This document shows positions 1-64,000 of a stretch of 64,000 bases of DNA, in pieces. The stretch comes from an uncultured Dokdonia sp. (lineage in GTDB: Bacteria; Bacteroidota; Bacteroidia; Flavobacteriales; Flavobacteriaceae). Within the stretch, counting starts at the first letter, position 1; each line of letters begins with the position of its first letter. The notes below the pieces were generated by a model. It did not search any database. It was not told where the DNA came from and worked only from the letters and a program-made list of their open reading frames with translations. The position numbers were made by a program, and so were the translations under genes. The stretch spans positions 496,001 through 560,000 of the forward strand of contig CANNDF010000003.1 in NCBI GenBank assembly GCA_947503305.1. Direction: 5' to 3'.

Positions 1-3000
1 ATAGGTCCAGAACCTGAGATCGCATTAACAGGATTAGGAAATCTAATCGTAGATGGAGATACGACTCCTACAACTACAGATGGGACAGACTTTGGAGTTT
101 CTGCTGTAGGTGGAAATACCGCAAATGATTTTATCATCAGTAACTCCGGCTCTGCAACCTTAACATTAACTGGCGCATCTCCATATGTAGTTATTAGCGG
201 ATCTACCTATTTTTCTGTAACAACGATTCCTAGTAATAGTATCGCTTCTGCAGGGGGATCTACTACGTTTCAAATCAACTATAACCCACTTGCCGCTGGA
301 ACTCATAACGCTACTGTAAGTATTGCAAATAATGATAATGATGAAAATCCTTATACTTTTGATATTACAGGAGTAGCAACCTCTACCCCCACTCCTGAAA
401 TTGATATCTCTGGAAATGGTGTAAGTATTGCTGATGGTGATACGACTCCAGATGTTGCTGATGACACTGATTTTTCTACCACTGTTGTTGGTTCATCTCG
501 AGTAAAAGGATATACAATTACAAACTCAGGAACTGCTACTCTTACATTAACTGGAGCCTCTCCATATGTAACCATAACAGGAGCCGATGCTGGACAATTT
601 ACAGTAGCATCTACACCAGCAAATAGTATTGCTGTATCTGGATCTACAATATTTCAAATTTCATATACCCCGTCTGCGGCTGGTACTCATAATGCTACTA
701 TTACTGTTGCAAATGATGATAGTGATGAAGGTACATACAACTTTGACATTACAGCCACTGCCATTGTTGATACATCGCCAAAATATACTATATACTATGA
801 GAATTTTGACGCGACCAATGGAAGTTGGACCGCTTCAAATCCAGGTGGAAATACAGTATGGACATATGGAACCAATACAACAGAACAGGGAACTGAAGGT
901 AATTATTGGTATACAAGTAATTATAATGACTATGCTTCAAATTCTAATACGTATGTAACAAGTCCTACTTTAGATATGAGTGGCTTTGATAATTTATTTT
1001 TCCAAGTAGACATACGATATAATACAGATGCCGATACAGACGATGGAATGAACGTAGAATACTCTGATGATGATGGTGCTACATGGACAGTATTAGGTGC
1101 ATATTCAGCAACTCCGGTAGGGCAATGGTACGATACAGATAATGTAGATGCACTAGCAGCAGGTGCTGATGGTTGGGCCGGACTCAACGGCGGAGGTGCT
1201 GGAGGTGGACGCTCTGATTTTAGAAGGGCATCTATAGACTTACCTGCTACACTACATAATAATACGCAAGTAAGACTTCGATTTCATTTTGCCTCTGATG
1301 GCTCTACAAATGATGATGGAGTAAACTTTGATAATGTATTTATCAAAGGAGATCCTCTTGTGCCGTTTAGTGATCCCACAGAAGGCCCTGCAGATATTAC
1401 AACGAACCTCAAAATATGGTTAAAAGCAAATGCTAATACAAGTACAACAACCGATGGTAACCCGTTAGATGGATGGTCTGATAATGCATTTGATAATGAT
1501 GCTGTAGGGCTCTCCACACAACGCCCTACATTTTATGATAATAGCACAGAAAATATTAATCATAATCCTGTTATCGATTTTAATACGGTTGATGATACAG
1601 AACTTAAAGCCAAAGGCGGGTATTATACCGAAGAATATTGGGTAGTCGTACAACCTGACGGTAATGTAAATAGTACATCACCCCTTCAAGGTATTGTAGC
1701 TGGTCGTAAAGCATCTCAAGAACTCGCAGAAGATGGAACTGGGTTATGGATTAATCCAGGATCATTACGTTTTCAATTTGATGATAATATTGTAAGCCAC
1801 ATGATAGGAACAACTCCTGGAAGTTTAACCGGTATTTCGGATGGTAGTTATGGACGTGCTTATGCAAGTTCTACTGATAGTTACGATAACGAGGTTATTA
1901 TTTTTAATATAAAAACTAATAATGCTGGTAATCAAACTGAGATTTATAAAAATGGAATTCAAATAGATAATTTATCTGGTGAAACCTCAGCTTTTCCTTT
2001 TGATCAATTACCCTATGCAGAAGCAGACAACTCCTCTTTTGCACTTGGAGTAGGTCGTATTACCATATTTGGTCTTCCTTTTGATTCACATTTAGATGGA
2101 AAAATTACAGAGTTTATCAGTTATTCATCACCTAACTCTACACTTGATCAATTAAAAATCCAATCATACCTCGCTATAAAAAATGGGGTAACCTTACATG
2201 ATATTAATAGTACTACCGTAACTCGTGAAGGAGACGAAAATTATATAGATTCTAGCGGAAATGTTATATGGGATGTTGCTGTACACAATGGATTTAATTA
2301 TGATATTGCGGGTATAGGTACAGATGTAGATTCTAATCTTAATCAAAAACAATCTACGAGTGTTAATCCAGGTGCAGTTGTTACTATGGGATTAACAGAT
2401 ATTTATGCCACAAACAATGAAAACATAAGTACAAATCCAGATGTTATAGGCGATAAAAATTTCTTGATGTGGGGTAATGATAATAGTTCTTTTAACGCTG
2501 CTACTCCTATTACTGTAGATATGAGCGCTGGAATTTCAGGATTGACATCAATAGTAGATTTTACATCCATACAACGTACATGGAAAGTGGTAGAAACGGG
2601 TACTGTAGGTCGCGTAAAAGTATCTGTTCCTGAAGTATCATTATCTGCTACATTATCACCACCGGGAGACTATTTAATGTTTATCTCAGATACTCCTACA
2701 TTTAGTCCTACTTCAGAATACCGTATCATGAGTCTTAATGGTGCAGATCTTGAAGCTGAATATGATTTTATTGGCACAAAATATATCACTTTTGGATATG
2801 CACCAGAATATATATACCAACGCTCAATTACCTTTGATGGAACACAAGATTTTATGGATGCAGATGATGAACTAGACCTTACTGGTCCTTTTACAGTATC
2901 TGCATGGGTAATGCATAGCGGTAATGATTATACAATATTTTCAAAAAGAGATGCCTCCTTTACCGAAGGGTATGAAGTACGTATTTTAAATAATAGAAGA

Positions 3001-5727
3001 GTACAGATGACATGGGAAAATGGAAGTACTCAATCCATACAATCGTCTACTCCAATACCAAATGATGAATGGCATCAAATAGCTGTTTCATATGACGGTA
3101 CTACAGCTAGTCTATATATAGACGGGTTCTTAGATAACACAGAATCATTAACGGCTCCAGTTGCAACAGATCGTCATTTTTTAATTGCAGCAGCAGACGA
3201 ACGCGCTCCAACAGATTTTTATGAAGGGACGATAGATGAACTACGTGTATGGGATATTGCTTTATCTCAAGATCAGATACGATATATCATGAATCAAGAG
3301 ATTGAAGAAAATACAGATCTTACTGTTACAGGTAGGATTGTACCTCCTACAATTTCTAAAAATGAATTTGCTACAACAGACTGGACAGAAGTCGCGGCAT
3401 ATTTTCCGATGAATATCTATACGTTTACAAACGTAAAAGATGAATCTGATAACAACCTCGTTGCTGCTATTAGAAATCTAGATACCGTAGACTTTCAAAC
3501 AGCTCCACTACCCTATGTTTCTACAACTACAGGGGATTGGACAGATGCTACTACATGGACCAATGGTTCTTTAATAGAAGTACCTAACGCTGCATCTATT
3601 GTAGATAATACACAAACTATAGACTGGAATATTGTTCAAACAAGTCATGATATAGATACTCAGGCAAATGCTACAGTACTATCACTAGACATTCAGGCTA
3701 ATGAATTAACCATCGGTAATGATAGCAAAATGGAAGTATCTCATTACTTAAAACTAGATGGTCGTATGGATTTAGTGGGAGAATCTCAATTAGTTCAGAC
3801 AGAAAATAGTGATCTAGATGTTACTAGTAGTGGAACCTTAGAAAGAGATCAACAAGGAACTTCGGATACTTATTCTTATAATATATGGTGTTCTCCAGTA
3901 AGTACTATAAATAGTACGGCAATAAACCTAGATCATACGGTTTCAACATTAATGAATGATGGTACAGATCCAGATAATCCATCTATCATGAATTTTAGTG
4001 GTGGATTAAATGGAGCTCCATCTACTCCTATAACAATAAGCGCATATTGGATCTTTAAATTTGCAAATAACACTTCTGGTGATTATTCAGAATGGCAATA
4101 TGTAGGACCTTCAGGAAACATGGAAGTAGGCGAAGGGTATACGATGAAAGGTCCGGGAACTGGTGCTGTATCAGATCCTCAGAACTATGTATTTATAGGA
4201 AAACCTAATAATAGTACAGATGCCATTTCAATTCAGAAAACTATTTTTGGAGGTAATGATTATATGGTTGGAAATCCATTCCCATCTGCTATGGATGCAG
4301 ATGACTTTATAAATGATAATCCACATCTAACTGGTACTTTATCATTTTGGGAACACTGGGGAGGAGGATCTCATGTACTCGCCGAATATCAAGCGGGATA
4401 CGCACTCTATACTTTAATGGGAGGAACACCAGCTGTAAGTCACCCTGCTGTAGATCAAACAGGAAGTGGTACTAAAACACCAGGTCGCTATATTCCTGTA
4501 GGGCAAGGATTTTTTGTAACAGCAAATACGACAGGAACTATAGACATAAGTAACTCACAGCGAAACTTTGTAAAAGAAACAAGTTCAAGTTCTATTTTCA
4601 CCTTTGGAGAAGGAATTGATCAACCAAGTAGTTCGGCAAATCTGGATGGAGAAGACGAAGTACAACCCGATGATACCATACATGATGCTCCGGATTTACG
4701 TCCAAAAATCAGAATAGGGTTTGACTCTCCAAGTCAATTCCATAGACAGTTGTTAATCGCAGCCGATGAAAATACAACCTTTGGCATCGACAGAAAATAT
4801 GACGGTATAATTGACTATTGGCCTAATGAAGATATGGCTTGGGATCTAGAAGATCAGAGAGTCGTAATCCAAGGGATACCTAACTTTACCGATGTTGAAG
4901 AATTTCCACTTATTGTTGATATCGCTATATCAGGGCCTATTACTATAGGTATCGATGCACTCGAAAATTTTGATACCGATGTTACTCGAATTTTCTTGAG
5001 TGATCGTGTACAAAATACAGTCACAGAACTTACAGAAAGTGATTATCAAACGACTCTGGAAGCGGGAGAACACAGAAATAGATACTATATCGTCTTCAGA
5101 ACCGATACCGAGGATGAAGAAACTTCTGAGGAAGAAGAGGAAGAGGAAGAAGAAACTTCGGAAGAATGGGAAGAAGAAGATAATGGTGAAACTTCGGATG
5201 AGTGGGAAGAAGAGCAAGAAGAAGAAACTTCTGAAAATGAGGAAGAAAACCAAGAGGAAAACGATAGTGAGCAAGAAGAAGAAGGACAGCAAGAAAATGA
5301 AGAGGAAAATCAGGAAGGAAATGAAGAGGAAAATCAGGAAGAAAACGAGAATGATTCTGAAGATACTACAAATGAAGAGGAAGAAGGACAAGAAAATGAA
5401 GACAATGATTCATCATCAGATACTACTAATGATACAAATGTAATAGAAGACAGTTTAAGTTTTATTGAGGAAGATCAAATGGATATGAGTGAACTACACA
5501 CGATGTATAGTGAACAACAAAATATGATCATTATCACTAAAAATCAACTTAACGATGTAAGTCAAGCAACCTTATTCTCCATCGTAGGACAAGTAATACA
5601 GCAATGGAAACCAGAACAGGGTACAACATCATTACAATTGCCAGTATCCAATGTTAGCAGTGGTGCATATATTATCACCTTAGAAACTGACATGGGGATT
5701 GTAACTCAAAAATTAATTATTCACTAA
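1..5727 (+). CDS. Giant T9SS-secreted surface protein, 5'-truncated by window start
   Basis: The frame is open from base 1, so this is the C-terminal 1908 residues of a larger protein; the first internal Met is at 976, but the upstream codons are clearly coding. Visible modules in order: two immunoglobulin-like 'choice-of-anchor D' repeats (about residues 5-130 and 137-257, each with LTLTGASPY and AAGTHNAT); a jelly-roll-like region; a DUF8202-like segment (GVTLHDIN, about 730-800); a LamG/concanavalin-like domain (about 940-1100, with DEWHQIAVSYDG and IDELRVWD); a long beta-rich part; a Glu/Asn/Asp-rich low-complexity stretch (about 1703-1813); and a C-terminal type A T9SS sorting domain (about 1840-1908, SIVGQVIQQW...GAYIITLETDMG). 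It is predicted to be exported by T9SS and anchored or released at the cell surface, probably as an adhesin or matrix protein. The ligand is unknown. Confidence 0.88.
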   Translation: MGPEPEIALTGLGNLIVDGDTTPTTTDGTDFGVSAVGGNTANDFIISNSGSATLTLTGASPYVVISGSTYFSVTTIPSNSIASAGGSTTFQINYNPLAAGTHNATVSIANNDNDENPYTFDITGVATSTPTPEIDISGNGVSIADGDTTPDVADDTDFSTTVVGSSRVKGYTITNSGTATLTLTGASPYVTITGADAGQFTVASTPANSIAVSGSTIFQISYTPSAAGTHNATITVANDDSDEGTYNFDITATAIVDTSPKYTIYYENFDATNGSWTASNPGGNTVWTYGTNTTEQGTEGNYWYTSNYNDYASNSNTYVTSPTLDMSGFDNLFFQVDIRYNTDADTDDGMNVEYSDDDGATWTVLGAYSATPVGQWYDTDNVDALAAGADGWAGLNGGGAGGGRSDFRRASIDLPATLHNNTQVRLRFHFASDGSTNDDGVNFDNVFIKGDPLVPFSDPTEGPADITTNLKIWLKANANTSTTTDGNPLDGWSDNAFDNDAVGLSTQRPTFYDNSTENINHNPVIDFNTVDDTELKAKGGYYTEEYWVVVQPDGNVNSTSPLQGIVAGRKASQELAEDGTGLWINPGSLRFQFDDNIVSHMIGTTPGSLTGISDGSYGRAYASSTDSYDNEVIIFNIKTNNAGNQTEIYKNGIQIDNLSGETSAFPFDQLPYAEADNSSFALGVGRITIFGLPFDSHLDGKITEFISYSSPNSTLDQLKIQSYLAIKNGVTLHDINSTTVTREGDENYIDSSGNVIWDVAVHNGFNYDIAGIGTDVDSNLNQKQSTSVNPGAVVTMGLTDIYATNNENISTNPDVIGDKNFLMWGNDNSSFNAATPITVDMSAGISGLTSIVDFTSIQRTWKVVETGTVGRVKVSVPEVSLSATLSPPGDYLMFISDTPTFSPTSEYRIMSLNGADLEAEYDFIGTKYITFGYAPEYIYQRSITFDGTQDFMDADDELDLTGPFTVSAWVMHSGNDYTIFSKRDASFTEGYEVRILNNRRVQMTWENGSTQSIQSSTPIPNDEWHQIAVSYDGTTASLYIDGFLDNTESLTAPVATDRHFLIAAADERAPTDFYEGTIDELRVWDIALSQDQIRYIMNQEIEENTDLTVTGRIVPPTISKNEFATTDWTEVAAYFPMNIYTFTNVKDESDNNLVAAIRNLDTVDFQTAPLPYVSTTTGDWTDATTWTNGSLIEVPNAASIVDNTQTIDWNIVQTSHDIDTQANATVLSLDIQANELTIGNDSKMEVSHYLKLDGRMDLVGESQLVQTENSDLDVTSSGTLERDQQGTSDTYSYNIWCSPVSTINSTAINLDHTVSTLMNDGTDPDNPSIMNFSGGLNGAPSTPITISAYWIFKFANNTSGDYSEWQYVGPSGNMEVGEGYTMKGPGTGAVSDPQNYVFIGKPNNSTDAISIQKTIFGGNDYMVGNPFPSAMDADDFINDNPHLTGTLSFWEHWGGGSHVLAEYQAGYALYTLMGGTPAVSHPAVDQTGSGTKTPGRYIPVGQGFFVTANTTGTIDISNSQRNFVKETSSSSIFTFGEGIDQPSSSANLDGEDEVQPDDTIHDAPDLRPKIRIGFDSPSQFHRQLLIAADENTTFGIDRKYDGIIDYWPNEDMAWDLEDQRVVIQGIPNFTDVEEFPLIVDIAISGPITIGIDALENFDTDVTRIFLSDRVQNTVTELTESDYQTTLEAGEHRNRYYIVFRTDTEDEETSEEEEEEEEETSEEWEEEDNGETSDEWEEEQEEETSENEEENQEENDSEQEEEGQQENEEENQEGNEEENQEENENDSEDTTNEEEEGQENEDNDSSSDTTNDTNVIEDSLSFIEEDQMDMSELHTMYSEQQNMIIITKNQLNDVSQATLFSIVGQVIQQWKPEQGTTSLQLPVSNVSSGAYIITLETDMGIVTQKLIIH

Positions 5728-5745
5728 CTCATGCATACATTTTGA

Positions 5746-5781
5746 AAAAACGACCTCCAATATGATTGGGGGTCTTTTTTT
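5746..5781 (+). terminator. Rho-independent terminator of the T9SS protein gene
   Basis: Nine-pair stem 5752-5760 (GACCTCCAA) with 5766-5774 (TTGGGGGTC, one G-T wobble), five-base loop, then seven T. It begins 19 bases after the stop codon. Confidence 0.85.
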
Positions 5782-5795
5782 GCTTTCGCGAAAGC
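5782..5795. repeat. Dispersed palindrome GCTTTCGCGAAAGC, exact copy
   Basis: Perfect 14-bp palindrome, intergenic, directly after the T tract of the preceding terminator. One of ten exact copies in this window. Confidence 0.9.
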
Positions 5796-5971
5796 ATAAC
5801 TAGGAGAAATTAAATATAGACTCAAAGTAATATCTATTTTCCTGAGTGAATGTACATATTCCCTAACCTATTAATTTTTATCAGACTAGAAGTCCCATTA
5901 AATTATAAATGTAATTCTCTATAATACAATATCGTATCTATAGAAAGATATCTTATTATGTAGCTAAAAAT

Positions 5972-6004
5972 AAAATGGCGACCCTATAATAGAGTCGCCA
6001 TTTT
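5972..6004 (-). terminator. Terminator downstream of yidC
   Basis: Stem TGGCGAC (5976-5982) with GTCGCCA (5994-6000), extended by A/T pairs on both sides. Read on the minus strand it follows the yidC stop by about 20 bases and ends in a T-rich run. The A/T flanks could let it work in both directions. Confidence 0.8.
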
Positions 6005-6023
6005 TTATTTTATAATGATAATC

Positions 6024-7910
6024 TTATTTCCCCTTTGCGTTTTTTTGCTTTTCTGCCTGCTCCATGATCTCAGCCATTTTCTTTTGGAAACGCCCTTGTT
6101 TCTTGGGTTGTGCTTTTTTAACTTCTATTTTGGCTTTAATCTTATCTTCATCAATGATATAATTCTTTATAACTAAAATAAGACCAATGGTAATTAAATT
6201 GGATATAAAATAATACAAACTCAATCCACTCGCATAGTTATTAAAGAAGAATAGCATTAATAATGGAGAAAAATACATCATGTACTTCATCATCTTACCC
6301 ATATCTGGCATCCCCTCTTGTGTAGGTTGCTGCATGGCTTGATTCCCCGTAGTCAGTCGCATAGAAAAGAAGATTGTAACTGCTGCTAGAATAGGAAACA
6401 AACTAACATGATCCCCATAAAATGGAAGTGAAAACGGTAGCTTTGCGATTTCATCATAACTAGAAAGGTCATCTGCCCATAAAAAACTTTCGCCTCTTAG
6501 ATCAAATGCAGATGGAAAAAATGTAAATAAAGCGTAGAATACTGGAATCTGTAACAATGCTGGCAAACAACCAGCCGCCGGACTTGCTCCTGCCTTACTA
6601 TACAAAGCCATTGTCTCTTGCTGCTTCTTCATGGCATTGTCTTTATACTTTGCATTTATTGCAGTAATTTCAGGTTTTAAAACTTTCATTTTAGCCTGAG
6701 AGACATACTGCTTGTACTGTACTGGTGAGAGTAATAGTTTAATGAGTATAGTCATTACAATAATTGCAATTCCTGCTGGTAAAAATCCAGATAAAAACCC
6801 AAAAAACGGTATTACAAAATACTTGTTTAAAAATCCAAAGATTCCCCATCCTAATGGCATTGCTTCATCAAGGTTACGATCATAAGACTTAAATACTTTA
6901 TAATCTGTAGGACCATAATACATATTCATAGCATAATCTAATTCTCCATTTTTAGGTGTTAATAAAAGATCTGCTTTATATTCTTTTGTAAAAATAGTTT
7001 CCTCATCAGCATCGGTTGCTTTTTTAAGAAGATCACTTGAAGAGAGTTTTGCTTCTTCAAAAGGGGTATCTGTCAACAACATAGAGCTAAAGAAATGCTG
7101 GCGATAATTCATCCAACTTAGATCTTTTTCGATTTCGTCATCCTCCCCTACTTGGGCTAATTTATCCGTTTTATCACCTTCATATTCATAGGTAAGACGT
7201 GTATATCTATTTTCATATTCTATACTCTTTGCGTGACGCATCCCTTTAAAATCCCATTGCAATCGCATAGGCTGACTAGAATTAAATACACGAGATAGGC
7301 CTTGAGATCGCATTCCAAAATCTAGCATATATTCTCCTGGCTTTAACTCATAGCGATATTCTAAAAACTCTGTAGGAGATACTTTTAATCGCATTGTAAG
7401 TACTTCATTATCGCCATTTTTAGAAAGAGAAGGTTCAAAGTATAATTCTTTGGTATTAAGGTTACGATTATCAGTAGTACTAAAAGATATATTAAACTGA
7501 CTATTACCATCCTTAATAAGATATACTGGTATAGAATCAAAGGTTTTATGTTGTAGTAATTTTGCTTCAACGATATGCCCCCCTTTATTACTAACCTGTA
7601 ATTCTAAAACATCATTTTTTATGGTAGTCACTGTTTCTCGTGCGCTAGACAGCGTACCAGAGTAGGCAAATGCTCCCAACCTGTTTTGTAATTGTGACCT
7701 TCCTATAGAATCTGTTGCTGAAACTGCATTATCAAAAGTAGGAGTTGCAGCAACTGGAGTTTCCTGTGTTTCCTGAACTTGTTCTTGCTTTGCTTGCTCT
7801 TGTGCTTGAATTTCTTCTGGCGTAGGCTTATTAAAATAAATAATATAAATAAGAATTCCGCCCATTAAGAGCATTCCTATAAGTGAGTTGGTGTCAAACT
7901 TTTTTTCCAT
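6024..7910 (-). CDS. yidC: Membrane protein insertase YidC
   Basis: 628 residues, normal for Bacteroidota YidC. YidC inserts and folds inner-membrane proteins, alone or with SecYEG. An N-terminal membrane anchor (about residues 10-27) is followed by a Gln/Glu-rich linker and a large periplasmic beta domain. The conserved Oxa1-type insertase core follows, with hydrophobic segments including LPAGIAIIVMTILIKLLLSP, then AAGCLPALLQIPVFYALF and LSLYYFISNLITIGLILVI. A basic C-terminal tail suits ribosome binding. It lies 77 bases downstream of pyrG on the same strand, with no terminator seen between, so the two are probably cotranscribed. Confidence 0.97.
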   Translation of the reverse strand: MEKKFDTNSLIGMLLMGGILIYIIYFNKPTPEEIQAQEQAKQEQVQETQETPVAATPTFDNAVSATDSIGRSQLQNRLGAFAYSGTLSSARETVTTIKNDVLELQVSNKGGHIVEAKLLQHKTFDSIPVYLIKDGNSQFNISFSTTDNRNLNTKELYFEPSLSKNGDNEVLTMRLKVSPTEFLEYRYELKPGEYMLDFGMRSQGLSRVFNSSQPMRLQWDFKGMRHAKSIEYENRYTRLTYEYEGDKTDKLAQVGEDDEIEKDLSWMNYRQHFFSSMLLTDTPFEEAKLSSSDLLKKATDADEETIFTKEYKADLLLTPKNGELDYAMNMYYGPTDYKVFKSYDRNLDEAMPLGWGIFGFLNKYFVIPFFGFLSGFLPAGIAIIVMTILIKLLLSPVQYKQYVSQAKMKVLKPEITAINAKYKDNAMKKQQETMALYSKAGASPAAGCLPALLQIPVFYALFTFFPSAFDLRGESFLWADDLSSYDEIAKLPFSLPFYGDHVSLFPILAAVTIFFSMRLTTGNQAMQQPTQEGMPDMGKMMKYMMYFSPLLMLFFFNNYASGLSLYYFISNLITIGLILVIKNYIIDEDKIKAKIEVKKAQPKKQGRFQKKMAEIMEQAEKQKNAKGK

Positions 7911-7987
7911 TAATTGGTATATGTAGATCGCGTACGCGAAAGTAGTATTTCTTATGGAGATAGCAATTCTATCGCCAAAAGCTCTTT

Positions 7988-9721
<1,734 letters not shown>

Positions 9722-9835
9722 TTACTGATCTAATATAAGAAGTCTATAATATTTATATACAACGTTAAAGCCTTGCTAAAAATGAGGACATCCTAAAGCA
9801 GGATAGTAACTTTAACACATTAGAAAAATAGTCCT

Positions 9836-10921
9836 ATGAATAATAAATTAATACTTTTTACTTCTATTATAGCTATATCGGGAAGTATCCTTGCCCAAGA
9901 CCTCACTTTTGAAGAATACAACCCTACGTCTACTCTCGTGGTTCCTGGTACAGTTATTAAAAAAGCAAAATTTCCTTTTATAGATGTACACGGGCATCAA
10001 TATAGAATGCCTAATCAGGACCTTGCCCCAGTGATTGCCGCTATGGATACGCTCAATATGGGAATTATGGTCAACCTAAGCGGACGTTCTGGAGAGAGTT
10101 TACAAAAATCAGTTAAAAATATTGCAGACCATTACCCTAATCGATTTGTCGTTTTTGCAAATATTAACTTTAATGATGTAGGTAGTGAAGGATGGACGCA
10201 AAACGCTGTGAACCAGCTAGAAGAAGATTGTAAAAACGGAGCCAAAGGTTTAAAAGTCTACAAAAGTCTCGGATTATCTAATAAAGATATCAATGGTAAT
10301 CGCATAGCTGTAGATGATCCAAGACTCGATGCTATATGGTCTAAATGTGGTGAATTAGGAATTCCTGTATTAATACACACAGCCGACCCTAAGTCCTTTT
10401 GGGATCCATTTGATGGGGACAATGAACGATGGTTAGAATTAAAAACCCGCCCCAGAAGAAAGCGAAGTGATACAAATCCAGCACCATGGCAACAACTTAT
10501 AGATGAACAACATCGCATGTTTAAAAAGCATCCAAATACAACATTCATTAATGCACATATGGGATGGTATGCAAATAATCTCCCTAAATTAAGTAAACTC
10601 TTAGATGAAATACCAAATATGAATGTAGGTATAGGCGCAATTATAGCCGAGTTAGGACGTCAACCACGACAAGCAAAAGCTTTTTTTATAAAATATCAAG
10701 ACCGTATTTTATTTGGTAAAGATAGTTGGAAACCAGAAGAGTTTCCCACCTATTTTAGAGTCTTAGAGAGTGCCGATGAATATTTCCCTTATCATAAAAA
10801 ATACCATGCCTATTGGGCCATGTATGGATTAGATCTTCCTGATGATGTACTTAAAAAAGTATATTATAAAAATGCATTACGCATTGTTCCAGGATTAGAT
10901 AAAACCTTATTCCCTAACTGA
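9836..10921 (+). CDS. Secreted amidohydrolase-family protein
   Basis: 361 residues with a signal peptide (MNNKLILFTSIIAISGSILA, cleavage likely before Q21). The rest resembles the amidohydrolase 2 (PF04909-type) TIM barrel. A metal-binding HxH sits near the N-terminus (FIDVHGHQ), a later His in IPVLIHTADP, another in FINAHMGW, and a C-terminal Asp in ILFGKDSW. These match the metal-ligand and catalytic positions of metal-dependent hydrolases or decarboxylases. The substrate cannot be told from sequence. It stands alone, divergent from pyrG and convergent with the lipoprotein gene at 10928, with only six bases between them. Confidence 0.85.
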   Translation: MNNKLILFTSIIAISGSILAQDLTFEEYNPTSTLVVPGTVIKKAKFPFIDVHGHQYRMPNQDLAPVIAAMDTLNMGIMVNLSGRSGESLQKSVKNIADHYPNRFVVFANINFNDVGSEGWTQNAVNQLEEDCKNGAKGLKVYKSLGLSNKDINGNRIAVDDPRLDAIWSKCGELGIPVLIHTADPKSFWDPFDGDNERWLELKTRPRRKRSDTNPAPWQQLIDEQHRMFKKHPNTTFINAHMGWYANNLPKLSKLLDEIPNMNVGIGAIIAELGRQPRQAKAFFIKYQDRILFGKDSWKPEEFPTYFRVLESADEYFPYHKKYHAYWAMYGLDLPDDVLKKVYYKNALRIVPGLDKTLFPN

Positions 10922-10927
10922 TTTTTT

Positions 10928-11449
10928 TTACCAGTGAAAATCACGATCTTTAATTTCAATATCTTCCCTTACCAAATAATCTGTGATTGTACGTCTCTCA
11001 CTGAATTGTACATGCGTAAATGAAATAGTTAATGAGTCATTAGAGAGATACAAAATTTTAAAAAGTTTATGATCTTCTTCCTGTCCTAGAAGCTCTGGAA
11101 GTTGATCACCCTTAAACTTAAAATATGAAAACCCATTTTCTGCAGTTATAATTTCCCATGTAGCTTCTAAAGATGGTCCACAGTTTTGATTCTCCGCATT
11201 ATTATCTGATACAATTCCATTTTTATAAAAGCGCTGCCTATATTTTAAAAAGCAATCACCCATATTCATTCGGGTCTTACCATTATAACGTCTAGCTATC
11301 TTCCATGTCTTTATAGAATCTGAAGTAAGTAATAGTTTTGTGTTTTCTGGAAGTATATAAGGCACTATAGCTTCTTTCTTACAAGAAACCAAAGTAACTA
11401 GACTATAGAATATAAAGCCGATAATCAACCTACTTAAATAAATCTTCAT
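10928..11449 (-). CDS. Predicted lipoprotein of unknown function
   Basis: 173 residues with a lipoprotein signal ending in LVTLVSCKK, so Cys23 or Cys24 region lipidation is expected. The mature part contains SIKTWKIARRYNG and ATWEIITAENGFSYFKF, reminiscent of the lipocalin-like beta lipoproteins common in flavobacteria, but I do not recognise a family with confidence. Its start overlaps the stop of the upstream serine hydrolase gene by four bases (ATGA), showing translational coupling in one operon. Confidence 0.7.
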   Translation of the reverse strand: MKIYLSRLIIGFIFYSLVTLVSCKKEAIVPYILPENTKLLLTSDSIKTWKIARRYNGKTRMNMGDCFLKYRQRFYKNGIVSDNNAENQNCGPSLEATWEIITAENGFSYFKFKGDQLPELLGQEEDHKLFKILYLSNDSLTISFTHVQFSERRTITDYLVREDIEIKDRDFHW

Positions 11450-12552
11450 TCTTTATCTTTATTGATAAATGTAAATAAATCAAAACCAAAATCTGATACC
11501 TGATCTGCATTTGCAAAGTAAACCATTGCCCACTTCTTCTCAATATCTATAAAAAAATGGGATGTAAAACCTTCATTATTGCCACCATGACCATTAATAA
11601 TATGACCAGCCAGATTGAACTTTGAAAACCCTAATGCCCATGCTTCAACGCCTCCATAATCTTTAAAAATTGAATGTTCAGGGATTGTAATAACATCTGT
11701 AAAAAGGGCCTTATAACTTTTTTTAGATAATTCCTTTTTCTCAAGTAATGCAATAAGCCATTTTGAAAAATCAAGCGATTCAGAATGGATCCCATACGCA
11801 GCTCCAAACTCTTGAGATACTTCTGTCGAAACAGGAAATTCCTTTGTTCCTACATGTCCAGACGCCTTCCTTAAAAGTATATCCTTATTTTGAATAAATT
11901 GTGTGTGTTTCATTCCCAGTGGAATAGCCACTTTTTCTTGAAAATAATATTCCAAACCCTTATAATCTGTATTAAGGATTGAATATAATACAAACACCAA
12001 GTATTGGTATCCTTCTCCTGAATATCCAAAATTGGTCCCAGGTTCAAATGAAATTTTTAAAGCGCTATCACCCCTCCAATTTGGAAATCCAGTAGTGTGA
12101 GAAAGAACCATTCTCGCTGTAATTTTTTTATATCGAGGATCATGATTAAAGATAGGTCGGTATTTGGGATCTAAATAATCATCTAATGAAGCATCAAGAT
12201 CTAACTTCCCTTCTTCTACTAGAAACATCGTCATATATGCAAATAGTGCTTTTGAAATAGAAGCACCTTCAAATATGGTGTTTTTTGTAACTTGTAAACT
12301 ATCTTTAAATTGAGCATATCCTTTGGTTGTGTGATATGCAAGCTTTCCATCATTAATAATAGCCATAGATAGACCCGGGATATTCATTTCTTTCATTTTA
12401 AGATCTATAAAATGATTTAGATCTTCACTTTCTATTGCACGGTTTGACAGACTATATATAGGTTGTGTTGAAGAGTTTTCTACATGATATTCATGTTTTT
12501 TACAGGATATAGTTAAGATAAATAGTAGGCTATAAAAATAGATTGTCTTCAT
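11446..12552 (-). CDS. Serine hydrolase, beta-lactamase/penicillin-binding-like lipoprotein
   Basis: 368 residues. A lipoprotein signal (ILTISCKK) precedes a beta-lactamase-family (PF00144-type) domain. The catalytic SxxK is visible as SISK in IFEGASISKALFAY. The tyrosine motif is FGYSGEGYQYL, with Gly where class C enzymes usually have Asn (YxN), and the third motif is NGHGGNNEGF. Such proteins are usually esterases, peptidases or cell-wall-related hydrolases rather than resistance enzymes. First gene of a two-gene operon with the lipoprotein at 10928. Confidence 0.85.
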   Translation of the reverse strand: MKTIYFYSLLFILTISCKKHEYHVENSSTQPIYSLSNRAIESEDLNHFIDLKMKEMNIPGLSMAIINDGKLAYHTTKGYAQFKDSLQVTKNTIFEGASISKALFAYMTMFLVEEGKLDLDASLDDYLDPKYRPIFNHDPRYKKITARMVLSHTTGFPNWRGDSALKISFEPGTNFGYSGEGYQYLVFVLYSILNTDYKGLEYYFQEKVAIPLGMKHTQFIQNKDILLRKASGHVGTKEFPVSTEVSQEFGAAYGIHSESLDFSKWLIALLEKKELSKKSYKALFTDVITIPEHSIFKDYGGVEAWALGFSKFNLAGHIINGHGGNNEGFTSHFFIDIEKKWAMVYFANADQVSDFGFDLFTFINKDKE

Positions 12553-12714
12553 ATAACATAGATGTATTTTAGGTATTTCTTTGATAAGAATATGTTAAGT
12601 TACCAAATCGTTCTAAAATTAGTCCATATATTATAATAGTAAGTATGAAAGGGTACAGATGTCCAAAAGATTGTACATCGTATTTTTATTTAATAATCCA
12701 TATTTCATCCGTTT

Positions 12715-13131
12715 ATGATTTATAAAATATTTATAAGTTTTGTCATTTTAATGAGTTGCTTTAATAAAGAAATACCTACTCAAGAATCAGGTTTGATTAC
12801 AACCCCTTCTGGGTTACAATATAAAATTCTAAAAAAGGGTATTGGTACAGGTGCTACTCTAGGACAGGATGTGAAAATTCATGAAAGTACATCCTATAGA
12901 GATGGAACCCTTATTTTCTCTTCTGAGGGCATGCAACCACTCCAATTTACAATAGGTTCAAAAACTGTTATACAAGGAGTAGATGAAGGAGTACGAGGGA
13001 TGAAAAAAGGAGAAATACGTAAACTTATTGTACCTACGTCATTAAGTAAACGAAACTCTTATCCTTCTATTCTCTCAAAAGATTCTATCTTAGTCTACAA
13101 AGTAGAACTTATTGATATTATAGAAAAATGA
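12715..13131 (+). CDS. FKBP-type peptidyl-prolyl isomerase, lipoprotein
   Basis: 138 residues. A short hydrophobic signal with a Cys (VILMSCF) suggests a lipoprotein. The single FKBP domain shows TPSGLQYKILKKGIG, LQFTIGSKTVIQGVDEG and VRGMKKGEIRKLIVP, the typical FKBP core. It should assist folding of exported proteins by proline isomerisation at the periplasmic face. The usual VxVHY segment reads as DVKIHES, so activity may be altered; GldI-like roles are possible but not shown. Its stop overlaps the start of the next gene (ATGA). Confidence 0.82.
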   Translation: MIYKIFISFVILMSCFNKEIPTQESGLITTPSGLQYKILKKGIGTGATLGQDVKIHESTSYRDGTLIFSSEGMQPLQFTIGSKTVIQGVDEGVRGMKKGEIRKLIVPTSLSKRNSYPSILSKDSILVYKVELIDIIEK

Positions 13132-13598
13132 AGGATGTCATCACACAATTTTACACTGCATTTACAAATTTAGATCCAGAAACTATGGCACAATGCTATC
13201 ATAACGATATCCATTTTGAAGATCCTGGATTCGGGATTTTAAAAGGAGAACGAGCTCGTGATATGTGGCGCATGCTTTGTAACTCTCAAAAAGGGAAAAA
13301 TTTCAAGGTTGTATTCTCAAATGTTTCATTTGAAAATAAAAAGGGTACTGCACATTGGGAAGCATCGTATATATTTAGTAAAACAGGAAGAAAAGTACAT
13401 AATAAAATAGATGCTTATTTCGAATTTGAAGATGGAAAAATCATCAAGCATATAGATACCTTTAATCTACATAAATGGTCTAGTCAAGCTTTTGGTTTTA
13501 AAGGATGGCTACTAGGAGGTACTTCTTTCTTTAAAAAGAAACTCCAATTACAAACCAACAAACTATTAGATGCTTATATAACAAAACAAAAGGGCTAG
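13128..13598 (+). CDS. NTF2/SnoaL-like protein
   Basis: 156 residues. The first 120 residues match the NTF2/SnoaL-like cone fold: ITQFYTAFTNLDPETMAQCY, DIHFEDPGFGILKG, then HWEASYIFSKTGRKVHNKID and FEFEDGKIIKHIDTF. This fold binds small ligands or acts as a hydroxynitrile or steroid isomerase-like enzyme; no specific activity can be named. A Lys-rich C-terminal extension (about 125-156) is extra to the domain. Coupled by a four-base overlap to the FKBP gene. Its stop codon lies inside the left arm of the terminator hairpin. Confidence 0.8.
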   Translation: MKDVITQFYTAFTNLDPETMAQCYHNDIHFEDPGFGILKGERARDMWRMLCNSQKGKNFKVVFSNVSFENKKGTAHWEASYIFSKTGRKVHNKIDAYFEFEDGKIIKHIDTFNLHKWSSQAFGFKGWLLGGTSFFKKKLQLQTNKLLDAYITKQKG

Positions 13599-13620
13599 TG
13601 ATGAATCACTAGCCCTTTTG
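13588..13620. terminator. Bidirectional terminator between NTF2-like gene and guaB
   Basis: Perfect 14-bp stem 13588-13601 (AAAAGGGCTAGTGA) with 13606-13619, loop TGAA. A and T runs on the two sides let it serve the plus-strand gene, whose stop lies within the stem, and guaB on the minus strand. Confidence 0.9.
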
Positions 13621-13651
13621 TTTTAAGAAGTATGCTTTTGGAGAATGTATA

Positions 13652-15124
13652 TTATCTAGAATAATTAGGAGCTTCTTTAGTAATAGTTACATCATGGGGA
13701 TGACTTTCATTGATACCACTTGATGTGATTTTAACAAACTGCCCATTTTCCTTTAGAGCATCTATACTTCCTGCACCACAATATCCCATACCCGCTCTCA
13801 GTCCACCTACAAATTGATGAATACTCTCATTGAGTTCTCCTTTATATGGAACTCTCCCTACAATCCCTTCTGGGACTAACTTTTTAATATCATCTTCTAC
13901 ATCTTGGAAATAGCGGTCTTTAGACCCTTGTTTCATAGCCTCTACAGAACCCATTCCTCGATATGACTTAAACTTACGGCCTTCATATATAATGGTTTCT
14001 CCTGGAGATTCTTTGGTCCCTGCAAGTAATGAGCCTAACATGACACAATCGGCACCAGCTGCAATGGCTTTGGGGATATCACCTGTATAACGTATTCCTC
14101 CATCTGCAATAACAGGTACTCCAGATCCTTTAATTGCTGCGGCGCATTCAAGTACAGCAGAAAATTGCGGAAAACCAACTCCTGCTACTACACGAGTTGT
14201 ACATATAGACCCCGGTCCTATACCTACTTTTACGGCATCTGCACCAGCCTCCACAAGGTACTTTGCAGCAGCACCTGTAGCAATATTACCAACAACACAA
14301 TCTAGGTTAGGGTGTGCGGCTTTGACTGCCTTAAGAACAGAAACAACCCCTTTAGTATGACCATGAGCGGTATCAATAACAACAGCATCAACTCCAGATT
14401 TTACAAGTGCCGTAGTACGCTCTACAGCATCTCCTGTTACTCCTATCGCTGCAGCTACACGCAATCTACCATACTTATCTTTATTTGCATTAGGTTTAAG
14501 GGTAAGTTTTGTAATATCCCTAAAAGTAATAAGACCAACTAAGATATTATCATCGGTTACCACAGGGAGCTTTTCTATTTTATGATCTTGTAAAATTGCT
14601 TCTGCCTGTACAAGAGATGTACCTTCTCCTGCTGTGACTAAATTTTCAGAAGTCATTACTTCTCCAACTGGACGATCATTATCTTTTTCAAAACGCAAAT
14701 CTCTATTGGTAACAATACCTAGTAGTTTTCCAGCGTCATCTACAATAGGAATTCCACCTATACTATGTTCTTTCATTGCATTTTTTGCATCTTGAACTTT
14801 AGAGCTTAAGGGTAATGTTACAGGGTCAATAATCATCCCACTCTCAGCACGTTTTACTTTACGCACTTTCATCGCTTGTTGCTCTATCGTCATATTTTTA
14901 TGCAATACGCCTATTCCTCCTTCTTGAGCAATCGCAATTGCCATACGACTCTCTGTAACCGTATCCATTGCTGCAGAAATGATAGGAACATTTAATGTAA
15001 TGTTGCGTGTAAATTTTGATTGTATGCTAACTTCTCTTGGGAGTACTTCAGAAAAAGCAGGAACCAGGAGTACATCATCATACGTAAGACCTTCTCCTAG
15101 AATTTTGTTTTCGTGTGCAGTCAT
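13652..15124 (-). CDS. guaB: Inosine-5'-monophosphate dehydrogenase
   Basis: 490 residues, full length. Oxidises IMP to XMP with NAD, the committed step to GMP. The TIM barrel is interrupted by two CBS domains (about residues 95-205; [20 protein letters not shown] and [18 protein letters not shown]). The catalytic loop is [13 protein letters not shown] with the active-site Cys, followed by [10 protein letters not shown] and the YRGMGS flap motif. It stands alone on the minus strand with its own promoter candidate (15216-15223) and shares a terminator with the convergent NTF2-like gene. Confidence 0.98.
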
Positions 15125-15156
15125 TGCAATTATGTTTTTATTTCGCGGTACAGTAT

Positions 15157-15170
15157 GCTTTCGCGAAAGC
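15157..15170. repeat. Dispersed palindrome, exact copy in guaB leader
   Basis: GCTTTCGCGAAAGC between the predicted guaB promoter and its start codon, so it should be transcribed into the guaB leader, where it could form a short hairpin. Confidence 0.9.
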
Positions 15171-15215
15171 GCAAAAACAAAGAAATGTTTCTGCTAGTTA
15201 ACAATTAATTGCGTG

Positions 15216-15223
15216 CAAAGATA
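15216..15223 (-). promoter_or_regulatory. Candidate -7 element for guaB
   Basis: TATCTTTG on the minus strand, exact match to the Bacteroidota -7 element TAnnTTTG. No TTG at the ideal distance. Implies a leader of about 85 bases that includes the palindrome. Confidence 0.5.
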
Positions 15224-15365
15224 ATGATAAAACAAACACCCTTTACATTACAAAACTTTATTATTATGTTAATCAAAGTGAAGTCTTTAAAAGTTTAAGC
15301 AAACGATACCTTATATTATATTAAATCAATCTAAATACAAACTAGCACGTTTTCAGTTATTTATA

Positions 15366-15396
15366 TTGTTTCTAAAACCGATCATTTCTACTTTTA
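15366..15396 (+). promoter_or_regulatory. Candidate promoter for the Cys-rich small protein
   Basis: TTG (15366-15368), 20-base spacer, then TACTTTTA (15389-15396), seven of eight matches to TAnnTTTG. Confidence 0.4.
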
Positions 15397-15425
15397 ATAC
15401 TATTACTTAATTTAAAAAAAGAACT

Positions 15426-15671
15426 ATGGCTATTAGACTCGCACATAATTGTAGTAATTGTGATCAATTAAAAGATGGAAATTTTTGCACAAAACATAGA
15501 GTACATGTAAATACACACTATACGTGTGACAGCTTTGAAATGAAAGCTTCTCTTAAAGACGATCGTAACTGTGTTACCTGTACTCGTTATGAAGGAAGTG
15601 ATTGTGCTAACCCTTCAAAAGCAGCTCCAGGTATGCTATGTGCTTCTTGGGCACCTCCGGCACAAGCATAA
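15426..15671 (+). CDS. Small Cys/His-rich protein, unknown function
   Basis: 81 residues with eight cysteines: HNCSNC near the N-terminus, NFCTK, YTCDSF, then NCVTC, SDCANP and MLCASW, plus several His (KHRVHVNTHY). The spacing suggests one or two metal-binding knuckles, zinc or iron-sulfur. No signal peptide, so it is likely cytoplasmic. It is a monocistronic gene with a good promoter candidate, standing between guaB and the TonB receptor operon. I do not recognise a named family; conserved hypothetical proteins of this type occur in Flavobacteriaceae. Confidence 0.75.
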   Translation: MAIRLAHNCSNCDQLKDGNFCTKHRVHVNTHYTCDSFEMKASLKDDRNCVTCTRYEGSDCANPSKAAPGMLCASWAPPAQA

Positions 15672-15738
15672 GATTTTACCTCGTTACAAATTATATAAAA
15701 GTACTTGAGTATATCTTTTTGATGTATTCAGTACGTCT

Positions 15739-18177
15739 TTATAGCTTCACCTGTAAAGTGGTATAAAAAGCCAGCGGTTCTGCGGGTATGATTCCCGGAC
15801 CAGGATACCCCGTAGCACGCCTTGTAAAATAGGATTCATCAAGTGCATTATTAATTCCCGCTTCCAGACGCCAGCGTTTATAGGTATAAGCAGCAGATAT
15901 ATCTAAAATTCCATAAGATGGAATTGCACCTTCTATACCTCGCTGATTATCATTGACGTCTTGAGGAGCATTGGTAGCATCTGTAAACTGTTCGGTGAGG
16001 TAAGTATATTGAATACTAGCTGTTAGATTTTTATAACCAAAGTTGATTCCTGTCTTTAGATTTAGGTCTGGTATAAACTCTACTTCATTCCCTTCTACTC
16101 CAATTTCTTCTGAGTCAATATATTCAGATTGTGTCAATGCAAGATTTGCAAAAACATTAAGTTTTATAGTTTCTCTTTCTTCAAAAAATGTATTTCTAAG
16201 GTTCCAATCTCCAAAAAATTCAAGACCATAGATAAAAGCATCGCCTATATTACCTCTTCTTCGCTTAATACTATTATCAGTATCTGTAAATAAGACTTCT
16301 CCCAAACGTTGATCATAACGTACACCAAAGAGACTAAAGTCATAAGATAATCTATTGTCTACTCGCCCTCTTGTACCTATATCCAAAGTAAACCCTTCTT
16401 CATCGGTTATATTTTCATCTATGACAAATGACGGATTGACAATACGTATATCATTAAAGGTCACCGAGCGATAGTTCTGACTTATGTTTCCATATAATTC
16501 TATTTCTGGGAGTAATCTATAAGTAATACCCGCTCCCAGTAATATAAAATCGCGTTCAAAGGTTCGGTTATCGGGTACATCTTCATTTAATAATACATTT
16601 CCCGCTAAGTCCAGTGCAATATTTTTAAAAGACCCTTCACTCTCTGTTTGTATATATTCAAAACGAAAGCCAGGGGTTATCGTTAGTCGATCCGTTATAT
16701 TAAAAATATTTTCTCCGAAGATGGCTAGGTTTCTATTTGGAAAATCAAATTGTGCTTGTCGTTGGAAATTTGGGAATTGGTCTTCTGTAAACGAAAAATC
16801 AGCATCGGCGGCTGTAGTACCTGGCCCTTGACGTTGATTATTATTAGCATCATAATATTTTGACCCTATCAAGAGAACAGCATCTTTATTTGCTAGGGTA
16901 TACCGTGTTAGCAAACGTGCCTCTGCTCCCCAATTTGAAAAATCATCTACCAATACTTCTCTGGGTGCTTCTAAATCGTCAGGTTGTGATACACGGTTTT
17001 CACGAAATCCAACAGCACTTCGCCTAGCATCCAATCCAAAAAGATGAAAACTAAAGTCTGTTTTTTTACTGAATTTATGATCCAATCGTAAAGAATACAC
17101 TTTCCAATCTATATCAAACCAATTACGCGCTCTATTACTAAAATCAGGGTTTTCTATAAATTGTGCATCTGTAAGACCTCCTGCTTGTTTTGCTAGGTAA
17201 TTAAAAAGTGTTAATTCTCCAGTAATCGTTGTTTTATCACTCAACTTATAGCCAATATGTGCAAAATAATTTCGACTATTAAACTGAGAATTCGGTCGAA
17301 ATCCATCTCCCTCTTTATAATTAAAATAGGTATAATAGCTAAATTTCCCTACCGTGCCACTCAAGCTATTAAAAGAGGTAAGCAACCCAAAAGAACCAGC
17401 AGTTTGTCTTGATACCAATTCTATTTTTTTATCAGGGTTTGGTTTTTTGAACCTAAAATTAATTAACCCGCCAAACTGCGTTCCATATTGTAAAGATGCA
17501 GCGCCACGTACTACTTGTATTTCACTAAGTGCTTCTGCAGGTGGAGTATAATAACTTTCTGGATATCCTAATACATCAGCACTGATATCATAATTATTCT
17601 GACGGATATTAAAATTTGCAGAACGATTAGGGTCTAATCCCCTTCCTCCTATATTAAGCTGTAAACCTGCATCTCCATTTTCATAAATATTAAGCCCTAC
17701 TACTTGGCTATATATTTGACGGGGTGCATTAGCCGCAAGATTTCCGGTAATCTGATCTATAAGAACAACTTCGCTTTTTTTACCAGCATATATAGCAGTA
17801 CCCTCAACTTTTTTTAATGATCGTAAAGCAAATATTTTTTCTCGACGAGTCGTCAATACAACTTCTGACAACGAAGTGCCTAATGGGGTAAGATTATAGT
17901 TTTTCTGAAGATCTGTATTTACTGTAAGGGGTTCTTCTATAAGTTGGTAGGACAATCCAAATACAGTGAGAACATAAGAACCCTCTTTTAGATTTTCAAA
18001 AATATATGTTCCTTGTGCATCCGTAGTAGTTACTTGATTACCTCCTTGTAGATAGATTTCTACATCTGATAGGGGTGTATCTGTATCATCAGTAATAACT
18101 CCAGAAAGCGTGTATTGTGCTTGTGCGCACAATGACAGCCCTATAAAAAAAAGTAAATTATAAACCTTTAATCTCAT
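15739..18177 (-). CDS. TonB-dependent outer-membrane receptor, FecA-like
   Basis: 812 residues. Signal peptide (VYNLLFFIGLSLCAQA), then a carboxypeptidase-regulatory-like domain (about 20-105, LSGVITDDTDTPLSDVEIYL), a plug domain (about 120-250, including EIQVVRGAASLQYGTQFGG) and a 22-strand-type barrel ending in FYTTLQVKL with a terminal Leu. The plug wording is typical of Fe3+-citrate/siderophore-class receptors. It is the last gene of the DUF4856-imelysin-HTTM operon, overlapping the HTTM gene by 20 bases, and is therefore probably controlled by the Fur-type boxes at 21981 and 22055. Substrate likely iron, heme or another metal complex; inferred from context. Confidence 0.93.
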   Translation of the reverse strand: MRLKVYNLLFFIGLSLCAQAQYTLSGVITDDTDTPLSDVEIYLQGGNQVTTTDAQGTYIFENLKEGSYVLTVFGLSYQLIEEPLTVNTDLQKNYNLTPLGTSLSEVVLTTRREKIFALRSLKKVEGTAIYAGKKSEVVLIDQITGNLAANAPRQIYSQVVGLNIYENGDAGLQLNIGGRGLDPNRSANFNIRQNNYDISADVLGYPESYYTPPAEALSEIQVVRGAASLQYGTQFGGLINFRFKKPNPDKKIELVSRQTAGSFGLLTSFNSLSGTVGKFSYYTYFNYKEGDGFRPNSQFNSRNYFAHIGYKLSDKTTITGELTLFNYLAKQAGGLTDAQFIENPDFSNRARNWFDIDWKVYSLRLDHKFSKKTDFSFHLFGLDARRSAVGFRENRVSQPDDLEAPREVLVDDFSNWGAEARLLTRYTLANKDAVLLIGSKYYDANNNQRQGPGTTAADADFSFTEDQFPNFQRQAQFDFPNRNLAIFGENIFNITDRLTITPGFRFEYIQTESEGSFKNIALDLAGNVLLNEDVPDNRTFERDFILLGAGITYRLLPEIELYGNISQNYRSVTFNDIRIVNPSFVIDENITDEEGFTLDIGTRGRVDNRLSYDFSLFGVRYDQRLGEVLFTDTDNSIKRRRGNIGDAFIYGLEFFGDWNLRNTFFEERETIKLNVFANLALTQSEYIDSEEIGVEGNEVEFIPDLNLKTGINFGYKNLTASIQYTYLTEQFTDATNAPQDVNDNQRGIEGAIPSYGILDISAAYTYKRWRLEAGINNALDESYFTRRATGYPGPGIIPAEPLAFYTTLQVKL

Positions 18178-19552
18178 CTGTGAAGGGTTTGATCCAGTAT
18201 TTGTGTTTAAAAGATTCTTGTATTTCTGCCAGATTTACATCCGGGTCTATATACGTAGTACTTAATCGACCATTGAGTGCTACAAACGATTCTACATAGA
18301 CTTCAATATTTTGATGTCCTTGCGCTGTAAAATGATCGCGAAGATAGTGCGCATATTCCAAAATAAAGTCAGGTTGGAAACTCATTTGTTTTTCTTGTAA
18401 AGGTGTTAAGAAATCTGCATTGTTTACATAAAACCGTTTTCCCGTAACTCCGTCTTTAATTTTAAACTGTGCATAACCAGATTTTTCCATAAGCATGACT
18501 CGCCAAGAAAAACGATATCCTTCTTCAGTCCAGAACAATTCTCCAGGATATAATATATATCGCCAGGGTAATAGCAATTGAATACAAAAAAATAAAGCAA
18601 TAATGTATAATGATATCTTGTACCTCTTAATGGATACAGGTTTCCATACAGTAGTCACATCCAAGAGTGATTTGGGATATTTTATCACTTTTGATAAAAT
18701 GGTTATTACTTTCTTATGAAAACCCGTTTCAAAAAATATCAATGCACTTACAATCATGATATACGGGAACATGCCTATAGGAAATAACACTCTGGTTAAT
18801 ACATGAAAAATCACCACCATAAAAAAGGCAAACATACGCGTAGGTTTCCATAATAATAAAAAGGGAATCAATAAGTCATACCCAGCTCCTATCCAACTAA
18901 AAGCATATTGTACCCATTCTTCACTCACTAAATTTCCAATTAAGGGAATGTCAAATTTTGATGGCAACCATATCTTAAGAGGCATCGCTTTGAATAACCA
19001 ATCGCTATTGAGTTTTGCAAGTCCTGCATATATATAAACAATACATAATAGTAGTTTGACACTATCAATAGTCCAACGAGGCACATAACCGATAACACCA
19101 GATGAAGTTTGGGAGCTGTTTTTTTTACGCTTTCGCGAAAGCGTATCCAGAGAAAAATAATGTCCTGCGGGAAGAAAAATTAATAAAAAACTGAGGATTG
19201 AAATAAAATAGTAATGATTAAGATACATCGTTTTATCCATCAGTTCTATATACGTAAAACTCAAAAAGAAGCTAATCATCGCAATGCGATACTTCCATCC
19301 TAATGCTATCATTATAGAACTCACGGCACAAATTAAATAAAGTCCATAAGTCCATTCTCCTAAAGGGCGTACCCAACTAAATCCATAAAATGTAAAATGA
19401 AATTCTGGAGCGATATAGAATTTTTCTATCCAACCATAACTCCAAAAACGAACAATACTCACAAACATTAAGATTCCAAAAAACACACGAAAGACCGCTA
19501 GTGGAGCGGCCTCTATGTGGCTATTCAAATATGTTTGTAGGTTTTTGTTCAT
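18158..19552 (-). CDS. HTTM-domain membrane protein (vitamin K carboxylase-like)
   Basis: 464 residues. Multiple transmembrane segments over about residues 20-330 match the HTTM domain, the membrane module shared with vitamin K-dependent gamma-carboxylase. Recognisable parts include VFRVFFGILMFVSIVRFW near the N-terminus and LLCIVYIYAGLAKLNSDWL. A soluble C-terminal part follows. The biochemical role of bacterial HTTM proteins in metal-uptake operons is not known to me. A palindrome copy encodes the LSRK in LDTLSRKRKKN, in a cytosolic-looking loop. It starts six bases after the imelysin stop and overlaps the receptor gene. Confidence 0.85.
   Translation of the reverse strand: MNKNLQTYLNSHIEAAPLAVFRVFFGILMFVSIVRFWSYGWIEKFYIAPEFHFTFYGFSWVRPLGEWTYGLYLICAVSSIMIALGWKYRIAMISFFLSFTYIELMDKTMYLNHYYFISILSFLLIFLPAGHYFSLDTLSRKRKKNSSQTSSGVIGYVPRWTIDSVKLLLCIVYIYAGLAKLNSDWLFKAMPLKIWLPSKFDIPLIGNLVSEEWVQYAFSWIGAGYDLLIPFLLLWKPTRMFAFFMVVIFHVLTRVLFPIGMFPYIMIVSALIFFETGFHKKVITILSKVIKYPKSLLDVTTVWKPVSIKRYKISLYIIALFFCIQLLLPWRYILYPGELFWTEEGYRFSWRVMLMEKSGYAQFKIKDGVTGKRFYVNNADFLTPLQEKQMSFQPDFILEYAHYLRDHFTAQGHQNIEVYVESFVALNGRLSTTYIDPDVNLAEIQESFKHKYWIKPFTDEIKGL
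19129..19142. repeat. Dispersed palindrome, exact copy inside HTTM gene
   Basis: GCTTTCGCGAAAGC, translated in the L-S-R-K frame within a charged loop. Confidence 0.9.
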
Positions 19553-19558
19553 TAAGAT

Positions 19559-20683
19559 TTAATCTCCGTCAGCATCAGAAAAATCAATACTAATACTCAG
19601 TGCACTTACCATATCAACTTTTAACAAAGGAACGATACGTTGCACCTCATCATAAGCATTTAAGAATGCTGTAGGAGGGTTGTTCTGTAATTCTTGTTCA
19701 AAGCTTCCTAATCCTTGTACCGCTTGTCTTGCTGTATTAAATTGGTTATCAATAATAGTACTTAGGTCTGCACCTTCCTTTAATACATTAAGATCATCTA
19801 AGTAACTACTCAAGCTTACTCCTAATGCATTTCCATTGTAGGCACGACCATTAAAGAAGTCTTGTACAGCATCTAGTCCTTCTAAAAACAATTGTTTAGA
19901 AAGGTCTCCTGCGTACAATGCTTCTATCGTATTGGGTTCTACTGTTCCTGAAAAAATACCTCCGGGAATTCCCATTTTTCCAGCTCTTAAATGTCGTTCA
20001 TAATAAAATATATAATCGTTCACAAGTCGATCTACAGAGGCCGTAGCAGACGATCCATCATTGTCTACAAATGTATCTCTAAAACCTCCTTGCCATTCGT
20101 CGAGTACTGTTATAGTAAGTGATTGCATATCTGCTACAATATCTTGTAAGTATTGTTTATATGCGTCTCCTTCTGAGCCATTGTAGATAGCAAGGATGGC
20201 TGTGTCATCTACTCCAATTCCATAAAGGAGGTAATCGATAGTGGGAAATCCTTTGGCAGATCTATTAGACGATAATCCTAGATCATAAGATCCAATAGTG
20301 ATATTATCCTCGATTGTGGTAACGTTTGCAGGAAAAATATTTACATTAAGGCGAAGCCCTACAGTTTCTGCAGGCCCATTTTCGAATAGAGAAACACGTT
20401 GCCAAGTTGTATATGCTTCTAACCATGCAGCTCTGATTGCAGTAAGATCATCTGTAGTGGTCACAAATGCAGTTGTTGCATCCTCAAGTGCTTCTACCTT
20501 AGAAAGGAAATCAATATATCCAGGAATAATAATATTATCTGCTATGTTTTCTAATAGAGGTCCTCTTTCAAAAGTAGAATTTGCTGGAGGTAATGGTCCA
20601 GATGTATCTGGAGTGCTATCATCACTTGAGCAGGCATATACAAATAGAATAAAAATCATTAAAAACCCAAAAATCTTTCTCAT
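19559..20683 (-). CDS. Imelysin-like lipoprotein
   Basis: 374 residues. Lipoprotein signal (FILFVYACSSDD), then an all-helical imelysin/peptidase M75-type domain: AAWLEAYTTWQRVSLFENGP, NITIGSYDLGLSSNRSAKG and VNDYIFYYERHLRAGKMGIP. The family hallmark GxHxxE reads here as GFPTID (residues 145-150), so both the His and the Glu are changed. It is probably a binding or scaffold protein at the cell surface for iron or heme rather than a peptidase. Second gene of the operon; 66 bases separate it from the DUF4856 gene. Confidence 0.88.
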   Translation of the reverse strand: MRKIFGFLMIFILFVYACSSDDSTPDTSGPLPPANSTFERGPLLENIADNIIIPGYIDFLSKVEALEDATTAFVTTTDDLTAIRAAWLEAYTTWQRVSLFENGPAETVGLRLNVNIFPANVTTIEDNITIGSYDLGLSSNRSAKGFPTIDYLLYGIGVDDTAILAIYNGSEGDAYKQYLQDIVADMQSLTITVLDEWQGGFRDTFVDNDGSSATASVDRLVNDYIFYYERHLRAGKMGIPGGIFSGTVEPNTIEALYAGDLSKQLFLEGLDAVQDFFNGRAYNGNALGVSLSSYLDDLNVLKEGADLSTIIDNQFNTARQAVQGLGSFEQELQNNPPTAFLNAYDEVQRIVPLLKVDMVSALSISIDFSDADGD

Positions 20684-20749
20684 AGGTGTTGTCTTTTACC
20701 ACCAAAAGGGAGCAACTTAGGCTCCCTGTTTGGATATTTAATATGTGAA

Positions 20750-21976
20750 TTATATACTCCCAGCTTGTGCAACTGTAAATGTAAATCGTTCTGAGATTGT
20801 ACTTGATAATGTGTCTAATGTCTCTGGAGTCACATCCCAGAATCCATTCCCGCTTGTTAATTGATCAATAAACTCCTGTACTTCATCTGCAGAGAAATAT
20901 GGTTGATTTGTAAGTGGATTTCTTGTAAACTGTAGACTATAGATAAATCCAAATCCTTCAGAGAGATCATGAAAAGCACCTCCTAAATCATTGGCTTCAA
21001 TCCCATTTTTACCTTGTTGTAAATAATATACAGCCCTTACCCCTATTACTTGTGATAGTAATTCTCTTAAAATAGTTGCTTGTTCATCTCTTACAGTGTA
21101 GTTTTTTGCAACAATAGCGGCACGTCCTAATTTAAAAGCATCAAAAATAGCTGCTGCAATACCTGCAAAATCACTATCTCCTTCTACCCTTCCGATATAC
21201 TTGTTTAAGAAACTATCATCTTCTCCAATAGTTGGGTTAGGGTCTGCTAAATCAAATGCAGTACCATAAGCATATCCATAAGCTTCATCCCACTTATGTT
21301 CCATATCTGTATATGCTTCTCCATCTACAACAATATCATTATCATTATCTTCTATGTTTGTTCCTGCATCTAATACTGCTGTACCTAGGTAGTTATTTAA
21401 AGCTTGATCGATCATTAAAGCACCTATCAATCCTTTAGTTACAGCTTGGTTATATTCTAAACCTTTGTCATTTATGTAACGAGTACTGTTTCCATCTGCG
21501 ATTTGACCAGCAACACCAGCTGTAGCTTCTGTAGTTTGTGCTGGAAATACTTCATTTACCTGAGCAGAGATAAGATCTGCAAAATATTGTTTTATAGTTG
21601 CAGAAGCAGCACTGTTAGTGCTAAAGTAATCCTGAGATGCTGCTACTTTACCTCGTACACTTTTTGAAGATGCATTCAAATCCTCATCCTCAAAAGGAGT
21701 ATTCTCATTTGCATACATGTCTAACAAAGATTGCTCTGTAGCAGTATCAAAATCTTGCATAGAAGAAATCAATGCTTCCCCCATAAGAATACGTGTTGTC
21801 TGTCCTGAAAAACTAACTGTAGATTCCCCGTCTCTTTCAAAAGAATACGTTGTAGGAACTTCTATGTTTAATTCTGGCCCTGGTCCTGGATCTACGATGA
21901 CACCATCGTCATCATCACTACAAGAAGTAAAAATTAATGTCGCAATAGCTAAAGTTGAGAGTATGATCTTTTTCAT
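20750..21976 (-). CDS. DUF4856 lipoprotein
   Basis: 408 residues with a lipoprotein signal (LIFTSCSDDDDG) followed by the DUF4856 domain, recognisable from TYSFERDGESTVSFSGQTTR near residue 42 and the mostly helical remainder. DUF4856 proteins commonly occur beside imelysin-like proteins in Bacteroidota, and a role in surface metal capture is inferred only from that. First gene of the four-gene operon, with a near-ideal promoter at 22020-22050 and two operator-like palindromes flanking it. Confidence 0.88.
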   Translation of the reverse strand: MKKIILSTLAIATLIFTSCSDDDDGVIVDPGPGPELNIEVPTTYSFERDGESTVSFSGQTTRILMGEALISSMQDFDTATEQSLLDMYANENTPFEDEDLNASSKSVRGKVAASQDYFSTNSAASATIKQYFADLISAQVNEVFPAQTTEATAGVAGQIADGNSTRYINDKGLEYNQAVTKGLIGALMIDQALNNYLGTAVLDAGTNIEDNDNDIVVDGEAYTDMEHKWDEAYGYAYGTAFDLADPNPTIGEDDSFLNKYIGRVEGDSDFAGIAAAIFDAFKLGRAAIVAKNYTVRDEQATILRELLSQVIGVRAVYYLQQGKNGIEANDLGGAFHDLSEGFGFIYSLQFTRNPLTNQPYFSADEVQEFIDQLTSGNGFWDVTPETLDTLSSTISERFTFTVAQAGSI

Positions 21977-21980
21977 GTTT

Positions 21981-21999
21981 ATTTAGACTTAATATAAAT
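21981..21999 (-). promoter_or_regulatory. Fur-type operator candidate, downstream site
   Basis: ATTTAGACTTAATATAAAT, a 19-bp imperfect palindrome (seven of nine pairs) in the leader of the DUF4856 operon. The 21-base block from 21981 matches the 22055 block at 18 positions. Confidence 0.5.
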
Positions 22000-22019
22000 A
22001 ATATTTTTAATTACGACGA

Positions 22020-22050
22020 CAAAAATAGTACAGAGAAATCATTAAACCAA
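22020..22050 (-). promoter_or_regulatory. Promoter of DUF4856-imelysin-HTTM-TonB receptor operon
   Basis: On the minus strand TTG (22050-22048), 20-base spacer, TATTTTTG (22027-22020). Exact match to the Bacteroidota housekeeping consensus. Same spacer and -7 sequence as the promoter at 22596. Confidence 0.75.
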
Positions 22051-22054
22051 TTTT

Positions 22055-22073
22055 ATTTAGATTAAATTTAAAT
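22055..22073 (-). promoter_or_regulatory. Fur-type operator candidate, upstream site
   Basis: ATTTAGATTAAATTTAAAT, 19-bp near-palindrome (eight of nine pairs), ending four bases upstream of the TTG element. Confidence 0.55.
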
Positions 22074-22113
22074 AAGAAATGTAAAACATTAATTATGAGA
22101 ATATTAAATCAAT

Positions 22114-22578
22114 TTACATTTCACTTTGAAGTGCCGTGCGCACTGATTTCACCCAGTTTTCTAGTAGCTCTTTTTCTTCTTGAGATAGATCACCATGTAT
22201 AAGTGTATACGATTCTAAAGGCATTTCCCCTTCTTCGACTTCCTCAATGAATTCATCCATTTTATGGTCTTTCTTTTTAAGAGAATACGTATTCCATTTT
22301 GCAAAGTCAAGATGCTCTTTACCTTCTTCGATATGATGGTCTATAAAAAAGGTAAATGGAGCTACTTCTGCATACCAGGGATAAACTGTTGTATTGCTAT
22401 GGCAATCATAACAATTATTTCTAAGAATTGTTTTTATAGCTTCTGAGGGTTTTGTCTCTTTTTCAAAAGCAATCACTCCAGAATAATCACCTAGGTTTTT
22501 TTCAGGTCTTATAAACTGTATAATAACTAATGCAACGAGAGCTACTAATGCAACTATTTTTAAAACTTTACGAATCAT
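22114..22578 (-). CDS. Heme-binding domain protein (CxxCH)
   Basis: 154 residues: N-terminal membrane anchor (about 5-22), then a Haem_bd-type domain (PF14376-like) with a CYDCH heme motif at residues 56-60 and TVYPWYAEVAPFTFFIDHHI after it, then YSLKKKDHKMDEF and MPLESYT. It is expected to carry a c-type heme at the outer face of the inner membrane. A paralog lies at 53294. Its promoter and operator match those of the metal-uptake operon downstream, so coregulation is likely. Confidence 0.88.
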   Translation of the reverse strand: MIRKVLKIVALVALVALVIIQFIRPEKNLGDYSGVIAFEKETKPSEAIKTILRNNCYDCHSNTTVYPWYAEVAPFTFFIDHHIEEGKEHLDFAKWNTYSLKKKDHKMDEFIEEVEEGEMPLESYTLIHGDLSQEEKELLENWVKSVRTALQSEM

Positions 22579-22595
22579 ATCTTATTAATAAGCCT

Positions 22596-22626
22596 CAAAA
22601 ATAAACATATAAATAAGTATTCACAA
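22596..22626 (-). promoter_or_regulatory. Promoter of heme-binding protein gene
   Basis: Minus-strand TTG (22626-22624), 20-base spacer, TATTTTTG (22603-22596). Places the start site about ten bases upstream of the start codon. Confidence 0.75.
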
Positions 22627-22630
22627 CACT

Positions 22631-22649
22631 ATTTATAATAATTCTAAAT
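22631..22649 (-). promoter_or_regulatory. Fur-type operator candidate upstream of heme-binding protein
   Basis: ATTTATAATAATTCTAAAT, palindromic in eight of nine pairs, four bases upstream of the TTG element, exactly as at 22055. Its reverse strand contains TTAGAATTATTATAA, one base from the PerR/Fur 7-1-7 consensus. Confidence 0.55.
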
Positions 22650-22687
22650 AAAATAACCCCTTTAACATATAGAAGCCTGAGAATCTA

Positions 22688-23467
22688 TTATATTTCATAA
22701 TTCTCAGCAATCACATTGCAATACTTGCTAGCGCCTATCAAATCAGGAAAAATAGTAGAGTGATTGATATTCATTAATTGTAACTTTTGAAGCGCTTTTT
22801 TTCGGAAGTTATTATCACTTGGAAATTCAATCTTTAAAAGAACTGCTGTATTAGAATTACTACATTTATCTTTTACCCATTCATCTACAGAAGACATCAC
22901 TGGTCCTTTTGAAAATAAACCACTTTGTCCGAGAAGACGTTTATTATCATCGGTATCAGGAAAAATAAGTTTCATTTTTTGTCTGTCAGACAGTCCTTCA
23001 TTGACAGATTTTATTTTATGTTGATTCAAACACCATAAAACTCTAGGGGTTGCATGATCATCTTTTATAGCTTCTAATGCAAAAAATATAGATATATAAG
23101 GTGACCTAGACCAATCTAATAATGGTGTGGCTAAGTGAAAGTGCTGGCCTAGTGCCCATAAATCATCTTCTTCTAGTTTTGTAGGGTTATCTCCTCTCCT
23201 ACCTCGTATCTCTAATTTAAATCGATCTAAATGTTGTTTTACAAATCGATCTACAGGACCATGCTTTGCTCCTGTTTCTCGTGCATGTTTAATCAAACGG
23301 TTTAATGTTGATGTTAAACCCCAGTTAGCACTAGATTGCCCTCTAAAAACGAAATCATCAATATTGTTGATTTTATTTTCTATCAAATCTCTTAAATCAT
23401 TAAAGCTTTCAGTTTTATAATGCCATATTGGGCCATCAGAACTTTCTAAATATTCATCCATATACAA
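22688..23467 (-). CDS. FRG-domain protein
   Basis: 259 residues. The FRG domain (PF08867-type) is seen as FVFRGQSSANWGLTSTLNRL (about 38-57) with its later motif HFHLATPLLDWSRSPYISIF (about 110-130). FRG proteins are uncharacterised, though the fold occurs in phage-defence and toxin-like contexts. No signal or membrane segment, so cytoplasmic. It stands alone: the neighbours are a heme-binding gene and a VOC gene, not defence genes. A second possible start is two codons downstream. A nested inverted repeat covers its presumed promoter. Confidence 0.85.
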   Translation of the reverse strand: MYMDEYLESSDGPIWHYKTESFNDLRDLIENKINNIDDFVFRGQSSANWGLTSTLNRLIKHARETGAKHGPVDRFVKQHLDRFKLEIRGRRGDNPTKLEEDDLWALGQHFHLATPLLDWSRSPYISIFFALEAIKDDHATPRVLWCLNQHKIKSVNEGLSDRQKMKLIFPDTDDNKRLLGQSGLFSKGPVMSSVDEWVKDKCSNSNTAVLLKIEFPSDNNFRKKALQKLQLMNINHSTIFPDLIGASKYCNVIAENYEI

Positions 23468-23488
23468 TAAGGTGTATTAATCGTGTAA

Positions 23489-23496
23489 CAAACTTA
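23489..23496 (-). promoter_or_regulatory. Candidate -7 element for FRG gene
   Basis: TAAGTTTG on the minus strand, exact TAnnTTTG match 22 bases upstream of the start codon. It overlaps the left arm of the inverted repeat. No TTG at the ideal distance. Confidence 0.4.
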
Positions 23497-23557
23497 CTAT
23501 TTATAGTATATTTTTATACTACGAGAACATATAGTCATAGTTTTTTATAAATAGTAA
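23494..23557. repeat. Inverted repeat in FRG/VOC divergent region
   Basis: Perfect 12-bp arms TTACTATTTATA (23494-23505) and TATAAATAGTAA (23546-23557), with a smaller hairpin GTATA/TATAC (23506-23519) nested after the left arm. It may be a binding site serving both divergent genes. Confidence 0.6.
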
Positions 23558-23625
23558 TTTTAATGTAATTTATTGAAGCTACTATATTCATAGTACACTC
23601 ATTATATGCAATTTAAAAAAATAAA

Positions 23626-24042
23626 ATGGAAGATTTTACAATAGATAGATTAGATCATGTAGCTATTAGAGTAAAAGACATAGATATCTCTATAGCATGG
23701 TATCAAAAGGTCTTGGGTTTACAAAAATACCAGCTCCCTGAATGGGGGGACTTTCCTATTTTCTTACTAGTTCAAACTACAGGAATTGCTATATTCCCTG
23801 CAAACGTAAAGGATCCATACTTAGACAAAGAATCAAAAAATGTAAAAATTGATCATCTTGCATTTCATGTTACATTAGATAACTTTAAAAAAGCACAGGA
23901 AAAATATGATCGTTTAGGGCTCAATTATACTTTCAAGGATCATCATTACTTTCATTCTATATATACGAATGATCCAGATGGACATATTGTAGAACTTACT
24001 ACGATTATAGTAGATCCAGAGTTATTTTATAAAAAGTACTAA
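23626..24042 (+). CDS. VOC-family (glyoxalase-like) protein
   Basis: 138 residues, one VOC domain built of two beta-alpha-beta-beta-beta halves: IDRLDHVAIRVKDIDISIAW at the start, VKIDHLAFHVTLDNFKKA in the middle, and SIYTNDPDGHIVELTT at the end. His and Glu positions (DHVAIRV, DHLAFHV, GHIVELT) fit a metal site. Likely a small-molecule dioxygenase, isomerase or resistance-type protein; substrate unknown. Divergent from the FRG gene and 62 bases upstream of the YciI/sigma pair on the same strand. Confidence 0.88.
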   Translation: MEDFTIDRLDHVAIRVKDIDISIAWYQKVLGLQKYQLPEWGDFPIFLLVQTTGIAIFPANVKDPYLDKESKNVKIDHLAFHVTLDNFKKAQEKYDRLGLNYTFKDHHYFHSIYTNDPDGHIVELTTIIVDPELFYKKY

Positions 24043-24104
24043 GATGTGTCCCCCATTTTTTAAATAGTAACGTTATATACATAAACAATCTTAACACACA
24101 AATT

Positions 24105-24452
24105 ATGAAAGAATTTATGATGATTTTTAGTGGAGCCGATTATACAGATCTAGGATTATCTCCAGAAGAAATGCAGTCACGTATGGGTAAATGGTTTGCT
24201 TGGGGTGATAAAATGGAAAAATCAGGAGTCCTTCGAGGTGGAAATGCCTTGACACCAAGTATCAGAAGAGTGATTGGCCCAAATAGAACAGTTACCGATC
24301 TCACTTCTGCAGAAGTGAAAGAGATTGTAGGAGGTTACTATCTTGTATCAGCAAGAGATTTTGATCATGTTCAAGAGATTGCACAGGATTTTCCTGACTA
24401 TGATCTAAATGGAACTGTTGAAATCAGAGAAATTATGGTTTTTGACCAATAA
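24105..24452 (+). CDS. YciI/DGPF-family protein
   Basis: 115 residues, matching the YciI-like fold: MKEFMMIFSGADY at the N-terminus, EEMQSRMGKWFAWGDKMEKS in the middle and VGGYYLVSARDFDHVQEIA at the end. The DGPF tetrapeptide that names the family is replaced: VTDLTSAEVKEIVGGYY stands where VTDGPF...GG(F/Y) is expected. Members of this group are characteristic partners of ECF42 sigma factors, and the next gene is such a factor, overlapping by 44 bases. Confidence 0.88.
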   Translation: MKEFMMIFSGADYTDLGLSPEEMQSRMGKWFAWGDKMEKSGVLRGGNALTPSIRRVIGPNRTVTDLTSAEVKEIVGGYYLVSARDFDHVQEIAQDFPDYDLNGTVEIREIMVFDQ

Positions 24453-25698
24453 AGAACCCATAAAACCACAACTCATTGACCATCTTTTCAGACATCATTA
24501 TGGAAAGATGGTTTCTGTGTTGACTCGTATTTTTGGACTATCTCATTTAGAAATTATAGAAGATGCTATTCAAGACACCTTTATTAAGGCCACTATTTCT
24601 TGGAAGAATACCCCACCAGAATACCCAGAAGCATGGCTCACACAAGCTGCAAAAAATCGGGTACTAGATATTTTCAGAAAACTAAAAGCAGAACGAAAAC
24701 GTATACCGCATATTCAATCGGGAATGGAAGCTATTGCGATTCATGATCTTTTTCTTGATTCAGAAATTGAGGATAGTCAACTCCGTATGATCTTTACAGC
24801 ATGTCATCCAGAACTTGCCCCTCAGGATCGTATTGCTTTTGCCCTCAAAACAGTTTCTGGATTTAGTATCAAAGAGATTGCCTCTGCCCTACTCACCAAA
24901 GAAGATACAATTAAAAAACGGTTGACCCGTGCTCGTGCAGTAATTAAAAGTAAAGCTATTGTATTTCAAATTCCGCAAGGTAATGCGTTACCAGAGCGTT
25001 TAGAAAGCGTTATGGAAGTTTTGTATCTTATTTTTAATGAAGGGTTTCATTCTAATAAAAAAGACATCTTAATCCGAAAAGAACTTTGTGCAGAAGCGAT
25101 GCGATTATGCAAAATGCTTTTTAAAAATAAAGAGACCACAACAACTGCTGCCTATGCTCTTTTTGCGCTTATGTGTTTTCATGCAGCTCGAATAGACTCA
25201 AAGACATCTATTGATAATGAACTCCTGGATTTACGTCATCAAGATCGTTCTTTATGGTATTTTCCATTGGTAAAAATAGGTGACGATGCAATGCACAAAG
25301 CAGTAGATAATGAATCCTATTCATGTTATCATTATGAAGCTGCTATTGCTGCAGAGCACCTCAAAGCCAGAACTTTTGAAGAGACCAATTGGCAAGCTAT
25401 CTTAAAGTGGTACCGTTTACTATATGATTTACAACCCATTCCTATCCATTTATTGAATATGGCAGTTGTAGAATTACAAGATGGGCGCCATAGCGAAAGC
25501 TATACTCTTCTTCAACAACTTCAACCCGAATCTTTAGGACAACGTGCGTATTTGTATTATGGAACACTAACAGAATATTACATACAACGTAAAGACTTCC
25601 CAAAAGCTATAGAACATATAGATAAAGCCATATCACTAGTTACCAACCAGCTGGAGAAAAAATATTTAGAAAAAAAACGCCTCTCTTTACTTATATAA
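24409..25698 (+). CDS. ECF42-type RNA polymerase sigma factor
   Basis: 429 residues. Sigma region 2 is visible around YGKMVSVLTRIFGLSH and AIQDTFIKATISWK, and region 4 around DRIAFALKTVSGFSIKEIAS followed by KKRLTRARAVI. A long C-terminal extension (about 180-429, DUF6596/TPR-like, including VLYLIFNEGFHSNKKD) is the hallmark of ECF42 factors, in which the extension is thought to replace an anti-sigma factor. It overlaps the YciI gene; starts inside the overlap (24409 ATG, or TTG at 24442) cannot be separated by sequence. It probably directs transcription of the YciI gene and perhaps the VOC gene. Confidence 0.9.
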   Translation: MELLKSEKLWFLTNKEPIKPQLIDHLFRHHYGKMVSVLTRIFGLSHLEIIEDAIQDTFIKATISWKNTPPEYPEAWLTQAAKNRVLDIFRKLKAERKRIPHIQSGMEAIAIHDLFLDSEIEDSQLRMIFTACHPELAPQDRIAFALKTVSGFSIKEIASALLTKEDTIKKRLTRARAVIKSKAIVFQIPQGNALPERLESVMEVLYLIFNEGFHSNKKDILIRKELCAEAMRLCKMLFKNKETTTTAAYALFALMCFHAARIDSKTSIDNELLDLRHQDRSLWYFPLVKIGDDAMHKAVDNESYSCYHYEAAIAAEHLKARTFEETNWQAILKWYRLLYDLQPIPIHLLNMAVVELQDGRHSESYTLLQQLQPESLGQRAYLYYGTLTEYYIQRKDFPKAIEHIDKAISLVTNQLEKKYLEKKRLSLLI

Positions 25699-25715
25699 AA
25701 ATTACTACATAGCTA

Positions 25716-27281
25716 TCAAGCATCTTCAGAGTTTATTTTTTCTATCACGCGATCTACACAATTTATCCCATCGATTGCAGCAGAGATAATACCGCCAGCA
25801 TAACCCGCCCCTTCTCCGCAAGGGTATAGTCCTTTTATTTCTATATGTTCTAAATTGATAGGATCTCGAGGAATGGATATAGGGGAAGATGTCCTGCTTT
25901 CTGGAGCATGTAATACAGCATCATTGGTTAGATAGCCTTTCATCTTTCTTCCAAAGCTTAAAAAAGCTTTTCTAAGTCGTTTAGAAAGTAAAGGGGGGAG
26001 TACGCTATTTAAATCTACTGATACAATTCCTGGTTGATACGAAGTTTTGGGGAAGTTTTTTGAGATACGCCCATCTATAAAATCTCGCATCCGCTGCGCT
26101 GGAACCGCTTGAGTCTTTCCTGCAGCTTCCCAACAAGCACGCTCTACCGATTTTTGAAAATCTAAGCACACAAAAGGATCTTCTTCCTTATAATTAGGTA
26201 AATCTTCAGGGTTAACACTTACAACGATTCCAGAATTTGAATAGGGATTATCACGTTTGGAAGGACTCCATCCATTGGTTACTACCTCTTCTTGAGCTGT
26301 GGCGCATGGAGCTATAATTCCGCCAGGACACATACAAAAAGAATATACGCCCATCCCATCTACTTGCTGCACAAGACTATAGGAAGCAGGTGGCAAATAA
26401 GGATTGTCACTATCTCCATGATATTGAATATGATCAATTAATTCTTGCTGATGTTCTATACGTACACCTATTGCAAAAGGCTTTGCCTCTATCTTTACCT
26501 TTCTTTTATGTAATAAATAAAAAATATCACGCGCACTATGCCCCGTGGCAAGAATAATATTATCAAATGATAACCAGTCTGTATCATTAATTTGTATTTC
26601 TGAAATCTGCTGATCTACAATTTTAAGATCCGTAAGTTTACTTTCAAAGCATACTTCACCACCAGCCTCAATAATGGCTTCTCTCATAGCAGTAATAATC
26701 TTCGGTAACTTATTGGTTCCGATATGAGGATGTGCATCTACTAGAATATTTTCTACCGCACCAAAATGCACAAACCATTCAATGGCTTTTAAAACATTTC
26801 CTCTTTTTTTTGAACGTGTATACAGTTTACCATCAGAATAGGTACCTGCACCTCCTTCTCCAAAACAGTAATTAGAATCCTCATTAACAATGTGTTCTTT
26901 ATTAATTGCTGCGAGATCACGCCGTCGAGCACGTACATCTTTTCCACGTTCAAAAATGATGGGCTTCAGCCCTCCTTCTACAGCTCTTAATGCTGCATAT
27001 AATCCTGCTGGGCCTGCCCCAATAATAGCAACTTCTGGAGCATTATGTACTTCTTGAGGAACAAATGCAGGTAATGATTCTCGCACTTCATCATGTTTCC
27101 AAAACTCTATTTGTAAAGAAATTTTTACTGGAGATTTTCGAGCATCTATACTCCGCTTTCGGATATCCCATTCCCGAATTTCATCTGCTCGTAAATTTGC
27201 TTTTGTAAAAGCCACTTCTGCAATAAAATCATCATCTTCTGCCTGATGTGGTAATACGTTTATTTGAATGAGCGTACTCAT
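25716..27281 (-). CDS. NAD(P)/FAD-dependent oxidoreductase (COG2509-type)
   Basis: 521 residues. An N-terminal domain (about 1-80, with IREWDIRKRSIDARK) precedes a Rossmann FAD-binding fold (VAIIGAGPAGLYAALRA at about 84), the substrate region YCFGEGGAGTYSDGKLYTR, NIILATGHSARDIFYLL, a Cys-rich FCMCPGG, and a C-terminal FAD-binding CGEGAGYAGGIISAA. This matches the uncharacterised FAD-dependent dehydrogenase group. The reaction is unknown. It lies 99 bases downstream of hisS on the same strand, with a palindrome copy between, and converges on the sigma gene 17 bases away. Confidence 0.88.
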   Translation of the reverse strand: MSTLIQINVLPHQAEDDDFIAEVAFTKANLRADEIREWDIRKRSIDARKSPVKISLQIEFWKHDEVRESLPAFVPQEVHNAPEVAIIGAGPAGLYAALRAVEGGLKPIIFERGKDVRARRRDLAAINKEHIVNEDSNYCFGEGGAGTYSDGKLYTRSKKRGNVLKAIEWFVHFGAVENILVDAHPHIGTNKLPKIITAMREAIIEAGGEVCFESKLTDLKIVDQQISEIQINDTDWLSFDNIILATGHSARDIFYLLHKRKVKIEAKPFAIGVRIEHQQELIDHIQYHGDSDNPYLPPASYSLVQQVDGMGVYSFCMCPGGIIAPCATAQEEVVTNGWSPSKRDNPYSNSGIVVSVNPEDLPNYKEEDPFVCLDFQKSVERACWEAAGKTQAVPAQRMRDFIDGRISKNFPKTSYQPGIVSVDLNSVLPPLLSKRLRKAFLSFGRKMKGYLTNDAVLHAPESRTSSPISIPRDPINLEHIEIKGLYPCGEGAGYAGGIISAAIDGINCVDRVIEKINSEDA

Positions 27282-27329
27282 AGGTATGGATTAAAAATCT
27301 ATAGACAATAAAGGTAGTGGGTTTTATTT

Positions 27330-27343
27330 GCTTTCGCGAAAGC
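27330..27343. repeat. Dispersed palindrome, exact intergenic copy
   Basis: GCTTTCGCGAAAGC between the hisS stop and the oxidoreductase start. Confidence 0.9.
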
Positions 27344-27380
27344 AAAAACCTAAGAAATCCTATTCTTCAAACAGCTTTAA

Positions 27381-28751
27381 TTATGATAATCTCGCAATTA
27401 ATGCGTCTAGTGGGATTGCTTCCTGCTTTCCGGCAACCATATCTTTTACAGTATACGTTCCTGCTTCCATCTCTTGATCTCCTGCAAGAATCACAAACGG
27501 AATCTCTCGACGGTTCGCATAGGTCATTTGTTTCTTCATTTTGGCTACATCTGGATATAATACAGCCGGAATACCTTTTGCACGTAATGCCTTGATAGCT
27601 TTCATAGCATATAAAGCTTCTTTCTCTCCAAAATTAATAAACATCACCTTTGTCCCTTCGATCGCTTCTTCTGGAAATAAATCAAGCTCTTCTAGCACTA
27701 AATAAATACGATCAAGTCCAAAAGAAATTCCTACACCGCTTACATCTTTAAGCCCAAAGACTCCAGTAAGATCTGCATAGCGACCTCCACCACCTACGCT
27801 TCCCATTTTTACACCTTCGGGTGCCGAAACTTCAAAAATGGCTCCTGTATAATAATTAAGTCCGCGTGCTAGTGTTACATCAAGTTGTAATTGTGCACTT
27901 TCAAGCCCAAGCTCCTCTATAGCATTATTTATAAATGTAAGTTCTTCGATCCCTTCCTTCCCTAGTTCAGAATCAGATAGCAAATCGGTAAGTATAGTTA
28001 ACTGATCTCCAAAACTCCCAGATAGTGTAAACAAAGGAGCTACTTTATCTATAGCCTCTTGTGTAATCCCCTTAGATAACATTTCTTTGGTAACACCGTC
28101 TTCTCCTATTTTATCGAGTTTATCTAAGGCTACTGTAAAATCAATCAGTTTATCACTAGCGCCTATTACCTCTGCAATTCCAGAAAGGATTTTACGATTA
28201 TTCATTTTAATGGTGACACCTTCAAGTTTTAATGTAGTAAATACCGCGTCATACAATTGTACAAACTCTATTTCTTGCCATAAAGAGTCACTTCCTACTA
28301 CATCGGCATCACACTGATAAAACTCTCTGAAACGTCCTTTCTGTGGTCTATCTGCACGCCATACTGGTTGCATCTGGTAGCGTTTAAAAGGAAAATCTAT
28401 TTCATTTTGGTGCTGTACAACATATCTCGCAAAAGGAACTGTTAAATCGTAACGCAAGGCTTTTTCTGAAATCTGTAGCGTAAGTGCATTTGAGTTCGCT
28501 TTCGCGAAAGTATCATCCTTCACTTTACGTAAATAGTCTCCACTATTTAAAATTTTAAATATCAATCGATCCCCTTCTTCTCCATACTTGCCCATCAGTG
28601 TGCTACTATTTTCAAAACTAGGAGTTTCAATAGGTTGAAAGCCGTAACGTTGAAATTGCGTTCGGATAGTATTCATAATATAGGATCGTTTTGCCACCTC
28701 TATCGGTGAAAAATCGCGAGTTCCTTTAGGTATCGAAGGTTTTTGTGCCAT
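27381..28751 (-). CDS. hisS: Histidyl-tRNA synthetase
   Basis: 456 residues. Class II synthetase: charges tRNA-His. Motif 2 region is visible as [20 protein letters not shown], the histidine signature is in [19 protein letters not shown], and motif 3 is [18 protein letters not shown]; a C-terminal anticodon-binding domain follows. A one-mismatch palindrome copy falls in the catalytic domain and is read as [12 protein letters not shown], between the N-terminal [13 protein letters not shown] and the [13 protein letters not shown] block. It is divergent from the ABC permease gene. Confidence 0.97.
28498..28511. repeat. Dispersed palindrome, one-mismatch copy inside hisS
   Basis: GCTTTCGCGAAAGT, last base changed; read in the F-A-K-A frame. 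Confidence 0.7.
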
Positions 28752-28868
28752 GTGAGTTTATAAAGTTGCAAATATCATAAAATTTGAGGGCATGGTATAA
28801 TTATTTTAAAACTTTGGTAACTTTATGGCAAGTTAGTAGTCTAATGATAAACGTATATCGAAAAAACT

Positions 28869-30104
28869 ATGTTTTCACTCTTCAGAGAAAATTTGCGTAT
28901 TGCCTTTGATAGTATCAAAAGCCAATTACTTCGTACCATACTTACTGTATTTATTATTGCTATAGGAATTACGGCTTTGGTAGGGATTTTAACTTTTTTA
29001 AATGCCTTCGAAAACACATTGAATAATGACTTTGCTTCTATGGGGAGTAATACATTTAATCTACAACGGTATGAGTTTACGACACAACGTAGAAGCGAAC
29101 GTAGGGTGATTAATCCTGTGATCGGGTATCGTCAAGTAAAAGAATTTATAGATACCTATGAATACCCTACGGCACAAACAGCCGTTTCTTTTACAGGGAC
29201 ACGTACCGCCGAAGTTAAATATGAGAATGACAAAACAGATCCTGAAGTCAGAGTCCTAGGAGTGAATGAGCATTTCTTGCAAAATTCGGGATTGAAGCTT
29301 GATAAAGGGCGAAATTTTACAAGTTTTGACATTACTAATAACACACGGGTTTGTGTACTAGGAAGTGATTTTTATAAAAACCTTTTTAAAGATGATAACC
29401 CCATAGATAAAACCATTAGTATCCGAGGTACTAAGTTTAATGTTATAGGTATCCTAGAAGAAAAGGGAGCTACGTTTGGGAACAATCAGGATTTAAGAGT
29501 CCTTGTCCCTGTGCAAGTAGCCCGTACGATGTTTACACAGCCTAACATTAATTATAGCGTGAGTGTTATGGTAGACAATGTCGAATTTATGGACAGCGCA
29601 GAAGAAGAAGCCATATTAACCTTTAGAAACATTAGAGGCCTTTCCCCTGTAGAAGAAAATAATTTTGGGATAGGTCGTAGTGATGATCTTATCAATCAAA
29701 TAAGCGAAATTACGGATATATTAGGTATTGCAGCTTGGGCAATCAGTCTTATCACTATTTTTGGCTCGTGTATTGCGCTTGTTAATATTATGCTGGTTTC
29801 GGTCACAGAGCGTACTCGAGAAATTGGGGTGCGTAAAGCATTAGGTGCAAGGAAAAGAACTATCGCATTTCAATTTTTATACGAAGCTATTATTGTAGGC
29901 CAATATGGAGGTATATTAGGTATAATTATTGGGATTGGTATAGGTTATTTAATTGCTGTCTTTCTTGATTTTAAATTTGCAATACCTTGGAATGCGATTA
30001 TTGCTGCAACTACAATCACGTTTTTCATTGCTATCCTATCTGGTTTATTTCCAGCAATAAAAGCCGCAAAATTAGATCCTATCGAATCATTACGATACGA
30101 ATAA
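28869..30104 (+). CDS. ABC transporter permease, MacB/FtsX type
   Basis: 411 residues. One N-terminal membrane helix (about 20-45, LLRTILTVFIIAIGITALVG), a large extracytoplasmic MacB-like periplasmic core domain (about 50-265), and three C-terminal helices (about 285-405) in the FtsX fold. The conserved coupling segment TERTREIGVRKALGARKRTI links helices 2 and 3, and it ends in FPAIKAAKLDPIESLRYE. It would work with a separate ATPase, which is not adjacent. Exports lipoproteins, peptides or drugs in characterised relatives; substrate here unknown. Confidence 0.93.
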   Translation: MFSLFRENLRIAFDSIKSQLLRTILTVFIIAIGITALVGILTFLNAFENTLNNDFASMGSNTFNLQRYEFTTQRRSERRVINPVIGYRQVKEFIDTYEYPTAQTAVSFTGTRTAEVKYENDKTDPEVRVLGVNEHFLQNSGLKLDKGRNFTSFDITNNTRVCVLGSDFYKNLFKDDNPIDKTISIRGTKFNVIGILEEKGATFGNNQDLRVLVPVQVARTMFTQPNINYSVSVMVDNVEFMDSAEEEAILTFRNIRGLSPVEENNFGIGRSDDLINQISEITDILGIAAWAISLITIFGSCIALVNIMLVSVTERTREIGVRKALGARKRTIAFQFLYEAIIVGQYGGILGIIIGIGIGYLIAVFLDFKFAIPWNAIIAATTITFFIAILSGLFPAIKAAKLDPIESLRYE

Positions 30105-30121
30105 CATAGTTGACACACTCA

Positions 30122-30598
30122 CTATTTTACATCTACAAATCGTCCAAACCATCTGTATAAATCACCCTTAGTGATCGCAGCTCCTTGTTGAATAAGTTTA
30201 AATTTATCCATATTGGGTGTCTCACTATACTCTTTACTAGCACTCATAAAAACGACCTTATCATTTCCGAGGTTTTCTTGTAACCATTGATATCCTTCTT
30301 TAGTTGTAATATCAATTCCTTCTTGATTAATCTTGATTGCAATCAATGCCATTTTATCGTCTCTTAATTCAAAAAGATGCATTTGATTAGGAGATATATG
30401 TTCTAGATACTGTGCTTTACTTAAGACATTCTCCCATACGAGATCTGAAAAAATATCAATCTCCTCTTCGGCGACTTCTGGTTTGTTTATTTTAATGTCC
30501 TGCCATTCTTCGGCAGTAATGGATTGTGTAGCTAAAAAATTAATGAATTCTTGATGAAGTTCTTCTAACTGTTCTTTTGTTAGTCTGGTGTATTGCAT
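30122..30598 (-). CDS. DUF6495-like flavobacterial protein
   Basis: The reading frame extends to 30622, but the start at 30598 (MQYTRLTKEQLEEL) is preferred because family members, as I recall them, begin at this motif. About 158 residues, soluble, acidic: EELHQEFINFLATQSITAEE, EEIDIFSDLVWENVLSKAQY, WLQENLGNDKVVFMSASKEY and a C-terminal GDLYRWFGRFVDVK. It resembles conserved hypothetical proteins of Flavobacteriia (DUF6495, from memory). No function known. It converges on the ABC permease gene 17 bases away. Confidence 0.78.
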   Translation of the reverse strand: MQYTRLTKEQLEELHQEFINFLATQSITAEEWQDIKINKPEVAEEEIDIFSDLVWENVLSKAQYLEHISPNQMHLFELRDDKMALIAIKINQEGIDITTKEGYQWLQENLGNDKVVFMSASKEYSETPNMDKFKLIQQGAAITKGDLYRWFGRFVDVK

Positions 30599-30744
30599 AG
30601 TTCTTAAACTTAGTAAGCTCATCTGTTATATACATACGACCTATGTCGCAATCTGTATAGTATTCCGAATGTAAAATTAAAAGGATTCCTTAGAAAATTA
30701 TTTTATAAAACCTGATTAACAAATTAGGCCTTATGGATAAAGTA

Positions 30745-30782
30745 AAAAATCCGTCCTTGATTAAAATCAAGGACGGATCATA
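30745..30782 (-). terminator. Terminator of rpsF-rpsR-rplI operon
   Basis: Perfect 14-bp inverted repeat ATCCGTCCTTGATT (30749-30762) with 30765-30778, followed on the minus strand by six T. It lies about 25 bases after the rplI stop. Confidence 0.88.
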
Positions 30783-30804
30783 TAATATATCTAATATCGT
30801 ATAG

Positions 30805-31257
30805 TTATTTAGCTTCTGCTACTACATCAAATGCAAATGGCACTACTACATCTCTATGAAAACGAATAGATGCTTCATAGCTACCTAAACGTTTGATATT
30901 ATTACCAGGTATTGAGATAAATTTTTTCTCAATAGATACTCCTTCTTTTTCTAATACAGCTACAAGGTCTGCATTTGTAACAGATCCAAAAAGCTTATCT
31001 CCATCAGCAGTTTTTGATGCAATCTTAACTTCAAGATCTTTAAGCTTATTTGCTTCTTTCTGAGCATCATCAATTACTTTCTGCTCTTTATAAGCTCTTT
31101 GTTTTAAATTCTCTGCAAGAACCTTTCTAGCACTAGGTGTAGCAAGTACAGCAGCTCCTTGAGGAATTAAGAAATTTCTTCCGTAACCATTTTTTACAGT
31201 TACAATATCGTCTGCAAATCCTAGATTCTCAACGTCTCTCTTTAATATAAGTTCCAT
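30805..31257 (-). CDS. rplI: 50S ribosomal protein L9
   Basis: 150 residues, normal length. N-terminal rRNA-binding domain with LILKRDVENLGFADDIVTVK and YGRNFLIPQGAAVLAT, central helix and C-terminal domain (IKRLGSYEASIRFHRDVVVP). Third gene of the rpsF-rpsR-rplI operon, 12 bases after rpsR. Confidence 0.98.
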   Translation of the reverse strand: MELILKRDVENLGFADDIVTVKNGYGRNFLIPQGAAVLATPSARKVLAENLKQRAYKEQKVIDDAQKEANKLKDLEVKIASKTADGDKLFGSVTNADLVAVLEKEGVSIEKKFISIPGNNIKRLGSYEASIRFHRDVVVPFAFDVVAEAK

Positions 31258-31269
31258 GATGTCTAGTTT

Positions 31270-31569
31270 TTATTTGTATAAATCAGTGACATATGGCATA
31301 AGAGCCAAGTGACGTGCACGTTTAACGGCAACACTAACTTTACGTTGATACTTTAATGATGTTCCTGTAAGACGACGTGGTAACAATTTACCTTGTTCAT
31401 TTACAAAAGAAAGTAACCAATCTGCATCTTTGTAATCAACATATTTGATTCCAGATTTCTTAAAGCGACAGTATTTCTTTTGCTTGTTTGTCTCAATGTT
31501 TAAAGGAGTAAGATATCTGATATCTCCGTCCTTTTTACCTTTAGCCTGTTGTTCTATAGACGATGCCAT
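31270..31569 (-). CDS. rpsR: 30S ribosomal protein S18
   Basis: 99 residues with the S18 core: [18 protein letters not shown], then [20 protein letters not shown] and the terminal [17 protein letters not shown]. The N-terminal extension (about 30 residues) is longer than in E. coli, as is usual in Bacteroidota. Two bases separate it from rpsF. Confidence 0.98.
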
Positions 31570-31571
31570 AA

Positions 31572-31910
31572 TTACGCTTGTTTTTGGTTTCTAGTTCTTC
31601 TTTTTTCTGCCCAAGCAATTGCATGCTTGTCTAGTTTAACCGTTAAGTAACGCATTACACGCTCATCACGACGGAAGGTAAGTTCATACTCAGAGATTGC
31701 TTCTCCAGGTACTGTAAATTCGAATAAGTGATAAAATCCACTTTTCTTGTGTTGAATAGGATAGGCAAGCTTTTTAAGCCCCCAATCTTCTTTACTAATC
31801 ATCTTAGCACCCTTAGAAGTAAGAAAGTCTTCGTACTTCTTAACTGTTTCCTTTATCTGTTCATCAGATAAAACGGGATTCAAGATGAAAACAGTTTCAT
31901 AGTGATTCAT
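31572..31910 (-). CDS. rpsF: 30S ribosomal protein S6
   Basis: 112 residues, ferredoxin-like S6: [40 protein letters not shown] and [20 protein letters not shown]. Partner of S18 in the 30S platform. First gene of the operon, with an almost ideal promoter 30 bases upstream. Confidence 0.98.
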
Positions 31911-31939
31911 ATAAAATGAGTTTAATTAAAAAATGAGTG

Positions 31940-31969
31940 CAAAATTAAGTATACTTATTGGTTTGGCAA
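31940..31969 (-). promoter_or_regulatory. Promoter of rpsF operon
   Basis: Minus strand TTG (31969-31967), 19-base spacer, TAATTTTG (31947-31940): full match to the Bacteroidota TTG-N19-TAnnTTTG consensus. Confidence 0.82.
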
Positions 31970-32201
31970 AACATAAGTTTAACAAATATGGAAGTAAAAT
32001 TCTTACAGTATAAATTAACTTAGGCTTAAAGTCTATAAATTAATTGATATATTGGTAGTTAAGCGTAAAAAACGAATTAGTTATGTTTCGTTTTTCCTCG
32101 ACAAAAAACACAAAAACCCGATGAAATCCACCTTTTTGTTGCTTATTCCTTTTTTTTTAAGTACTATTGTATAACTTAACCTATTTAAATTTTTAAAAAC
32201 T

Positions 32202-32903
32202 GTGGAAGGAGTAATTTTAGATTGCGCTGTTGTTGACGACTCTAGCCTACAACGATTAGCGATTGTAAAAATGATCAGTGATCATCCCAATTTACGTCTC
32301 GTCGCTGAGTATAATAATGCCATAGAAACAAAAAATGGTTTACTAGAAACTAAAGTTGACCTAATATTTCTGGATATAGAAATGCCAATCCTGTCGGGAT
32401 TTGATTTATTAGATGATCTTATTCATAAACCCCAAATTATCTTTGTTACTGGTAAAACCAAATATGCATATAAAGCCTTTAATTACAATGCAATAGATTA
32501 CTTACGTAAGCCTATTACAAAAGATCGCTTTACAAATGCAGTCTATAAAGCTATAAGTCTCTATAAGCTTAAAACAGAGGGTGCTGTAGATGATGATGAC
32601 TATATCTTTGTAAAAAGTAACCTTAAAAAGAAGAAGGTTATGCTTAATGAATTAAAATACATTACAGCATTAGGTGACTATGTAAAACTTGTTACTGTAC
32701 ATGATCCCATCGTTGTACTTGCAACTATGAAATCTTTTGTAGCACAGCTACCACCAGAGCGTTTTATGCGTATTCATAAATCATATATTATAAATATTGA
32801 TAAAGTAGATAAATATAATAGTAGAAATATTGAAATAGATGGTGAAAGGATTCCTCTTAGTAGACATAAAAAAACAGAATTGATAGAAGCGCTTTCCGCA
32901 TAA
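32202..32903 (+). CDS. LytTR-family response regulator
   Basis: 233 residues, start GTG: the upstream frame holds no ATG before a stop at 32172. Receiver domain (about 1-120) with acidic pocket VVDDS, phosphoacceptor Asp58 in LIFLDIEMPILSGFDLL, and the conserved Lys in YLRKPITKDRF. A LytTR DNA-binding domain follows (about 135-231; LNELKYITALGDYVKLVT, RFMRIHKSYIINIDKVD). It is a transcription regulator. No histidine kinase is adjacent, so it is an orphan here. The leader may be over 100 bases and contains an A/T-rich hairpin (32069-32096). Confidence 0.92.
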   Translation: MEGVILDCAVVDDSSLQRLAIVKMISDHPNLRLVAEYNNAIETKNGLLETKVDLIFLDIEMPILSGFDLLDDLIHKPQIIFVTGKTKYAYKAFNYNAIDYLRKPITKDRFTNAVYKAISLYKLKTEGAVDDDDYIFVKSNLKKKKVMLNELKYITALGDYVKLVTVHDPIVVLATMKSFVAQLPPERFMRIHKSYIINIDKVDKYNSRNIEIDGERIPLSRHKKTELIEALSA

Positions 32904-32921
32904 ATCAAATACCATATAAAT

Positions 32922-32951
32922 AAAATCCGCTAGATGACTAGCGGATTTTTT
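32922..32951. terminator. Bidirectional terminator between LytTR regulator and priA
   Basis: Perfect 12-bp stem AAAATCCGCTAG (32922-32933) with 32938-32949, loop ATGA, T run beyond. Serves the convergent genes on both strands. Confidence 0.88.
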
Positions 32952-32990
32952 ATTTTATGCATTTACATTTTTTTAGATATATCTATATAA

Positions 32991-35444
32991 TTAGTAACAA
33001 TCTACATCTATGACGAGTCGAATGCTTCGATATTGAGGGATTGCCATAAAGCTTGTTTGTATACGAGTTATTTGATCTTTAATCTTCTTTATATTTTGTT
33101 TACGATGCATTTTAATCATTATGTTTCTACGGTATTGATTACGTATACGGGCTATAGACGGTGTTTCTGGACCTAATACTAGGTCATTGCCTAATGACTG
33201 ACGTAATGCTTTTGCTAGCCAAATACTGGCCTCTTCGATTTTTTGATACTCTTTATGACGCAGTGTAATTCTAATTAAGCGGTAAAAAGGCGGGTATTTA
33301 AAATTGCGCCTATCCTCTAACTGTTCTTCATACATCGCTTCAAATTTATTTATTGAAACTTGTTGTAATATTTGATGGAATGGATTGTAGGTTTGCACCA
33401 AAACTTTTCCTTGTTTTTCTGTACGACCAGCTCTACCAGACACCTGTGCTATTAATTGATAACTACGTTCATGCGCTCTGAAATCTGGAAAATTAAGCAT
33501 GCTATCTGCATTTAAAATTCCAACGAGAGTTACATTTCTAAAATCTAATCCTTTAGTAAGCATTTGTGTACCTACTAAAATGTCAATCTGTTCCTGTTCG
33601 AAAGCTGTAATTAATTTTTCAAAACCATATTTACCGCGGGTTGTATCAGAATCCATTCGAGCAATTGAATAGTCAGGATAAAGCTCTTTTAAGGCTACTT
33701 CTACCTGTTCTGTACCAAATCCTTTGGTCGTAAGGGTTGCACTTCCACATGCCATACATTTGAGTTGCATAGCAATATTATGTCCGCAATAATGACACCG
33801 CAATTGATTCCGATATTTATGATAGGTAAGACTTACATCACAATTAGGGCATTGCGGTGCATGTCCACACGTAGTACATTCTAAAATAGGTGAGAAACCT
33901 CTACGGTTTTGAAAAAGAATAACCTGCTCTCCTAATTCTAATGCATCTGTAATAGCGCGAAGCAGTGTATCACTAAAGTGACCCGTCATTTCTCGTTTGC
34001 GGTGTTTTTCTTTTATATCTACTAAGGCAATTTCTGGCATACGTATATTACCATGACGTTCTTTAAGAGAGACATATCCATATTTTCCTTGCTTTGCGTT
34101 ATATACAGTTTCAAGACTTGGTGTTGCAGAGCCTAAAAGAACTTTGGCCTTAAACATATATCCTAAAACAATAGCTGCGTCTCTGGCGTGATATCGAGGA
34201 GCTGGATCGTATTGTTTAAAACTACTTTCATGTTCTTCATCTATAACGATAAATCCCAAATTTCTAAATGGTAATAACATTGCACTTCGGGCACCTATGA
34301 TAATTTGAGCTTTAGAACTCTTTCGTAGTACATTCTCCCAAACCTCAACACGTTCATTCATAGAATACTTAGAATGAAAAACAGATATCTTATCCCCAAA
34401 ATAAGCTTGTAATCGAGTGATTAATTGAGTAGTTAAGGCTATCTCTGGCAATAAATACAATATTTGTTTTCCCGTTTCCAGCATCGTATTAATCATAGAG
34501 ACATAGATCTCCGTTTTTCCAGAGGCAGTTACCCCGTGTAATAAACACACATCTTGCTTTTTAAAACTTTCTTCTATATGAATAAGGGCTTCTTTTTGAT
34601 GCTTGTTTAATTCTTTTGTGCTGGATATATGACCTTCAAAATTAATCCGGTCTTGCCGCTTCTCATAAATTTCAAAAACTCCTTTTTTTACAAGGCTATT
34701 TAATTGAGTAGCTGTAGTACTGGTTGCTTTTTGTAATGTTAGTGAAGTGATAGGTTTATTTGTTTTCGCTTTAAGCGAAAAATACATAAGCACCATTGCT
34801 TTTTGTTTGGGAGCTCTTGATAATTCTTCTAGTAATTTATTAAATGCTTCTTCTTCCTCATATACTGGGTTTAGCTGCACAAACTTAACAAGCTTAGGTT
34901 TGTATTGCTCATAGATCTCTTCTTGAACAGAAAGAGCTCCTTTTTCTAATAATTGCTGTATGGTAGGTAATACATTGCGCTTACCTAAAATATCCATCAC
35001 TTCTTGGATTTTTATGACAGATTGGTGTTGCAATGCCTCATATACCAAAAACTCATCATCTTGTAATGAAACATCATCTAATATAATTTCAGGATTTTTC
35101 TTAATAATGGTCTCACTTTCTAGTAAAAAAGCTCCTGGAAGAGCTGCCCTCATTACCTCCCCTTCTGTACACATATAATATGTAGCAATCCATTCCCAAA
35201 ACGCAAGCTGTTCTTTAGTAACTATAAAATATTCATCAAGAATATGCTCTATGTCTTTAGCTTCATATATCGTAGGTGCATTTTGGTGTATGTTTTTTAC
35301 AATGCCTGCATATATTTTTGATTTCCCAAAAGGGACAGCGACACGCATCCCGGCTTTTAAAAAGCTTGCTTCTGCACTAGTAACCCTATACGTAAATGTT
35401 TTTTGTACGGGAATAGGAAGGATGACATCTATGAAGTGGGACAT
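32991..35444 (-). CDS. priA: Primosomal protein N' (replication restart helicase)
   Basis: The start at 35444 (MSHFIDVILPIPVQKTFTYR) is chosen over the longer frame reaching 35492: homologs begin here and the upstream extension runs through a palindrome. About 817 residues. N-terminal 3'-DNA-end-binding domain, helicase lobe with Walker A LLHGVTASGKTEIYV and Walker B VIDEEHESSFKQ, a zinc-binding Cys cluster (CTTCGHAPQCPNC, CHYCGHN, CMACGS), helicase motifs V/VI (GTQMLTKGLDF, QVSGRAGRTEKQG), and a C-terminal domain. Reloads the replicative helicase at stalled forks. Confidence 0.97.
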   Translation of the reverse strand: MSHFIDVILPIPVQKTFTYRVTSAEASFLKAGMRVAVPFGKSKIYAGIVKNIHQNAPTIYEAKDIEHILDEYFIVTKEQLAFWEWIATYYMCTEGEVMRAALPGAFLLESETIIKKNPEIILDDVSLQDDEFLVYEALQHQSVIKIQEVMDILGKRNVLPTIQQLLEKGALSVQEEIYEQYKPKLVKFVQLNPVYEEEEAFNKLLEELSRAPKQKAMVLMYFSLKAKTNKPITSLTLQKATSTTATQLNSLVKKGVFEIYEKRQDRINFEGHISSTKELNKHQKEALIHIEESFKKQDVCLLHGVTASGKTEIYVSMINTMLETGKQILYLLPEIALTTQLITRLQAYFGDKISVFHSKYSMNERVEVWENVLRKSSKAQIIIGARSAMLLPFRNLGFIVIDEEHESSFKQYDPAPRYHARDAAIVLGYMFKAKVLLGSATPSLETVYNAKQGKYGYVSLKERHGNIRMPEIALVDIKEKHRKREMTGHFSDTLLRAITDALELGEQVILFQNRRGFSPILECTTCGHAPQCPNCDVSLTYHKYRNQLRCHYCGHNIAMQLKCMACGSATLTTKGFGTEQVEVALKELYPDYSIARMDSDTTRGKYGFEKLITAFEQEQIDILVGTQMLTKGLDFRNVTLVGILNADSMLNFPDFRAHERSYQLIAQVSGRAGRTEKQGKVLVQTYNPFHQILQQVSINKFEAMYEEQLEDRRNFKYPPFYRLIRITLRHKEYQKIEEASIWLAKALRQSLGNDLVLGPETPSIARIRNQYRRNIMIKMHRKQNIKKIKDQITRIQTSFMAIPQYRSIRLVIDVDCY

Positions 35445-35468
35445 AGTATCAAAAGTAGGATTTACACT

Positions 35469-35482
35469 GCTTTTGCGAAAGC
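35469..35482. repeat. Dispersed palindrome, one-mismatch copy upstream of priA
   Basis: GCTTTTGCGAAAGC, 25 bases upstream of the chosen priA start. Confidence 0.7.
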
Positions 35483-35490
35483 ATAACAAC

Positions 35491-35527
35491 AAAAAAAAGC
35501 TATCTATATATATAGATAGCCTTTTTT
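35491..35527 (-). terminator. Terminator of tail-collar gene
   Basis: 22-bp palindrome centred at 35509/35510 (arms GCTATCTATA...TATAGATAGC) flanked by eight A on the left and six T on the right. On the minus strand it follows the tail-collar stop by about 48 bases. Confidence 0.8.
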
Positions 35528-35574
35528 ACAGAAATTCAATCCCCCAATTGAATCTTTATGGATAATTTAAAGTA

Positions 35575-36093
35575 TTAACTTCTACTTGGGAATACCCCTT
35601 GTAATGCAATAATATAGTTTATAGCTATATATGGTTGCATTATTGAAAATGATCTACTATTACCTGTATTTGTAACTGTAGGTGCCCCTAATGTTGTACT
35701 AGACTTTGTAGTCTCATACGCATTTGCAGGTGTAATTGCAGGATATGCTCCGCTTGGATCATCTGTATTTGCATCTTCTTCACTTACATGAATTTGCACC
35801 CCATGATTATGTGATGGTAATTCATTTACGGTAAGTGTCACATTTTCTCTACCTCCTTTTTGCCCTAATCTATAATCAGGTAGGCCTGGCCCATTCCCTT
35901 GTTGAATAGGTGCTCTCCCTCTTAAATCAGGTAAGGCAAATGTAGTTCTTCCGTCACCACCATAAGTAGTTCCTAAAATTGAAAATAAAGCGCTATTCTG
36001 TGAAATAGGTAATAATTGACCTTCACAAAGTGCCCAACCGCGCGGGGCAAAGTTGCCTCCAAACATGACAATCTCTCCGATAAATGGATCCAT
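35575..36093 (-). CDS. Phage tail-collar domain protein (MdpB-like)
   Basis: 172 residues. Starts DPFIGEIVMFGGNFAPRGWA and continues CEGQLLPISQNSALFSILGT and GGDGRTTFALPDLRGRAPIQ, the classic tail-collar domain (PF07484-type), and ends FSIMQPYIAINYIIALQGVF. Related proteins are phage tail-fibre collars, or 'microcystin-dependent' orphan homologs found singly in bacteria. No other phage gene is near; neighbours are priA and a DUF2147 gene. Own terminator, so monocistronic. Its cellular role is unknown. Confidence 0.92.
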   Translation of the reverse strand: MDPFIGEIVMFGGNFAPRGWALCEGQLLPISQNSALFSILGTTYGGDGRTTFALPDLRGRAPIQQGNGPGLPDYRLGQKGGRENVTLTVNELPSHNHGVQIHVSEEDANTDDPSGAYPAITPANAYETTKSSTTLGAPTVTNTGNSRSFSIMQPYIAINYIIALQGVFPSRS

Positions 36094-36129
36094 AATAATA
36101 AAGTTTTTGAGTTATAGTTATTGAATACT

Positions 36130-36137
36130 CAAATCTA
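36130..36137 (-). promoter_or_regulatory. Candidate -7 element for tail-collar gene
   Basis: TAGATTTG on the minus strand, exact TAnnTTTG match, about 37 bases upstream of the start codon. No TTG at the ideal distance. Confidence 0.4.
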
Positions 36138-36149
36138 GATTACAGTACC

Positions 36150-36182
36150 ATAAAATAACCCCGTAGTTTTACGGGGTTTTAA
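36150..36182 (-). terminator. Terminator of DUF2147 gene
   Basis: Nine-bp stem AACCCCGTA (36157-36165) with 36170-36178, loop GTTT. Lies about 30 bases downstream of the minus-strand stop; A/T-rich flanks on both sides. Confidence 0.75.
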
Positions 36183-36206
36183 AATCAGGTAAATTAATAA
36201 ACAGTA

Positions 36207-36632
36207 TTAATTGACACGTATCCATTGTTGTGTTCGGAAGAAGAAGGCAACATATCCCCTAACATTTAATAAGGAATTATCCTCTTCATCTACCCATATC
36301 TTAGCACGATATTCTTTTCCATTTTCAGGGTCAAAAATAGTTCCCCCTGTATACCGATTACCATTTTTTTTAAGATTTTTAATAATGGTAAGTCCTATCA
36401 AAGGAGTATCTTTTTCTTCTCCCTTACAAAGGTCACAAAGATCATTCTGATGATTTACATCTGTAATTGCTATAATTTTACCAAATACCTTCCCCTGCTT
36501 TTCAAAAATCTCAAGGGTAGATTTTGTTTCTCCTGTAACATCATCAACTGTTTTCCAAGTACCAAAAACACTCGCCTCCTGTGCGTTGATTTGAAATACT
36601 GAAAACATAATAAGTAGTACTATATATTTCAT
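36207..36632 (-). CDS. DUF2147 secreted protein
   Basis: Start 36632 (MKYIVLLIMFSVFQINAQ) is preferred: the frame opens to 36698, but the extension would run through a terminator hairpin. About 141 residues. After the signal peptide comes a lipocalin-like DUF2147 domain: VFGTWKTVDDVTGETKSTLE, EKQGKVFGKIIAI, a CDLCKG pair, LIGLTIIKNLKKNGNRYTGG and EYRAKIWVDEEDNSL. Periplasmic; function unknown in the family. Last of the genes downstream of nadC, but separated from them by a terminator. Confidence 0.88.
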   Translation of the reverse strand: MKYIVLLIMFSVFQINAQEASVFGTWKTVDDVTGETKSTLEIFEKQGKVFGKIIAITDVNHQNDLCDLCKGEEKDTPLIGLTIIKNLKKNGNRYTGGTIFDPENGKEYRAKIWVDEEDNSLLNVRGYVAFFFRTQQWIRVN

Positions 36633-36644
36633 CTTCTTGGGGGA

Positions 36645-36676
36645 TATAAAAACAGCGGATAGATATCCGCTGTTTA
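36645..36676 (-). terminator. Terminator of nadC-brkB-chalcone-isomerase-like operon
   Basis: Perfect 10-bp stem AACAGCGGAT (36651-36660) with 36665-36674, loop AGAT. On the minus strand it follows the stop at 36698 by about 24 bases and ends in five T. Confidence 0.85.
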
Positions 36677-36697
36677 TTTTATAATTTGTACAATACA

Positions 36698-37258
36698 TTA
36701 ACTTCCAAGCATTGCTTCTTTAAGGTCATCATCTGCTGGTTTGTTTCCTAACCATATTCCAAATAATGCTTTTTTAAATTCTAGTCCTTCTATAACTCCT
36801 ACTTCTTCTCCATTTTTATATACTACAGAACCTTTTCCTTTTACATAAGCAATATCAAAAACGTTAGTTTTTACAATTTTGTCACTGAAAAAGCCTTTGA
36901 AGGTTTCTATTTTATCTGTCATAGAAGAGGTATCTCCATTCATTGATTTTTTAAATCCATCATTTACAGCTTTAATCATTTTCTTACTAGAGATCAATCC
37001 AGATACAATATCTAGTTTGATTGCCATAGTCTCATCTGCATTAATAATTGTAGCAGCATCTGTACTCTTAGATTGTAAATACAATCCTCCTGCATACAAG
37101 TCAAATACTACTTTCTCTCTCATTCCTGCTCCATTAAGAACAAGATCTGAACCTCCTATTGTAATTGTATTAGGAAGTGTTGCATCTCCTACTTGTGTTT
37201 GTGCTTCTGCAAAAGCAATACTAAAAATTGCCACAAGGGCTAACATAATTTTCTTCAT
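36698..37258 (-). CDS. Chalcone-isomerase-like secreted protein
   Basis: 186 residues, signal peptide MKKIMLALVAIFSIAFAEAQ. The remainder matches the bacterial chalcone isomerase-like family (PF16036-type): MREKVVFDLYAGGLYLQSKS, IKLDIVSGLISSKKMIKAVN and FEKALFGIWLGNKPAD-like ending (KKALFGIWLGNKPADDDLK). Bacterial members probably bind fatty acids or small hydrophobic ligands rather than isomerise chalcone. Overlaps brkB by four bases (ATGA) and ends the operon. Confidence 0.88.
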   Translation of the reverse strand: MKKIMLALVAIFSIAFAEAQTQVGDATLPNTITIGGSDLVLNGAGMREKVVFDLYAGGLYLQSKSTDAATIINADETMAIKLDIVSGLISSKKMIKAVNDGFKKSMNGDTSSMTDKIETFKGFFSDKIVKTNVFDIAYVKGKGSVVYKNGEEVGVIEGLEFKKALFGIWLGNKPADDDLKEAMLGS

Positions 37259-38205
37259 TGTGTTTGTGTGTTTGTATTAGGGTTTTGATTAATTCTTAAT
37301 TTCTGTAAAGCGGCATTTAGTTCAAATCCTAATAATAATAGATTTGAATTAAGCCAAATATATAACATCATTATTAAAAGTGCACCTATAGAGCCGTACA
37401 ACTCATTATAATTTGAGAAATTATCTATATAAATACCAAATAAATAGGTCGTAAGCATAAATAATATTGTTGTCATTATTGCGCCTGGAGAAAAAAATCG
37501 GTTTCTTCTCCCCTCTTTAGTTCCAAAGTAATATAGCGTTGCTACTGTCGTATAAATCATAATAACAAAAAACAAATAACTTCCTATGGCTACCATTGAT
37601 ACATCTGTACTATCACTTACCATTTCTCTATCTCTTAAAATATGTAATACATACTCAAAATAAATCAGTACTGATATTGTAGTAACCAACAACAATGCCA
37701 AAACTATTGAGACCCCCAATGCAATGGTATATTGTTTAAAAAAGCCCCTATTGATACTTACATTATAAGAACCTTCAAAACCGCTAAAAATTGCGTTTAC
37801 ACCATTTGCCATTAAAAATAATCCTAAGATAGCGACAAAAGAGAGTAATCCACCCCTTGGATTTTCTGAAATATCTTTGATTACTGGTTCAAAAAATGCT
37901 AGAGATTGCTCAGGGATAAGTTCATAGATAAATCCCATAAATTTTACTTGAAAATTTTCAATGGGAATAATTGGAATTAAATTAAGTAAAAAAAGTAAGG
38001 CAGGAAATATGGCCATAAAAAAGCTATAGGCTATTGAGCCAGCTCTAGCAGATAATGTACCCTCTATAATCCCTGTTAAATAGGTTCTAATAAGATGATA
38101 TAAAGTCATCCCTTCAAATCCTGGAAGTACAATTTTCTTGAGAAAACTCACGCAAAATCGAAAAGAAGCAAAACGCTCCAGTTTATCTTCCAGTGTTTTT
38201 GACAT
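37255..38205 (-). CDS. YihY/BrkB-family membrane protein
   Basis: 316 residues with six hydrophobic segments between about 50 and 300 (ARAGSIAYSFFMAIFPALLF, LLSFVAILGLFLMANGVNAI, LGVSIVLALLLVTTISVLIY, others) and the terminal segment NELYGSIGALLIMMLYIWLN. This is the YihY/virulence-factor BrkB family, once called ribonuclease BN by mistake; function still unclear. Start overlaps the nadC stop by one base (TAATG), its stop overlaps the chalcone-isomerase-like start, so all three are translationally coupled. Confidence 0.92.
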   Translation of the reverse strand: MSKTLEDKLERFASFRFCVSFLKKIVLPGFEGMTLYHLIRTYLTGIIEGTLSARAGSIAYSFFMAIFPALLFLLNLIPIIPIENFQVKFMGFIYELIPEQSLAFFEPVIKDISENPRGGLLSFVAILGLFLMANGVNAIFSGFEGSYNVSINRGFFKQYTIALGVSIVLALLLVTTISVLIYFEYVLHILRDREMVSDSTDVSMVAIGSYLFFVIMIYTTVATLYYFGTKEGRRNRFFSPGAIMTTILFMLTTYLFGIYIDNFSNYNELYGSIGALLIMMLYIWLNSNLLLLGFELNAALQKLRINQNPNTNTQTQ

Positions 38206-39065
38206 TATACCGCTTTTAAACTTAAATCTAGATTATGTACAGAATGTGTAAGTGCTCCACTAGAGATATAATCTACTCCGCAAAGAGCATAATCTCGTAT
38301 GGTTTCTTCATTAATTCCTCCGGAAGATTCTGTAAGGCACTTATCACCAATAAGAGCTACAGCCGCACGTGTATCCTCATAATTAAAATTATCGATAAGA
38401 ATACGATATACATCTTCATGACTTTCTATTATTTCTTTAATCTCTTGAAGATCTCTAGCTTCAACAATAATTTTAAGATCTCGACGAGTTTCTTTAAGAT
38501 ATGCTACTGTTTTTTGGATCGCCTGAGTAATACCCCCTGCAAAATCTATATGATTATCTTTAAGCATAATCATATCATATAATGCAAATCTATGATTATC
38601 GCCTCCTCCTATTTTTACTGCCCATTTTTCAAGAGCTCGTATTCCTGGAGTCGTCTTTCTAGTATCTAGTATTTTAGTAGACGTTCCTTCAAGTAAATTG
38701 ACAAAAAAAGCTGTCTTTGTAGCAATAGCACTCATACGTTGCATTGCATTAAGGACCAACCGTTCAGCTTTAAGAATAGATTGCGAGGAGCCCGATACAT
38801 AAAAAGCAATATCTCCATATTTTACAGGAGATCCATCCTCTATTAAGATTTCTAATGTCAATGATGGGTCTACATAGGCAAATACCGCTTTCGCGAAAGC
38901 TACACCCGCAAGAATCCCTTCATCTTTTACCAATAGTTTTGCCTTTCCTTGTGCAGAAGCAGGAATACACGCCAAACTACTATGATCACCATCTCCTACA
39001 TCCTCGCGGATAGCATTTGTGATAATTCCTTGTATTTCCTGATCAAATTGCTCTTGCGAAATCAT
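38205..39065 (-). CDS. nadC: Nicotinate-nucleotide pyrophosphorylase (carboxylating)
   Basis: Start at 39065 (MISQEQFDQEIQGIITNAI) is chosen; the frame extends to 39125 but the extension is hydrophobic and unlike NadC. 286 residues. Converts quinolinate and PRPP to nicotinate mononucleotide in NAD synthesis. Motifs: REDVGDGDHSS, ILDTRKTTPGIRALEKWAV, KIGGGDNHRFALYDMIMLKD, IIVEARDLQE and ESSGGINEETI. A palindrome copy encodes AFAKA in GVAFAKAVFAY. First gene of the operon, divergent from rlmH. Confidence 0.96.
   Translation of the reverse strand: MISQEQFDQEIQGIITNAIREDVGDGDHSSLACIPASAQGKAKLLVKDEGILAGVAFAKAVFAYVDPSLTLEILIEDGSPVKYGDIAFYVSGSSQSILKAERLVLNAMQRMSAIATKTAFFVNLLEGTSTKILDTRKTTPGIRALEKWAVKIGGGDNHRFALYDMIMLKDNHIDFAGGITQAIQKTVAYLKETRRDLKIIVEARDLQEIKEIIESHEDVYRILIDNFNYEDTRAAVALIGDKCLTESSGGINEETIRDYALCGVDYISSGALTHSVHNLDLSLKAV
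38887..38900. repeat. Dispersed palindrome, exact copy inside nadC
   Basis: GCTTTCGCGAAAGC, read in the A-F-A-K-A frame. Confidence 0.9.
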
Positions 39066-39133
39066 ATAATATGCTATTTGTGTAAAAATAACAAAAGCAT
39101 AGTAATACACTACAATAATGAACATAGGATTTG

Positions 39134-39141
39134 TACTTTTG
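39134..39141 (+). promoter_or_regulatory. Candidate -7 element for rlmH
   Basis: TACTTTTG, exact TAnnTTTG match ending only four bases before the ATG; a leaderless transcript is possible. No TTG at the ideal distance. Confidence 0.45.
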
Positions 39142-39145
39142 AAAG

Positions 39146-39619
39146 ATGAATATCAAACTTCTGTGCATAGGAAAAACAGACGACGCACATCTTCAAACGC
39201 TTATTGATACTTATAGTAAGCGATTACAGCATTATATTAAGTTTTCAATAGAAATTATTTCGGATATCAAGAACTCAAAAAATCTGAGTGTACAACAGCA
39301 AAAAGAAAAAGAAGGAAAACTTATTTTAGAAAAAATTGCATCACAAGATCACTTAATCCTACTAGATGAAAACGGAAAAGAATTTAATAGTATAGGGTTT
39401 TCTCAGTTTTTGCAAAAAAAAATGAATGGAGGGTATAAAACTCTAGTGCTTTTGATAGGAGGTCCTTATGGATTTTCTGATACTATATACAAAAGAGCTC
39501 AAGGCAAAATTGCATTATCTCAAATGACTTTTAGTCATCAAATGGTGCGTCTTTTTATCACAGAACAGTTATATAGAGGTTTTACTATTTTAAAAGGAGA
39601 ACCTTATCATCACAGATAG
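39146..39619 (+). CDS. rlmH: 23S rRNA (pseudouridine-1915 N3)-methyltransferase
   Basis: 157 residues. SPOUT methyltransferase RlmH/RluM-class: begins MNIKLLCIGKTDDAHLQTLI, carries the AdoMet knot TLVLLIGGPYGFSDTIYKRA and ends MVRLFITEQLYRGFTILKGE PYHH-type tail. Methylates pseudouridine 1915 in helix 69 of 23S rRNA. Promoter sits almost on the start codon. Confidence 0.97.
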   Translation: MNIKLLCIGKTDDAHLQTLIDTYSKRLQHYIKFSIEIISDIKNSKNLSVQQQKEKEGKLILEKIASQDHLILLDENGKEFNSIGFSQFLQKKMNGGYKTLVLLIGGPYGFSDTIYKRAQGKIALSQMTFSHQMVRLFITEQLYRGFTILKGEPYHHR

Positions 39620-39661
39620 TGATACTATACATATAGAGATTACATAACACCCGCTTTAATT

Positions 39662-40315
39662 TTATGATTGTATTTTCCAAAAATCTGTAATGGCAGTTTG
39701 CGCCTCTTGATCTATGGCTACTTGAGCCCCTGTAGCATTTCCTATTATACCTGCAAGACCTCCTCCAAACTGTACTTCCATATTAGAAGCATTAACAATA
39801 GCGTCACAATGATGATCTTTATAATGTGTAACGCTTCCTTGTTTAAGCACTGTTTCTATATCTATTTTTGGATAATCACTATTAAGAATAGATTTAAATA
39901 TCAGATAATCAGGATGATCAAAAATCACAAAAACAAAACGAGAACCATCATCCACAGAAAAACATGCATCTATAATCACTTTTGCAAGTTCTTCTTTAGT
40001 ATCACCTATGCGCCCTCTAAAAATATTCCCTCCAATAAATGGAACTGCCATTTTACTGAGTCCATTTACTAGTAATAGATCATAGCAATTTATAATTGAT
40101 TGAGTTACCGAATCATTTGTGGGTTCAAAAATACCACCATGAGTGGTCATAGAACCGGTAGCTGCGTTAATAATGGCATGTATATTTTGAGATGAAAGAT
40201 TTCCTGATCGAGTGATCAATGCAGCCCCTCTAGGTAACATAGGGCCATTTGTAACAGTAAGTAAACTTTTATCAAGATCTGTTCCTTTGGTCGAAATAAT
40301 TTTAGAAAAAGTCAT
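39662..40315 (-). CDS. Macro-domain protein with swapped halves (apparent circular permutation)
   Basis: 217 residues. The C-terminal part (about 148-217) looks like the start of a macro domain: VLKQGSVTHYKDHHCDAIVN then ASNMEVQFGGGLAGIIGNA, i.e. the QGDIT...DAIVNAAN...GGGVAxAI core. The N-terminal part (about 1-145) looks like the rest of the same domain: LPRGAALITRSGNLSSQNIH (equivalent to CPxGxAxxTxG), AIINAATGSM, MAVPFIGGNIFRGR (xAFPxIxxGxxG), KEELAKVIIDACFS and FVFVIFDHPDYLIF. So the order of halves is reversed. Macro domains bind or hydrolyse ADP-ribose. Start and stop are clean and neighbours do not extend it. Confidence 0.75.
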   Translation of the reverse strand: MTFSKIISTKGTDLDKSLLTVTNGPMLPRGAALITRSGNLSSQNIHAIINAATGSMTTHGGIFEPTNDSVTQSIINCYDLLLVNGLSKMAVPFIGGNIFRGRIGDTKEELAKVIIDACFSVDDGSRFVFVIFDHPDYLIFKSILNSDYPKIDIETVLKQGSVTHYKDHHCDAIVNASNMEVQFGGGLAGIIGNATGAQVAIDQEAQTAITDFWKIQS

Positions 40316-40352
40316 TTTAAATATTTGATTTAGGTTTTTATAAAAAAATCTA

Positions 40353-41198
40353 TTAACTCGTACAATACATCTTAGTTGAATGTTTGCCTTTTACATAAAC
40401 AATCGTATTCTTACGTATCACAAACTCAGAAAGGCCTATATGAGATGGGTTCTCTGGACTCCAATCATAGGTGTATCCTAATTGTGTCCACGGATATCCA
40501 AACTCATGAAATTCTGTATCTGTACAATCATTATACTGTACGGCTCGTATGTGATTAAACCATTTTCGATAGGCATCAGTCACTGTATCAGGCATGTTGA
40601 GTTCACATGCGGTATCTGTTGTCTCATTATCAGGGCAAGGCCTATACAAATCATCAGGTTTTACCCATAATTCCAAAAAAAAGGTTTCTATCGTAAAAGG
40701 TTGCAAACCTAGTAATTGACGTAATCGCATATAAGGGTCTTTTTGAGTTTTAAAAAAACTCCGACAACTATCTTTTATGATAGGAGCTGCAGTTACCCAT
40801 ATATCATAAATTGAAGTATCATAGGCACCTGATTTTGGAAAATAGGATGGATCGCCTTTCCAGGATACCATTTGAACATAGCGCTCCCCTTGTATAAGGG
40901 TATCAATAAGGGTATTATTTCCTTTAATGGTTAATAGGTTTGAATATATTTTTTCTGGAGTAGGATTTTGTGCCGAAAGCATGGCTTTGGTAAAAAGGGT
41001 ATCCAGATATTTTACAGGTTCATAAATAAGAGGAAGCATTTTACCAGCTTTCGCCGAAGTTGTATCAGTAACTATCGTATCCTTTTCACTAGGAAGGTCT
41101 CCATTCGTTTGTTTACAGGTTGAAAAACTCAGTACAAAAAGAAACAAAAAAACAATAATCACAAGAAACCTAAGCCTAGATAATTGAGTAGTGATCAT
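40353..41198 (-). CDS. Predicted lipoprotein of unknown function
   Basis: The frame opens at 41255, but a start at 41198 (MITTQLSRLRFLVIIVFLFL) gives a proper lipoprotein signal ending VLSFSTCKQ. About 281 residues. The mature part has many Trp/Tyr, conserved-looking stretches such as FFLELWVKPDDLYRPCPD, ELNMPDTVTDAYRKWFNHIR and FHEFGYPWTQLGYTYDW, and four or more Cys (CRSF, CPDNETTDTACE, NDCTD, MYCTS). I do not recognise the family. It stands alone. Confidence 0.68.
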   Translation of the reverse strand: MITTQLSRLRFLVIIVFLFLFVLSFSTCKQTNGDLPSEKDTIVTDTTSAKAGKMLPLIYEPVKYLDTLFTKAMLSAQNPTPEKIYSNLLTIKGNNTLIDTLIQGERYVQMVSWKGDPSYFPKSGAYDTSIYDIWVTAAPIIKDSCRSFFKTQKDPYMRLRQLLGLQPFTIETFFLELWVKPDDLYRPCPDNETTDTACELNMPDTVTDAYRKWFNHIRAVQYNDCTDTEFHEFGYPWTQLGYTYDWSPENPSHIGLSEFVIRKNTIVYVKGKHSTKMYCTS

Positions 41199-41610
41199 AA
41201 CATGATATTTAGAAGCTATCGTAACTAACCAAAAAACAAATAGCGCTATAAACATAATACCTAATTACTACTCCATAACACGTAACTATACTGGAAACCA
41301 ATACACGTATAATTACCTGAGTTTCCTAGGAAGCTCTCTATCAAGTTGACTACCGTATCGTCATTTTGAAATGTAAAAAACAGAAAACAACAGAGATAAG
41401 ACGAGCAAATGTATGTACTAAGCCTTCTACATGATTTCTTTCTATAATCAAAATGAGTAAAAAGCAATTAAAAATGATGCTCTATTTTTAAATACAAAAA
41501 GAGTGAAAACAAGCAACCACGTAAAAACACCTGTTTTTTAATATTCTATTTCTTATCTAAGATATTTTATAGACCTTAGGGCATATTAACCAAAAACAAT
41601 TACCAAAATC
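41199..41610. other. Gene-poor stretch between lipoprotein and 41611 gene
   Basis: 412 bases without a convincing gene. It contains a minus-strand TACATTTG (41406-41413), an exact -7 match that could belong to the lipoprotein gene with a long leader. A 68-codon minus-strand frame (41261-41467) has no recognisable features. No clear terminator or repeat. Confidence 0.5.
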
Positions 41611-42066
41611 ATGGAATCAAAAGAATTTCCGCAAACACCTCTCACCCCGTTAGACAGTATTAGTATTGAAGAAGCAATGGCATGGACAGACAATTGGCAA
41701 AAACTATTTCCTACGCAATGTAAAGCATTTTTAATCCCACTGGCAGATGTTATCAATTTGTTAGAAGAACTACATATGCTTAAAAAGCAAGACGACGGAT
41801 CCTACATTAGAAAAGACCCTAAAGGCAAAAATGCAGCTATAAGAGCCTATATGGCCATCGGAGATAGTGATGGTGATGGATATGTAGAAGAAAAACTCGT
41901 AATGGTTGCTGCCATTGAAGAAATAGCAAATAGCAATATTTATATCGATCAGGTAGCCAAAGCGCCTAAAGAAAGTATGATTGCATTATCAGGAAGTGGA
42001 GCTTTTGATTTTACGAGTCCATGCCCTAGTGATTGTGATCCTACAAGCCCACTAAATCATAACTAA
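41611..42066 (+). CDS. Hypothetical protein, first gene of a sensor-kinase cluster
   Basis: 151 residues, soluble, acidic, no signal. Segments IEEAMAWTDNWQKLFPTQCK, FLIPLADVINLLEELHML, IRAYMAIGDSDGDGYVEEKL and a C-terminal Cys-containing tail FTSPCPSDCDPTSPLNHN. DSDGDGYVEE resembles a calcium-binding loop but is single. I do not recognise the family. It lies 13 bases upstream of a membrane-protein gene that overlaps a histidine kinase, so an operon is likely. Confidence 0.7.
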   Translation: MESKEFPQTPLTPLDSISIEEAMAWTDNWQKLFPTQCKAFLIPLADVINLLEELHMLKKQDDGSYIRKDPKGKNAAIRAYMAIGDSDGDGYVEEKLVMVAAIEEIANSNIYIDQVAKAPKESMIALSGSGAFDFTSPCPSDCDPTSPLNHN

Positions 42067-42079
42067 ACTATAGTTAAAA

Positions 42080-42724
42080 ATGGTAATATTAAATGATATT
42101 TTAAAATATTTAGGGTTAACTCTACTATTAATAAATGTCATTTTATTTTTTAAAAGCCATAATCTTTTTCAAAAGATTATGGCTTACAGAATAATCTTCA
42201 TATATCTATTAGTTAGTTTAATTTTTTCGCTTATAAACGAACATATGAATATGAAGAAAACTAACAATTTATATCTTTCACACTTTTATTTTGCCTTTCA
42301 ATTTATCCTATTGTCCTTTTTTTATATAGTAAATTTTAATCGACGACAACAAAAGTTTATAAAAATTATTTTTGTGATCGTATTAGCTATACTAGGATCT
42401 CAGTACATATTATACCCCAAAGAGTTATTTGGTTTTAATTTATTAGAAGTATTTATTACATCATTTCCATTAGTTGTTTATTCAATAATACACTTATATA
42501 ATTCTTTAAGTCAAAAAGGACAATACTTATATATTAATGCCAGTATATTAATATATCTATCAGCTAGTACACTTATCTTTTTTTTAGGTAATTATTTAGC
42601 CGAATTTGATCGTGAAGTGGTTGTAAATATATGGTTTATACATAAAGTTCTATACTTAGTTTTTTTAATCTTAATTTTTCTAGAATGGAAGAGCAATTTC
42701 TCGCAATACAAGATCAAAGTGTAG
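42080..42724 (+). CDS. Multi-pass membrane protein upstream of a histidine kinase
   Basis: 214 residues, almost entirely hydrophobic, with about seven predicted transmembrane segments (YLGLTLLLINVILFF, IIFIYLLVSLIFSLI, FAFQFILLSFFYIV, FIKIIFVIVLAILGSQY, others). Positive charges cluster in loops (NFNRRQQKF). It overlaps the kinase gene by 40 bases. Because the kinase has only one membrane helix, this protein could be its sensory partner; that is inference from position. Confidence 0.72.
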   Translation: MVILNDILKYLGLTLLLINVILFFKSHNLFQKIMAYRIIFIYLLVSLIFSLINEHMNMKKTNNLYLSHFYFAFQFILLSFFYIVNFNRRQQKFIKIIFVIVLAILGSQYILYPKELFGFNLLEVFITSFPLVVYSIIHLYNSLSQKGQYLYINASILIYLSASTLIFFLGNYLAEFDREVVVNIWFIHKVLYLVFLILIFLEWKSNFSQYKIKV

Positions 42725-43494
42725 TTATAGCCGCACTTGCATATGGAATTATCTTTCTGGTCTTATTGACCACAGGACTACTTTTGTTTTTCCATTACTC
42801 AAGACGTAAGATCATACAGAAAGAGTTAGAAAAAATAGGGCTCAAACTCACGCATCAAAAACAGATATTAAAGGCGACCATTTCTACACAAGAAGAAGAG
42901 CGACGACGTATCGCACAAGACCTACATGATGCCATAAGCGCTCGTCTTAATGTAGTAAGTCTTACCGCAAATCTAATGCTGGAAGACGAAGACTTAAACA
43001 AAGAACAACATGAATCTATAGAACATATTTTAGGAGTAACTACTACTACCCTTGAAAGCTCTCGTAAGATTGCACATGACCTCTTACCTCCTATTCTAGA
43101 TAAATTTGGATTAAAAGTCGCACTGGAAGAGCTTTTTGAAGATTTTACAAAGAGTACCCGATTACAGATTATATACGATATAGACGATATCAAACTATCC
43201 AGCAAAACAAATGAACTTCATGTGTTCAGAATCGCACAGGAGTTAATAAACAATGCCACCAGACACGGTGAAGCTACGAGTATGAATATTCAACTCGCAA
43301 AAAACAAACATGGATTTATAGTAACTTGTAAGGACAATGGAAAAGGATTTGATGTAGATCAAGTAACTAAAAATTCAGGAATAGGATTACAAAACATAAA
43401 AAGTAGAGCCTCCATTTTAGAATGTAATTTACATATAGAAAGTACTATAAATGAAGGCAGTACATTCATAATACAGTCAAAACATCATGAGTAA
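42685..43494 (+). CDS. Sensor histidine kinase (HisKA_3/NarL type)
   Basis: 269 residues. One membrane helix (about 14-38, VVIAALAYGIIFLVLLTTGL), a coiled coil, the HisKA_3 dimerisation motif with His81 in EERRRIAQDLHDAISARLN, and a HATPase_c domain (FRIAQELINNATRHGEAT, CKDNGKGFD, SGIGLQNIKSRA). No extracytoplasmic sensor domain. Phosphorylates the response regulator encoded next, whose gene it overlaps by eight bases. Confidence 0.93.
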   Translation: MEEQFLAIQDQSVVIAALAYGIIFLVLLTTGLLLFFHYSRRKIIQKELEKIGLKLTHQKQILKATISTQEEERRRIAQDLHDAISARLNVVSLTANLMLEDEDLNKEQHESIEHILGVTTTTLESSRKIAHDLLPPILDKFGLKVALEELFEDFTKSTRLQIIYDIDDIKLSSKTNELHVFRIAQELINNATRHGEATSMNIQLAKNKHGFIVTCKDNGKGFDVDQVTKNSGIGLQNIKSRASILECNLHIESTINEGSTFIIQSKHHE

Positions 43495-44164
43495 CCAAAT
43501 CAAATTAGTACTTGCCGATGATGAGCTTCTCTTCAGACAAGGCTTACGAGCAATACTATCAAAGCAAAAGGAGTTTGACATTCTTTTTGACGCTACAGAC
43601 GGAAAAGATTTAATGGAACAATTACGAGAAGCATCTACACTTCCGGATATCATCCTAACAGACCTTAAAATGCCAGAACTTAATGGTGTAGAAGCAACAA
43701 AAATAATTCATGAAGAATTTCCAGATATCAAAGTAATCGCATTAACAAGTTATTTCAGTAAGCCATTTATTGTAAATATGATTTCTATAGGAGCGGTAGC
43801 CTACCTTGCCAAAAATAGTACTCCTAAACTAATGGTAACAACAATAAAAGAAGTCTTTGAAAAAGGGTTTTATTATGATGAGCAAGTTATGCAGTTTATA
43901 CAGGAGGGCCTTTTAAACCCTTCTGAGAAAAAACTAAAATCTAGTTTTGATACTACGTATTTTACACGAAGAGAAAAAGAAGTTCTGGAACTTATATGTA
44001 AACAGCTTACTACAAACGAGATTGCCGAAGCGCTTTTTATAAGTCCGCGTACCGTAGAAGGACATCGTAATAACTTGCTTCTTAAAACAGAATCTAAGAA
44101 TATTGCTGGTCTTGTTGTCTATGCTATACAGCATAAAATAGTAGACCTAGACAGTAAGTTCTAG
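43487..44164 (+). CDS. LuxR-family response regulator
   Basis: 225 residues. Receiver domain with acidic pocket ADDE, phosphoacceptor Asp59 in IILTDLKMPELNGVEA, and conserved Lys in AYLAKNSTP; a LuxR/GerE helix-turn-helix at the C-terminus (FTRREKEVLELICKQLTTNE, ALFISPRTVEGHRNNLLLK). Transcription regulator paired with the upstream kinase. Confidence 0.94.
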   Translation: MSNQIKLVLADDELLFRQGLRAILSKQKEFDILFDATDGKDLMEQLREASTLPDIILTDLKMPELNGVEATKIIHEEFPDIKVIALTSYFSKPFIVNMISIGAVAYLAKNSTPKLMVTTIKEVFEKGFYYDEQVMQFIQEGLLNPSEKKLKSSFDTTYFTRREKEVLELICKQLTTNEIAEALFISPRTVEGHRNNLLLKTESKNIAGLVVYAIQHKIVDLDSKF

Positions 44165-44228
44165 TCAAAATTACTATTACAATAATATCCAAATGTATAT
44201 AATGTAGGGTATCTATTTTATTTACGTC

Positions 44229-44259
44229 TAAGGATGCATTAAACTTTAATACATCCTTA
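44229..44259. repeat. Stem-loop between response regulator and VTT-like gene
   Basis: TAAGGATGCATTAA (44229-44242) with TTAATACATCCTTA (44246-44259), one mismatch, loop ACT. No T tract follows on the plus strand, so it is not a classic terminator for the regulator gene; it may be a transcription pause or binding site. Confidence 0.5.
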
Positions 44260-44282
44260 ATAAAAAAACCAGTACAATAGAT

Positions 44283-44290
44283 TATTTTTG
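44283..44290 (+). promoter_or_regulatory. Candidate -7 element for VTT-like gene
   Basis: TATTTTTG, exact TAnnTTTG match, 24 bases before the start codon. No TTG at the ideal distance. Confidence 0.45.
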
Positions 44291-44314
44291 TAATCCAAAA
44301 TCTTACATGGCTCC

Positions 44315-44929
44315 ATGAATCAACCGAGAATTAGAAAGAAAAGCAGGCTATCATTACTACATCAGTATTATTCATATACTGGGTTTTATGCTTTTTTATG
44401 GGATGCCTTAAAAAAAGCAACGCCTCCTATCTTGATATTCATAGGAGCATTACTTGCCATTAATTTTTGGGTGGTAGATATACAAACCGTACTTGCACAT
44501 GTCATAGATAACTATTCAAATTTTTCGGTTTTACTTATATTTTTTATATCAGAATCTATTTTAGGAATCATTCCCCCAGAGCTTTTTATAGCCTGGAGTG
44601 ATAAGACATCAAACCCTATAGGAGCTTTATCACTCCTAGCACTCGCTTCCTATCTAGGAGGGATTGTATCGTATTATACAGGAAAAGCAATCACAAAAAT
44701 TCCTTCTGTTCATAATTACTTAGAAGTAAAAATGGCAAAACACATAAAAAACACTCGTAAATGGGGTGGTTTTCTTATCATTGTCGGAGCATTACTTCCG
44801 GTACCTTTTGCAATGACTAGTATTGCAGCAGGGATGATTCATTTTAAGTTTAAGTACTACTTATTATTTGGGTTATTACGATTCTTACGTTTTTACCTCT
44901 ATGCATTAGTGATATTTAATCTAGTATAG
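44315..44929 (+). CDS. VTT/DedA-like membrane protein
   Basis: 204 residues. After a basic N-terminus, hydrophobic segments at about 35-60, 75-100, 110-135 and two at the C-terminus. The central block ESILGIIPPELFIAWSDKTS followed by LALASYLGGIVSYYTGKAIT and then GALLPVPFAMTSIAAGMIHF resembles the VTT (SNARE-associated/DedA) fold with its re-entrant loops. DedA proteins support membrane lipid transport and proton balance. Monocistronic. Confidence 0.75.
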   Translation: MNQPRIRKKSRLSLLHQYYSYTGFYAFLWDALKKATPPILIFIGALLAINFWVVDIQTVLAHVIDNYSNFSVLLIFFISESILGIIPPELFIAWSDKTSNPIGALSLLALASYLGGIVSYYTGKAITKIPSVHNYLEVKMAKHIKNTRKWGGFLIIVGALLPVPFAMTSIAAGMIHFKFKYYLLFGLLRFLRFYLYALVIFNLV

Positions 44930-44960
44930 ATTACTTAGAATATTACAATTATATACTTTT

Positions 44961-45578
44961 TCAGATACCGTATAATTTCTTGAATTCATCAAGAAAATGT
45001 TGTCTGTTTTCTATTCCATTATACCCTCCATTGATTTTTTTTGTAACCATATGAATATCATCAGCATCGGCATATCTATTGATATTGCGTTGCTTCCAAA
45101 ACCAACATGCCGAAGCCAGCGCCCACTCTGGAGTCGCAACAAGATCTGGATTTCCTACAAAGTCTTGATGAGCATCTCCAGAAAATTTACTATAATTATC
45201 TTTTCCTGTTAATTGGATAAGACCACGCCCTCTGTATTTCCATCCATCTCCACTAGCCTCATTACCATTACTCATTCTGTTTGCATAGACTTTATTAGCA
45301 ATTTTTTCAGGTTGTCTTGCATACGTTTCTGCAGCTGCAAGTGTTGGAAAGTATTTTCTAAATATCCCATATAAGGCTTTTGCAGAATAATTTAGATTTT
45401 CTGAGACAAACTTAAACCCTCCGCTTTCATGTGCAACTTGTGCTAGAAAATGCGCCTTTCTCAAAGGTGTATTTATATCATACCTTGGAAGTATGGTGTC
45501 AAACATGCTAACATAAGATTGGGCATATTTCCAGTTTACATCCGGTATTATTAATTTAAACTCTTGCTCACTAATCAT
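44961..45578 (-). CDS. GH19-type chitinase/endolysin-like hydrolase
   Basis: 205 residues, single domain, no signal peptide. The GH19 core is clear: FLAQVAHESGGFKFVSENLN (candidate catalytic Glu51 and second acid Glu60), then NLNYSAKALYGIFRKYFPTL, GDGWKYRGRGLIQLTGKDNY and WFWKQRNINRYADADDIHMV. Small GH19 domains of this kind are phage endolysins or peptidoglycan/chitin hydrolases. It is coupled to the membrane protein gene upstream, five bases apart; without a signal peptide it needs an export route or lysis. Confidence 0.92.
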   Translation of the reverse strand: MISEQEFKLIIPDVNWKYAQSYVSMFDTILPRYDINTPLRKAHFLAQVAHESGGFKFVSENLNYSAKALYGIFRKYFPTLAAAETYARQPEKIANKVYANRMSNGNEASGDGWKYRGRGLIQLTGKDNYSKFSGDAHQDFVGNPDLVATPEWALASACWFWKQRNINRYADADDIHMVTKKINGGYNGIENRQHFLDEFKKLYGI

Positions 45579-45583
45579 AATTT

Positions 45584-46354
45584 TTAGGTGTTAGAAGGGA
45601 AGAAAATAGTTTTGATACGATCTATAAGACCTTGTAATACACTAAAAATTGCATCTGAAGAAAACCCTCCTATTAATGCAAGAACGCTCTTGTTAAAAAG
45701 ATTGATATCATCAGAGTTAGTAGAATAAAACGAAATGATCTCTGACATAATCAAACCCGCAATAACCCCTAAAACAATAAGAGCTATATAATAAATAGAA
45801 TCTTCAGGTACTAGGGTTCCTTTCTGTACAGAAGCACTCACATTCTTAAGTAGATAAAAAAGAACACCTAGTCCCGATACTGAAGCCAAATAGCCCAAAT
45901 TTAATAATAGAGGGAGCCCATGATTATCCATGACTCCTTTATCAAGAGATTCATTATTAACATCTGGAGATATCCCAGTAATAATAAAAGTTGCCAAAAA
46001 AAATAAAGCCAATAAAACCAAGTTTCTTATTAAAGGTAGTTTGCTGAAAAGTGATTTTTTTATTCCTTCCTGATGTAATTCTTTGGTATATTCTATAGAT
46101 TTTGGTGTAGCAGGTGCTACATTTTTACATAAGAGGTTATGCGCATTAATCAAACTTTCTACAGAACTATCTTGTATTAAACTTATAATGTCTGTATTGA
46201 TAATCTTACCGTTATAAACAGCAAAAGAAAGCATACTATTAATTTCTTTACTTATCTCTTTTTTAACATCATTAGAAATACCGAGAGATGGAGAGTCTTT
46301 TGTTGTAGTATCCTTTTTTTTGGTATCTGAATTTGGGGAAGGTGTAGTGTCCAT
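45584..46354 (-). CDS. Multi-pass membrane protein paired with the GH19 enzyme
   Basis: Start 46354 (MDTTPSPNSDTKKKD) is chosen because a TATGTTTG promoter element covers the alternative ATG at 46381. About 256 residues: a polar N-terminal part (about 1-110), then four hydrophobic segments (LVLLALFFLATFIITGI, LNLGYLASVSGLGVLFYLL, YIALIVLGVIAGLIMSEII, LALIGGFSSDAIFSVLQGLI). Not similar to a known holin that I recognise, but its position before a signal-less GH19 enzyme fits a holin or anchor role; that is inference. Confidence 0.65.
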   Translation of the reverse strand: MDTTPSPNSDTKKKDTTTKDSPSLGISNDVKKEISKEINSMLSFAVYNGKIINTDIISLIQDSSVESLINAHNLLCKNVAPATPKSIEYTKELHQEGIKKSLFSKLPLIRNLVLLALFFLATFIITGISPDVNNESLDKGVMDNHGLPLLLNLGYLASVSGLGVLFYLLKNVSASVQKGTLVPEDSIYYIALIVLGVIAGLIMSEIISFYSTNSDDINLFNKSVLALIGGFSSDAIFSVLQGLIDRIKTIFFPSNT

Positions 46355-46374
46355 AGTAAAAGGTTTGTTTAATC

Positions 46375-46382
46375 CAAACATA
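46375..46382 (-). promoter_or_regulatory. Candidate -7 element for membrane protein/GH19 operon
   Basis: TATGTTTG on the minus strand, exact TAnnTTTG match; overlaps the upstream ATG and therefore favours the start at 46354. Confidence 0.4.
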
Positions 46383-46529
46383 CTATTATACCATGCTATT
46401 TATACCCGTGTAGATATGCGATTGTAAAATCAAGTATAAATACGTAGTTATATATCATAACCTATTATAAATAACATAGGCAAATAGATATCTAGGAATA
46501 ACTATAAGCAATGGTATAAAATCTTCTAG

Positions 46530-46537
46530 TATCTTTG
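46530..46537 (+). promoter_or_regulatory. Candidate -7 element for rdgB
   Basis: TATCTTTG, exact match, 24 bases before the chosen rdgB start. An alternative ATG at 46535 lies inside this element. Confidence 0.5.
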
Positions 46538-46561
46538 TTTACTATAAATCATCCCGTTATT

Positions 46562-47146
46562 ATGACGCTCGTTTTTGCTACAAACAATCCTAATAAATTA
46601 AAAGAAGTTCAGGCTTTAATTCCATCACATATTGTACTTAAAAGTTTAGAAGATATAGGATGTTATGAAGATATTGTAGAAGATGCTCCTACGATAGAAG
46701 GTAATGCTATTTTAAAAGCACAGTATGTAAAAAATAAGTATGGTTATGATTGTTTTGCAGATGACACGGGATTAGAAGTAACCTCATTACATGATGAACC
46801 TGGCGTATTTTCTGCTCGTTATGCTGGCCCTCAAAAAAATGCGTCTGACAATATGAATAAACTACTTATCAATCTAGCGACGCAAACTGATCGAAGTGCT
46901 CAGTTTAAGACAGTAATCGCTTTCGCGAAAACGGACCAAATTCACACATTTGAAGGGGTATGTAAAGGTCATATTACCAAAGAACGACAAGGGGATGGAG
47001 GGTTTGGATACGATCCCATTTTTAGACCAGAAGGATATGAAGCTACATTTGCGCAAATGGCACTTGCACTAAAAGGGAAAATAGGGCATCGCGGAAAAGC
47101 CGTGAGCAAGTTCATAGCGTATATAACAAACACAACATCTCAATAA
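46562..47146 (+). CDS. rdgB: Non-canonical purine NTP pyrophosphatase (RdgB/HAM1)
   Basis: Start 46562 (MTLVFATNNPNKLKEVQALI) matches the family; the longer frame starts within a promoter element. About 194 residues. Hydrolyses dITP and XTP to clean the nucleotide pool. Motifs: FATNNPNK, FADDTGLEV, GVFSARYAGP, GDGGFGYDPIF and GKIGHRGKAV. A one-mismatch palindrome copy encodes AFAK in TVIAFAKTDQ. Confidence 0.97.
   Translation: MTLVFATNNPNKLKEVQALIPSHIVLKSLEDIGCYEDIVEDAPTIEGNAILKAQYVKNKYGYDCFADDTGLEVTSLHDEPGVFSARYAGPQKNASDNMNKLLINLATQTDRSAQFKTVIAFAKTDQIHTFEGVCKGHITKERQGDGGFGYDPIFRPEGYEATFAQMALALKGKIGHRGKAVSKFIAYITNTTSQ
46919..46932. repeat. Dispersed palindrome, one-mismatch copy inside rdgB
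   Basis: GCTTTCGCGAAAAC, read in the A-F-A-K frame. Confidence 0.65.
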
Positions 47147-47183
47147 TATTTTAAATTTAAATAGCCTATTCGTTATTATACAG

Positions 47184-47191
47184 TATCTTTG
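47184..47191 (+). promoter_or_regulatory. Candidate -7 element for DEAD-box helicase
   Basis: TATCTTTG, exact match; no TTG at the ideal distance. Would give a leader of about 100 bases with a small hairpin CCTCA/TGAGG. Confidence 0.5.
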
Positions 47192-47295
47192 CCGCTTGAA
47201 AACCTCAGGGTGAGGTATGAGTTGATCGAAGCAAGTGGTTTTAATACGTCGTTGCGCTTCCTATAACTCGCATATAACGTATATAAATATATCAA

Positions 47296-49242
47296 ATGAC
47301 TTTTGATCAATTAGGCTTACATGAGTCTTTACTTCAGGCTATTGCCGATATGGGTTTTGAAACCCCATCAGAAATTCAAGAAAAAGCAATCCCAACATTA
47401 CTCGCAGAAGATCGCGATATGGTCGCGCTTGCACAAACAGGTACCGGTAAAACTGCAGCCTTTGGATTTCCATTATTACAACAAATAGATGCGTCTAGTC
47501 GTACTACACAAGGATTAATAATTGCACCTACACGAGAATTATGTCTTCAGATTACTAATGAAATGAAGCTCTATGCAAAACACCTTAAAGGGGTGCGTGT
47601 CGTTGCCGTGTATGGAGGTGCAAATATTCAAGAACAAGCACGAGAAATATCAAAAGGAGCTCAAATTATTGTTGCAACTCCAGGTCGTATGCAAGATATG
47701 ATGCGTCGTCGCATGGTAGATATATCAAAATTGAACTATTGCGTATTAGATGAGGCTGATGAAATGCTTAATATGGGGTTTTATGAGGATATAACAACCA
47801 TTCTTGCAGATACCCCAGAAGATAAACTTACATGGCTTTTTAGTGCTACAATGCCTAAAGAAGTTGCACGTATAGCAAAGGAATTTATGATTAACCCACT
47901 TGAAATAACAGTGGGATCAAAAAACGAGGGAGCAAAAAATGTATCTCATGAATACTATGTCGTTCATACACGGGATCGCTATCAAGCACTTAAAAGACTT
48001 GCAGATGCAAATCCTGCTATTTTTTCTGTTATTTTTTGCCGTACTAAAAGAGATACACAAAAAGTAGCCGAACAGCTTATAGAAGATGGATATAATGCAG
48101 CCGCTTTACACGGAGATTTAAGCCAAAACCAACGAGACTTAGTGATGAAAAGTTTCCGTGGTAGACAGATCCAAATGCTAGTAGCAACAGATGTCGCAGC
48201 TCGTGGTATCGATGTAGATGATATTACACATGTCATTAATTACCAACTCCCAGATGAAATAGAAACCTACACTCATAGATCTGGTCGTACAGGTAGAGCC
48301 GGCAAATCTGGAACCTCTATGGTTATTGTTACCAAGAGTGAGATGCGTAAAATCAAGCAACTTGAAAAAATCTTAGGTAAAAAATTTGAGCAAAAAACGA
48401 TTCCTGATGGAAAAGAGATTACGCAGGTACAGCTTTTTCATTTAGCAAATAAGATTAATGATACGCAAGTCAATCATGAGATCGATACATATCTTCCAGC
48501 TATTGAAGAAGTATTAGAAGGAAACTCAAAAGAAGAATTGATTAAAAAGGTTTTTTCTGTAGAATTTACACGTTTCTTCAACTATTATAAAAAAGCAAAA
48601 GACCTTAACCAAAATGCCGTCGCAGCAGCAAAAGAAGAATCTGGAGATACAACTCGTTTCTTTATTAACGTAGGTCGTAAGGATGATTTTGACTGGATGA
48701 AACTCAAAGATTTCCTCAAAGAGATGACAGGCCTGGGACAAGATGGTATCTATAGAGTAGATTGTAAGGATAGTTTTTCTTTTTTCAATACAGATACAGA
48801 GCACAAGGCAATGGTTCTTGGTCTTTTTGAAGATTTTAATCTAGATGGGCGTCGTGTAAGTGTAGAAGAGACACAAGGTGGCGGAGGCCGTGATCGTAAA
48901 CGTGGCGGTAGAGATAGAAGACGTAATGACCGAAGAAATGATGATCGTCGCGGAGGAGGCTTTAGAGGTAGAAGCGATAGAAACCGAACAAATGACGGTA
49001 ATAATCGTCGCAATGAAAAATCTCGCAATGATAACCGCTCTCCTAGAAGAAGTGAAAGACGTTCTGATGATCGTGATCATACAAACAATTTTTCTGATGA
49101 TCGCTCATCTAGAAGAAGCGATCGTAGTAGGTCAGATAGAAAACCTACTCGTGCTGAACGAGGAGGACCTTCACGGTCTCCTAGAAGGTCTGAAAATAAT
49201 GAAAACTCACCATTTTCTGGAAAACGCAGACGTCGTAGTTAG
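47296..49242 (+). CDS. DEAD-box RNA helicase
   Basis: 648 residues. Helicase core with Q motif (SEIQEKAIPTL), motif I AQTGTGKTAAFG, Ia APTRELCLQ, DEAD as VLDEADEMLNMGF, SAT as FSATMPKEVARI, and motif VI HRSGRTGRAGKSG. A DbpA/CsdA-type RNA-binding domain follows (about 455-530; FFINVGRKDDFDWMKLKDF), then a long Arg/Gly/Asp/Ser-rich tail (about 535-648) typical of RNA-binding, phase-separating helicases. Closest by layout to DeaD/CsdA; roles in ribosome assembly and cold adaptation are usual for such proteins. Confidence 0.95.
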   Translation: MTFDQLGLHESLLQAIADMGFETPSEIQEKAIPTLLAEDRDMVALAQTGTGKTAAFGFPLLQQIDASSRTTQGLIIAPTRELCLQITNEMKLYAKHLKGVRVVAVYGGANIQEQAREISKGAQIIVATPGRMQDMMRRRMVDISKLNYCVLDEADEMLNMGFYEDITTILADTPEDKLTWLFSATMPKEVARIAKEFMINPLEITVGSKNEGAKNVSHEYYVVHTRDRYQALKRLADANPAIFSVIFCRTKRDTQKVAEQLIEDGYNAAALHGDLSQNQRDLVMKSFRGRQIQMLVATDVAARGIDVDDITHVINYQLPDEIETYTHRSGRTGRAGKSGTSMVIVTKSEMRKIKQLEKILGKKFEQKTIPDGKEITQVQLFHLANKINDTQVNHEIDTYLPAIEEVLEGNSKEELIKKVFSVEFTRFFNYYKKAKDLNQNAVAAAKEESGDTTRFFINVGRKDDFDWMKLKDFLKEMTGLGQDGIYRVDCKDSFSFFNTDTEHKAMVLGLFEDFNLDGRRVSVEETQGGGGRDRKRGGRDRRRNDRRNDDRRGGGFRGRSDRNRTNDGNNRRNEKSRNDNRSPRRSERRSDDRDHTNNFSDDRSSRRSDRSRSDRKPTRAERGGPSRSPRRSENNENSPFSGKRRRRS

Positions 49243-49259
49243 TCCATAATATAGTTTAA

Positions 49260-49290
49260 TTGTTATATTTATTGTAAAAATGTAGTTTTG
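49260..49290 (+). promoter_or_regulatory. Promoter of carboxypeptidase-regulatory-like gene
   Basis: TTG (49260-49262), 20-base spacer, TAGTTTTG (49283-49290), complete consensus match. 20 bases before the start codon. Confidence 0.75.
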
Positions 49291-49309
49291 GCAAGGTTTT
49301 TACGACGGA

Positions 49310-50143
49310 ATGCATAAATTGCACCTAGCTATGAGATCAATTCTATTTATATTATTTTTAGTATGTACTACTTGCGCGACGATGATTGGACAAGAAGAGG
49401 ATACGCTTTCGCGAAAGCAAGATTCAGTTCCTCCCCTTGCTTCAGGAAATATTAATGGTGCAGTTTTAAGTTCATCAACAGATCAAGTTTTAAAGAATGT
49501 AAATATTGTTAATCTTACAAATCTTAAAGGTGCTATTACTGATGATGAAGGAAAATTTGAAATCAAAGCTAAGGTAGATGATACCTTATTCTTTTCATAT
49601 CTAGGATATAAAACATTACAAGTACGAGTAAGTGCAGACTGGGTAAAGTATGGGGATGTAAAAATTAAAATGACCGAAGTAGGTATTGCTCTAGAAGAAG
49701 TTGTAGTACAAGAAATTCAGTTAACAGGATATCTAGAAATAGATGCAAAAAGAATTCCTATTTATAATAATTCTCGATTCAGTATTTCTGGACTTAATAC
49801 AGGGTATGAAGGGGGTAAAACACAACCTGGTGCTGTAAGTAAAGTAATTAATGCCATTTTCAATCCTGCAGATTTATTGTATAATCTTTTTGGAAAAAAA
49901 CCGAATCAGCTTAAAAAATTGAGGCAGATTAAAGAAGATGATAAAGTCAGGAACCTTCTCGAAAAGAAGTTTGATAGGGAAACTCTTGTAGCTCTTCTTC
50001 AGATAGATCGTATTGATATAGATGCCATTTTAAATAATTGTAATTACTCAGATAACTTTATTGTAACGGCAAATGATCTTCAGATTCTTGATGCAATCAG
50101 TGAGTGTTATGAAGAATATAGGGTTTTACAACGAAAAAAATAA
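49310..50143 (+). CDS. Carboxypeptidase-regulatory-like domain protein
   Basis: 277 residues. Signal peptide (SILFILFLVCTTCATMIGQ), then a CarbopepD_reg-like beta domain (about 47-125; NINGAVLSSSTDQVLKNVNI, LKGAITDDEGKFEIKAKVDD, LFFSYLGYKTLQV) as found at the N-terminus of TonB receptors, but no barrel. The C-terminal half (about 150-277) is soluble and helical. A palindrome copy encodes DTLSRKQD just after the signal. A second in-frame ATG (MRSILFIL) seven codons on could be used. Role at the cell envelope unknown. Confidence 0.82.
   Translation: MHKLHLAMRSILFILFLVCTTCATMIGQEEDTLSRKQDSVPPLASGNINGAVLSSSTDQVLKNVNIVNLTNLKGAITDDEGKFEIKAKVDDTLFFSYLGYKTLQVRVSADWVKYGDVKIKMTEVGIALEEVVVQEIQLTGYLEIDAKRIPIYNNSRFSISGLNTGYEGGKTQPGAVSKVINAIFNPADLLYNLFGKKPNQLKKLRQIKEDDKVRNLLEKKFDRETLVALLQIDRIDIDAILNNCNYSDNFIVTANDLQILDAISECYEEYRVLQRKK
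49405..49418. repeat. Dispersed palindrome, exact copy in carboxypeptidase-regulatory-like gene
   Basis: GCTTTCGCGAAAGC, read in the L-S-R-K frame. Confidence 0.9.
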
Positions 50144-50205
50144 CACCCACCATCTTAAAATTTTATACTCTAAGACAGGCTATTTAGGGTAGCTACAGCA
50201 AAGTG

Positions 50206-50583
50206 CTATTTATTACTATGTAGAGCTACGCGATTACCCTCTGTATCTAAAAATACGGCCATAAAACCGTGTCCCTCTCCAATTTCTGTCTTAGGTTGTA
50301 TAATTTTTCCTCCTGCAACTTCTACGCGTTGTAGTTCTATTGTAATCTCTTCTGTACTAAAATACAATAAAGTACTCGTTTCACTAGGAATATAGGATTC
50401 CTGTTTTATCAATGTTCCAGTAGCGGCTCCCACTTCTTCAGATGGTGGAAACCATCCCATTTCTAATCCACCAAAAGTCACAGGTTTGATAGTAATATCA
50501 AACACTTTCTCATAAAACGCGATGGCCCGAGACATTTTTATCACCGGAACTTCAAACCATGCTAAATGTATTGTATTAGGCAT
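50206..50583 (-). CDS. VOC-family protein
   Basis: 125 residues, one VOC domain: TIHLAWFEVPVIKMSRAIAF, YEKVFDITIKPVTFGGLEMG and the C-terminal GHGFMAVFLDTEGNRVALHS. Resembles the glyoxalase/bleomycin-resistance group often called PhnB-like or lactoylglutathione-lyase-like. Its start overlaps the SRPBCC gene by eight bases, so they are coupled. Confidence 0.87.
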   Translation of the reverse strand: MPNTIHLAWFEVPVIKMSRAIAFYEKVFDITIKPVTFGGLEMGWFPPSEEVGAATGTLIKQESYIPSETSTLLYFSTEEITIELQRVEVAGGKIIQPKTEIGEGHGFMAVFLDTEGNRVALHSNK

Positions 50584-51106
50584 CCTCCAATATTTTTTTT
50601 AAACTTTCTAATCCTTCTTCAAAATCTTTTCCAACGGCTTTATCCATATTAAAAAAATTCATAAAAACTGTAGCAGGGAATTTGTTATTTCCGCTAAACC
50701 CCCAAACTACTTTTGTTTGCCCTGGACCTGCATCCTCTACTGTATAATATCCGTTACTTTCAGACTTCCAAGGCTTTAAAAAAACTAAGTAGTTTTCTAT
50801 ACGTTCATTTTCTATAATTTTAGTAATTGTCTGGCTTCCTACACCTACATCTTTGTTTCCTTCCCAACTAGCTTTAAACCCTACTTCCCCATCTACACCA
50901 CTATATTCTTGTTTCATTGTCGGGTCTTTCTTTTTCCAAGGAGACCAATGATCTTGATTCTTGACTAATTTTAAGTACGGAAATACAACTTCTTTGGGTT
51001 TATCTATAGTAATGCTACGGTGTATATTATACGTTTTAGGACCCGTAGCCGCAAGTAGGATGATAATAACAAGAATAGCAGCGATAACATAGATAAAAAT
51101 TATCAT
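50576..51106 (-). CDS. SRPBCC (polyketide cyclase-like) protein, membrane-anchored
   Basis: 176 residues. N-terminal membrane helix (IYVIAAILVIIILLAATGP) followed by an SRPBCC/START-like lipid- or ligand-binding fold: NIHRSITIDKPKEVVFPYLK, HWSPWKKKDPTMKQEYSG, VGVGSQTITKIIENERIENY and GPGQTKVVWGFSGNNKFP. Function unknown. A TATTTTTG-type -7 element (51109-51116, minus strand) nearly touches the start codon, so the transcript may be leaderless. Coupled to the VOC gene. Confidence 0.86.
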   Translation of the reverse strand: MIIFIYVIAAILVIIILLAATGPKTYNIHRSITIDKPKEVVFPYLKLVKNQDHWSPWKKKDPTMKQEYSGVDGEVGFKASWEGNKDVGVGSQTITKIIENERIENYLVFLKPWKSESNGYYTVEDAGPGQTKVVWGFSGNNKFPATVFMNFFNMDKAVGKDFEEGLESLKKILEDA

Positions 51107-51183
51107 GACAAAAATAGGTGTTGGTTACTTCTTTAAATTTAAGAAAATAGAATTAAATCTATAGAAACAACCATTTTATACCC

Positions 51184-51819
51184 TCATAATGCTTTTATAA
51201 TATCTATAGGGTCTGCTCTAAGCTTATAATCTTCGGCAAGAAAATGATAGGTAATCTTTCCTTTTTGGTCTATCACATAAGTAGCTGCAATTGGTAATTC
51301 ATTTGCTGTATTTCCTTGACTTTGATCTAGGTTAATGCCAAATTTTTTATATAATACTACTAAATCTTCAGGTAATTTATAAATCAAGCCTATAGAACGA
51401 GCAAGCGCATTATTTTCGCTTGTAAGCACTTGAAAATCTAGTTTATTTTTTTCCTGAGTATTCAATGAATTATCAGGAGTTTCGGGAGTAATAGCTACTA
51501 GGGTTGCTCCCTTAGCATTGATTTGAGGAAGTGCTTGTTGTAATCCTCTCAATGTAATATTACAATATGGACACCATCCCCCTCTATAAAATGTAAGTAC
51601 TACATTTCCATTTTTTAATAAATCATAGAGAGAGATCACTTCTCCACGTGCATTTGGTAATGTAAAATCTGGAAATGTGTCACCTGTCTTAATAGCATGC
51701 GACAATATATCTGTTGCTTCTAACTCCGTTATAGCATTTTGCATAATATCTTGAGCAACTCCTGGATGTCTTTTTACACTGGCATCTGCATAATCTTTAA
51801 GTTTTTCTGTAAGTGTCAT
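51184..51819 (-). CDS. Peroxiredoxin-like (AhpC/TSA) protein
   Basis: 211 residues. The thioredoxin-fold redox domain starts at about 45 (GDTFPDFTLPNARGEVISLY) with a CxxC at residues 83-86 in FYRGGWCPYCNITLRGLQQA. AhpC/TSA-like proteins reduce peroxides or disulfides. The CxxC form points to a thioredoxin-like reductase or atypical peroxiredoxin. No signal peptide. Confidence 0.9.
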   Translation of the reverse strand: MTLTEKLKDYADASVKRHPGVAQDIMQNAITELEATDILSHAIKTGDTFPDFTLPNARGEVISLYDLLKNGNVVLTFYRGGWCPYCNITLRGLQQALPQINAKGATLVAITPETPDNSLNTQEKNKLDFQVLTSENNALARSIGLIYKLPEDLVVLYKKFGINLDQSQGNTANELPIAATYVIDQKGKITYHFLAEDYKLRADPIDIIKAL

Positions 51820-51906
51820 TTTCTTTTACTTTTTTAAAAACTTAGACATATTTCTTACCGTTTCATTACATACAGATACAAGAATATTATAATCAAAAAA
51901 TGATCT

Positions 51907-52566
51907 CTAAGTTTGTGTATTCTCCCTCCATCTAGCTTCTATACGATCTACATCTTTAATCATTTTTTTTGTCCACTCCATTTTTTTTTCAAGCACTTCG
52001 ATTGAAGAAAGGCGCCATTGTACTTCAGAAGTTTTTAACTTTGCCATTATATGTTGTAATGTAATGGCTGCAGAAACAGATATATTAAGGCTTTCTGTAA
52101 AACCTACCATGGGGATATAAATAAAATCATCTGCCATATCTATAACCTCCTGACTTAATCCTTCAGTTTCTCGACCAAAAAATATTGCAGCTTTATCTGT
52201 AATATCAAAATTGTCTAATGGATACGCTTTTTGGTGAGGAGTAGTCGCTATAATCCGATATCCTTTTGTTTTAAGTGAGTGGATACACTCTTTGGTATTG
52301 GTATGACGCTGGACATCTACCCATTTCTGTGCTCCCATCGCAATCTCCCGATCAATCCGTTTTACATTAACTTCTTCTATTACATTCAATTCCTGAATTC
52401 CAAAAGACTCGCAACTACGTATTACTGCACTTGTATTATGAAGTTGATATACATCTTCTACTACTACTGTAATATGTCGAGTACGTTCTGATAATACCTT
52501 GTCAAAGAGATTTCTCCGACGTTCTGTTAAAAAAGTTTGTAAATATGCTAATAGTTTAAGATCCAT
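51907..52566 (-). CDS. trmH: TrmH-family tRNA/rRNA 2'-O-methyltransferase
   Basis: 219 residues. SpoU/TrmH SPOUT enzyme: motif 1 NTSAVIRSCESFGIQELNVI, motif 2 IFFGRETEGLSQEVID, motif 3 IPMVGFTESLNISVSAAI. Length and the C-terminal WRLSSIEVLEKKMEWTKKMI extension fit TrmH (tRNA Gm18), although other SpoU paralogs are possible. Divergent from the sirtuin gene. Confidence 0.9.
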   Translation of the reverse strand: MDLKLLAYLQTFLTERRRNLFDKVLSERTRHITVVVEDVYQLHNTSAVIRSCESFGIQELNVIEEVNVKRIDREIAMGAQKWVDVQRHTNTKECIHSLKTKGYRIIATTPHQKAYPLDNFDITDKAAIFFGRETEGLSQEVIDMADDFIYIPMVGFTESLNISVSAAITLQHIMAKLKTSEVQWRLSSIEVLEKKMEWTKKMIKDVDRIEARWRENTQT

Positions 52567-52621
52567 AATTATTGCTTACTGGATAAAGATACTGTACTTT
52601 TAAAATGTAAAATCAAAACAG

Positions 52622-53308
52622 GTGAAAAAGCAGAAGATTATTGTATTGACTGGTGCAGGAATAAGTGCCGAAAGTGGCATCAAAACCTTTAGAGATGCAG
52701 ACGGTTTATGGGAAGGTCATGATGTTATGGAAGTCGCATCCCCTGAAGGATGGAGAAGAAACAAAGAGCTAGTATTAGATTTTTATAATCAACGAAGGCG
52801 ACAATTATTAGATGTCACTCCCAATGAGGCACATATAGCCTTAGTAAATCTTGAAAAAAAATACGATGTACATATTGTTACTCAAAATGTAGATGATCTT
52901 CATGAACGAGCTGGTAGTTCTCAAGTACTACATCTTCATGGAGAACTTCTTAAAGTACGCAGTACTTTTGATGAAGATCTTATCTTAGACTGGAAAACTG
53001 ATTTGAATATTGGTGATTTTTGCGAGCATAACCATCAATTACGACCTCATATTGTATGGTTTGGAGAAATGGTCCCTTTACTAGATACTGCTGCTTTCTT
53101 AGTAAGCCAGGCAGATTATATAATTATTATAGGAACCTCAATGCAAGTATATCCAGCCGCTGGATTAATAGACTATGTTCAGGCAAACATACCGATTCAT
53201 TTTGTCGACCCAAATCCTGCTGTATCTCCAAGGGATAACCTTACCATCCATAAAAAAACTGCAACTGAAGGAGTGCCTAAAATTGTACACTCTTTATTGA
53301 GCTTGTAA
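52622..53308 (+). CDS. cobB: Sir2-family NAD-dependent deacylase
   Basis: 228 residues, start GTG at 52622 (MKKQKIIVLTGAGISAESGI). Rossmann NAD-binding motifs GAGISAESGI and TQNVDDLHERAG, catalytic His106 in LHLHGELLKVR, LRPHIVWFGEMVP and IGTSMQVYPAAGLI. This is the deacylase (CobB/SIRT5-like) class, but the four zinc-ribbon cysteines are mostly absent: VRSTFDEDLILDW where E. coli has VRC, and only DFCEHNHQ after it. Removes acyl groups from protein lysines. Overlaps the convergent heme-binding gene by 15 bases. Confidence 0.93.
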   Translation: MKKQKIIVLTGAGISAESGIKTFRDADGLWEGHDVMEVASPEGWRRNKELVLDFYNQRRRQLLDVTPNEAHIALVNLEKKYDVHIVTQNVDDLHERAGSSQVLHLHGELLKVRSTFDEDLILDWKTDLNIGDFCEHNHQLRPHIVWFGEMVPLLDTAAFLVSQADYIIIIGTSMQVYPAAGLIDYVQANIPIHFVDPNPAVSPRDNLTIHKKTATEGVPKIVHSLLSL

Positions 53309-53770
53309 TTGCCCTGTATATTGTAATCGTGCTGCTTTTGCCCATATGAGCATTTCTTTAATTTGCGCATCACTTAATATAGCATCTTTATGTACCCATG
53401 TATATGAGTCTAAGGGCATAGATTTGGCACCGACCATCTCTATAAGCTCCTCCAGTTTATGATCTTTACGTTTTGCCGAATATGAAGACCATTCTGACAC
53501 ATTAAAATGTCTTTTTCCGTTTTTGATATGATCAGAAAGCCAGTATGACACGGGAGCTATCTCTGCATACCATGGGTATACTGTTTGATTACTATGGCAA
53601 TCATAACATGCTGTTTCAAGAGTAGTTACTACAGATGAAATAGGTTTTGTCTCTTCTATAAATTCTTGAACGCTAGCATAACTGCCTTCTTCATTTTTAT
53701 CTGGGCGAATAAACTGCATGACTACAAAAGCAATTAACGCCAAAACAAAAAATCGTTTAATCCACTTCAT
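53294..53770 (-). CDS. Heme-binding domain protein (CxxCH), second copy
   Basis: 158 residues. Membrane anchor (about 5-20), then the same fold as the protein at 22114: CYDCH at residues 55-59, QTVYPWYAEIAPVSYWLSDH, YSAKRKDHKLEEL and MPLDSYTWVH. Predicted c-type heme protein of the periplasmic face. The two copies share the CYDCHSN...TVYPWYAE core and the whole layout but differ at many positions. Convergent with the sirtuin gene and divergent from the 53808 gene. No Fur-type box like that of the first copy is visible upstream. Confidence 0.88.
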   Translation of the reverse strand: MKWIKRFFVLALIAFVVMQFIRPDKNEEGSYASVQEFIEETKPISSVVTTLETACYDCHSNQTVYPWYAEIAPVSYWLSDHIKNGKRHFNVSEWSSYSAKRKDHKLEELIEMVGAKSMPLDSYTWVHKDAILSDAQIKEMLIWAKAARLQYTGQLQAQ

Positions 53771-53807
53771 ATTGTTATTTTTAGGAATTGAAATTTACAA
53801 AATCAAA

Positions 53808-54389
53808 GTGACACAACAAGAACTCTATACAAACTTAAATTATGTAAATCACAGTCGTGAAAAAAGAGCGTACTACTCCCAGTTAGTCATTAATCAACCA
53901 GAATTACTACCACATATTATACATATTTTATTTCAAGTAGATGACCCTATTTCTAATAGAGCAGGTTGGTTATTAGAGTTTGTTTGTAAGACAAAAATCA
54001 GTATGCTATTACCGTATTTAGATATTTTTACCCGAAAATTAAATACTGTGTATCAAGACTCTGCGGTACGTCCTGTTGCAAAAATTTGTGAATACTTAAC
54101 CTTATCCTATTATAAAAAGAAAGATCCAGAAACTAGACAACACCTCACTACACTTTATAAAGAGCGCATTGTAGAAGCAGGGTTTGACTGGCTCATTACC
54201 GAGCAAAAAGTTGCCGTAAAAGCATACACGCTTACTTCATTATTTCTCCTAGGAACTGAAATAGATTGGATTCACCCTGAACTTCATCGTATCATGGAAG
54301 ATGATTATCATAAAGGAAGCGCTGCCTATAAAGCTCGATGCAGGCATATGTTTGAAGCAATAAAGAAATATAACAGTCAGAAAAAATAG
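53808..54389 (+). CDS. Helical-repeat hypothetical protein
   Basis: The frame is open from 53718, but that part overlaps the divergent heme-binding gene; a GTG at 53808 (MTQQELYTNLNYVNHSREKR) is a better start. About 193 residues, all helical, with HEAT/armadillo-like repeats (RAYYSQLVINQPELLPHIIH, SNRAGWLLEFVCKTKISMLL, WIHPELHRIMEDDY). No catalytic motif. Similar proteins in flavobacteria are unnamed, sometimes mislabelled adenylosuccinate lyase. Convergent with DUF2851. Confidence 0.72.
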   Translation: MTQQELYTNLNYVNHSREKRAYYSQLVINQPELLPHIIHILFQVDDPISNRAGWLLEFVCKTKISMLLPYLDIFTRKLNTVYQDSAVRPVAKICEYLTLSYYKKKDPETRQHLTTLYKERIVEAGFDWLITEQKVAVKAYTLTSLFLLGTEIDWIHPELHRIMEDDYHKGSAAYKARCRHMFEAIKKYNSQKK

Positions 54390-54393
54390 CTAT

Positions 54394-55671
54394 TTATTTT
54401 CTAGTTATCATCCAGTTACCTACTTCACATTGCAAGCAATGGTGTTTTGAACAGTATTCAGATTTTAATTGAATGCTTGCCTGTGTGTGCATTGCATTTT
54501 TAGCTTTTGACACACAACTATCAAATTTTGTAATTATAGAATTCTTTTCCGGCTTGATCGTACGTATCAAATCAAATATTTCTTCATTATTTTCTTTTGA
54601 TAAATATTGATAATACGCAAATTTTAAAGGGATAATTGTATTAATAAGTAATAAGTCTATAAAAGAGGTCGATAGTTTTTTACTTCGCTTTTTATGTGAA
54701 GTACCAAAGGAGAAATGTGTTTCCCAATATTCAGAAGCGGTTACAGATAGTTGCGTATAATATGAAAGTAATGACTGAGGTTCCATCAATCGTTGAAATA
54801 AATTGGGAGTTTGATGATATAACATCGCAAGTTGCGATAGACGTATTGTAGGAAAGTTATGAGGTCGTAATTTGTAAAATTGTACAGGCAAGACACCATC
54901 AGCATTTATCTGAAATTTATGTTTTATATATTCATACTCCCCTTGTAACTGCATAACATAACTATCTGTACTTTCTTCAGGAAGTATATTACCTGCTCCT
55001 AGCAATATTGCTTCTAACCTAAAAGGCTCTTGAGCATTTTTTCTAATGATATTAAAATCAATATGTTGCGCTATAGATTGGAATGCCTCTCCGTTTATTT
55101 TAGTTCCAAAACTTCTTGAAAGCATGATAAACAAAACTCGCTCCCAGTCATTTTTAAACTTTTTTAATAATTTTTGTATTGTAATGGTCTTACGTTGTAG
55201 TCGCTCAATATATAATCGTTCTTGCCAATGCTCCCAAATATGTACAGGGAGCTCTCCGATACTTGGTTCACAATGAATCCATTTTTGCGTAGAATTATCA
55301 AAAAGATGGTGGTAATTATCTAAAGACTCTTTATGTATATAAGATTTAAGTTCTAAAGTCGGTAAAATAGAATTATCAGCTCTAAAAATATCTATATCAT
55401 GTTCCCAAACTACATGAAGAATGACAGTATCATAATGAGTGTCTGTCTCATGCCCATGCGCATACCAATCTGATGATCTTTTATGTATTTCTACATTACC
55501 TGCCCATTCTTGATCAGAAATATGTAACCGTGCATTAAAGAAATCTGGTCCCGCTAGATGATTGTGTTGCCCTACAGAAGTTATAGTAATAGATTCTCCT
55601 GTGGTTGTTAACGCTTTCGCGAAAGCAAATTTTTTATACTTCCATATATAATGCAAAAAGTCTTCACGCAT
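54394..55671 (-). CDS. DUF2851 family protein
   Basis: Start at 55671 (MREDFLHYIWKYKKF) is preferred to the ATG at 55686. About 425 residues. Typical DUF2851 order: FLHYIWKYKKF, GQHNHLAGPDFFNARLHISD, EWAGNVEIHKRSSDWYAHGH, then ILHVVWEHDIDI and LPTLELK, with a Cys/His-rich end (CSKHHCLQCEVGNWM). Cytoplasmic and common in Bacteroidota; function unknown. The Asp/Glu/His-rich front part is reminiscent of a nuclease but that is speculation. A palindrome copy encodes AFAKA in the N-terminal KKFAFAKALTT. Confidence 0.88.
   Translation of the reverse strand: MREDFLHYIWKYKKFAFAKALTTTGESITITSVGQHNHLAGPDFFNARLHISDQEWAGNVEIHKRSSDWYAHGHETDTHYDTVILHVVWEHDIDIFRADNSILPTLELKSYIHKESLDNYHHLFDNSTQKWIHCEPSIGELPVHIWEHWQERLYIERLQRKTITIQKLLKKFKNDWERVLFIMLSRSFGTKINGEAFQSIAQHIDFNIIRKNAQEPFRLEAILLGAGNILPEESTDSYVMQLQGEYEYIKHKFQINADGVLPVQFYKLRPHNFPTIRLSQLAMLYHQTPNLFQRLMEPQSLLSYYTQLSVTASEYWETHFSFGTSHKKRSKKLSTSFIDLLLINTIIPLKFAYYQYLSKENNEEIFDLIRTIKPEKNSIITKFDSCVSKAKNAMHTQASIQLKSEYCSKHHCLQCEVGNWMITRK
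55613..55626. repeat. Dispersed palindrome, exact copy inside DUF2851 gene
   Basis: GCTTTCGCGAAAGC, read in the A-F-A-K-A frame near the N-terminus. Confidence 0.9.
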
Positions 55672-55710
55672 CTTGTGAAGATACAATTTATATGTAAAAA
55701 TTAACAGCCT

Positions 55711-57069
55711 CTATATAGCACTAATAATATCATGTTTAGTAATGATATGGTGCTTCCCATCTCCTAAATCTACAAGAACTGCATTATTCTCTTTTGTAAT
55801 TAATTTTGATACTTCAGCAATAGATGCCTTACGGGATACAATAGGATAAGGTGCCCCCATTACATCTTTAATTGGAGTCTCTGCAATGTCTTTATCCTCT
55901 AGGTATGCTCTAAATAAGTCTGCTTCATCAACACTTCCCACAAAGCCAGTGGTGTCTTCTACAGGAATTTGCGAAATTTTAAAATCACGCATACGTTCTA
56001 TAGCATGAGAAACTAGCTCTTCTGTCTTTATAACAACAAGAGGTTTATCAATATGACTTTTAATTAGATCTTCTGCAATGGTAATTTCTTCTTCTAAGAA
56101 ACCACGTTCTCGCATCCAATCATCATTAAACATCTTTCCTACATAACGACTTCCATGATCATGAAAAAGAACTACAACAACATCTTCTGGCTTAAAATGT
56201 TCTTTAAGTTGCAATAATCCTTTAATAGCAGATCCTGCAGAGTTTCCTAAGAACATTCCTTCTTCTTTTGCAAGACGACGTGTATAAATAGCGGCATCTT
56301 TATCTGTTACCTTTGTAAAGCCATCAATTACATCAAAGTTTACGTTCTCTGGTAAAATATCCTCCCCTATTCCTTCGGTGATATATGGATAAATTTCATT
56401 TTCGTCAAAAATTCCTGTTTCATGATATTTTTTAAACACTGACCCGTAGGTGTCTACTCCCCATACCTTGACATCTGGATTTTGTTCTTTTAAATACTTA
56501 CCTACTCCACTTATTGTTCCTCCTGTACCTACACCTACAACAAAATGAGTTACTTTACCTTCGGTTTGTTCCCAGATTTCAGGTCCCGTACTTTGATAAT
56601 GTGCTTTAGCATTACTAGGATTATCATATTGATTTACATACCAACTATTAGGAGTTTCTGTAGCTAGTCTTTTAGAAGTTGAATAATAAGATCGAGGATC
56701 ATCTGGTTCTACATTTGTAGGACATACTACTACCTCACTACCTACAGCACGTAAAATGTCCATTTTCTCTTTAGATTGCTTATCAGATATCACACAAACC
56801 ATCTTATATCCTTTGATTATAGCTGCGAGGGCTAGTCCCATCCCTGTATTTCCTGAAGTACCCTCTATAATAGTACCTCCCGGTTGTAGGCGACCATCTG
56901 CTTCTGCATCTTCAATCATCTGTAAAGCCATACGGTCTTTTACAGAATTTCCAGGGTTAAATGTTTCATATTTAGCAAGTACTAAACATGGCAACTCTTT
57001 TGTAAGAGTATTCATTTTTACCATAGGAGTATTTCCAATAGTTCCCAGTATATTTTCTGCGTAATCCAT
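55711..57069 (-). CDS. Cystathionine beta-synthase-like PLP enzyme
   Basis: Start at 57069 (MDYAENILGTIGNTPMVKM); the ATG at 57090 falls in the promoter. About 452 residues. PLP fold type II: the lysine is in NPGNSVKDRMALQMI, the phosphate/substrate loop in EGTSGNTGMGLALAA, and VGVGTGGTISGVGKYLK binds the cofactor. Two C-terminal CBS domains (about 330-450; FKISQIPVEDTTGFVGSVD) regulate activity. Makes cystathionine from homocysteine and serine, or cysteine from O-acetylserine; which one cannot be told from sequence alone. Confidence 0.9.
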   Translation of the reverse strand: MDYAENILGTIGNTPMVKMNTLTKELPCLVLAKYETFNPGNSVKDRMALQMIEDAEADGRLQPGGTIIEGTSGNTGMGLALAAIIKGYKMVCVISDKQSKEKMDILRAVGSEVVVCPTNVEPDDPRSYYSTSKRLATETPNSWYVNQYDNPSNAKAHYQSTGPEIWEQTEGKVTHFVVGVGTGGTISGVGKYLKEQNPDVKVWGVDTYGSVFKKYHETGIFDENEIYPYITEGIGEDILPENVNFDVIDGFTKVTDKDAAIYTRRLAKEEGMFLGNSAGSAIKGLLQLKEHFKPEDVVVVLFHDHGSRYVGKMFNDDWMRERGFLEEEITIAEDLIKSHIDKPLVVIKTEELVSHAIERMRDFKISQIPVEDTTGFVGSVDEADLFRAYLEDKDIAETPIKDVMGAPYPIVSRKASIAEVSKLITKENNAVLVDLGDGKHHIITKHDIISAI

Positions 57070-57087
57070 AGTGTATTTTTGAGTGTG

Positions 57088-57095
57088 CAAAGATA
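57088..57095 (-). promoter_or_regulatory. Candidate -7 element for cystathionine beta-synthase-like gene
   Basis: TATCTTTG on the minus strand, exact match, about 19 bases upstream of the chosen start. Confidence 0.5.
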
Positions 57096-57239
57096 CCTAC
57101 TACAATTTTGTTTTAAGAACGATGCATAGACAATTATCAATTTTTTAACCCATACCCATTTTAATAAGGGTTATCACAGACAATTTAAAGTTTTAAAACA
57201 ATAAAAACTATATTTTTCGTTATATAACTACAAAAATAG

Positions 57240-57270
57240 TTGTTCAACTAAAAAAATCGTTATACATTTG
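57240..57270 (+). promoter_or_regulatory. Promoter of DUF1028 gene
   Basis: TTG (57240-57242), 20-base spacer, TACATTTG (57263-57270): complete consensus match, 34 bases before the ATG. Confidence 0.75.
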
Positions 57271-57303
57271 AATCATTAATCAAAAACTCAAAAAATAACA
57301 TTC

Positions 57304-58059
57304 ATGAATCAATCAAAAAAAACAACTACATTTTTACCTTCATCACGTAAAAATTCTATGCATATACTATTCTTATGCATTATCACCTTTTTATTAAGTA
57401 CTACTGCAAACGCGACATGGTCTATCATTGCTGTAGATCGCTCTACAGGAGAAATAGGTATCGTAGGAGCCTCATGCACTTTTGATGTGCAAGGTATCGC
57501 TTCTATTGTTCCAGGCAAAGGCGCTATTGTTGTGCAAGCTGCTAGCAGTTATTTTGCTCGAATGAAGGGTGTAAATATGATGTCTTTTGGTGCTAGTCCA
57601 GAAGAAATATTAGAAGCAATGCGTGACAAAGAATTCGAACCTGAAAAACAGCAGTATGGAGTCATCGCATTAAATGACCAAACGAAACCCCTTGTATACT
57701 CGGGTTCTCTTATCAAAGACTGGAATGGCTCAAAAATTGGAAATGACATTGCTGTTTTGGGAAATATTCTTGTAGACGAGTCTATTATTAAAAACGCATA
57801 TAAGGCCTTTGATACCTCCAGAGATAAACCCTTTGCAGAACGCTTAATGCTAGCTCTTAAGGCTGGTGAAAAAGCAGGCGGAGATAAAAGATGTGGGACT
57901 CAATATGCTAGATCTGCATTTATCTCTGTATATAACCCAATGGATGATGCTATTTTAAAACTATCTGTATATGGGATTGATAAAGGAGGAAAACCTGCAG
58001 TTACCCTATTAGAAAAGCAATTTGAATTTTGGAGAAAACAACAAACAACAAACAAATAA
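57304..58059 (+). CDS. DUF1028 Ntn-hydrolase-like secreted protein
   Basis: 251 residues. After a polar leader, a signal peptide (MHILFLCIITFLLSTTANA, ending around residue 37). The mature protein starts TWSIIAVDRSTGEIGIVGAS, followed by KGAIVVQAASSYFARMKGVN, VLGNILVDESIIKNAYKAF and GDKRCGTQYARSAFISVYNP. This is DUF1028, a fold related to Ntn hydrolases, but without a certain activity. The promoter supports the ATG at 57304, although a start at 57358 would also give a normal signal peptide. Confidence 0.87.
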   Translation: MNQSKKTTTFLPSSRKNSMHILFLCIITFLLSTTANATWSIIAVDRSTGEIGIVGASCTFDVQGIASIVPGKGAIVVQAASSYFARMKGVNMMSFGASPEEILEAMRDKEFEPEKQQYGVIALNDQTKPLVYSGSLIKDWNGSKIGNDIAVLGNILVDESIIKNAYKAFDTSRDKPFAERLMLALKAGEKAGGDKRCGTQYARSAFISVYNPMDDAILKLSVYGIDKGGKPAVTLLEKQFEFWRKQQTTNK

Positions 58060-58088
58060 TCTATATACATCTTCAGTACTAGTATATT

Positions 58089-58442
58089 ATGGAAAAACTA
58101 ACAAATAAGGAAGAAGAAATCATGCACGTATTGTGGCAATTAGAGCGTGCATTTGTCAAAGAAGTTGTGGCTCAAATGCCCGATGGTAATCATTACAATA
58201 CCGTATCGACTATTATTCGTAATTTAGAAGACAAAGGATATGTATCTCATCAAGCATATGGGAAAACGCATCAATACTTCCCCCTTGTAACTATAGAAGC
58301 CTATAGAAAGCAGTTTATACAAACAGCTACTCAAAAATATTTTGATAATTCTTATAAAGACATGGTCTCTTTCTTTGCCAAAGAAGAAAAAATATCGGCT
58401 AAAGAATTACGCGAAATATTGGCTCTCATAGAAAAGAAATAA
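58089..58442 (+). CDS. BlaI/MecI/CopY-family repressor
   Basis: 117 residues. Winged-helix DNA-binding domain: MEKLTNKEEEIMHVLWQLER, VAQMPDGNHYNTVSTIIRNL and EDKGYVSHQAYGKTHQYFPL, then a dimerisation helix. BlaI-type repressors are released by cleavage triggered by the paired M56 sensor-protease encoded next. 29 bases after the DUF1028 gene, with which it may share a transcript. Confidence 0.94.
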   Translation: MEKLTNKEEEIMHVLWQLERAFVKEVVAQMPDGNHYNTVSTIIRNLEDKGYVSHQAYGKTHQYFPLVTIEAYRKQFIQTATQKYFDNSYKDMVSFFAKEEKISAKELREILALIEKK

Positions 58443-58480
58443 TAACTATAAGATTCTCTCATTGAAAAAATAAGATTCAT

Positions 58481-60430
58481 ATGGAAGCACTACTTTATAT
58501 CTTAAAAAGCGCGGTAATTTTATCATTGTTCTATATAGTTTATCGTATCGTTTTACAAAAGGACACATTTTTTGTAGCAAATAGACATTACCTTATTGCA
58601 GGCATTATTGCTGCATTTATCTTTCCATTTATACAATTTACAAAAACAATCTATTTAAAAAGTACAGCCATTGTAGATACTGCATCTATGTATAATGAAG
58701 TCCCTCTGACGGCTATAGAGACTATTCCATCAGAAACTATAACTATAAATTGGTGGTCGGTAGCTCTTGTTATTTATTGTGTAGGAGTGTGTATTATGTT
58801 GATCCGTTTAGGTACACAACTCTTCTCTTTATCACTTCTGATTAAAAAATATCCGGCAACACGCACAGGGAAATATACATATGTTCAAGTACATGATAAT
58901 ATAACTCCTTTTTCTTTTTTTAGGACTATCTGTTATAACCCACAATTGCATACAACGTCTGAACTTAAAATGATTTTAGAACATGAAAAAATACACGCTC
59001 ATCAATGGCATACCATAGATGTATTACTTACGCAAATAGTATTAGCATTACAATGGATGAACCCTATTGCGTGGTTTTATAAAAGAAGTTTAGAACAAAA
59101 TCTAGAGTTTCTCGCAGATAACGGTGCTATTCAAAAAGTCGTCTCCTCAAAAGAGTATCAACATACACTTGTAAAAGTATCATCGACTTCATTGCGACCA
59201 GCACTTACAAATAACTTTTATCATTCATTAATCAAAAAGCGAATCGTTATGTTAAACAAACAAACATCCCACAAACGAAATCTATGGAAGCTAGGACTTA
59301 TACTTCCAGTACTTGCTCTTTTTATGTATTCTTTTAATGTAAAGACTAAAACAGAGTTTCTCCCTCTAGAAAAATCATTAGAAAATCCAGTTACTTATAA
59401 TGAAACCCTTGGAGAAGCATCTATAATAGATCCTATTGAAGAGGATACTTCTGCTTTCGCGAAAGCGGAAACTACAAATACAATATCTCCAAAGCCAAAG
59501 CCTAATCTGGCAATTACGCCATTAAAAAGAGCTTCAATTAAAAAAGAAGAAAGCCCAGTTATAAGTACTACCACTCCTAAACAGCAAATACTTTTACCTC
59601 AACCCGCAAGTGTAGTACCGCAAAATTCAGAAGAGTTCCGTATTAAAATCACAAAAAGCTCTACAGAAACCGAGCTATTGAAAATTAAAAAAGATCTTAT
59701 GGAAAAACATCAGATTGATTTTAGTTATACTACAGTACGAAATGAAAAACAAGAAATCATAGCTTTAAAAATTCAGTATACAACAGCTACCAACAATAAT
59801 GGCAATTATAACGTAAGCAGTGATGGCCCTATTTCTGATATTTACTTTTATCAAGAAGCAGATGGAGCTATAGGTTTAGGTAACGCCAGATCATCCGAAG
59901 AAGCAAAAGCAATGATGGAAGAGCGTTTTGCAGCAAGAAAAATACATCTGGAAGAGCGTAAACAAAAGATGGAAGAACATCGTGAAGAAATGAAAGCACA
60001 TCGGGAAAAGCTCAGAATGCAAATGAAAGAACATAGATCAGAAGCGCGTAGTGAAATGGGGAAACATGAAGAACGTATGAAAGAGCGTCAACATAAAATG
60101 AAAGAACGTGTAAAAGAAAGAGAAAAACGTCAATATGAGAGAGTACATGAACAATCCCGAAGACGTTATCACTCTCAACATGCGCTAGAAATAAATAAAG
60201 ACACTACAGACGAAGAAATAAAAATTATAAAAAAGAAATTAGAAGAAAAAGGAATTTCTTTCTCTTTTTCTAAAGTAAAAAGAAATAGTGCTGGAGAAAT
60301 TACTGCCTATAGAATGAGTTTTGATGACAATAAAGGCACAGAGTCATCTACCAAAAGAAAATCAAGTGATAGTCCTATGGAACCATTACAATTTGTATAT
60401 GATGGAAATACACTTCGTATTAATAATTGA
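58481..60430 (+). CDS. M56 (BlaR1-type) membrane metallopeptidase with long charged tail
   Basis: 649 residues. N-terminal membrane helices (about 8-55, 90-115) and the zinc protease motif HEKIH (about residues 168-172) in EHEKIHAHQWHT, with a further Glu in NLEFLADNGAIQ. A membrane helix at about 270-287 precedes the extracellular part. Instead of a penicillin-binding domain there is a Lys/Glu/Arg/His-rich coiled-coil (about 480-565; repeats like MKEHRSEARSEMGKHEER) and two similar short alpha-beta segments (EIKIIKKKLEEKGISFSF and TELLKIKKDLMEKHQIDFSY). A palindrome copy encodes SAFAKAET in the linker. Confidence 0.9.
   Translation: MEALLYILKSAVILSLFYIVYRIVLQKDTFFVANRHYLIAGIIAAFIFPFIQFTKTIYLKSTAIVDTASMYNEVPLTAIETIPSETITINWWSVALVIYCVGVCIMLIRLGTQLFSLSLLIKKYPATRTGKYTYVQVHDNITPFSFFRTICYNPQLHTTSELKMILEHEKIHAHQWHTIDVLLTQIVLALQWMNPIAWFYKRSLEQNLEFLADNGAIQKVVSSKEYQHTLVKVSSTSLRPALTNNFYHSLIKKRIVMLNKQTSHKRNLWKLGLILPVLALFMYSFNVKTKTEFLPLEKSLENPVTYNETLGEASIIDPIEEDTSAFAKAETTNTISPKPKPNLAITPLKRASIKKEESPVISTTTPKQQILLPQPASVVPQNSEEFRIKITKSSTETELLKIKKDLMEKHQIDFSYTTVRNEKQEIIALKIQYTTATNNNGNYNVSSDGPISDIYFYQEADGAIGLGNARSSEEAKAMMEERFAARKIHLEERKQKMEEHREEMKAHREKLRMQMKEHRSEARSEMGKHEERMKERQHKMKERVKEREKRQYERVHEQSRRRYHSQHALEINKDTTDEEIKIIKKKLEEKGISFSFSKVKRNSAGEITAYRMSFDDNKGTESSTKRKSSDSPMEPLQFVYDGNTLRINN
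59453..59466. repeat. Dispersed palindrome, exact copy inside M56 gene
   Basis: GCTTTCGCGAAAGC, read in the A-F-A-K-A frame in a linker. Confidence 0.9.
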
Positions 60431-60451
60431 ATAACTCCTTCATAGATATCC

Positions 60452-60492
60452 TAAAACAGCTATACTAGTACTTAGTATAGCTGTTTTACTTT
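60452..60492 (+). terminator. Terminator of blaI-M56 operon
   Basis: Perfect 16-bp stem TAAAACAGCTATACTA (60452-60467) with 60473-60488, loop GTACT, T-rich run beyond. About 22 bases after the M56 stop. Confidence 0.88.
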
Positions 60493-60565
60493 TTAGTATA
60501 TCCATCTAGCAATGTTAAAAAAAGTATTTTTAGAAATAAATAAAATAGAAAATCGTTGTTGGCAT

Positions 60566-60573
60566 TAGGTTTG
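60566..60573 (+). promoter_or_regulatory. Candidate -7 element for 60611 lipoprotein
   Basis: TAGGTTTG, exact TAnnTTTG match, 37 bases before the start codon. No TTG at the ideal distance. Confidence 0.4.
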
Positions 60574-60610
60574 ATATACATAAGTACAAACACAATCTAA
60601 TTTATTAATA

Positions 60611-61120
60611 ATGCGAAAATTTATTTTACCACTGATAGCCTTTACATGTATCCTTCTTTCTTGTTCTGATGATGATAATGGAGATTTTATAGATACGGAT
60701 ACTATAGGACAAACTTTTGAAATAGGAAATGTAGACTTTTTTACAAATGATGGTTTTAGCGCCGCAGTAAATGTGATCGTACCTAATACTATTGAAGTAT
60801 TTGAATCTGATGTCCCTTTAGTTTTTGTCTTAGATCCAGATGCTACTGCAGCAAATGGTGTTGATGTTTTTGAACCACTTCCAAGAACATTCTTCTTTAA
60901 CAATGGAGGCTTTGCTCAATATAGATTCAATTTTATATTTGATAATGCTACAGGAATATTTGATCTGGACATTATATTAGAAAGTGATGATTTCGATGCC
61001 TTAAGTACTGGTTTTACACAAAATCAAGTTTTTAGAATTGTAATCGTACCTTCTGAATTTGCTCAGAATAACGATACAAGTAATCTAGGTGATGTATTAT
61101 CATTATTAAATCTAGATTAA
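60611..61120 (+). CDS. Predicted lipoprotein of unknown function
   Basis: 169 residues. Lipoprotein signal (LIAFTCILLSCSDDDNG), then an Asp/Phe-rich, beta-strand-like mature part (VNVIVPNTIEVFESDVPLVF, RTFFFNNGGFAQYRFNFIFD). No family recognised. Flanked by its own promoter candidate and terminator, so monocistronic. Confidence 0.75.
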   Translation: MRKFILPLIAFTCILLSCSDDDNGDFIDTDTIGQTFEIGNVDFFTNDGFSAAVNVIVPNTIEVFESDVPLVFVLDPDATAANGVDVFEPLPRTFFFNNGGFAQYRFNFIFDNATGIFDLDIILESDDFDALSTGFTQNQVFRIVIVPSEFAQNNDTSNLGDVLSLLNLD

Positions 61121-61142
61121 TAAGATAAACTCTTTTTAATAG

Positions 61143-61179
61143 AAAAATCCGCTTTGAGATTCTCAAAGCGGATTTTTTT
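61143..61179 (+). terminator. Terminator of 60611 lipoprotein gene
   Basis: Near-perfect 12-bp arms TCCGCTTTGAGA (61148-61159) with 61161-61172, extended by A/T pairs, then seven T. About 25 bases after the stop. Confidence 0.85.
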
Positions 61180-61546
61180 ATGCAAAAAACATGCAATTTT
61201 ACCATAAAACTTTTTACAATTTAGTCTTGTAAAAAATCTATAAAAAAGATGAAAACCCATAAAAAAGGCGTTTTTATAATGAAACTCCCCTAGGATTTAT
61301 AAAATACTCTAAAATACCCCCTACAATTGTTACATATAATAACATTATAAGTAATTTATAGTTATATATATTAACTTCAATGAAGACTAAAATTTAAAAA
61401 TCGAAACTGTTATGATTTTTTTAGTTACAATTCTATATTTAATTTCATAGAAATGATTTAAAATATTTTGCGGGTTCAACGCAATACTACTTCTTTGCCC
61501 TATCAATCAAAAACAACTATTAAAAACTTTTAAAATTTAAACTATT
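61180..61546. other. A/T-rich gene-poor stretch
   Basis: 367 bases with no convincing gene. Very A/T-rich. Near its right end a TTG (61468-61470) stands 23 bases before TTTG (61494-61497), a half-matching promoter for the small ORF at 61547. Also contains one copy of a 15-base direct repeat (61505-61519). Confidence 0.5.
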
Positions 61547-61675
61547 ATGAAAACGCAAGAAGTACAAACAAAAACAGTAAGAACAAACAAAGCATTAGGA
61601 ATATATACTGTATTCATGGTATCACTATCGGCAGCATATATTGTAACAACCTGGATCCAACATTTTACACTTTAG
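61547..61675 (+). CDS. Small membrane protein, 42 residues
   Basis: A 42-codon ORF: polar basic N-terminus (MKTQEVQTKTVRTNKALG) followed by one hydrophobic helix (IYTVFMVSLSAAYIVTTW) and a short end. Layout fits a single-pass membrane microprotein. It has no family I recognise. Reasons to believe it: ATG start, clean charge/helix layout, located in a stretch with no larger gene. Reasons for doubt: short and without homology evidence here. Confidence 0.5.
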   Translation: MKTQEVQTKTVRTNKALGIYTVFMVSLSAAYIVTTWIQHFTL

Positions 61676-61739
61676 TAGAAACATATCAATCAAAATACAT
61701 CAATCAAAAAATAATCACTAACAATTAAATCTCACTCAC

Positions 61740-61784
61740 ATGGTACAAATTATTATTGCAGTTTTAGACACAATCTTTGGATAG
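61740..61784 (+). CDS. Possible 14-residue hydrophobic peptide
   Basis: ATG-initiated MVQIIIAVLDTIFG then TAG. Amphipathic and hydrophobic like toxin or leader peptides. 64 bases after the small membrane protein and before a hairpin (61818-61848). Could easily be chance; the short length gives little support. Confidence 0.25.
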   Translation: MVQIIIAVLDTIFG

Positions 61785-61817
61785 TCTAAAAATCAAAAAC
61801 AACTAACTGACCCCTCA

Positions 61818-61852
61818 CACATCCAGAAGCACGCGTCTCTGGATTGTGTTTA
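61818..61852 (+). terminator. Weak terminator-like hairpin after the small ORFs
   Basis: ATCCAGA (61821-61827) pairs with TCTGGAT (61838-61844), extended by CAC/GTG after a bulge, followed by a weakly T-rich GTTTATT. Confidence 0.45.
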
Positions 61853-61882
61853 TTAAAATCCCGTATACCTTTCACGTCCATC

Positions 61883-61890
61883 TACTTTTG
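61883..61890 (+). promoter_or_regulatory. Candidate -7 element for SPFH gene
   Basis: TACTTTTG, exact match. It lies within an inverted repeat CTTTCAC (61869-61875)/GTGAAAG (61890-61896). No TTG at the ideal distance. Implies a leader of about 100 bases. Confidence 0.4.
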
Positions 61891-61926
61891 TGAAAGTGTC
61901 TTACTCTTTATCAAAAATTTGCATAT

Positions 61927-61958
61927 AGTTACCTACGAGTTACGTATTCGTAGTGACT
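61927..61958 (+). promoter_or_regulatory. Leader hairpin upstream of SPFH gene
   Basis: Left arm 61927-61938 pairs with right arm 61948-61958: 11 pairs including one G-T, with a single bulged C at 61933 or 61932 and loop GTTACGTAT. No T tract follows, so it is not a terminator; it ends 38 bases before the start codon. Confidence 0.5.
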
Positions 61959-61996
61959 AGATAATGCATAAAGTCTAACTCTTAAAACCATTGCGT

Positions 61997-63331
61997 ATGT
62001 TACTATTTATAGGAATTTCAATTATTGTTATAGGCATTTTAAGCCTTGTTTTAAAACCTTTCTTACCTTCTATTAAACTATTGAACTGGTTTAATCCCAA
62101 AAAAAGTATACAAATCATTGCAGTAGGAATATTCATGAGTATTTTCTCAGGAGTGTTCTTTTATGCAGAACCAGGTACAGCCTATGCTGTACAATATCCT
62201 TGGGGAGGGCAAAAAGCAGTTTTCAGACAAGGTATTAACACAAAGATGTGGGGACGTCTTATTCCAATTCAATTTGAATTACCTATTAAATATGTAATTC
62301 CAAACGCTGATGGGAAGTTAGGAGAACAGAGCAAATATGCTTATGTTCAAAAATCTAATGAATGGGAATTTAATGATGCTGTAAAAGGAAAAATTGCAAC
62401 TTCAGTTGTATTGAGTATTCGTATTTCAGACGAAGAGCAATTCCTTTCTGTAGCAGATCGTAATAAAACAGAAAGAAATCTTGTATACTCTCGTATTGTT
62501 CCTAATATAGATCAAGCCATAAAAAACACATGTAAGCTCATGGCAGCACAAGATTATATCTCTGGGCAAGCAGCAGATTTTGATCGTTATTTTCAAGATC
62601 AATTAGAAAATGGTATGTATGTTCTCGAAGAATTTATTTTAGAGGAAAATCCAGAAATAATCGGAGACAGTACGACCATACGTAAAGTTGTAAATCGTAG
62701 AGGAAAGCAAAAACGATTCCGTATAAAAGTACGTGATGGAGAACCTATTCGTGTCAATGGTAACTCTTTAAAATCATATGGTCTTACTGTAATTCAAGCA
62801 GTTGTCAATGAAATAGACTGGGAAGATACTTTTGATAAACGGTTACAATTACAAAAAGAAGAAGTAGCACAAACACAATTAGAAAAACAACAGGCAGAAC
62901 GTGAGTTTTACAGAGCTCAGAAAGAAAAAGCAAAAGGAGAAGCAGAAAAGGCAAAAGAAAGAGCTCGTTTAGAAAAAGAGCAAATACAACAAACCATTAC
63001 TGCGGAAACCGAAGCAAAGGTCGCCGAGTTTAATCTAACAAAAGAAAAAAAGCAATTTGAAGTTGAGCAATTTAAAGCAAAAAGTAAAAAAGTGGCAGCA
63101 GATGCTCAGTATTATGAAAATGCAAAATTAGTAAGTGCTGGACTTACTCCGCAGGAACGCGCTGAGTGGGATTATAGAACATCGGTAGATGTAGCTAGAG
63201 AAATTAAATCTTTAAAACTACCCGAAATTTATATAGAAGGTACTCAAGATAAAAGCTCTGATAGCAATTTATTACAATCGCTAATAGGAGCAGATCTCGC
63301 TAAAAAAATGATGAATACTAAGAAAAACTAA
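61997..63331 (+). CDS. SPFH/band-7 (stomatin/prohibitin-like) membrane protein
   Basis: Start ATG 61997 (MLLFIGISIIVIGILSLVL); a TTG two codons earlier is possible. 444 residues. Two N-terminal membrane helices (about 1-20 and 38-58), a band-7 domain (about 65-280: GTAYAVQYPWGGQKAVFRQG, NVVLSIRI-type strand, YGLTVIQAVVNEIDWEDTFD) and a long Glu/Lys/Ala-rich coiled coil (about 285-365; EKAKGEAEKAKERARLEKEQ). Such proteins form membrane rings that organise microdomains or regulate proteases. Partner genes such as NfeD are not adjacent. Confidence 0.9.
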   Translation: MLLFIGISIIVIGILSLVLKPFLPSIKLLNWFNPKKSIQIIAVGIFMSIFSGVFFYAEPGTAYAVQYPWGGQKAVFRQGINTKMWGRLIPIQFELPIKYVIPNADGKLGEQSKYAYVQKSNEWEFNDAVKGKIATSVVLSIRISDEEQFLSVADRNKTERNLVYSRIVPNIDQAIKNTCKLMAAQDYISGQAADFDRYFQDQLENGMYVLEEFILEENPEIIGDSTTIRKVVNRRGKQKRFRIKVRDGEPIRVNGNSLKSYGLTVIQAVVNEIDWEDTFDKRLQLQKEEVAQTQLEKQQAEREFYRAQKEKAKGEAEKAKERARLEKEQIQQTITAETEAKVAEFNLTKEKKQFEVEQFKAKSKKVAADAQYYENAKLVSAGLTPQERAEWDYRTSVDVAREIKSLKLPEIYIEGTQDKSSDSNLLQSLIGADLAKKMMNTKKN

Positions 63332-63395
63332 TCTATTGCGTTTTCTAGATTAGTTGATAACCTCTCAAGCTCTTGATCAGATTTGGGAGGTTTTT
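63326..63395 (+). terminator. Tandem hairpins ending the SPFH gene
   Basis: First stem 63326-63335 with 63346-63355 (10 bp, overlaps the stop codon), second stem 63359-63368 with 63383-63392 (10 bp, one wobble) followed by five T. The second is the Rho-independent terminator. Confidence 0.82.
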
Positions 63396-63405
63396 CATAT
63401 ACACT

Positions 63406-63801
63406 TTATAGATATGTTTTTAAAGCACCTGCAGTAATTGCTCCATGAGAATCTGCATATACAGCAGTACCATTTTTAATAACTAGTAATTGAGGACTCT
63501 GGTGTATTACTTGAAAACGATATCCTACTTCATCAGAAACATCTCTATATGCTTTTAAGTCTAAATAGTATAGATCCATTTGTGTAGGGTCAATATCATA
63601 TTGAGATTCAAACTGTCTAATTACCATACGACTGATCCCACAAGTGGTAGAATGTTTAAAAATAGCTACTGGCCTGGATTTTGAATCCTCAACAATAGCA
63701 TCTAGCTGCTCTAACGTTCTAAGTTGTTGCCATGGTAAAGGTGTACGTTCTTCCTTAGGGTGTTCATCCCCTCCATTAAAAAGTTTATTTAAAAATCCCA
63801 T
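63406..63801 (-). CDS. ytxJ: Bacillithiol-system protein YtxJ
   Basis: 131 residues, thioredoxin-like YtxJ family (DUF2847): RPVAIFKHSTTCGISRMVIR with Cys54 as the single redox Cys, YYLDLKAYRDVSDEVGYRFQ, VIHQSPQLLVIKNGTAVY and SHGAITAGALKTYL. Thought to be a monothiol bacilliredoxin-like protein that works with bacillithiol. An N-terminal stretch (about 1-22) is extra. Its own promoter candidate lies 17 bases upstream. Confidence 0.93.
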   Translation of the reverse strand: MGFLNKLFNGGDEHPKEERTPLPWQQLRTLEQLDAIVEDSKSRPVAIFKHSTTCGISRMVIRQFESQYDIDPTQMDLYYLDLKAYRDVSDEVGYRFQVIHQSPQLLVIKNGTAVYADSHGAITAGALKTYL

Positions 63802-63817
63802 ACTATTTATTTTAATG

Positions 63818-63825
63818 CAAAGATA
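63818..63825 (-). promoter_or_regulatory. Candidate -7 element for ytxJ
   Basis: TATCTTTG on the minus strand, exact TAnnTTTG match, 17 bases upstream of the start codon. Confidence 0.5.
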
Positions 63826-63983
63826 GTCGTTTGAAAAAGGAGATACTTACTCTAATAAACGACATAAACGAGAATGAAAACAGTATCCTGCTACAGCATC
63901 CTGAATTGACAAAAAGTCACTAAAAACAAAGGCTTTACAGACATTTTGTCTTGTAGTGTTGATTGGAATACGTTTTGACTTAT

Positions 63984-63997
63984 GCTTTCGCGAAAGC
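63984..63997. repeat. Dispersed palindrome, exact copy at window end
   Basis: GCTTTCGCGAAAGC in the 170 bases after ytxJ, where no other gene is seen before the window ends. Confidence 0.9.
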
Positions 63998-64000
63998 GGT

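Follow-up and report, generated by a model that had tools for sequence, protein, structure and literature searches.

The window, the whole 64,000-nucleotide stretch of an uncultured Dokdonia sp. contig analysed here, carries on its minus strand a gene for a protein in which the two halves of a macro domain stand in swapped order (Table 1). The initial annotation had placed this gene correctly at 39662-40315, and the 217 residues with clean start and stop that it described were borne out by an intact ATG and TAA. All of the motifs that it quoted (LPRGAALITRSGN, MAVPFIGGNIFRGR, VFVIFDHPDY, VLKQGSVTHYKDHHCDAIVN and ASNMEVQFGGGLAG) were found in the ORF. With the gene excluded from the codon table, its in-frame codon log-odds were 0.357 bits per codon. 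Among the 36 further ORFs in the window that reach 200 aa, 26 had lower values, and the other five frames of the gene gave at most 0.167 bits per codon. The GC3 of 0.166 lies at the low edge, with one of the 36 window ORFs lower. In its codon usage the ORF behaves as a real gene.

The permuted gene lies between a co-directional ORF, which is a possible operon partner, and the convergent rlmH. By eye, the 300-aa ORF at 40353-41255 has a lipoprotein-like start. Scanning of the window in six frames revealed no other macro-like segment of at least 25 codons, save one match of 5.5 bits (E ~0.7), which is at chance level. The initial annotation had named as fatal to its reading a longer tandem macro gene, disrupted by frameshifts, of which this gene would be the central part. 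With no neighbouring macro segment, and with gaps of 37 and 42 bp to the genes on either side, the gene does not look like such a fragment. A sirtuin (SIR2) gene is located at 52622-53308 of the window on the plus strand, about 12 kb from the permuted gene and with no sign of linkage; sirtuins are a possible source of O-acetyl-ADP-ribose.

Table 1 Features of the permuted macro-domain gene and its immediate neighbours, in window coordinates.
Feature	Residues	Coordinates	Strand	Remarks
Permuted macro-domain gene		39662..40315	-	217 aa; ATG 40315-40313, TAA 39664-39662
Second half of normal macro (β3, β4, α2, β5, α3, β6, last helix)	28-146	39878..40234	-	HMM and AlphaFold strands 32-35, 46-50, 89-92, 127-131
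Joining stretch, old C-terminus to old N-terminus	147-155	39851..39877	-	Rotated HMM aligns straight through
First half of normal macro (β1, β2, GGG loop, α1 start)	156-202	39710..39850	-	HMM and AlphaFold strands 157-159, 172-175
Loop 2, IGGNIF	94-99	40019..40036	-	Aligned normal macros mostly ISTG[IVA][YF]
IVNASN, the VNAAN motif	173-178	39782..39799	-	V174, N175, A176 and N178 invariant in permuted alignment A1
GGGLAG, loop 1	184-189	39749..39766	-	MacroD-type Asp and His absent
S161 in QGSVT	161	39833..39835	-	GDIT Asp in most aligned macros
Upstream co-directional ORF		40353..41255	-	300 aa; ends 37 bp upstream of the gene; no Pfam match
rlmH (SPOUT methyltransferase)		39146..39619	+	Convergent; syntenic anchor; 42 bp from the gene

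A normal-order HMM of 170 positions, built from 33 normal macro ORFs, matched the protein in two swapped pieces, one (20.3 bits) placing residues 28-146 on positions 56-167 and the other (27.5 bits) placing residues 156-202 on positions 4-48. Rotation of the HMM between α1 and β3 gave one contiguous match over residues 29-200 at 60.2 bits, together with a weak additional piece at residues 33-62 (8.8 bits). For 200 shuffled sequences, HMMER reported 157 with the normal and 169 with the permuted HMM, with maxima of 5.5 and 7.2 bits, respectively. The swapped order, with the second macro half first and the first half last as the initial annotation had read it, is real and above chance, and the core strands are rotated relative to the normal macro order, running β3-β4-β5-β6-β1-β2. 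The two best NCBIfam macro models likewise aligned residues 25-147 to positions 62-178 and residues 154-198 to positions 9-50. A blastp search of the ORFs from fetched loci (own locus excluded, some loci overlapping) gave 40 subject ORFs; both pieces were found in 20 subjects, and were swapped in 18 of these; the remaining 20 subjects gave the C-terminal part only.

Pfam Macro (PF01661) gave a single partial match to residues 12-101, scoring 28 bits where the cut-off is 22, and the permutation is thus hidden from annotation pipelines. Re-joining the halves in normal order, as first suggested, did not produce a single contiguous match: the Pfam score of 28 bits increased to just 29.4, and two pieces, of 30.0 and 19.6 bits, again resulted with the normal HMM. 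The match stays split because the 27 residues before β3 and the tail after α1 land in the middle of the re-joined sequence. A chance resemblance or an assembly artefact might be suspected for a gene seen in a single genome, from a draft assembly of 57 contigs. However, the scores far exceed those of the shuffles, and the gene is embedded in a 640-kb contig beside rlmH, a locus where the other rlmH neighbours show conservation within the genus, so that we regard this explanation as scarcely credible.

The break point was located by scanning cuts around the circularized profile. The best score was 59.8 bits (cut 54), or 60.2 bits (cut 56) in a second scan, with the optimum just before β3, and the ordinary ends gave 27.5 bits. 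Of eight held-out normal macros, seven peaked at cut 0 and one at cut 168, which adjoins cut 0 on the circle. A cut past β4 (cut 84) scored 54.2 bits versus 59.8 bits at cut 54, making β3-β4 worth about 6 bits. The segment RGAALITRSGNL (residues 29-40) aligns with β3 of normal macros, blastp alignments reach residue 30 or lower against many normal macros, and about 15 residues are left after the last profile match. These profile data show an approximate break point between helix α1 and strand β3, with the exact position less firmly based. A candidate duplicate of α1 in residues 1-27 was rejected, with 468 of 1000 N-terminus shuffles scoring equally well against an α1-β3 HMM.

Both Asn residues of VNASN, the GGG loop and the loop-2 aromatic residue F99 are conserved in the protein, and N97 occupies a position in loop 2 where normal macros have Gly. 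The Asp and His of the motif GGGVDG-AIH are the MacroD-type catalytic residues; the protein has GGGLAGIIG, with Ala and Gly in their places. The adenine-contacting Asp is replaced by Ser-161. Residues 152-200 align with residues 11-56 of AF1521 (1hjz), which sets residue 161 at position 20 if there is no earlier gap. In the published work on permuted macrodomains (PMC5087659), this Asp is D20 in AF1521 and D723 in ALC1, and the rice protein has F113 as the distal-ribose aromatic residue and D175 as the acid bonding to ADP-ribose. The spacing of 62 residues between F99 and S161 equals that between F113 and D175 in rice Q10MW4, suggesting that F99 and S161 may be their equivalents.

A structure was modelled with AlphaFold2 from an alignment of the protein with 60 unchanged natural macro half-fragments, which were chosen to align to the intended half, so that their placement is by design. 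The best model had a mean pLDDT of 66 and a pTM of 0.69. Its six core strands (Table 1) read as β3-β4-β5-β6-β1-β2, with a further short strand at residues 5-7, and 54 of the 217 residues, among them both termini and a large part of the α1 region, fell below a pLDDT of 50. The model obtained without an alignment had a pLDDT of 31. Because no alignment row apart from the query contains both halves, the way in which the halves pack together in the model owes nothing to covariation.

The top Foldseek matches in the PDB were macro domains with a probability of 1.00, mostly over 120-137 aligned columns; among the matches listed, the TM-score to the query was at most 0.44 and no E-value was 0.001 or lower, and isocitrate dehydrogenases appeared from rank 34 at a probability of ~0.6. 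A viral fold library likewise gave partial macro matches only. Partial Foldseek matches are to be expected for a permuted domain, whose two halves are out of reach of any one sequential alignment, and they constitute no proof of a permutation. Of the complete domain in swapped order that the initial annotation had described, the sequence order is supported, while folding of the protein as one macro domain has the moderate support of this model.

The halves might instead pair with those of a second molecule, forming a domain-swapped dimer and not a domain closed within one chain. Such a dimer is compatible with the monomer model, in whose alignment the halves share a row only in the query. The two termini of a macro domain are near each other, however, and with so short a joining stretch closing within the chain is simplest. 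In addition, the permuted APL structure is described as retaining the macro fold (PMC5087659). We therefore consider a swapped dimer very unlikely.

We searched for relatives in the genus and beyond. The protein gave no match at E 0.001 in 17 other genus genomes, and rlmH was found in all 18 genomes of the genus. Of 19 rlmH loci, several of them shortened by contig ends, only the window's own was matched by the gene in tblastn or by either macro HMM. A homolog of the 300-aa ORF was found beside rlmH at one of these loci, that of genus genome G011, where rlmH and this 62% homolog are about 360 bp apart; the permuted gene is missing from that stretch by tblastn and by both macro HMMs. At the G011 locus, 28 bases of the rlmH end (positions 1946-1973 of this locus) recur 150 bp on (2096-2123) with 96% identity, in the intergenic stretch that matches the place of the permuted gene, and this spot may be prone to duplications.

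Searches of genome contigs gave 49 pattern matches with the protein, none of them a relative, and at least 594 with the permuted alignment A1, for which eight loci were confirmed among the matches listed, all in normal order. No relative was present among 6 and 185 pattern matches in viral contigs, and plasmids and phages gave no match. A1 matched 153 of 395 phylum genomes, in which, among the matches listed, only the window's own protein, itself a row of A1, spans both halves. A second search covered ten genomes whose counts were weak or odd, and permuted order was found in none of the matches that could be decided; the match in G161 and one in G757 were partial. Of 325 class genomes, 59 matched A1, with only the window's own protein running through both halves, and five odd matches that were read included no permuted protein and one fragment. 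When the protein itself was searched against overlapping sets of 148, 397 and 296 genomes, 3, 13 and 18 genomes matched, none with a full-length colinear protein except the window's own. A match in G175 (E 0.005) was rejected as a relative, its ORF having no macro match above 1 bit.

The orthologs with conserved order to which the initial annotation had looked were thus not found, with no colinear relative in the genome, phage, plasmid and viral searches among the matches listed. As far as these searches reached, the protein appears to be a one-genome orphan within the searched genomes and the matches listed, and since no second copy was found, nothing points to selection across species. In this genome, the permuted profile detected no other macro among the matches listed and DarT gave no match; a Pfam Macro search found none, but the same search missed the permuted gene, so that it is a weak negative.

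Two other macro proteins were recorded in passing. The only Pfam Macro match in the 18 genus genomes, by the search that missed the permuted gene, lies on the minus strand of locus L013 in genome G007; we take this protein to be DarG-like and different from the permuted protein. A normal macro domain on the plus strand of locus L135 (genome G424) stands in a 485-aa frame and is followed by a further domain, which presumably resembles an ADP-ribosylglycohydrolase.

The distribution bears on a further explanation, in which the gene is what deletions spared of a tandem two-macro gene, namely the end of one domain followed by the start of the other, in a frame still open but with no working fold. 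Such a remnant would show exactly the observed order of halves, and it would agree with a gene found in one genome only, with the syntenic G011 stretch that has no macro match, and with the off-consensus S161 and N97. Against it, the two pieces between them account for positions 4-48 and 56-167 of the 170 HMM positions, with about 9 residues joining them; the codon usage, start and stop are intact; and no macro remnants adjoin the gene. A tandem macro gene was not noticed among the macro ORFs that were read, an observation made in passing. We judge a remnant of this kind to be unlikely.

Overall, we consider it likely that the ORF is a genuine bacterial gene encoding a circularly permuted macro domain, which is proposed to be a binder or weak hydrolase and to derive from a tandem duplication. 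In this protein the ends of an ordinary macro domain would be joined by the short linker and the new ends would lie in the α1-β3 loop, giving the strand order read from the profiles. The tandem duplication may have been trimmed at both ends, in the Dokdonia lineage or in an unsampled donor, and the permuted gene would have come to lie downstream of the 300-aa gene. Trimming of a tandem duplication at both ends is the route proposed for APL (PMC5087659).

As the protein is a one-genome orphan, we infer its function from its residues: it is probably an ADP-ribose binder or weak hydrolase, with binding accompanied by weak or no hydrolysis as the best guess. ADP-ribose or a derivative would occupy the usual cleft, where VNASN, the GGG loop and F99 are retained, and the protein would act as a binder or weak hydrolase instead of a MacroD-type enzyme. 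The distinct ADP-ribose-handling enzyme that the initial annotation had thought possible would thus be one lacking the MacroD-type catalytic residues. Precedent exists in permuted macrodomains that fold and bind ADP-ribose or PAR (PMC5087659).

Compared with normal bacterial macros (PF01661; YmdB, MacroD-like and AF1521), the protein shares both profile halves, VNAxN, the GGG loop, the loop-2 aromatic residue and the FVxFDxxxY strand. Unlike them, it has swapped halves, Ser in place of the GDIT Asp, no MacroD Asp or His, and an insertion in the β4-α2 region. A different arrangement was observed in a macro subfamily at loci L123, L124 and L016, which has a strand and helix like the usual last unit just before β1 (IVIDRNQEMVDSW in L123, on the minus strand) and no clear final β6. 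Rotated HMMs gained only 0.8 to 4.4 bits on these proteins, weak support for a move of the usual last unit alone to the N-terminus.

The initial annotation did not know permuted macro domains as a described family, a view contradicted by a published study that reports one in Dictyostelium APL and, by BLAST, proteins in rice and Arabidopsis (PMC5087659). There, APL binds PAR and its permuted structure keeps the macro fold, and crystal structures are given for the Dictyostelium (5LW6) and rice (5LW0; Q10MW4, with ADP-ribose) proteins. We found no bacterial permuted macrodomain in the open-access literature, with subscription papers and preprints outside the scope of the search. The APL and rice macrodomains share with the window protein the joining of the ordinary C-terminus to the N-terminus, with the second half first. 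APL is a multi-domain protein with FHA-like and PBZ domains (PMC5087659), whereas the window protein is stand-alone and bacterial.

The break points also differ, with that of 5LW0 judged by match ranges. A1, cut before β3, aligned its positions 54-170 with chain residues 34-159 of 5LW0, leaving 72 chain residues after the match, whereas a profile cut after β4 and built without the window protein (A6) matched in one stretch, positions 27-172 to chain residues 35-194. The match that crosses the joined ends in one piece covers residues 29-200 of the window protein and chain residues 34-159 of 5LW0. By these ranges, β3-β4 of 5LW0 follow α1, towards the C-terminal end, whereas those of the window protein are N-terminal (residues 29-50). 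From the different break points we infer a separate origin, and the protein looks like a permutation separate from the rice one.

We lean slightly towards the fuller claim of a second independent natural permutation of the macro domain, the first bacterial one in these searches, which is cut between α1 and β3, folds, and retains the binding of ADP-ribose or a derivative. If this is true, the macro fold tolerates new ends at more than one natural site. A working protein would show, as an experiment of nature, at which places the ADP-ribose fold can be opened, and one that does not work would be a snapshot of how permutations begin. The comparison suggests that macros in swapped order are not confined to slime-mould and plant proteins and that the break can fall elsewhere. 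The protein is a variant of the already described permuted domain, with a cut that differs from the rice one, and not a new kind of domain.
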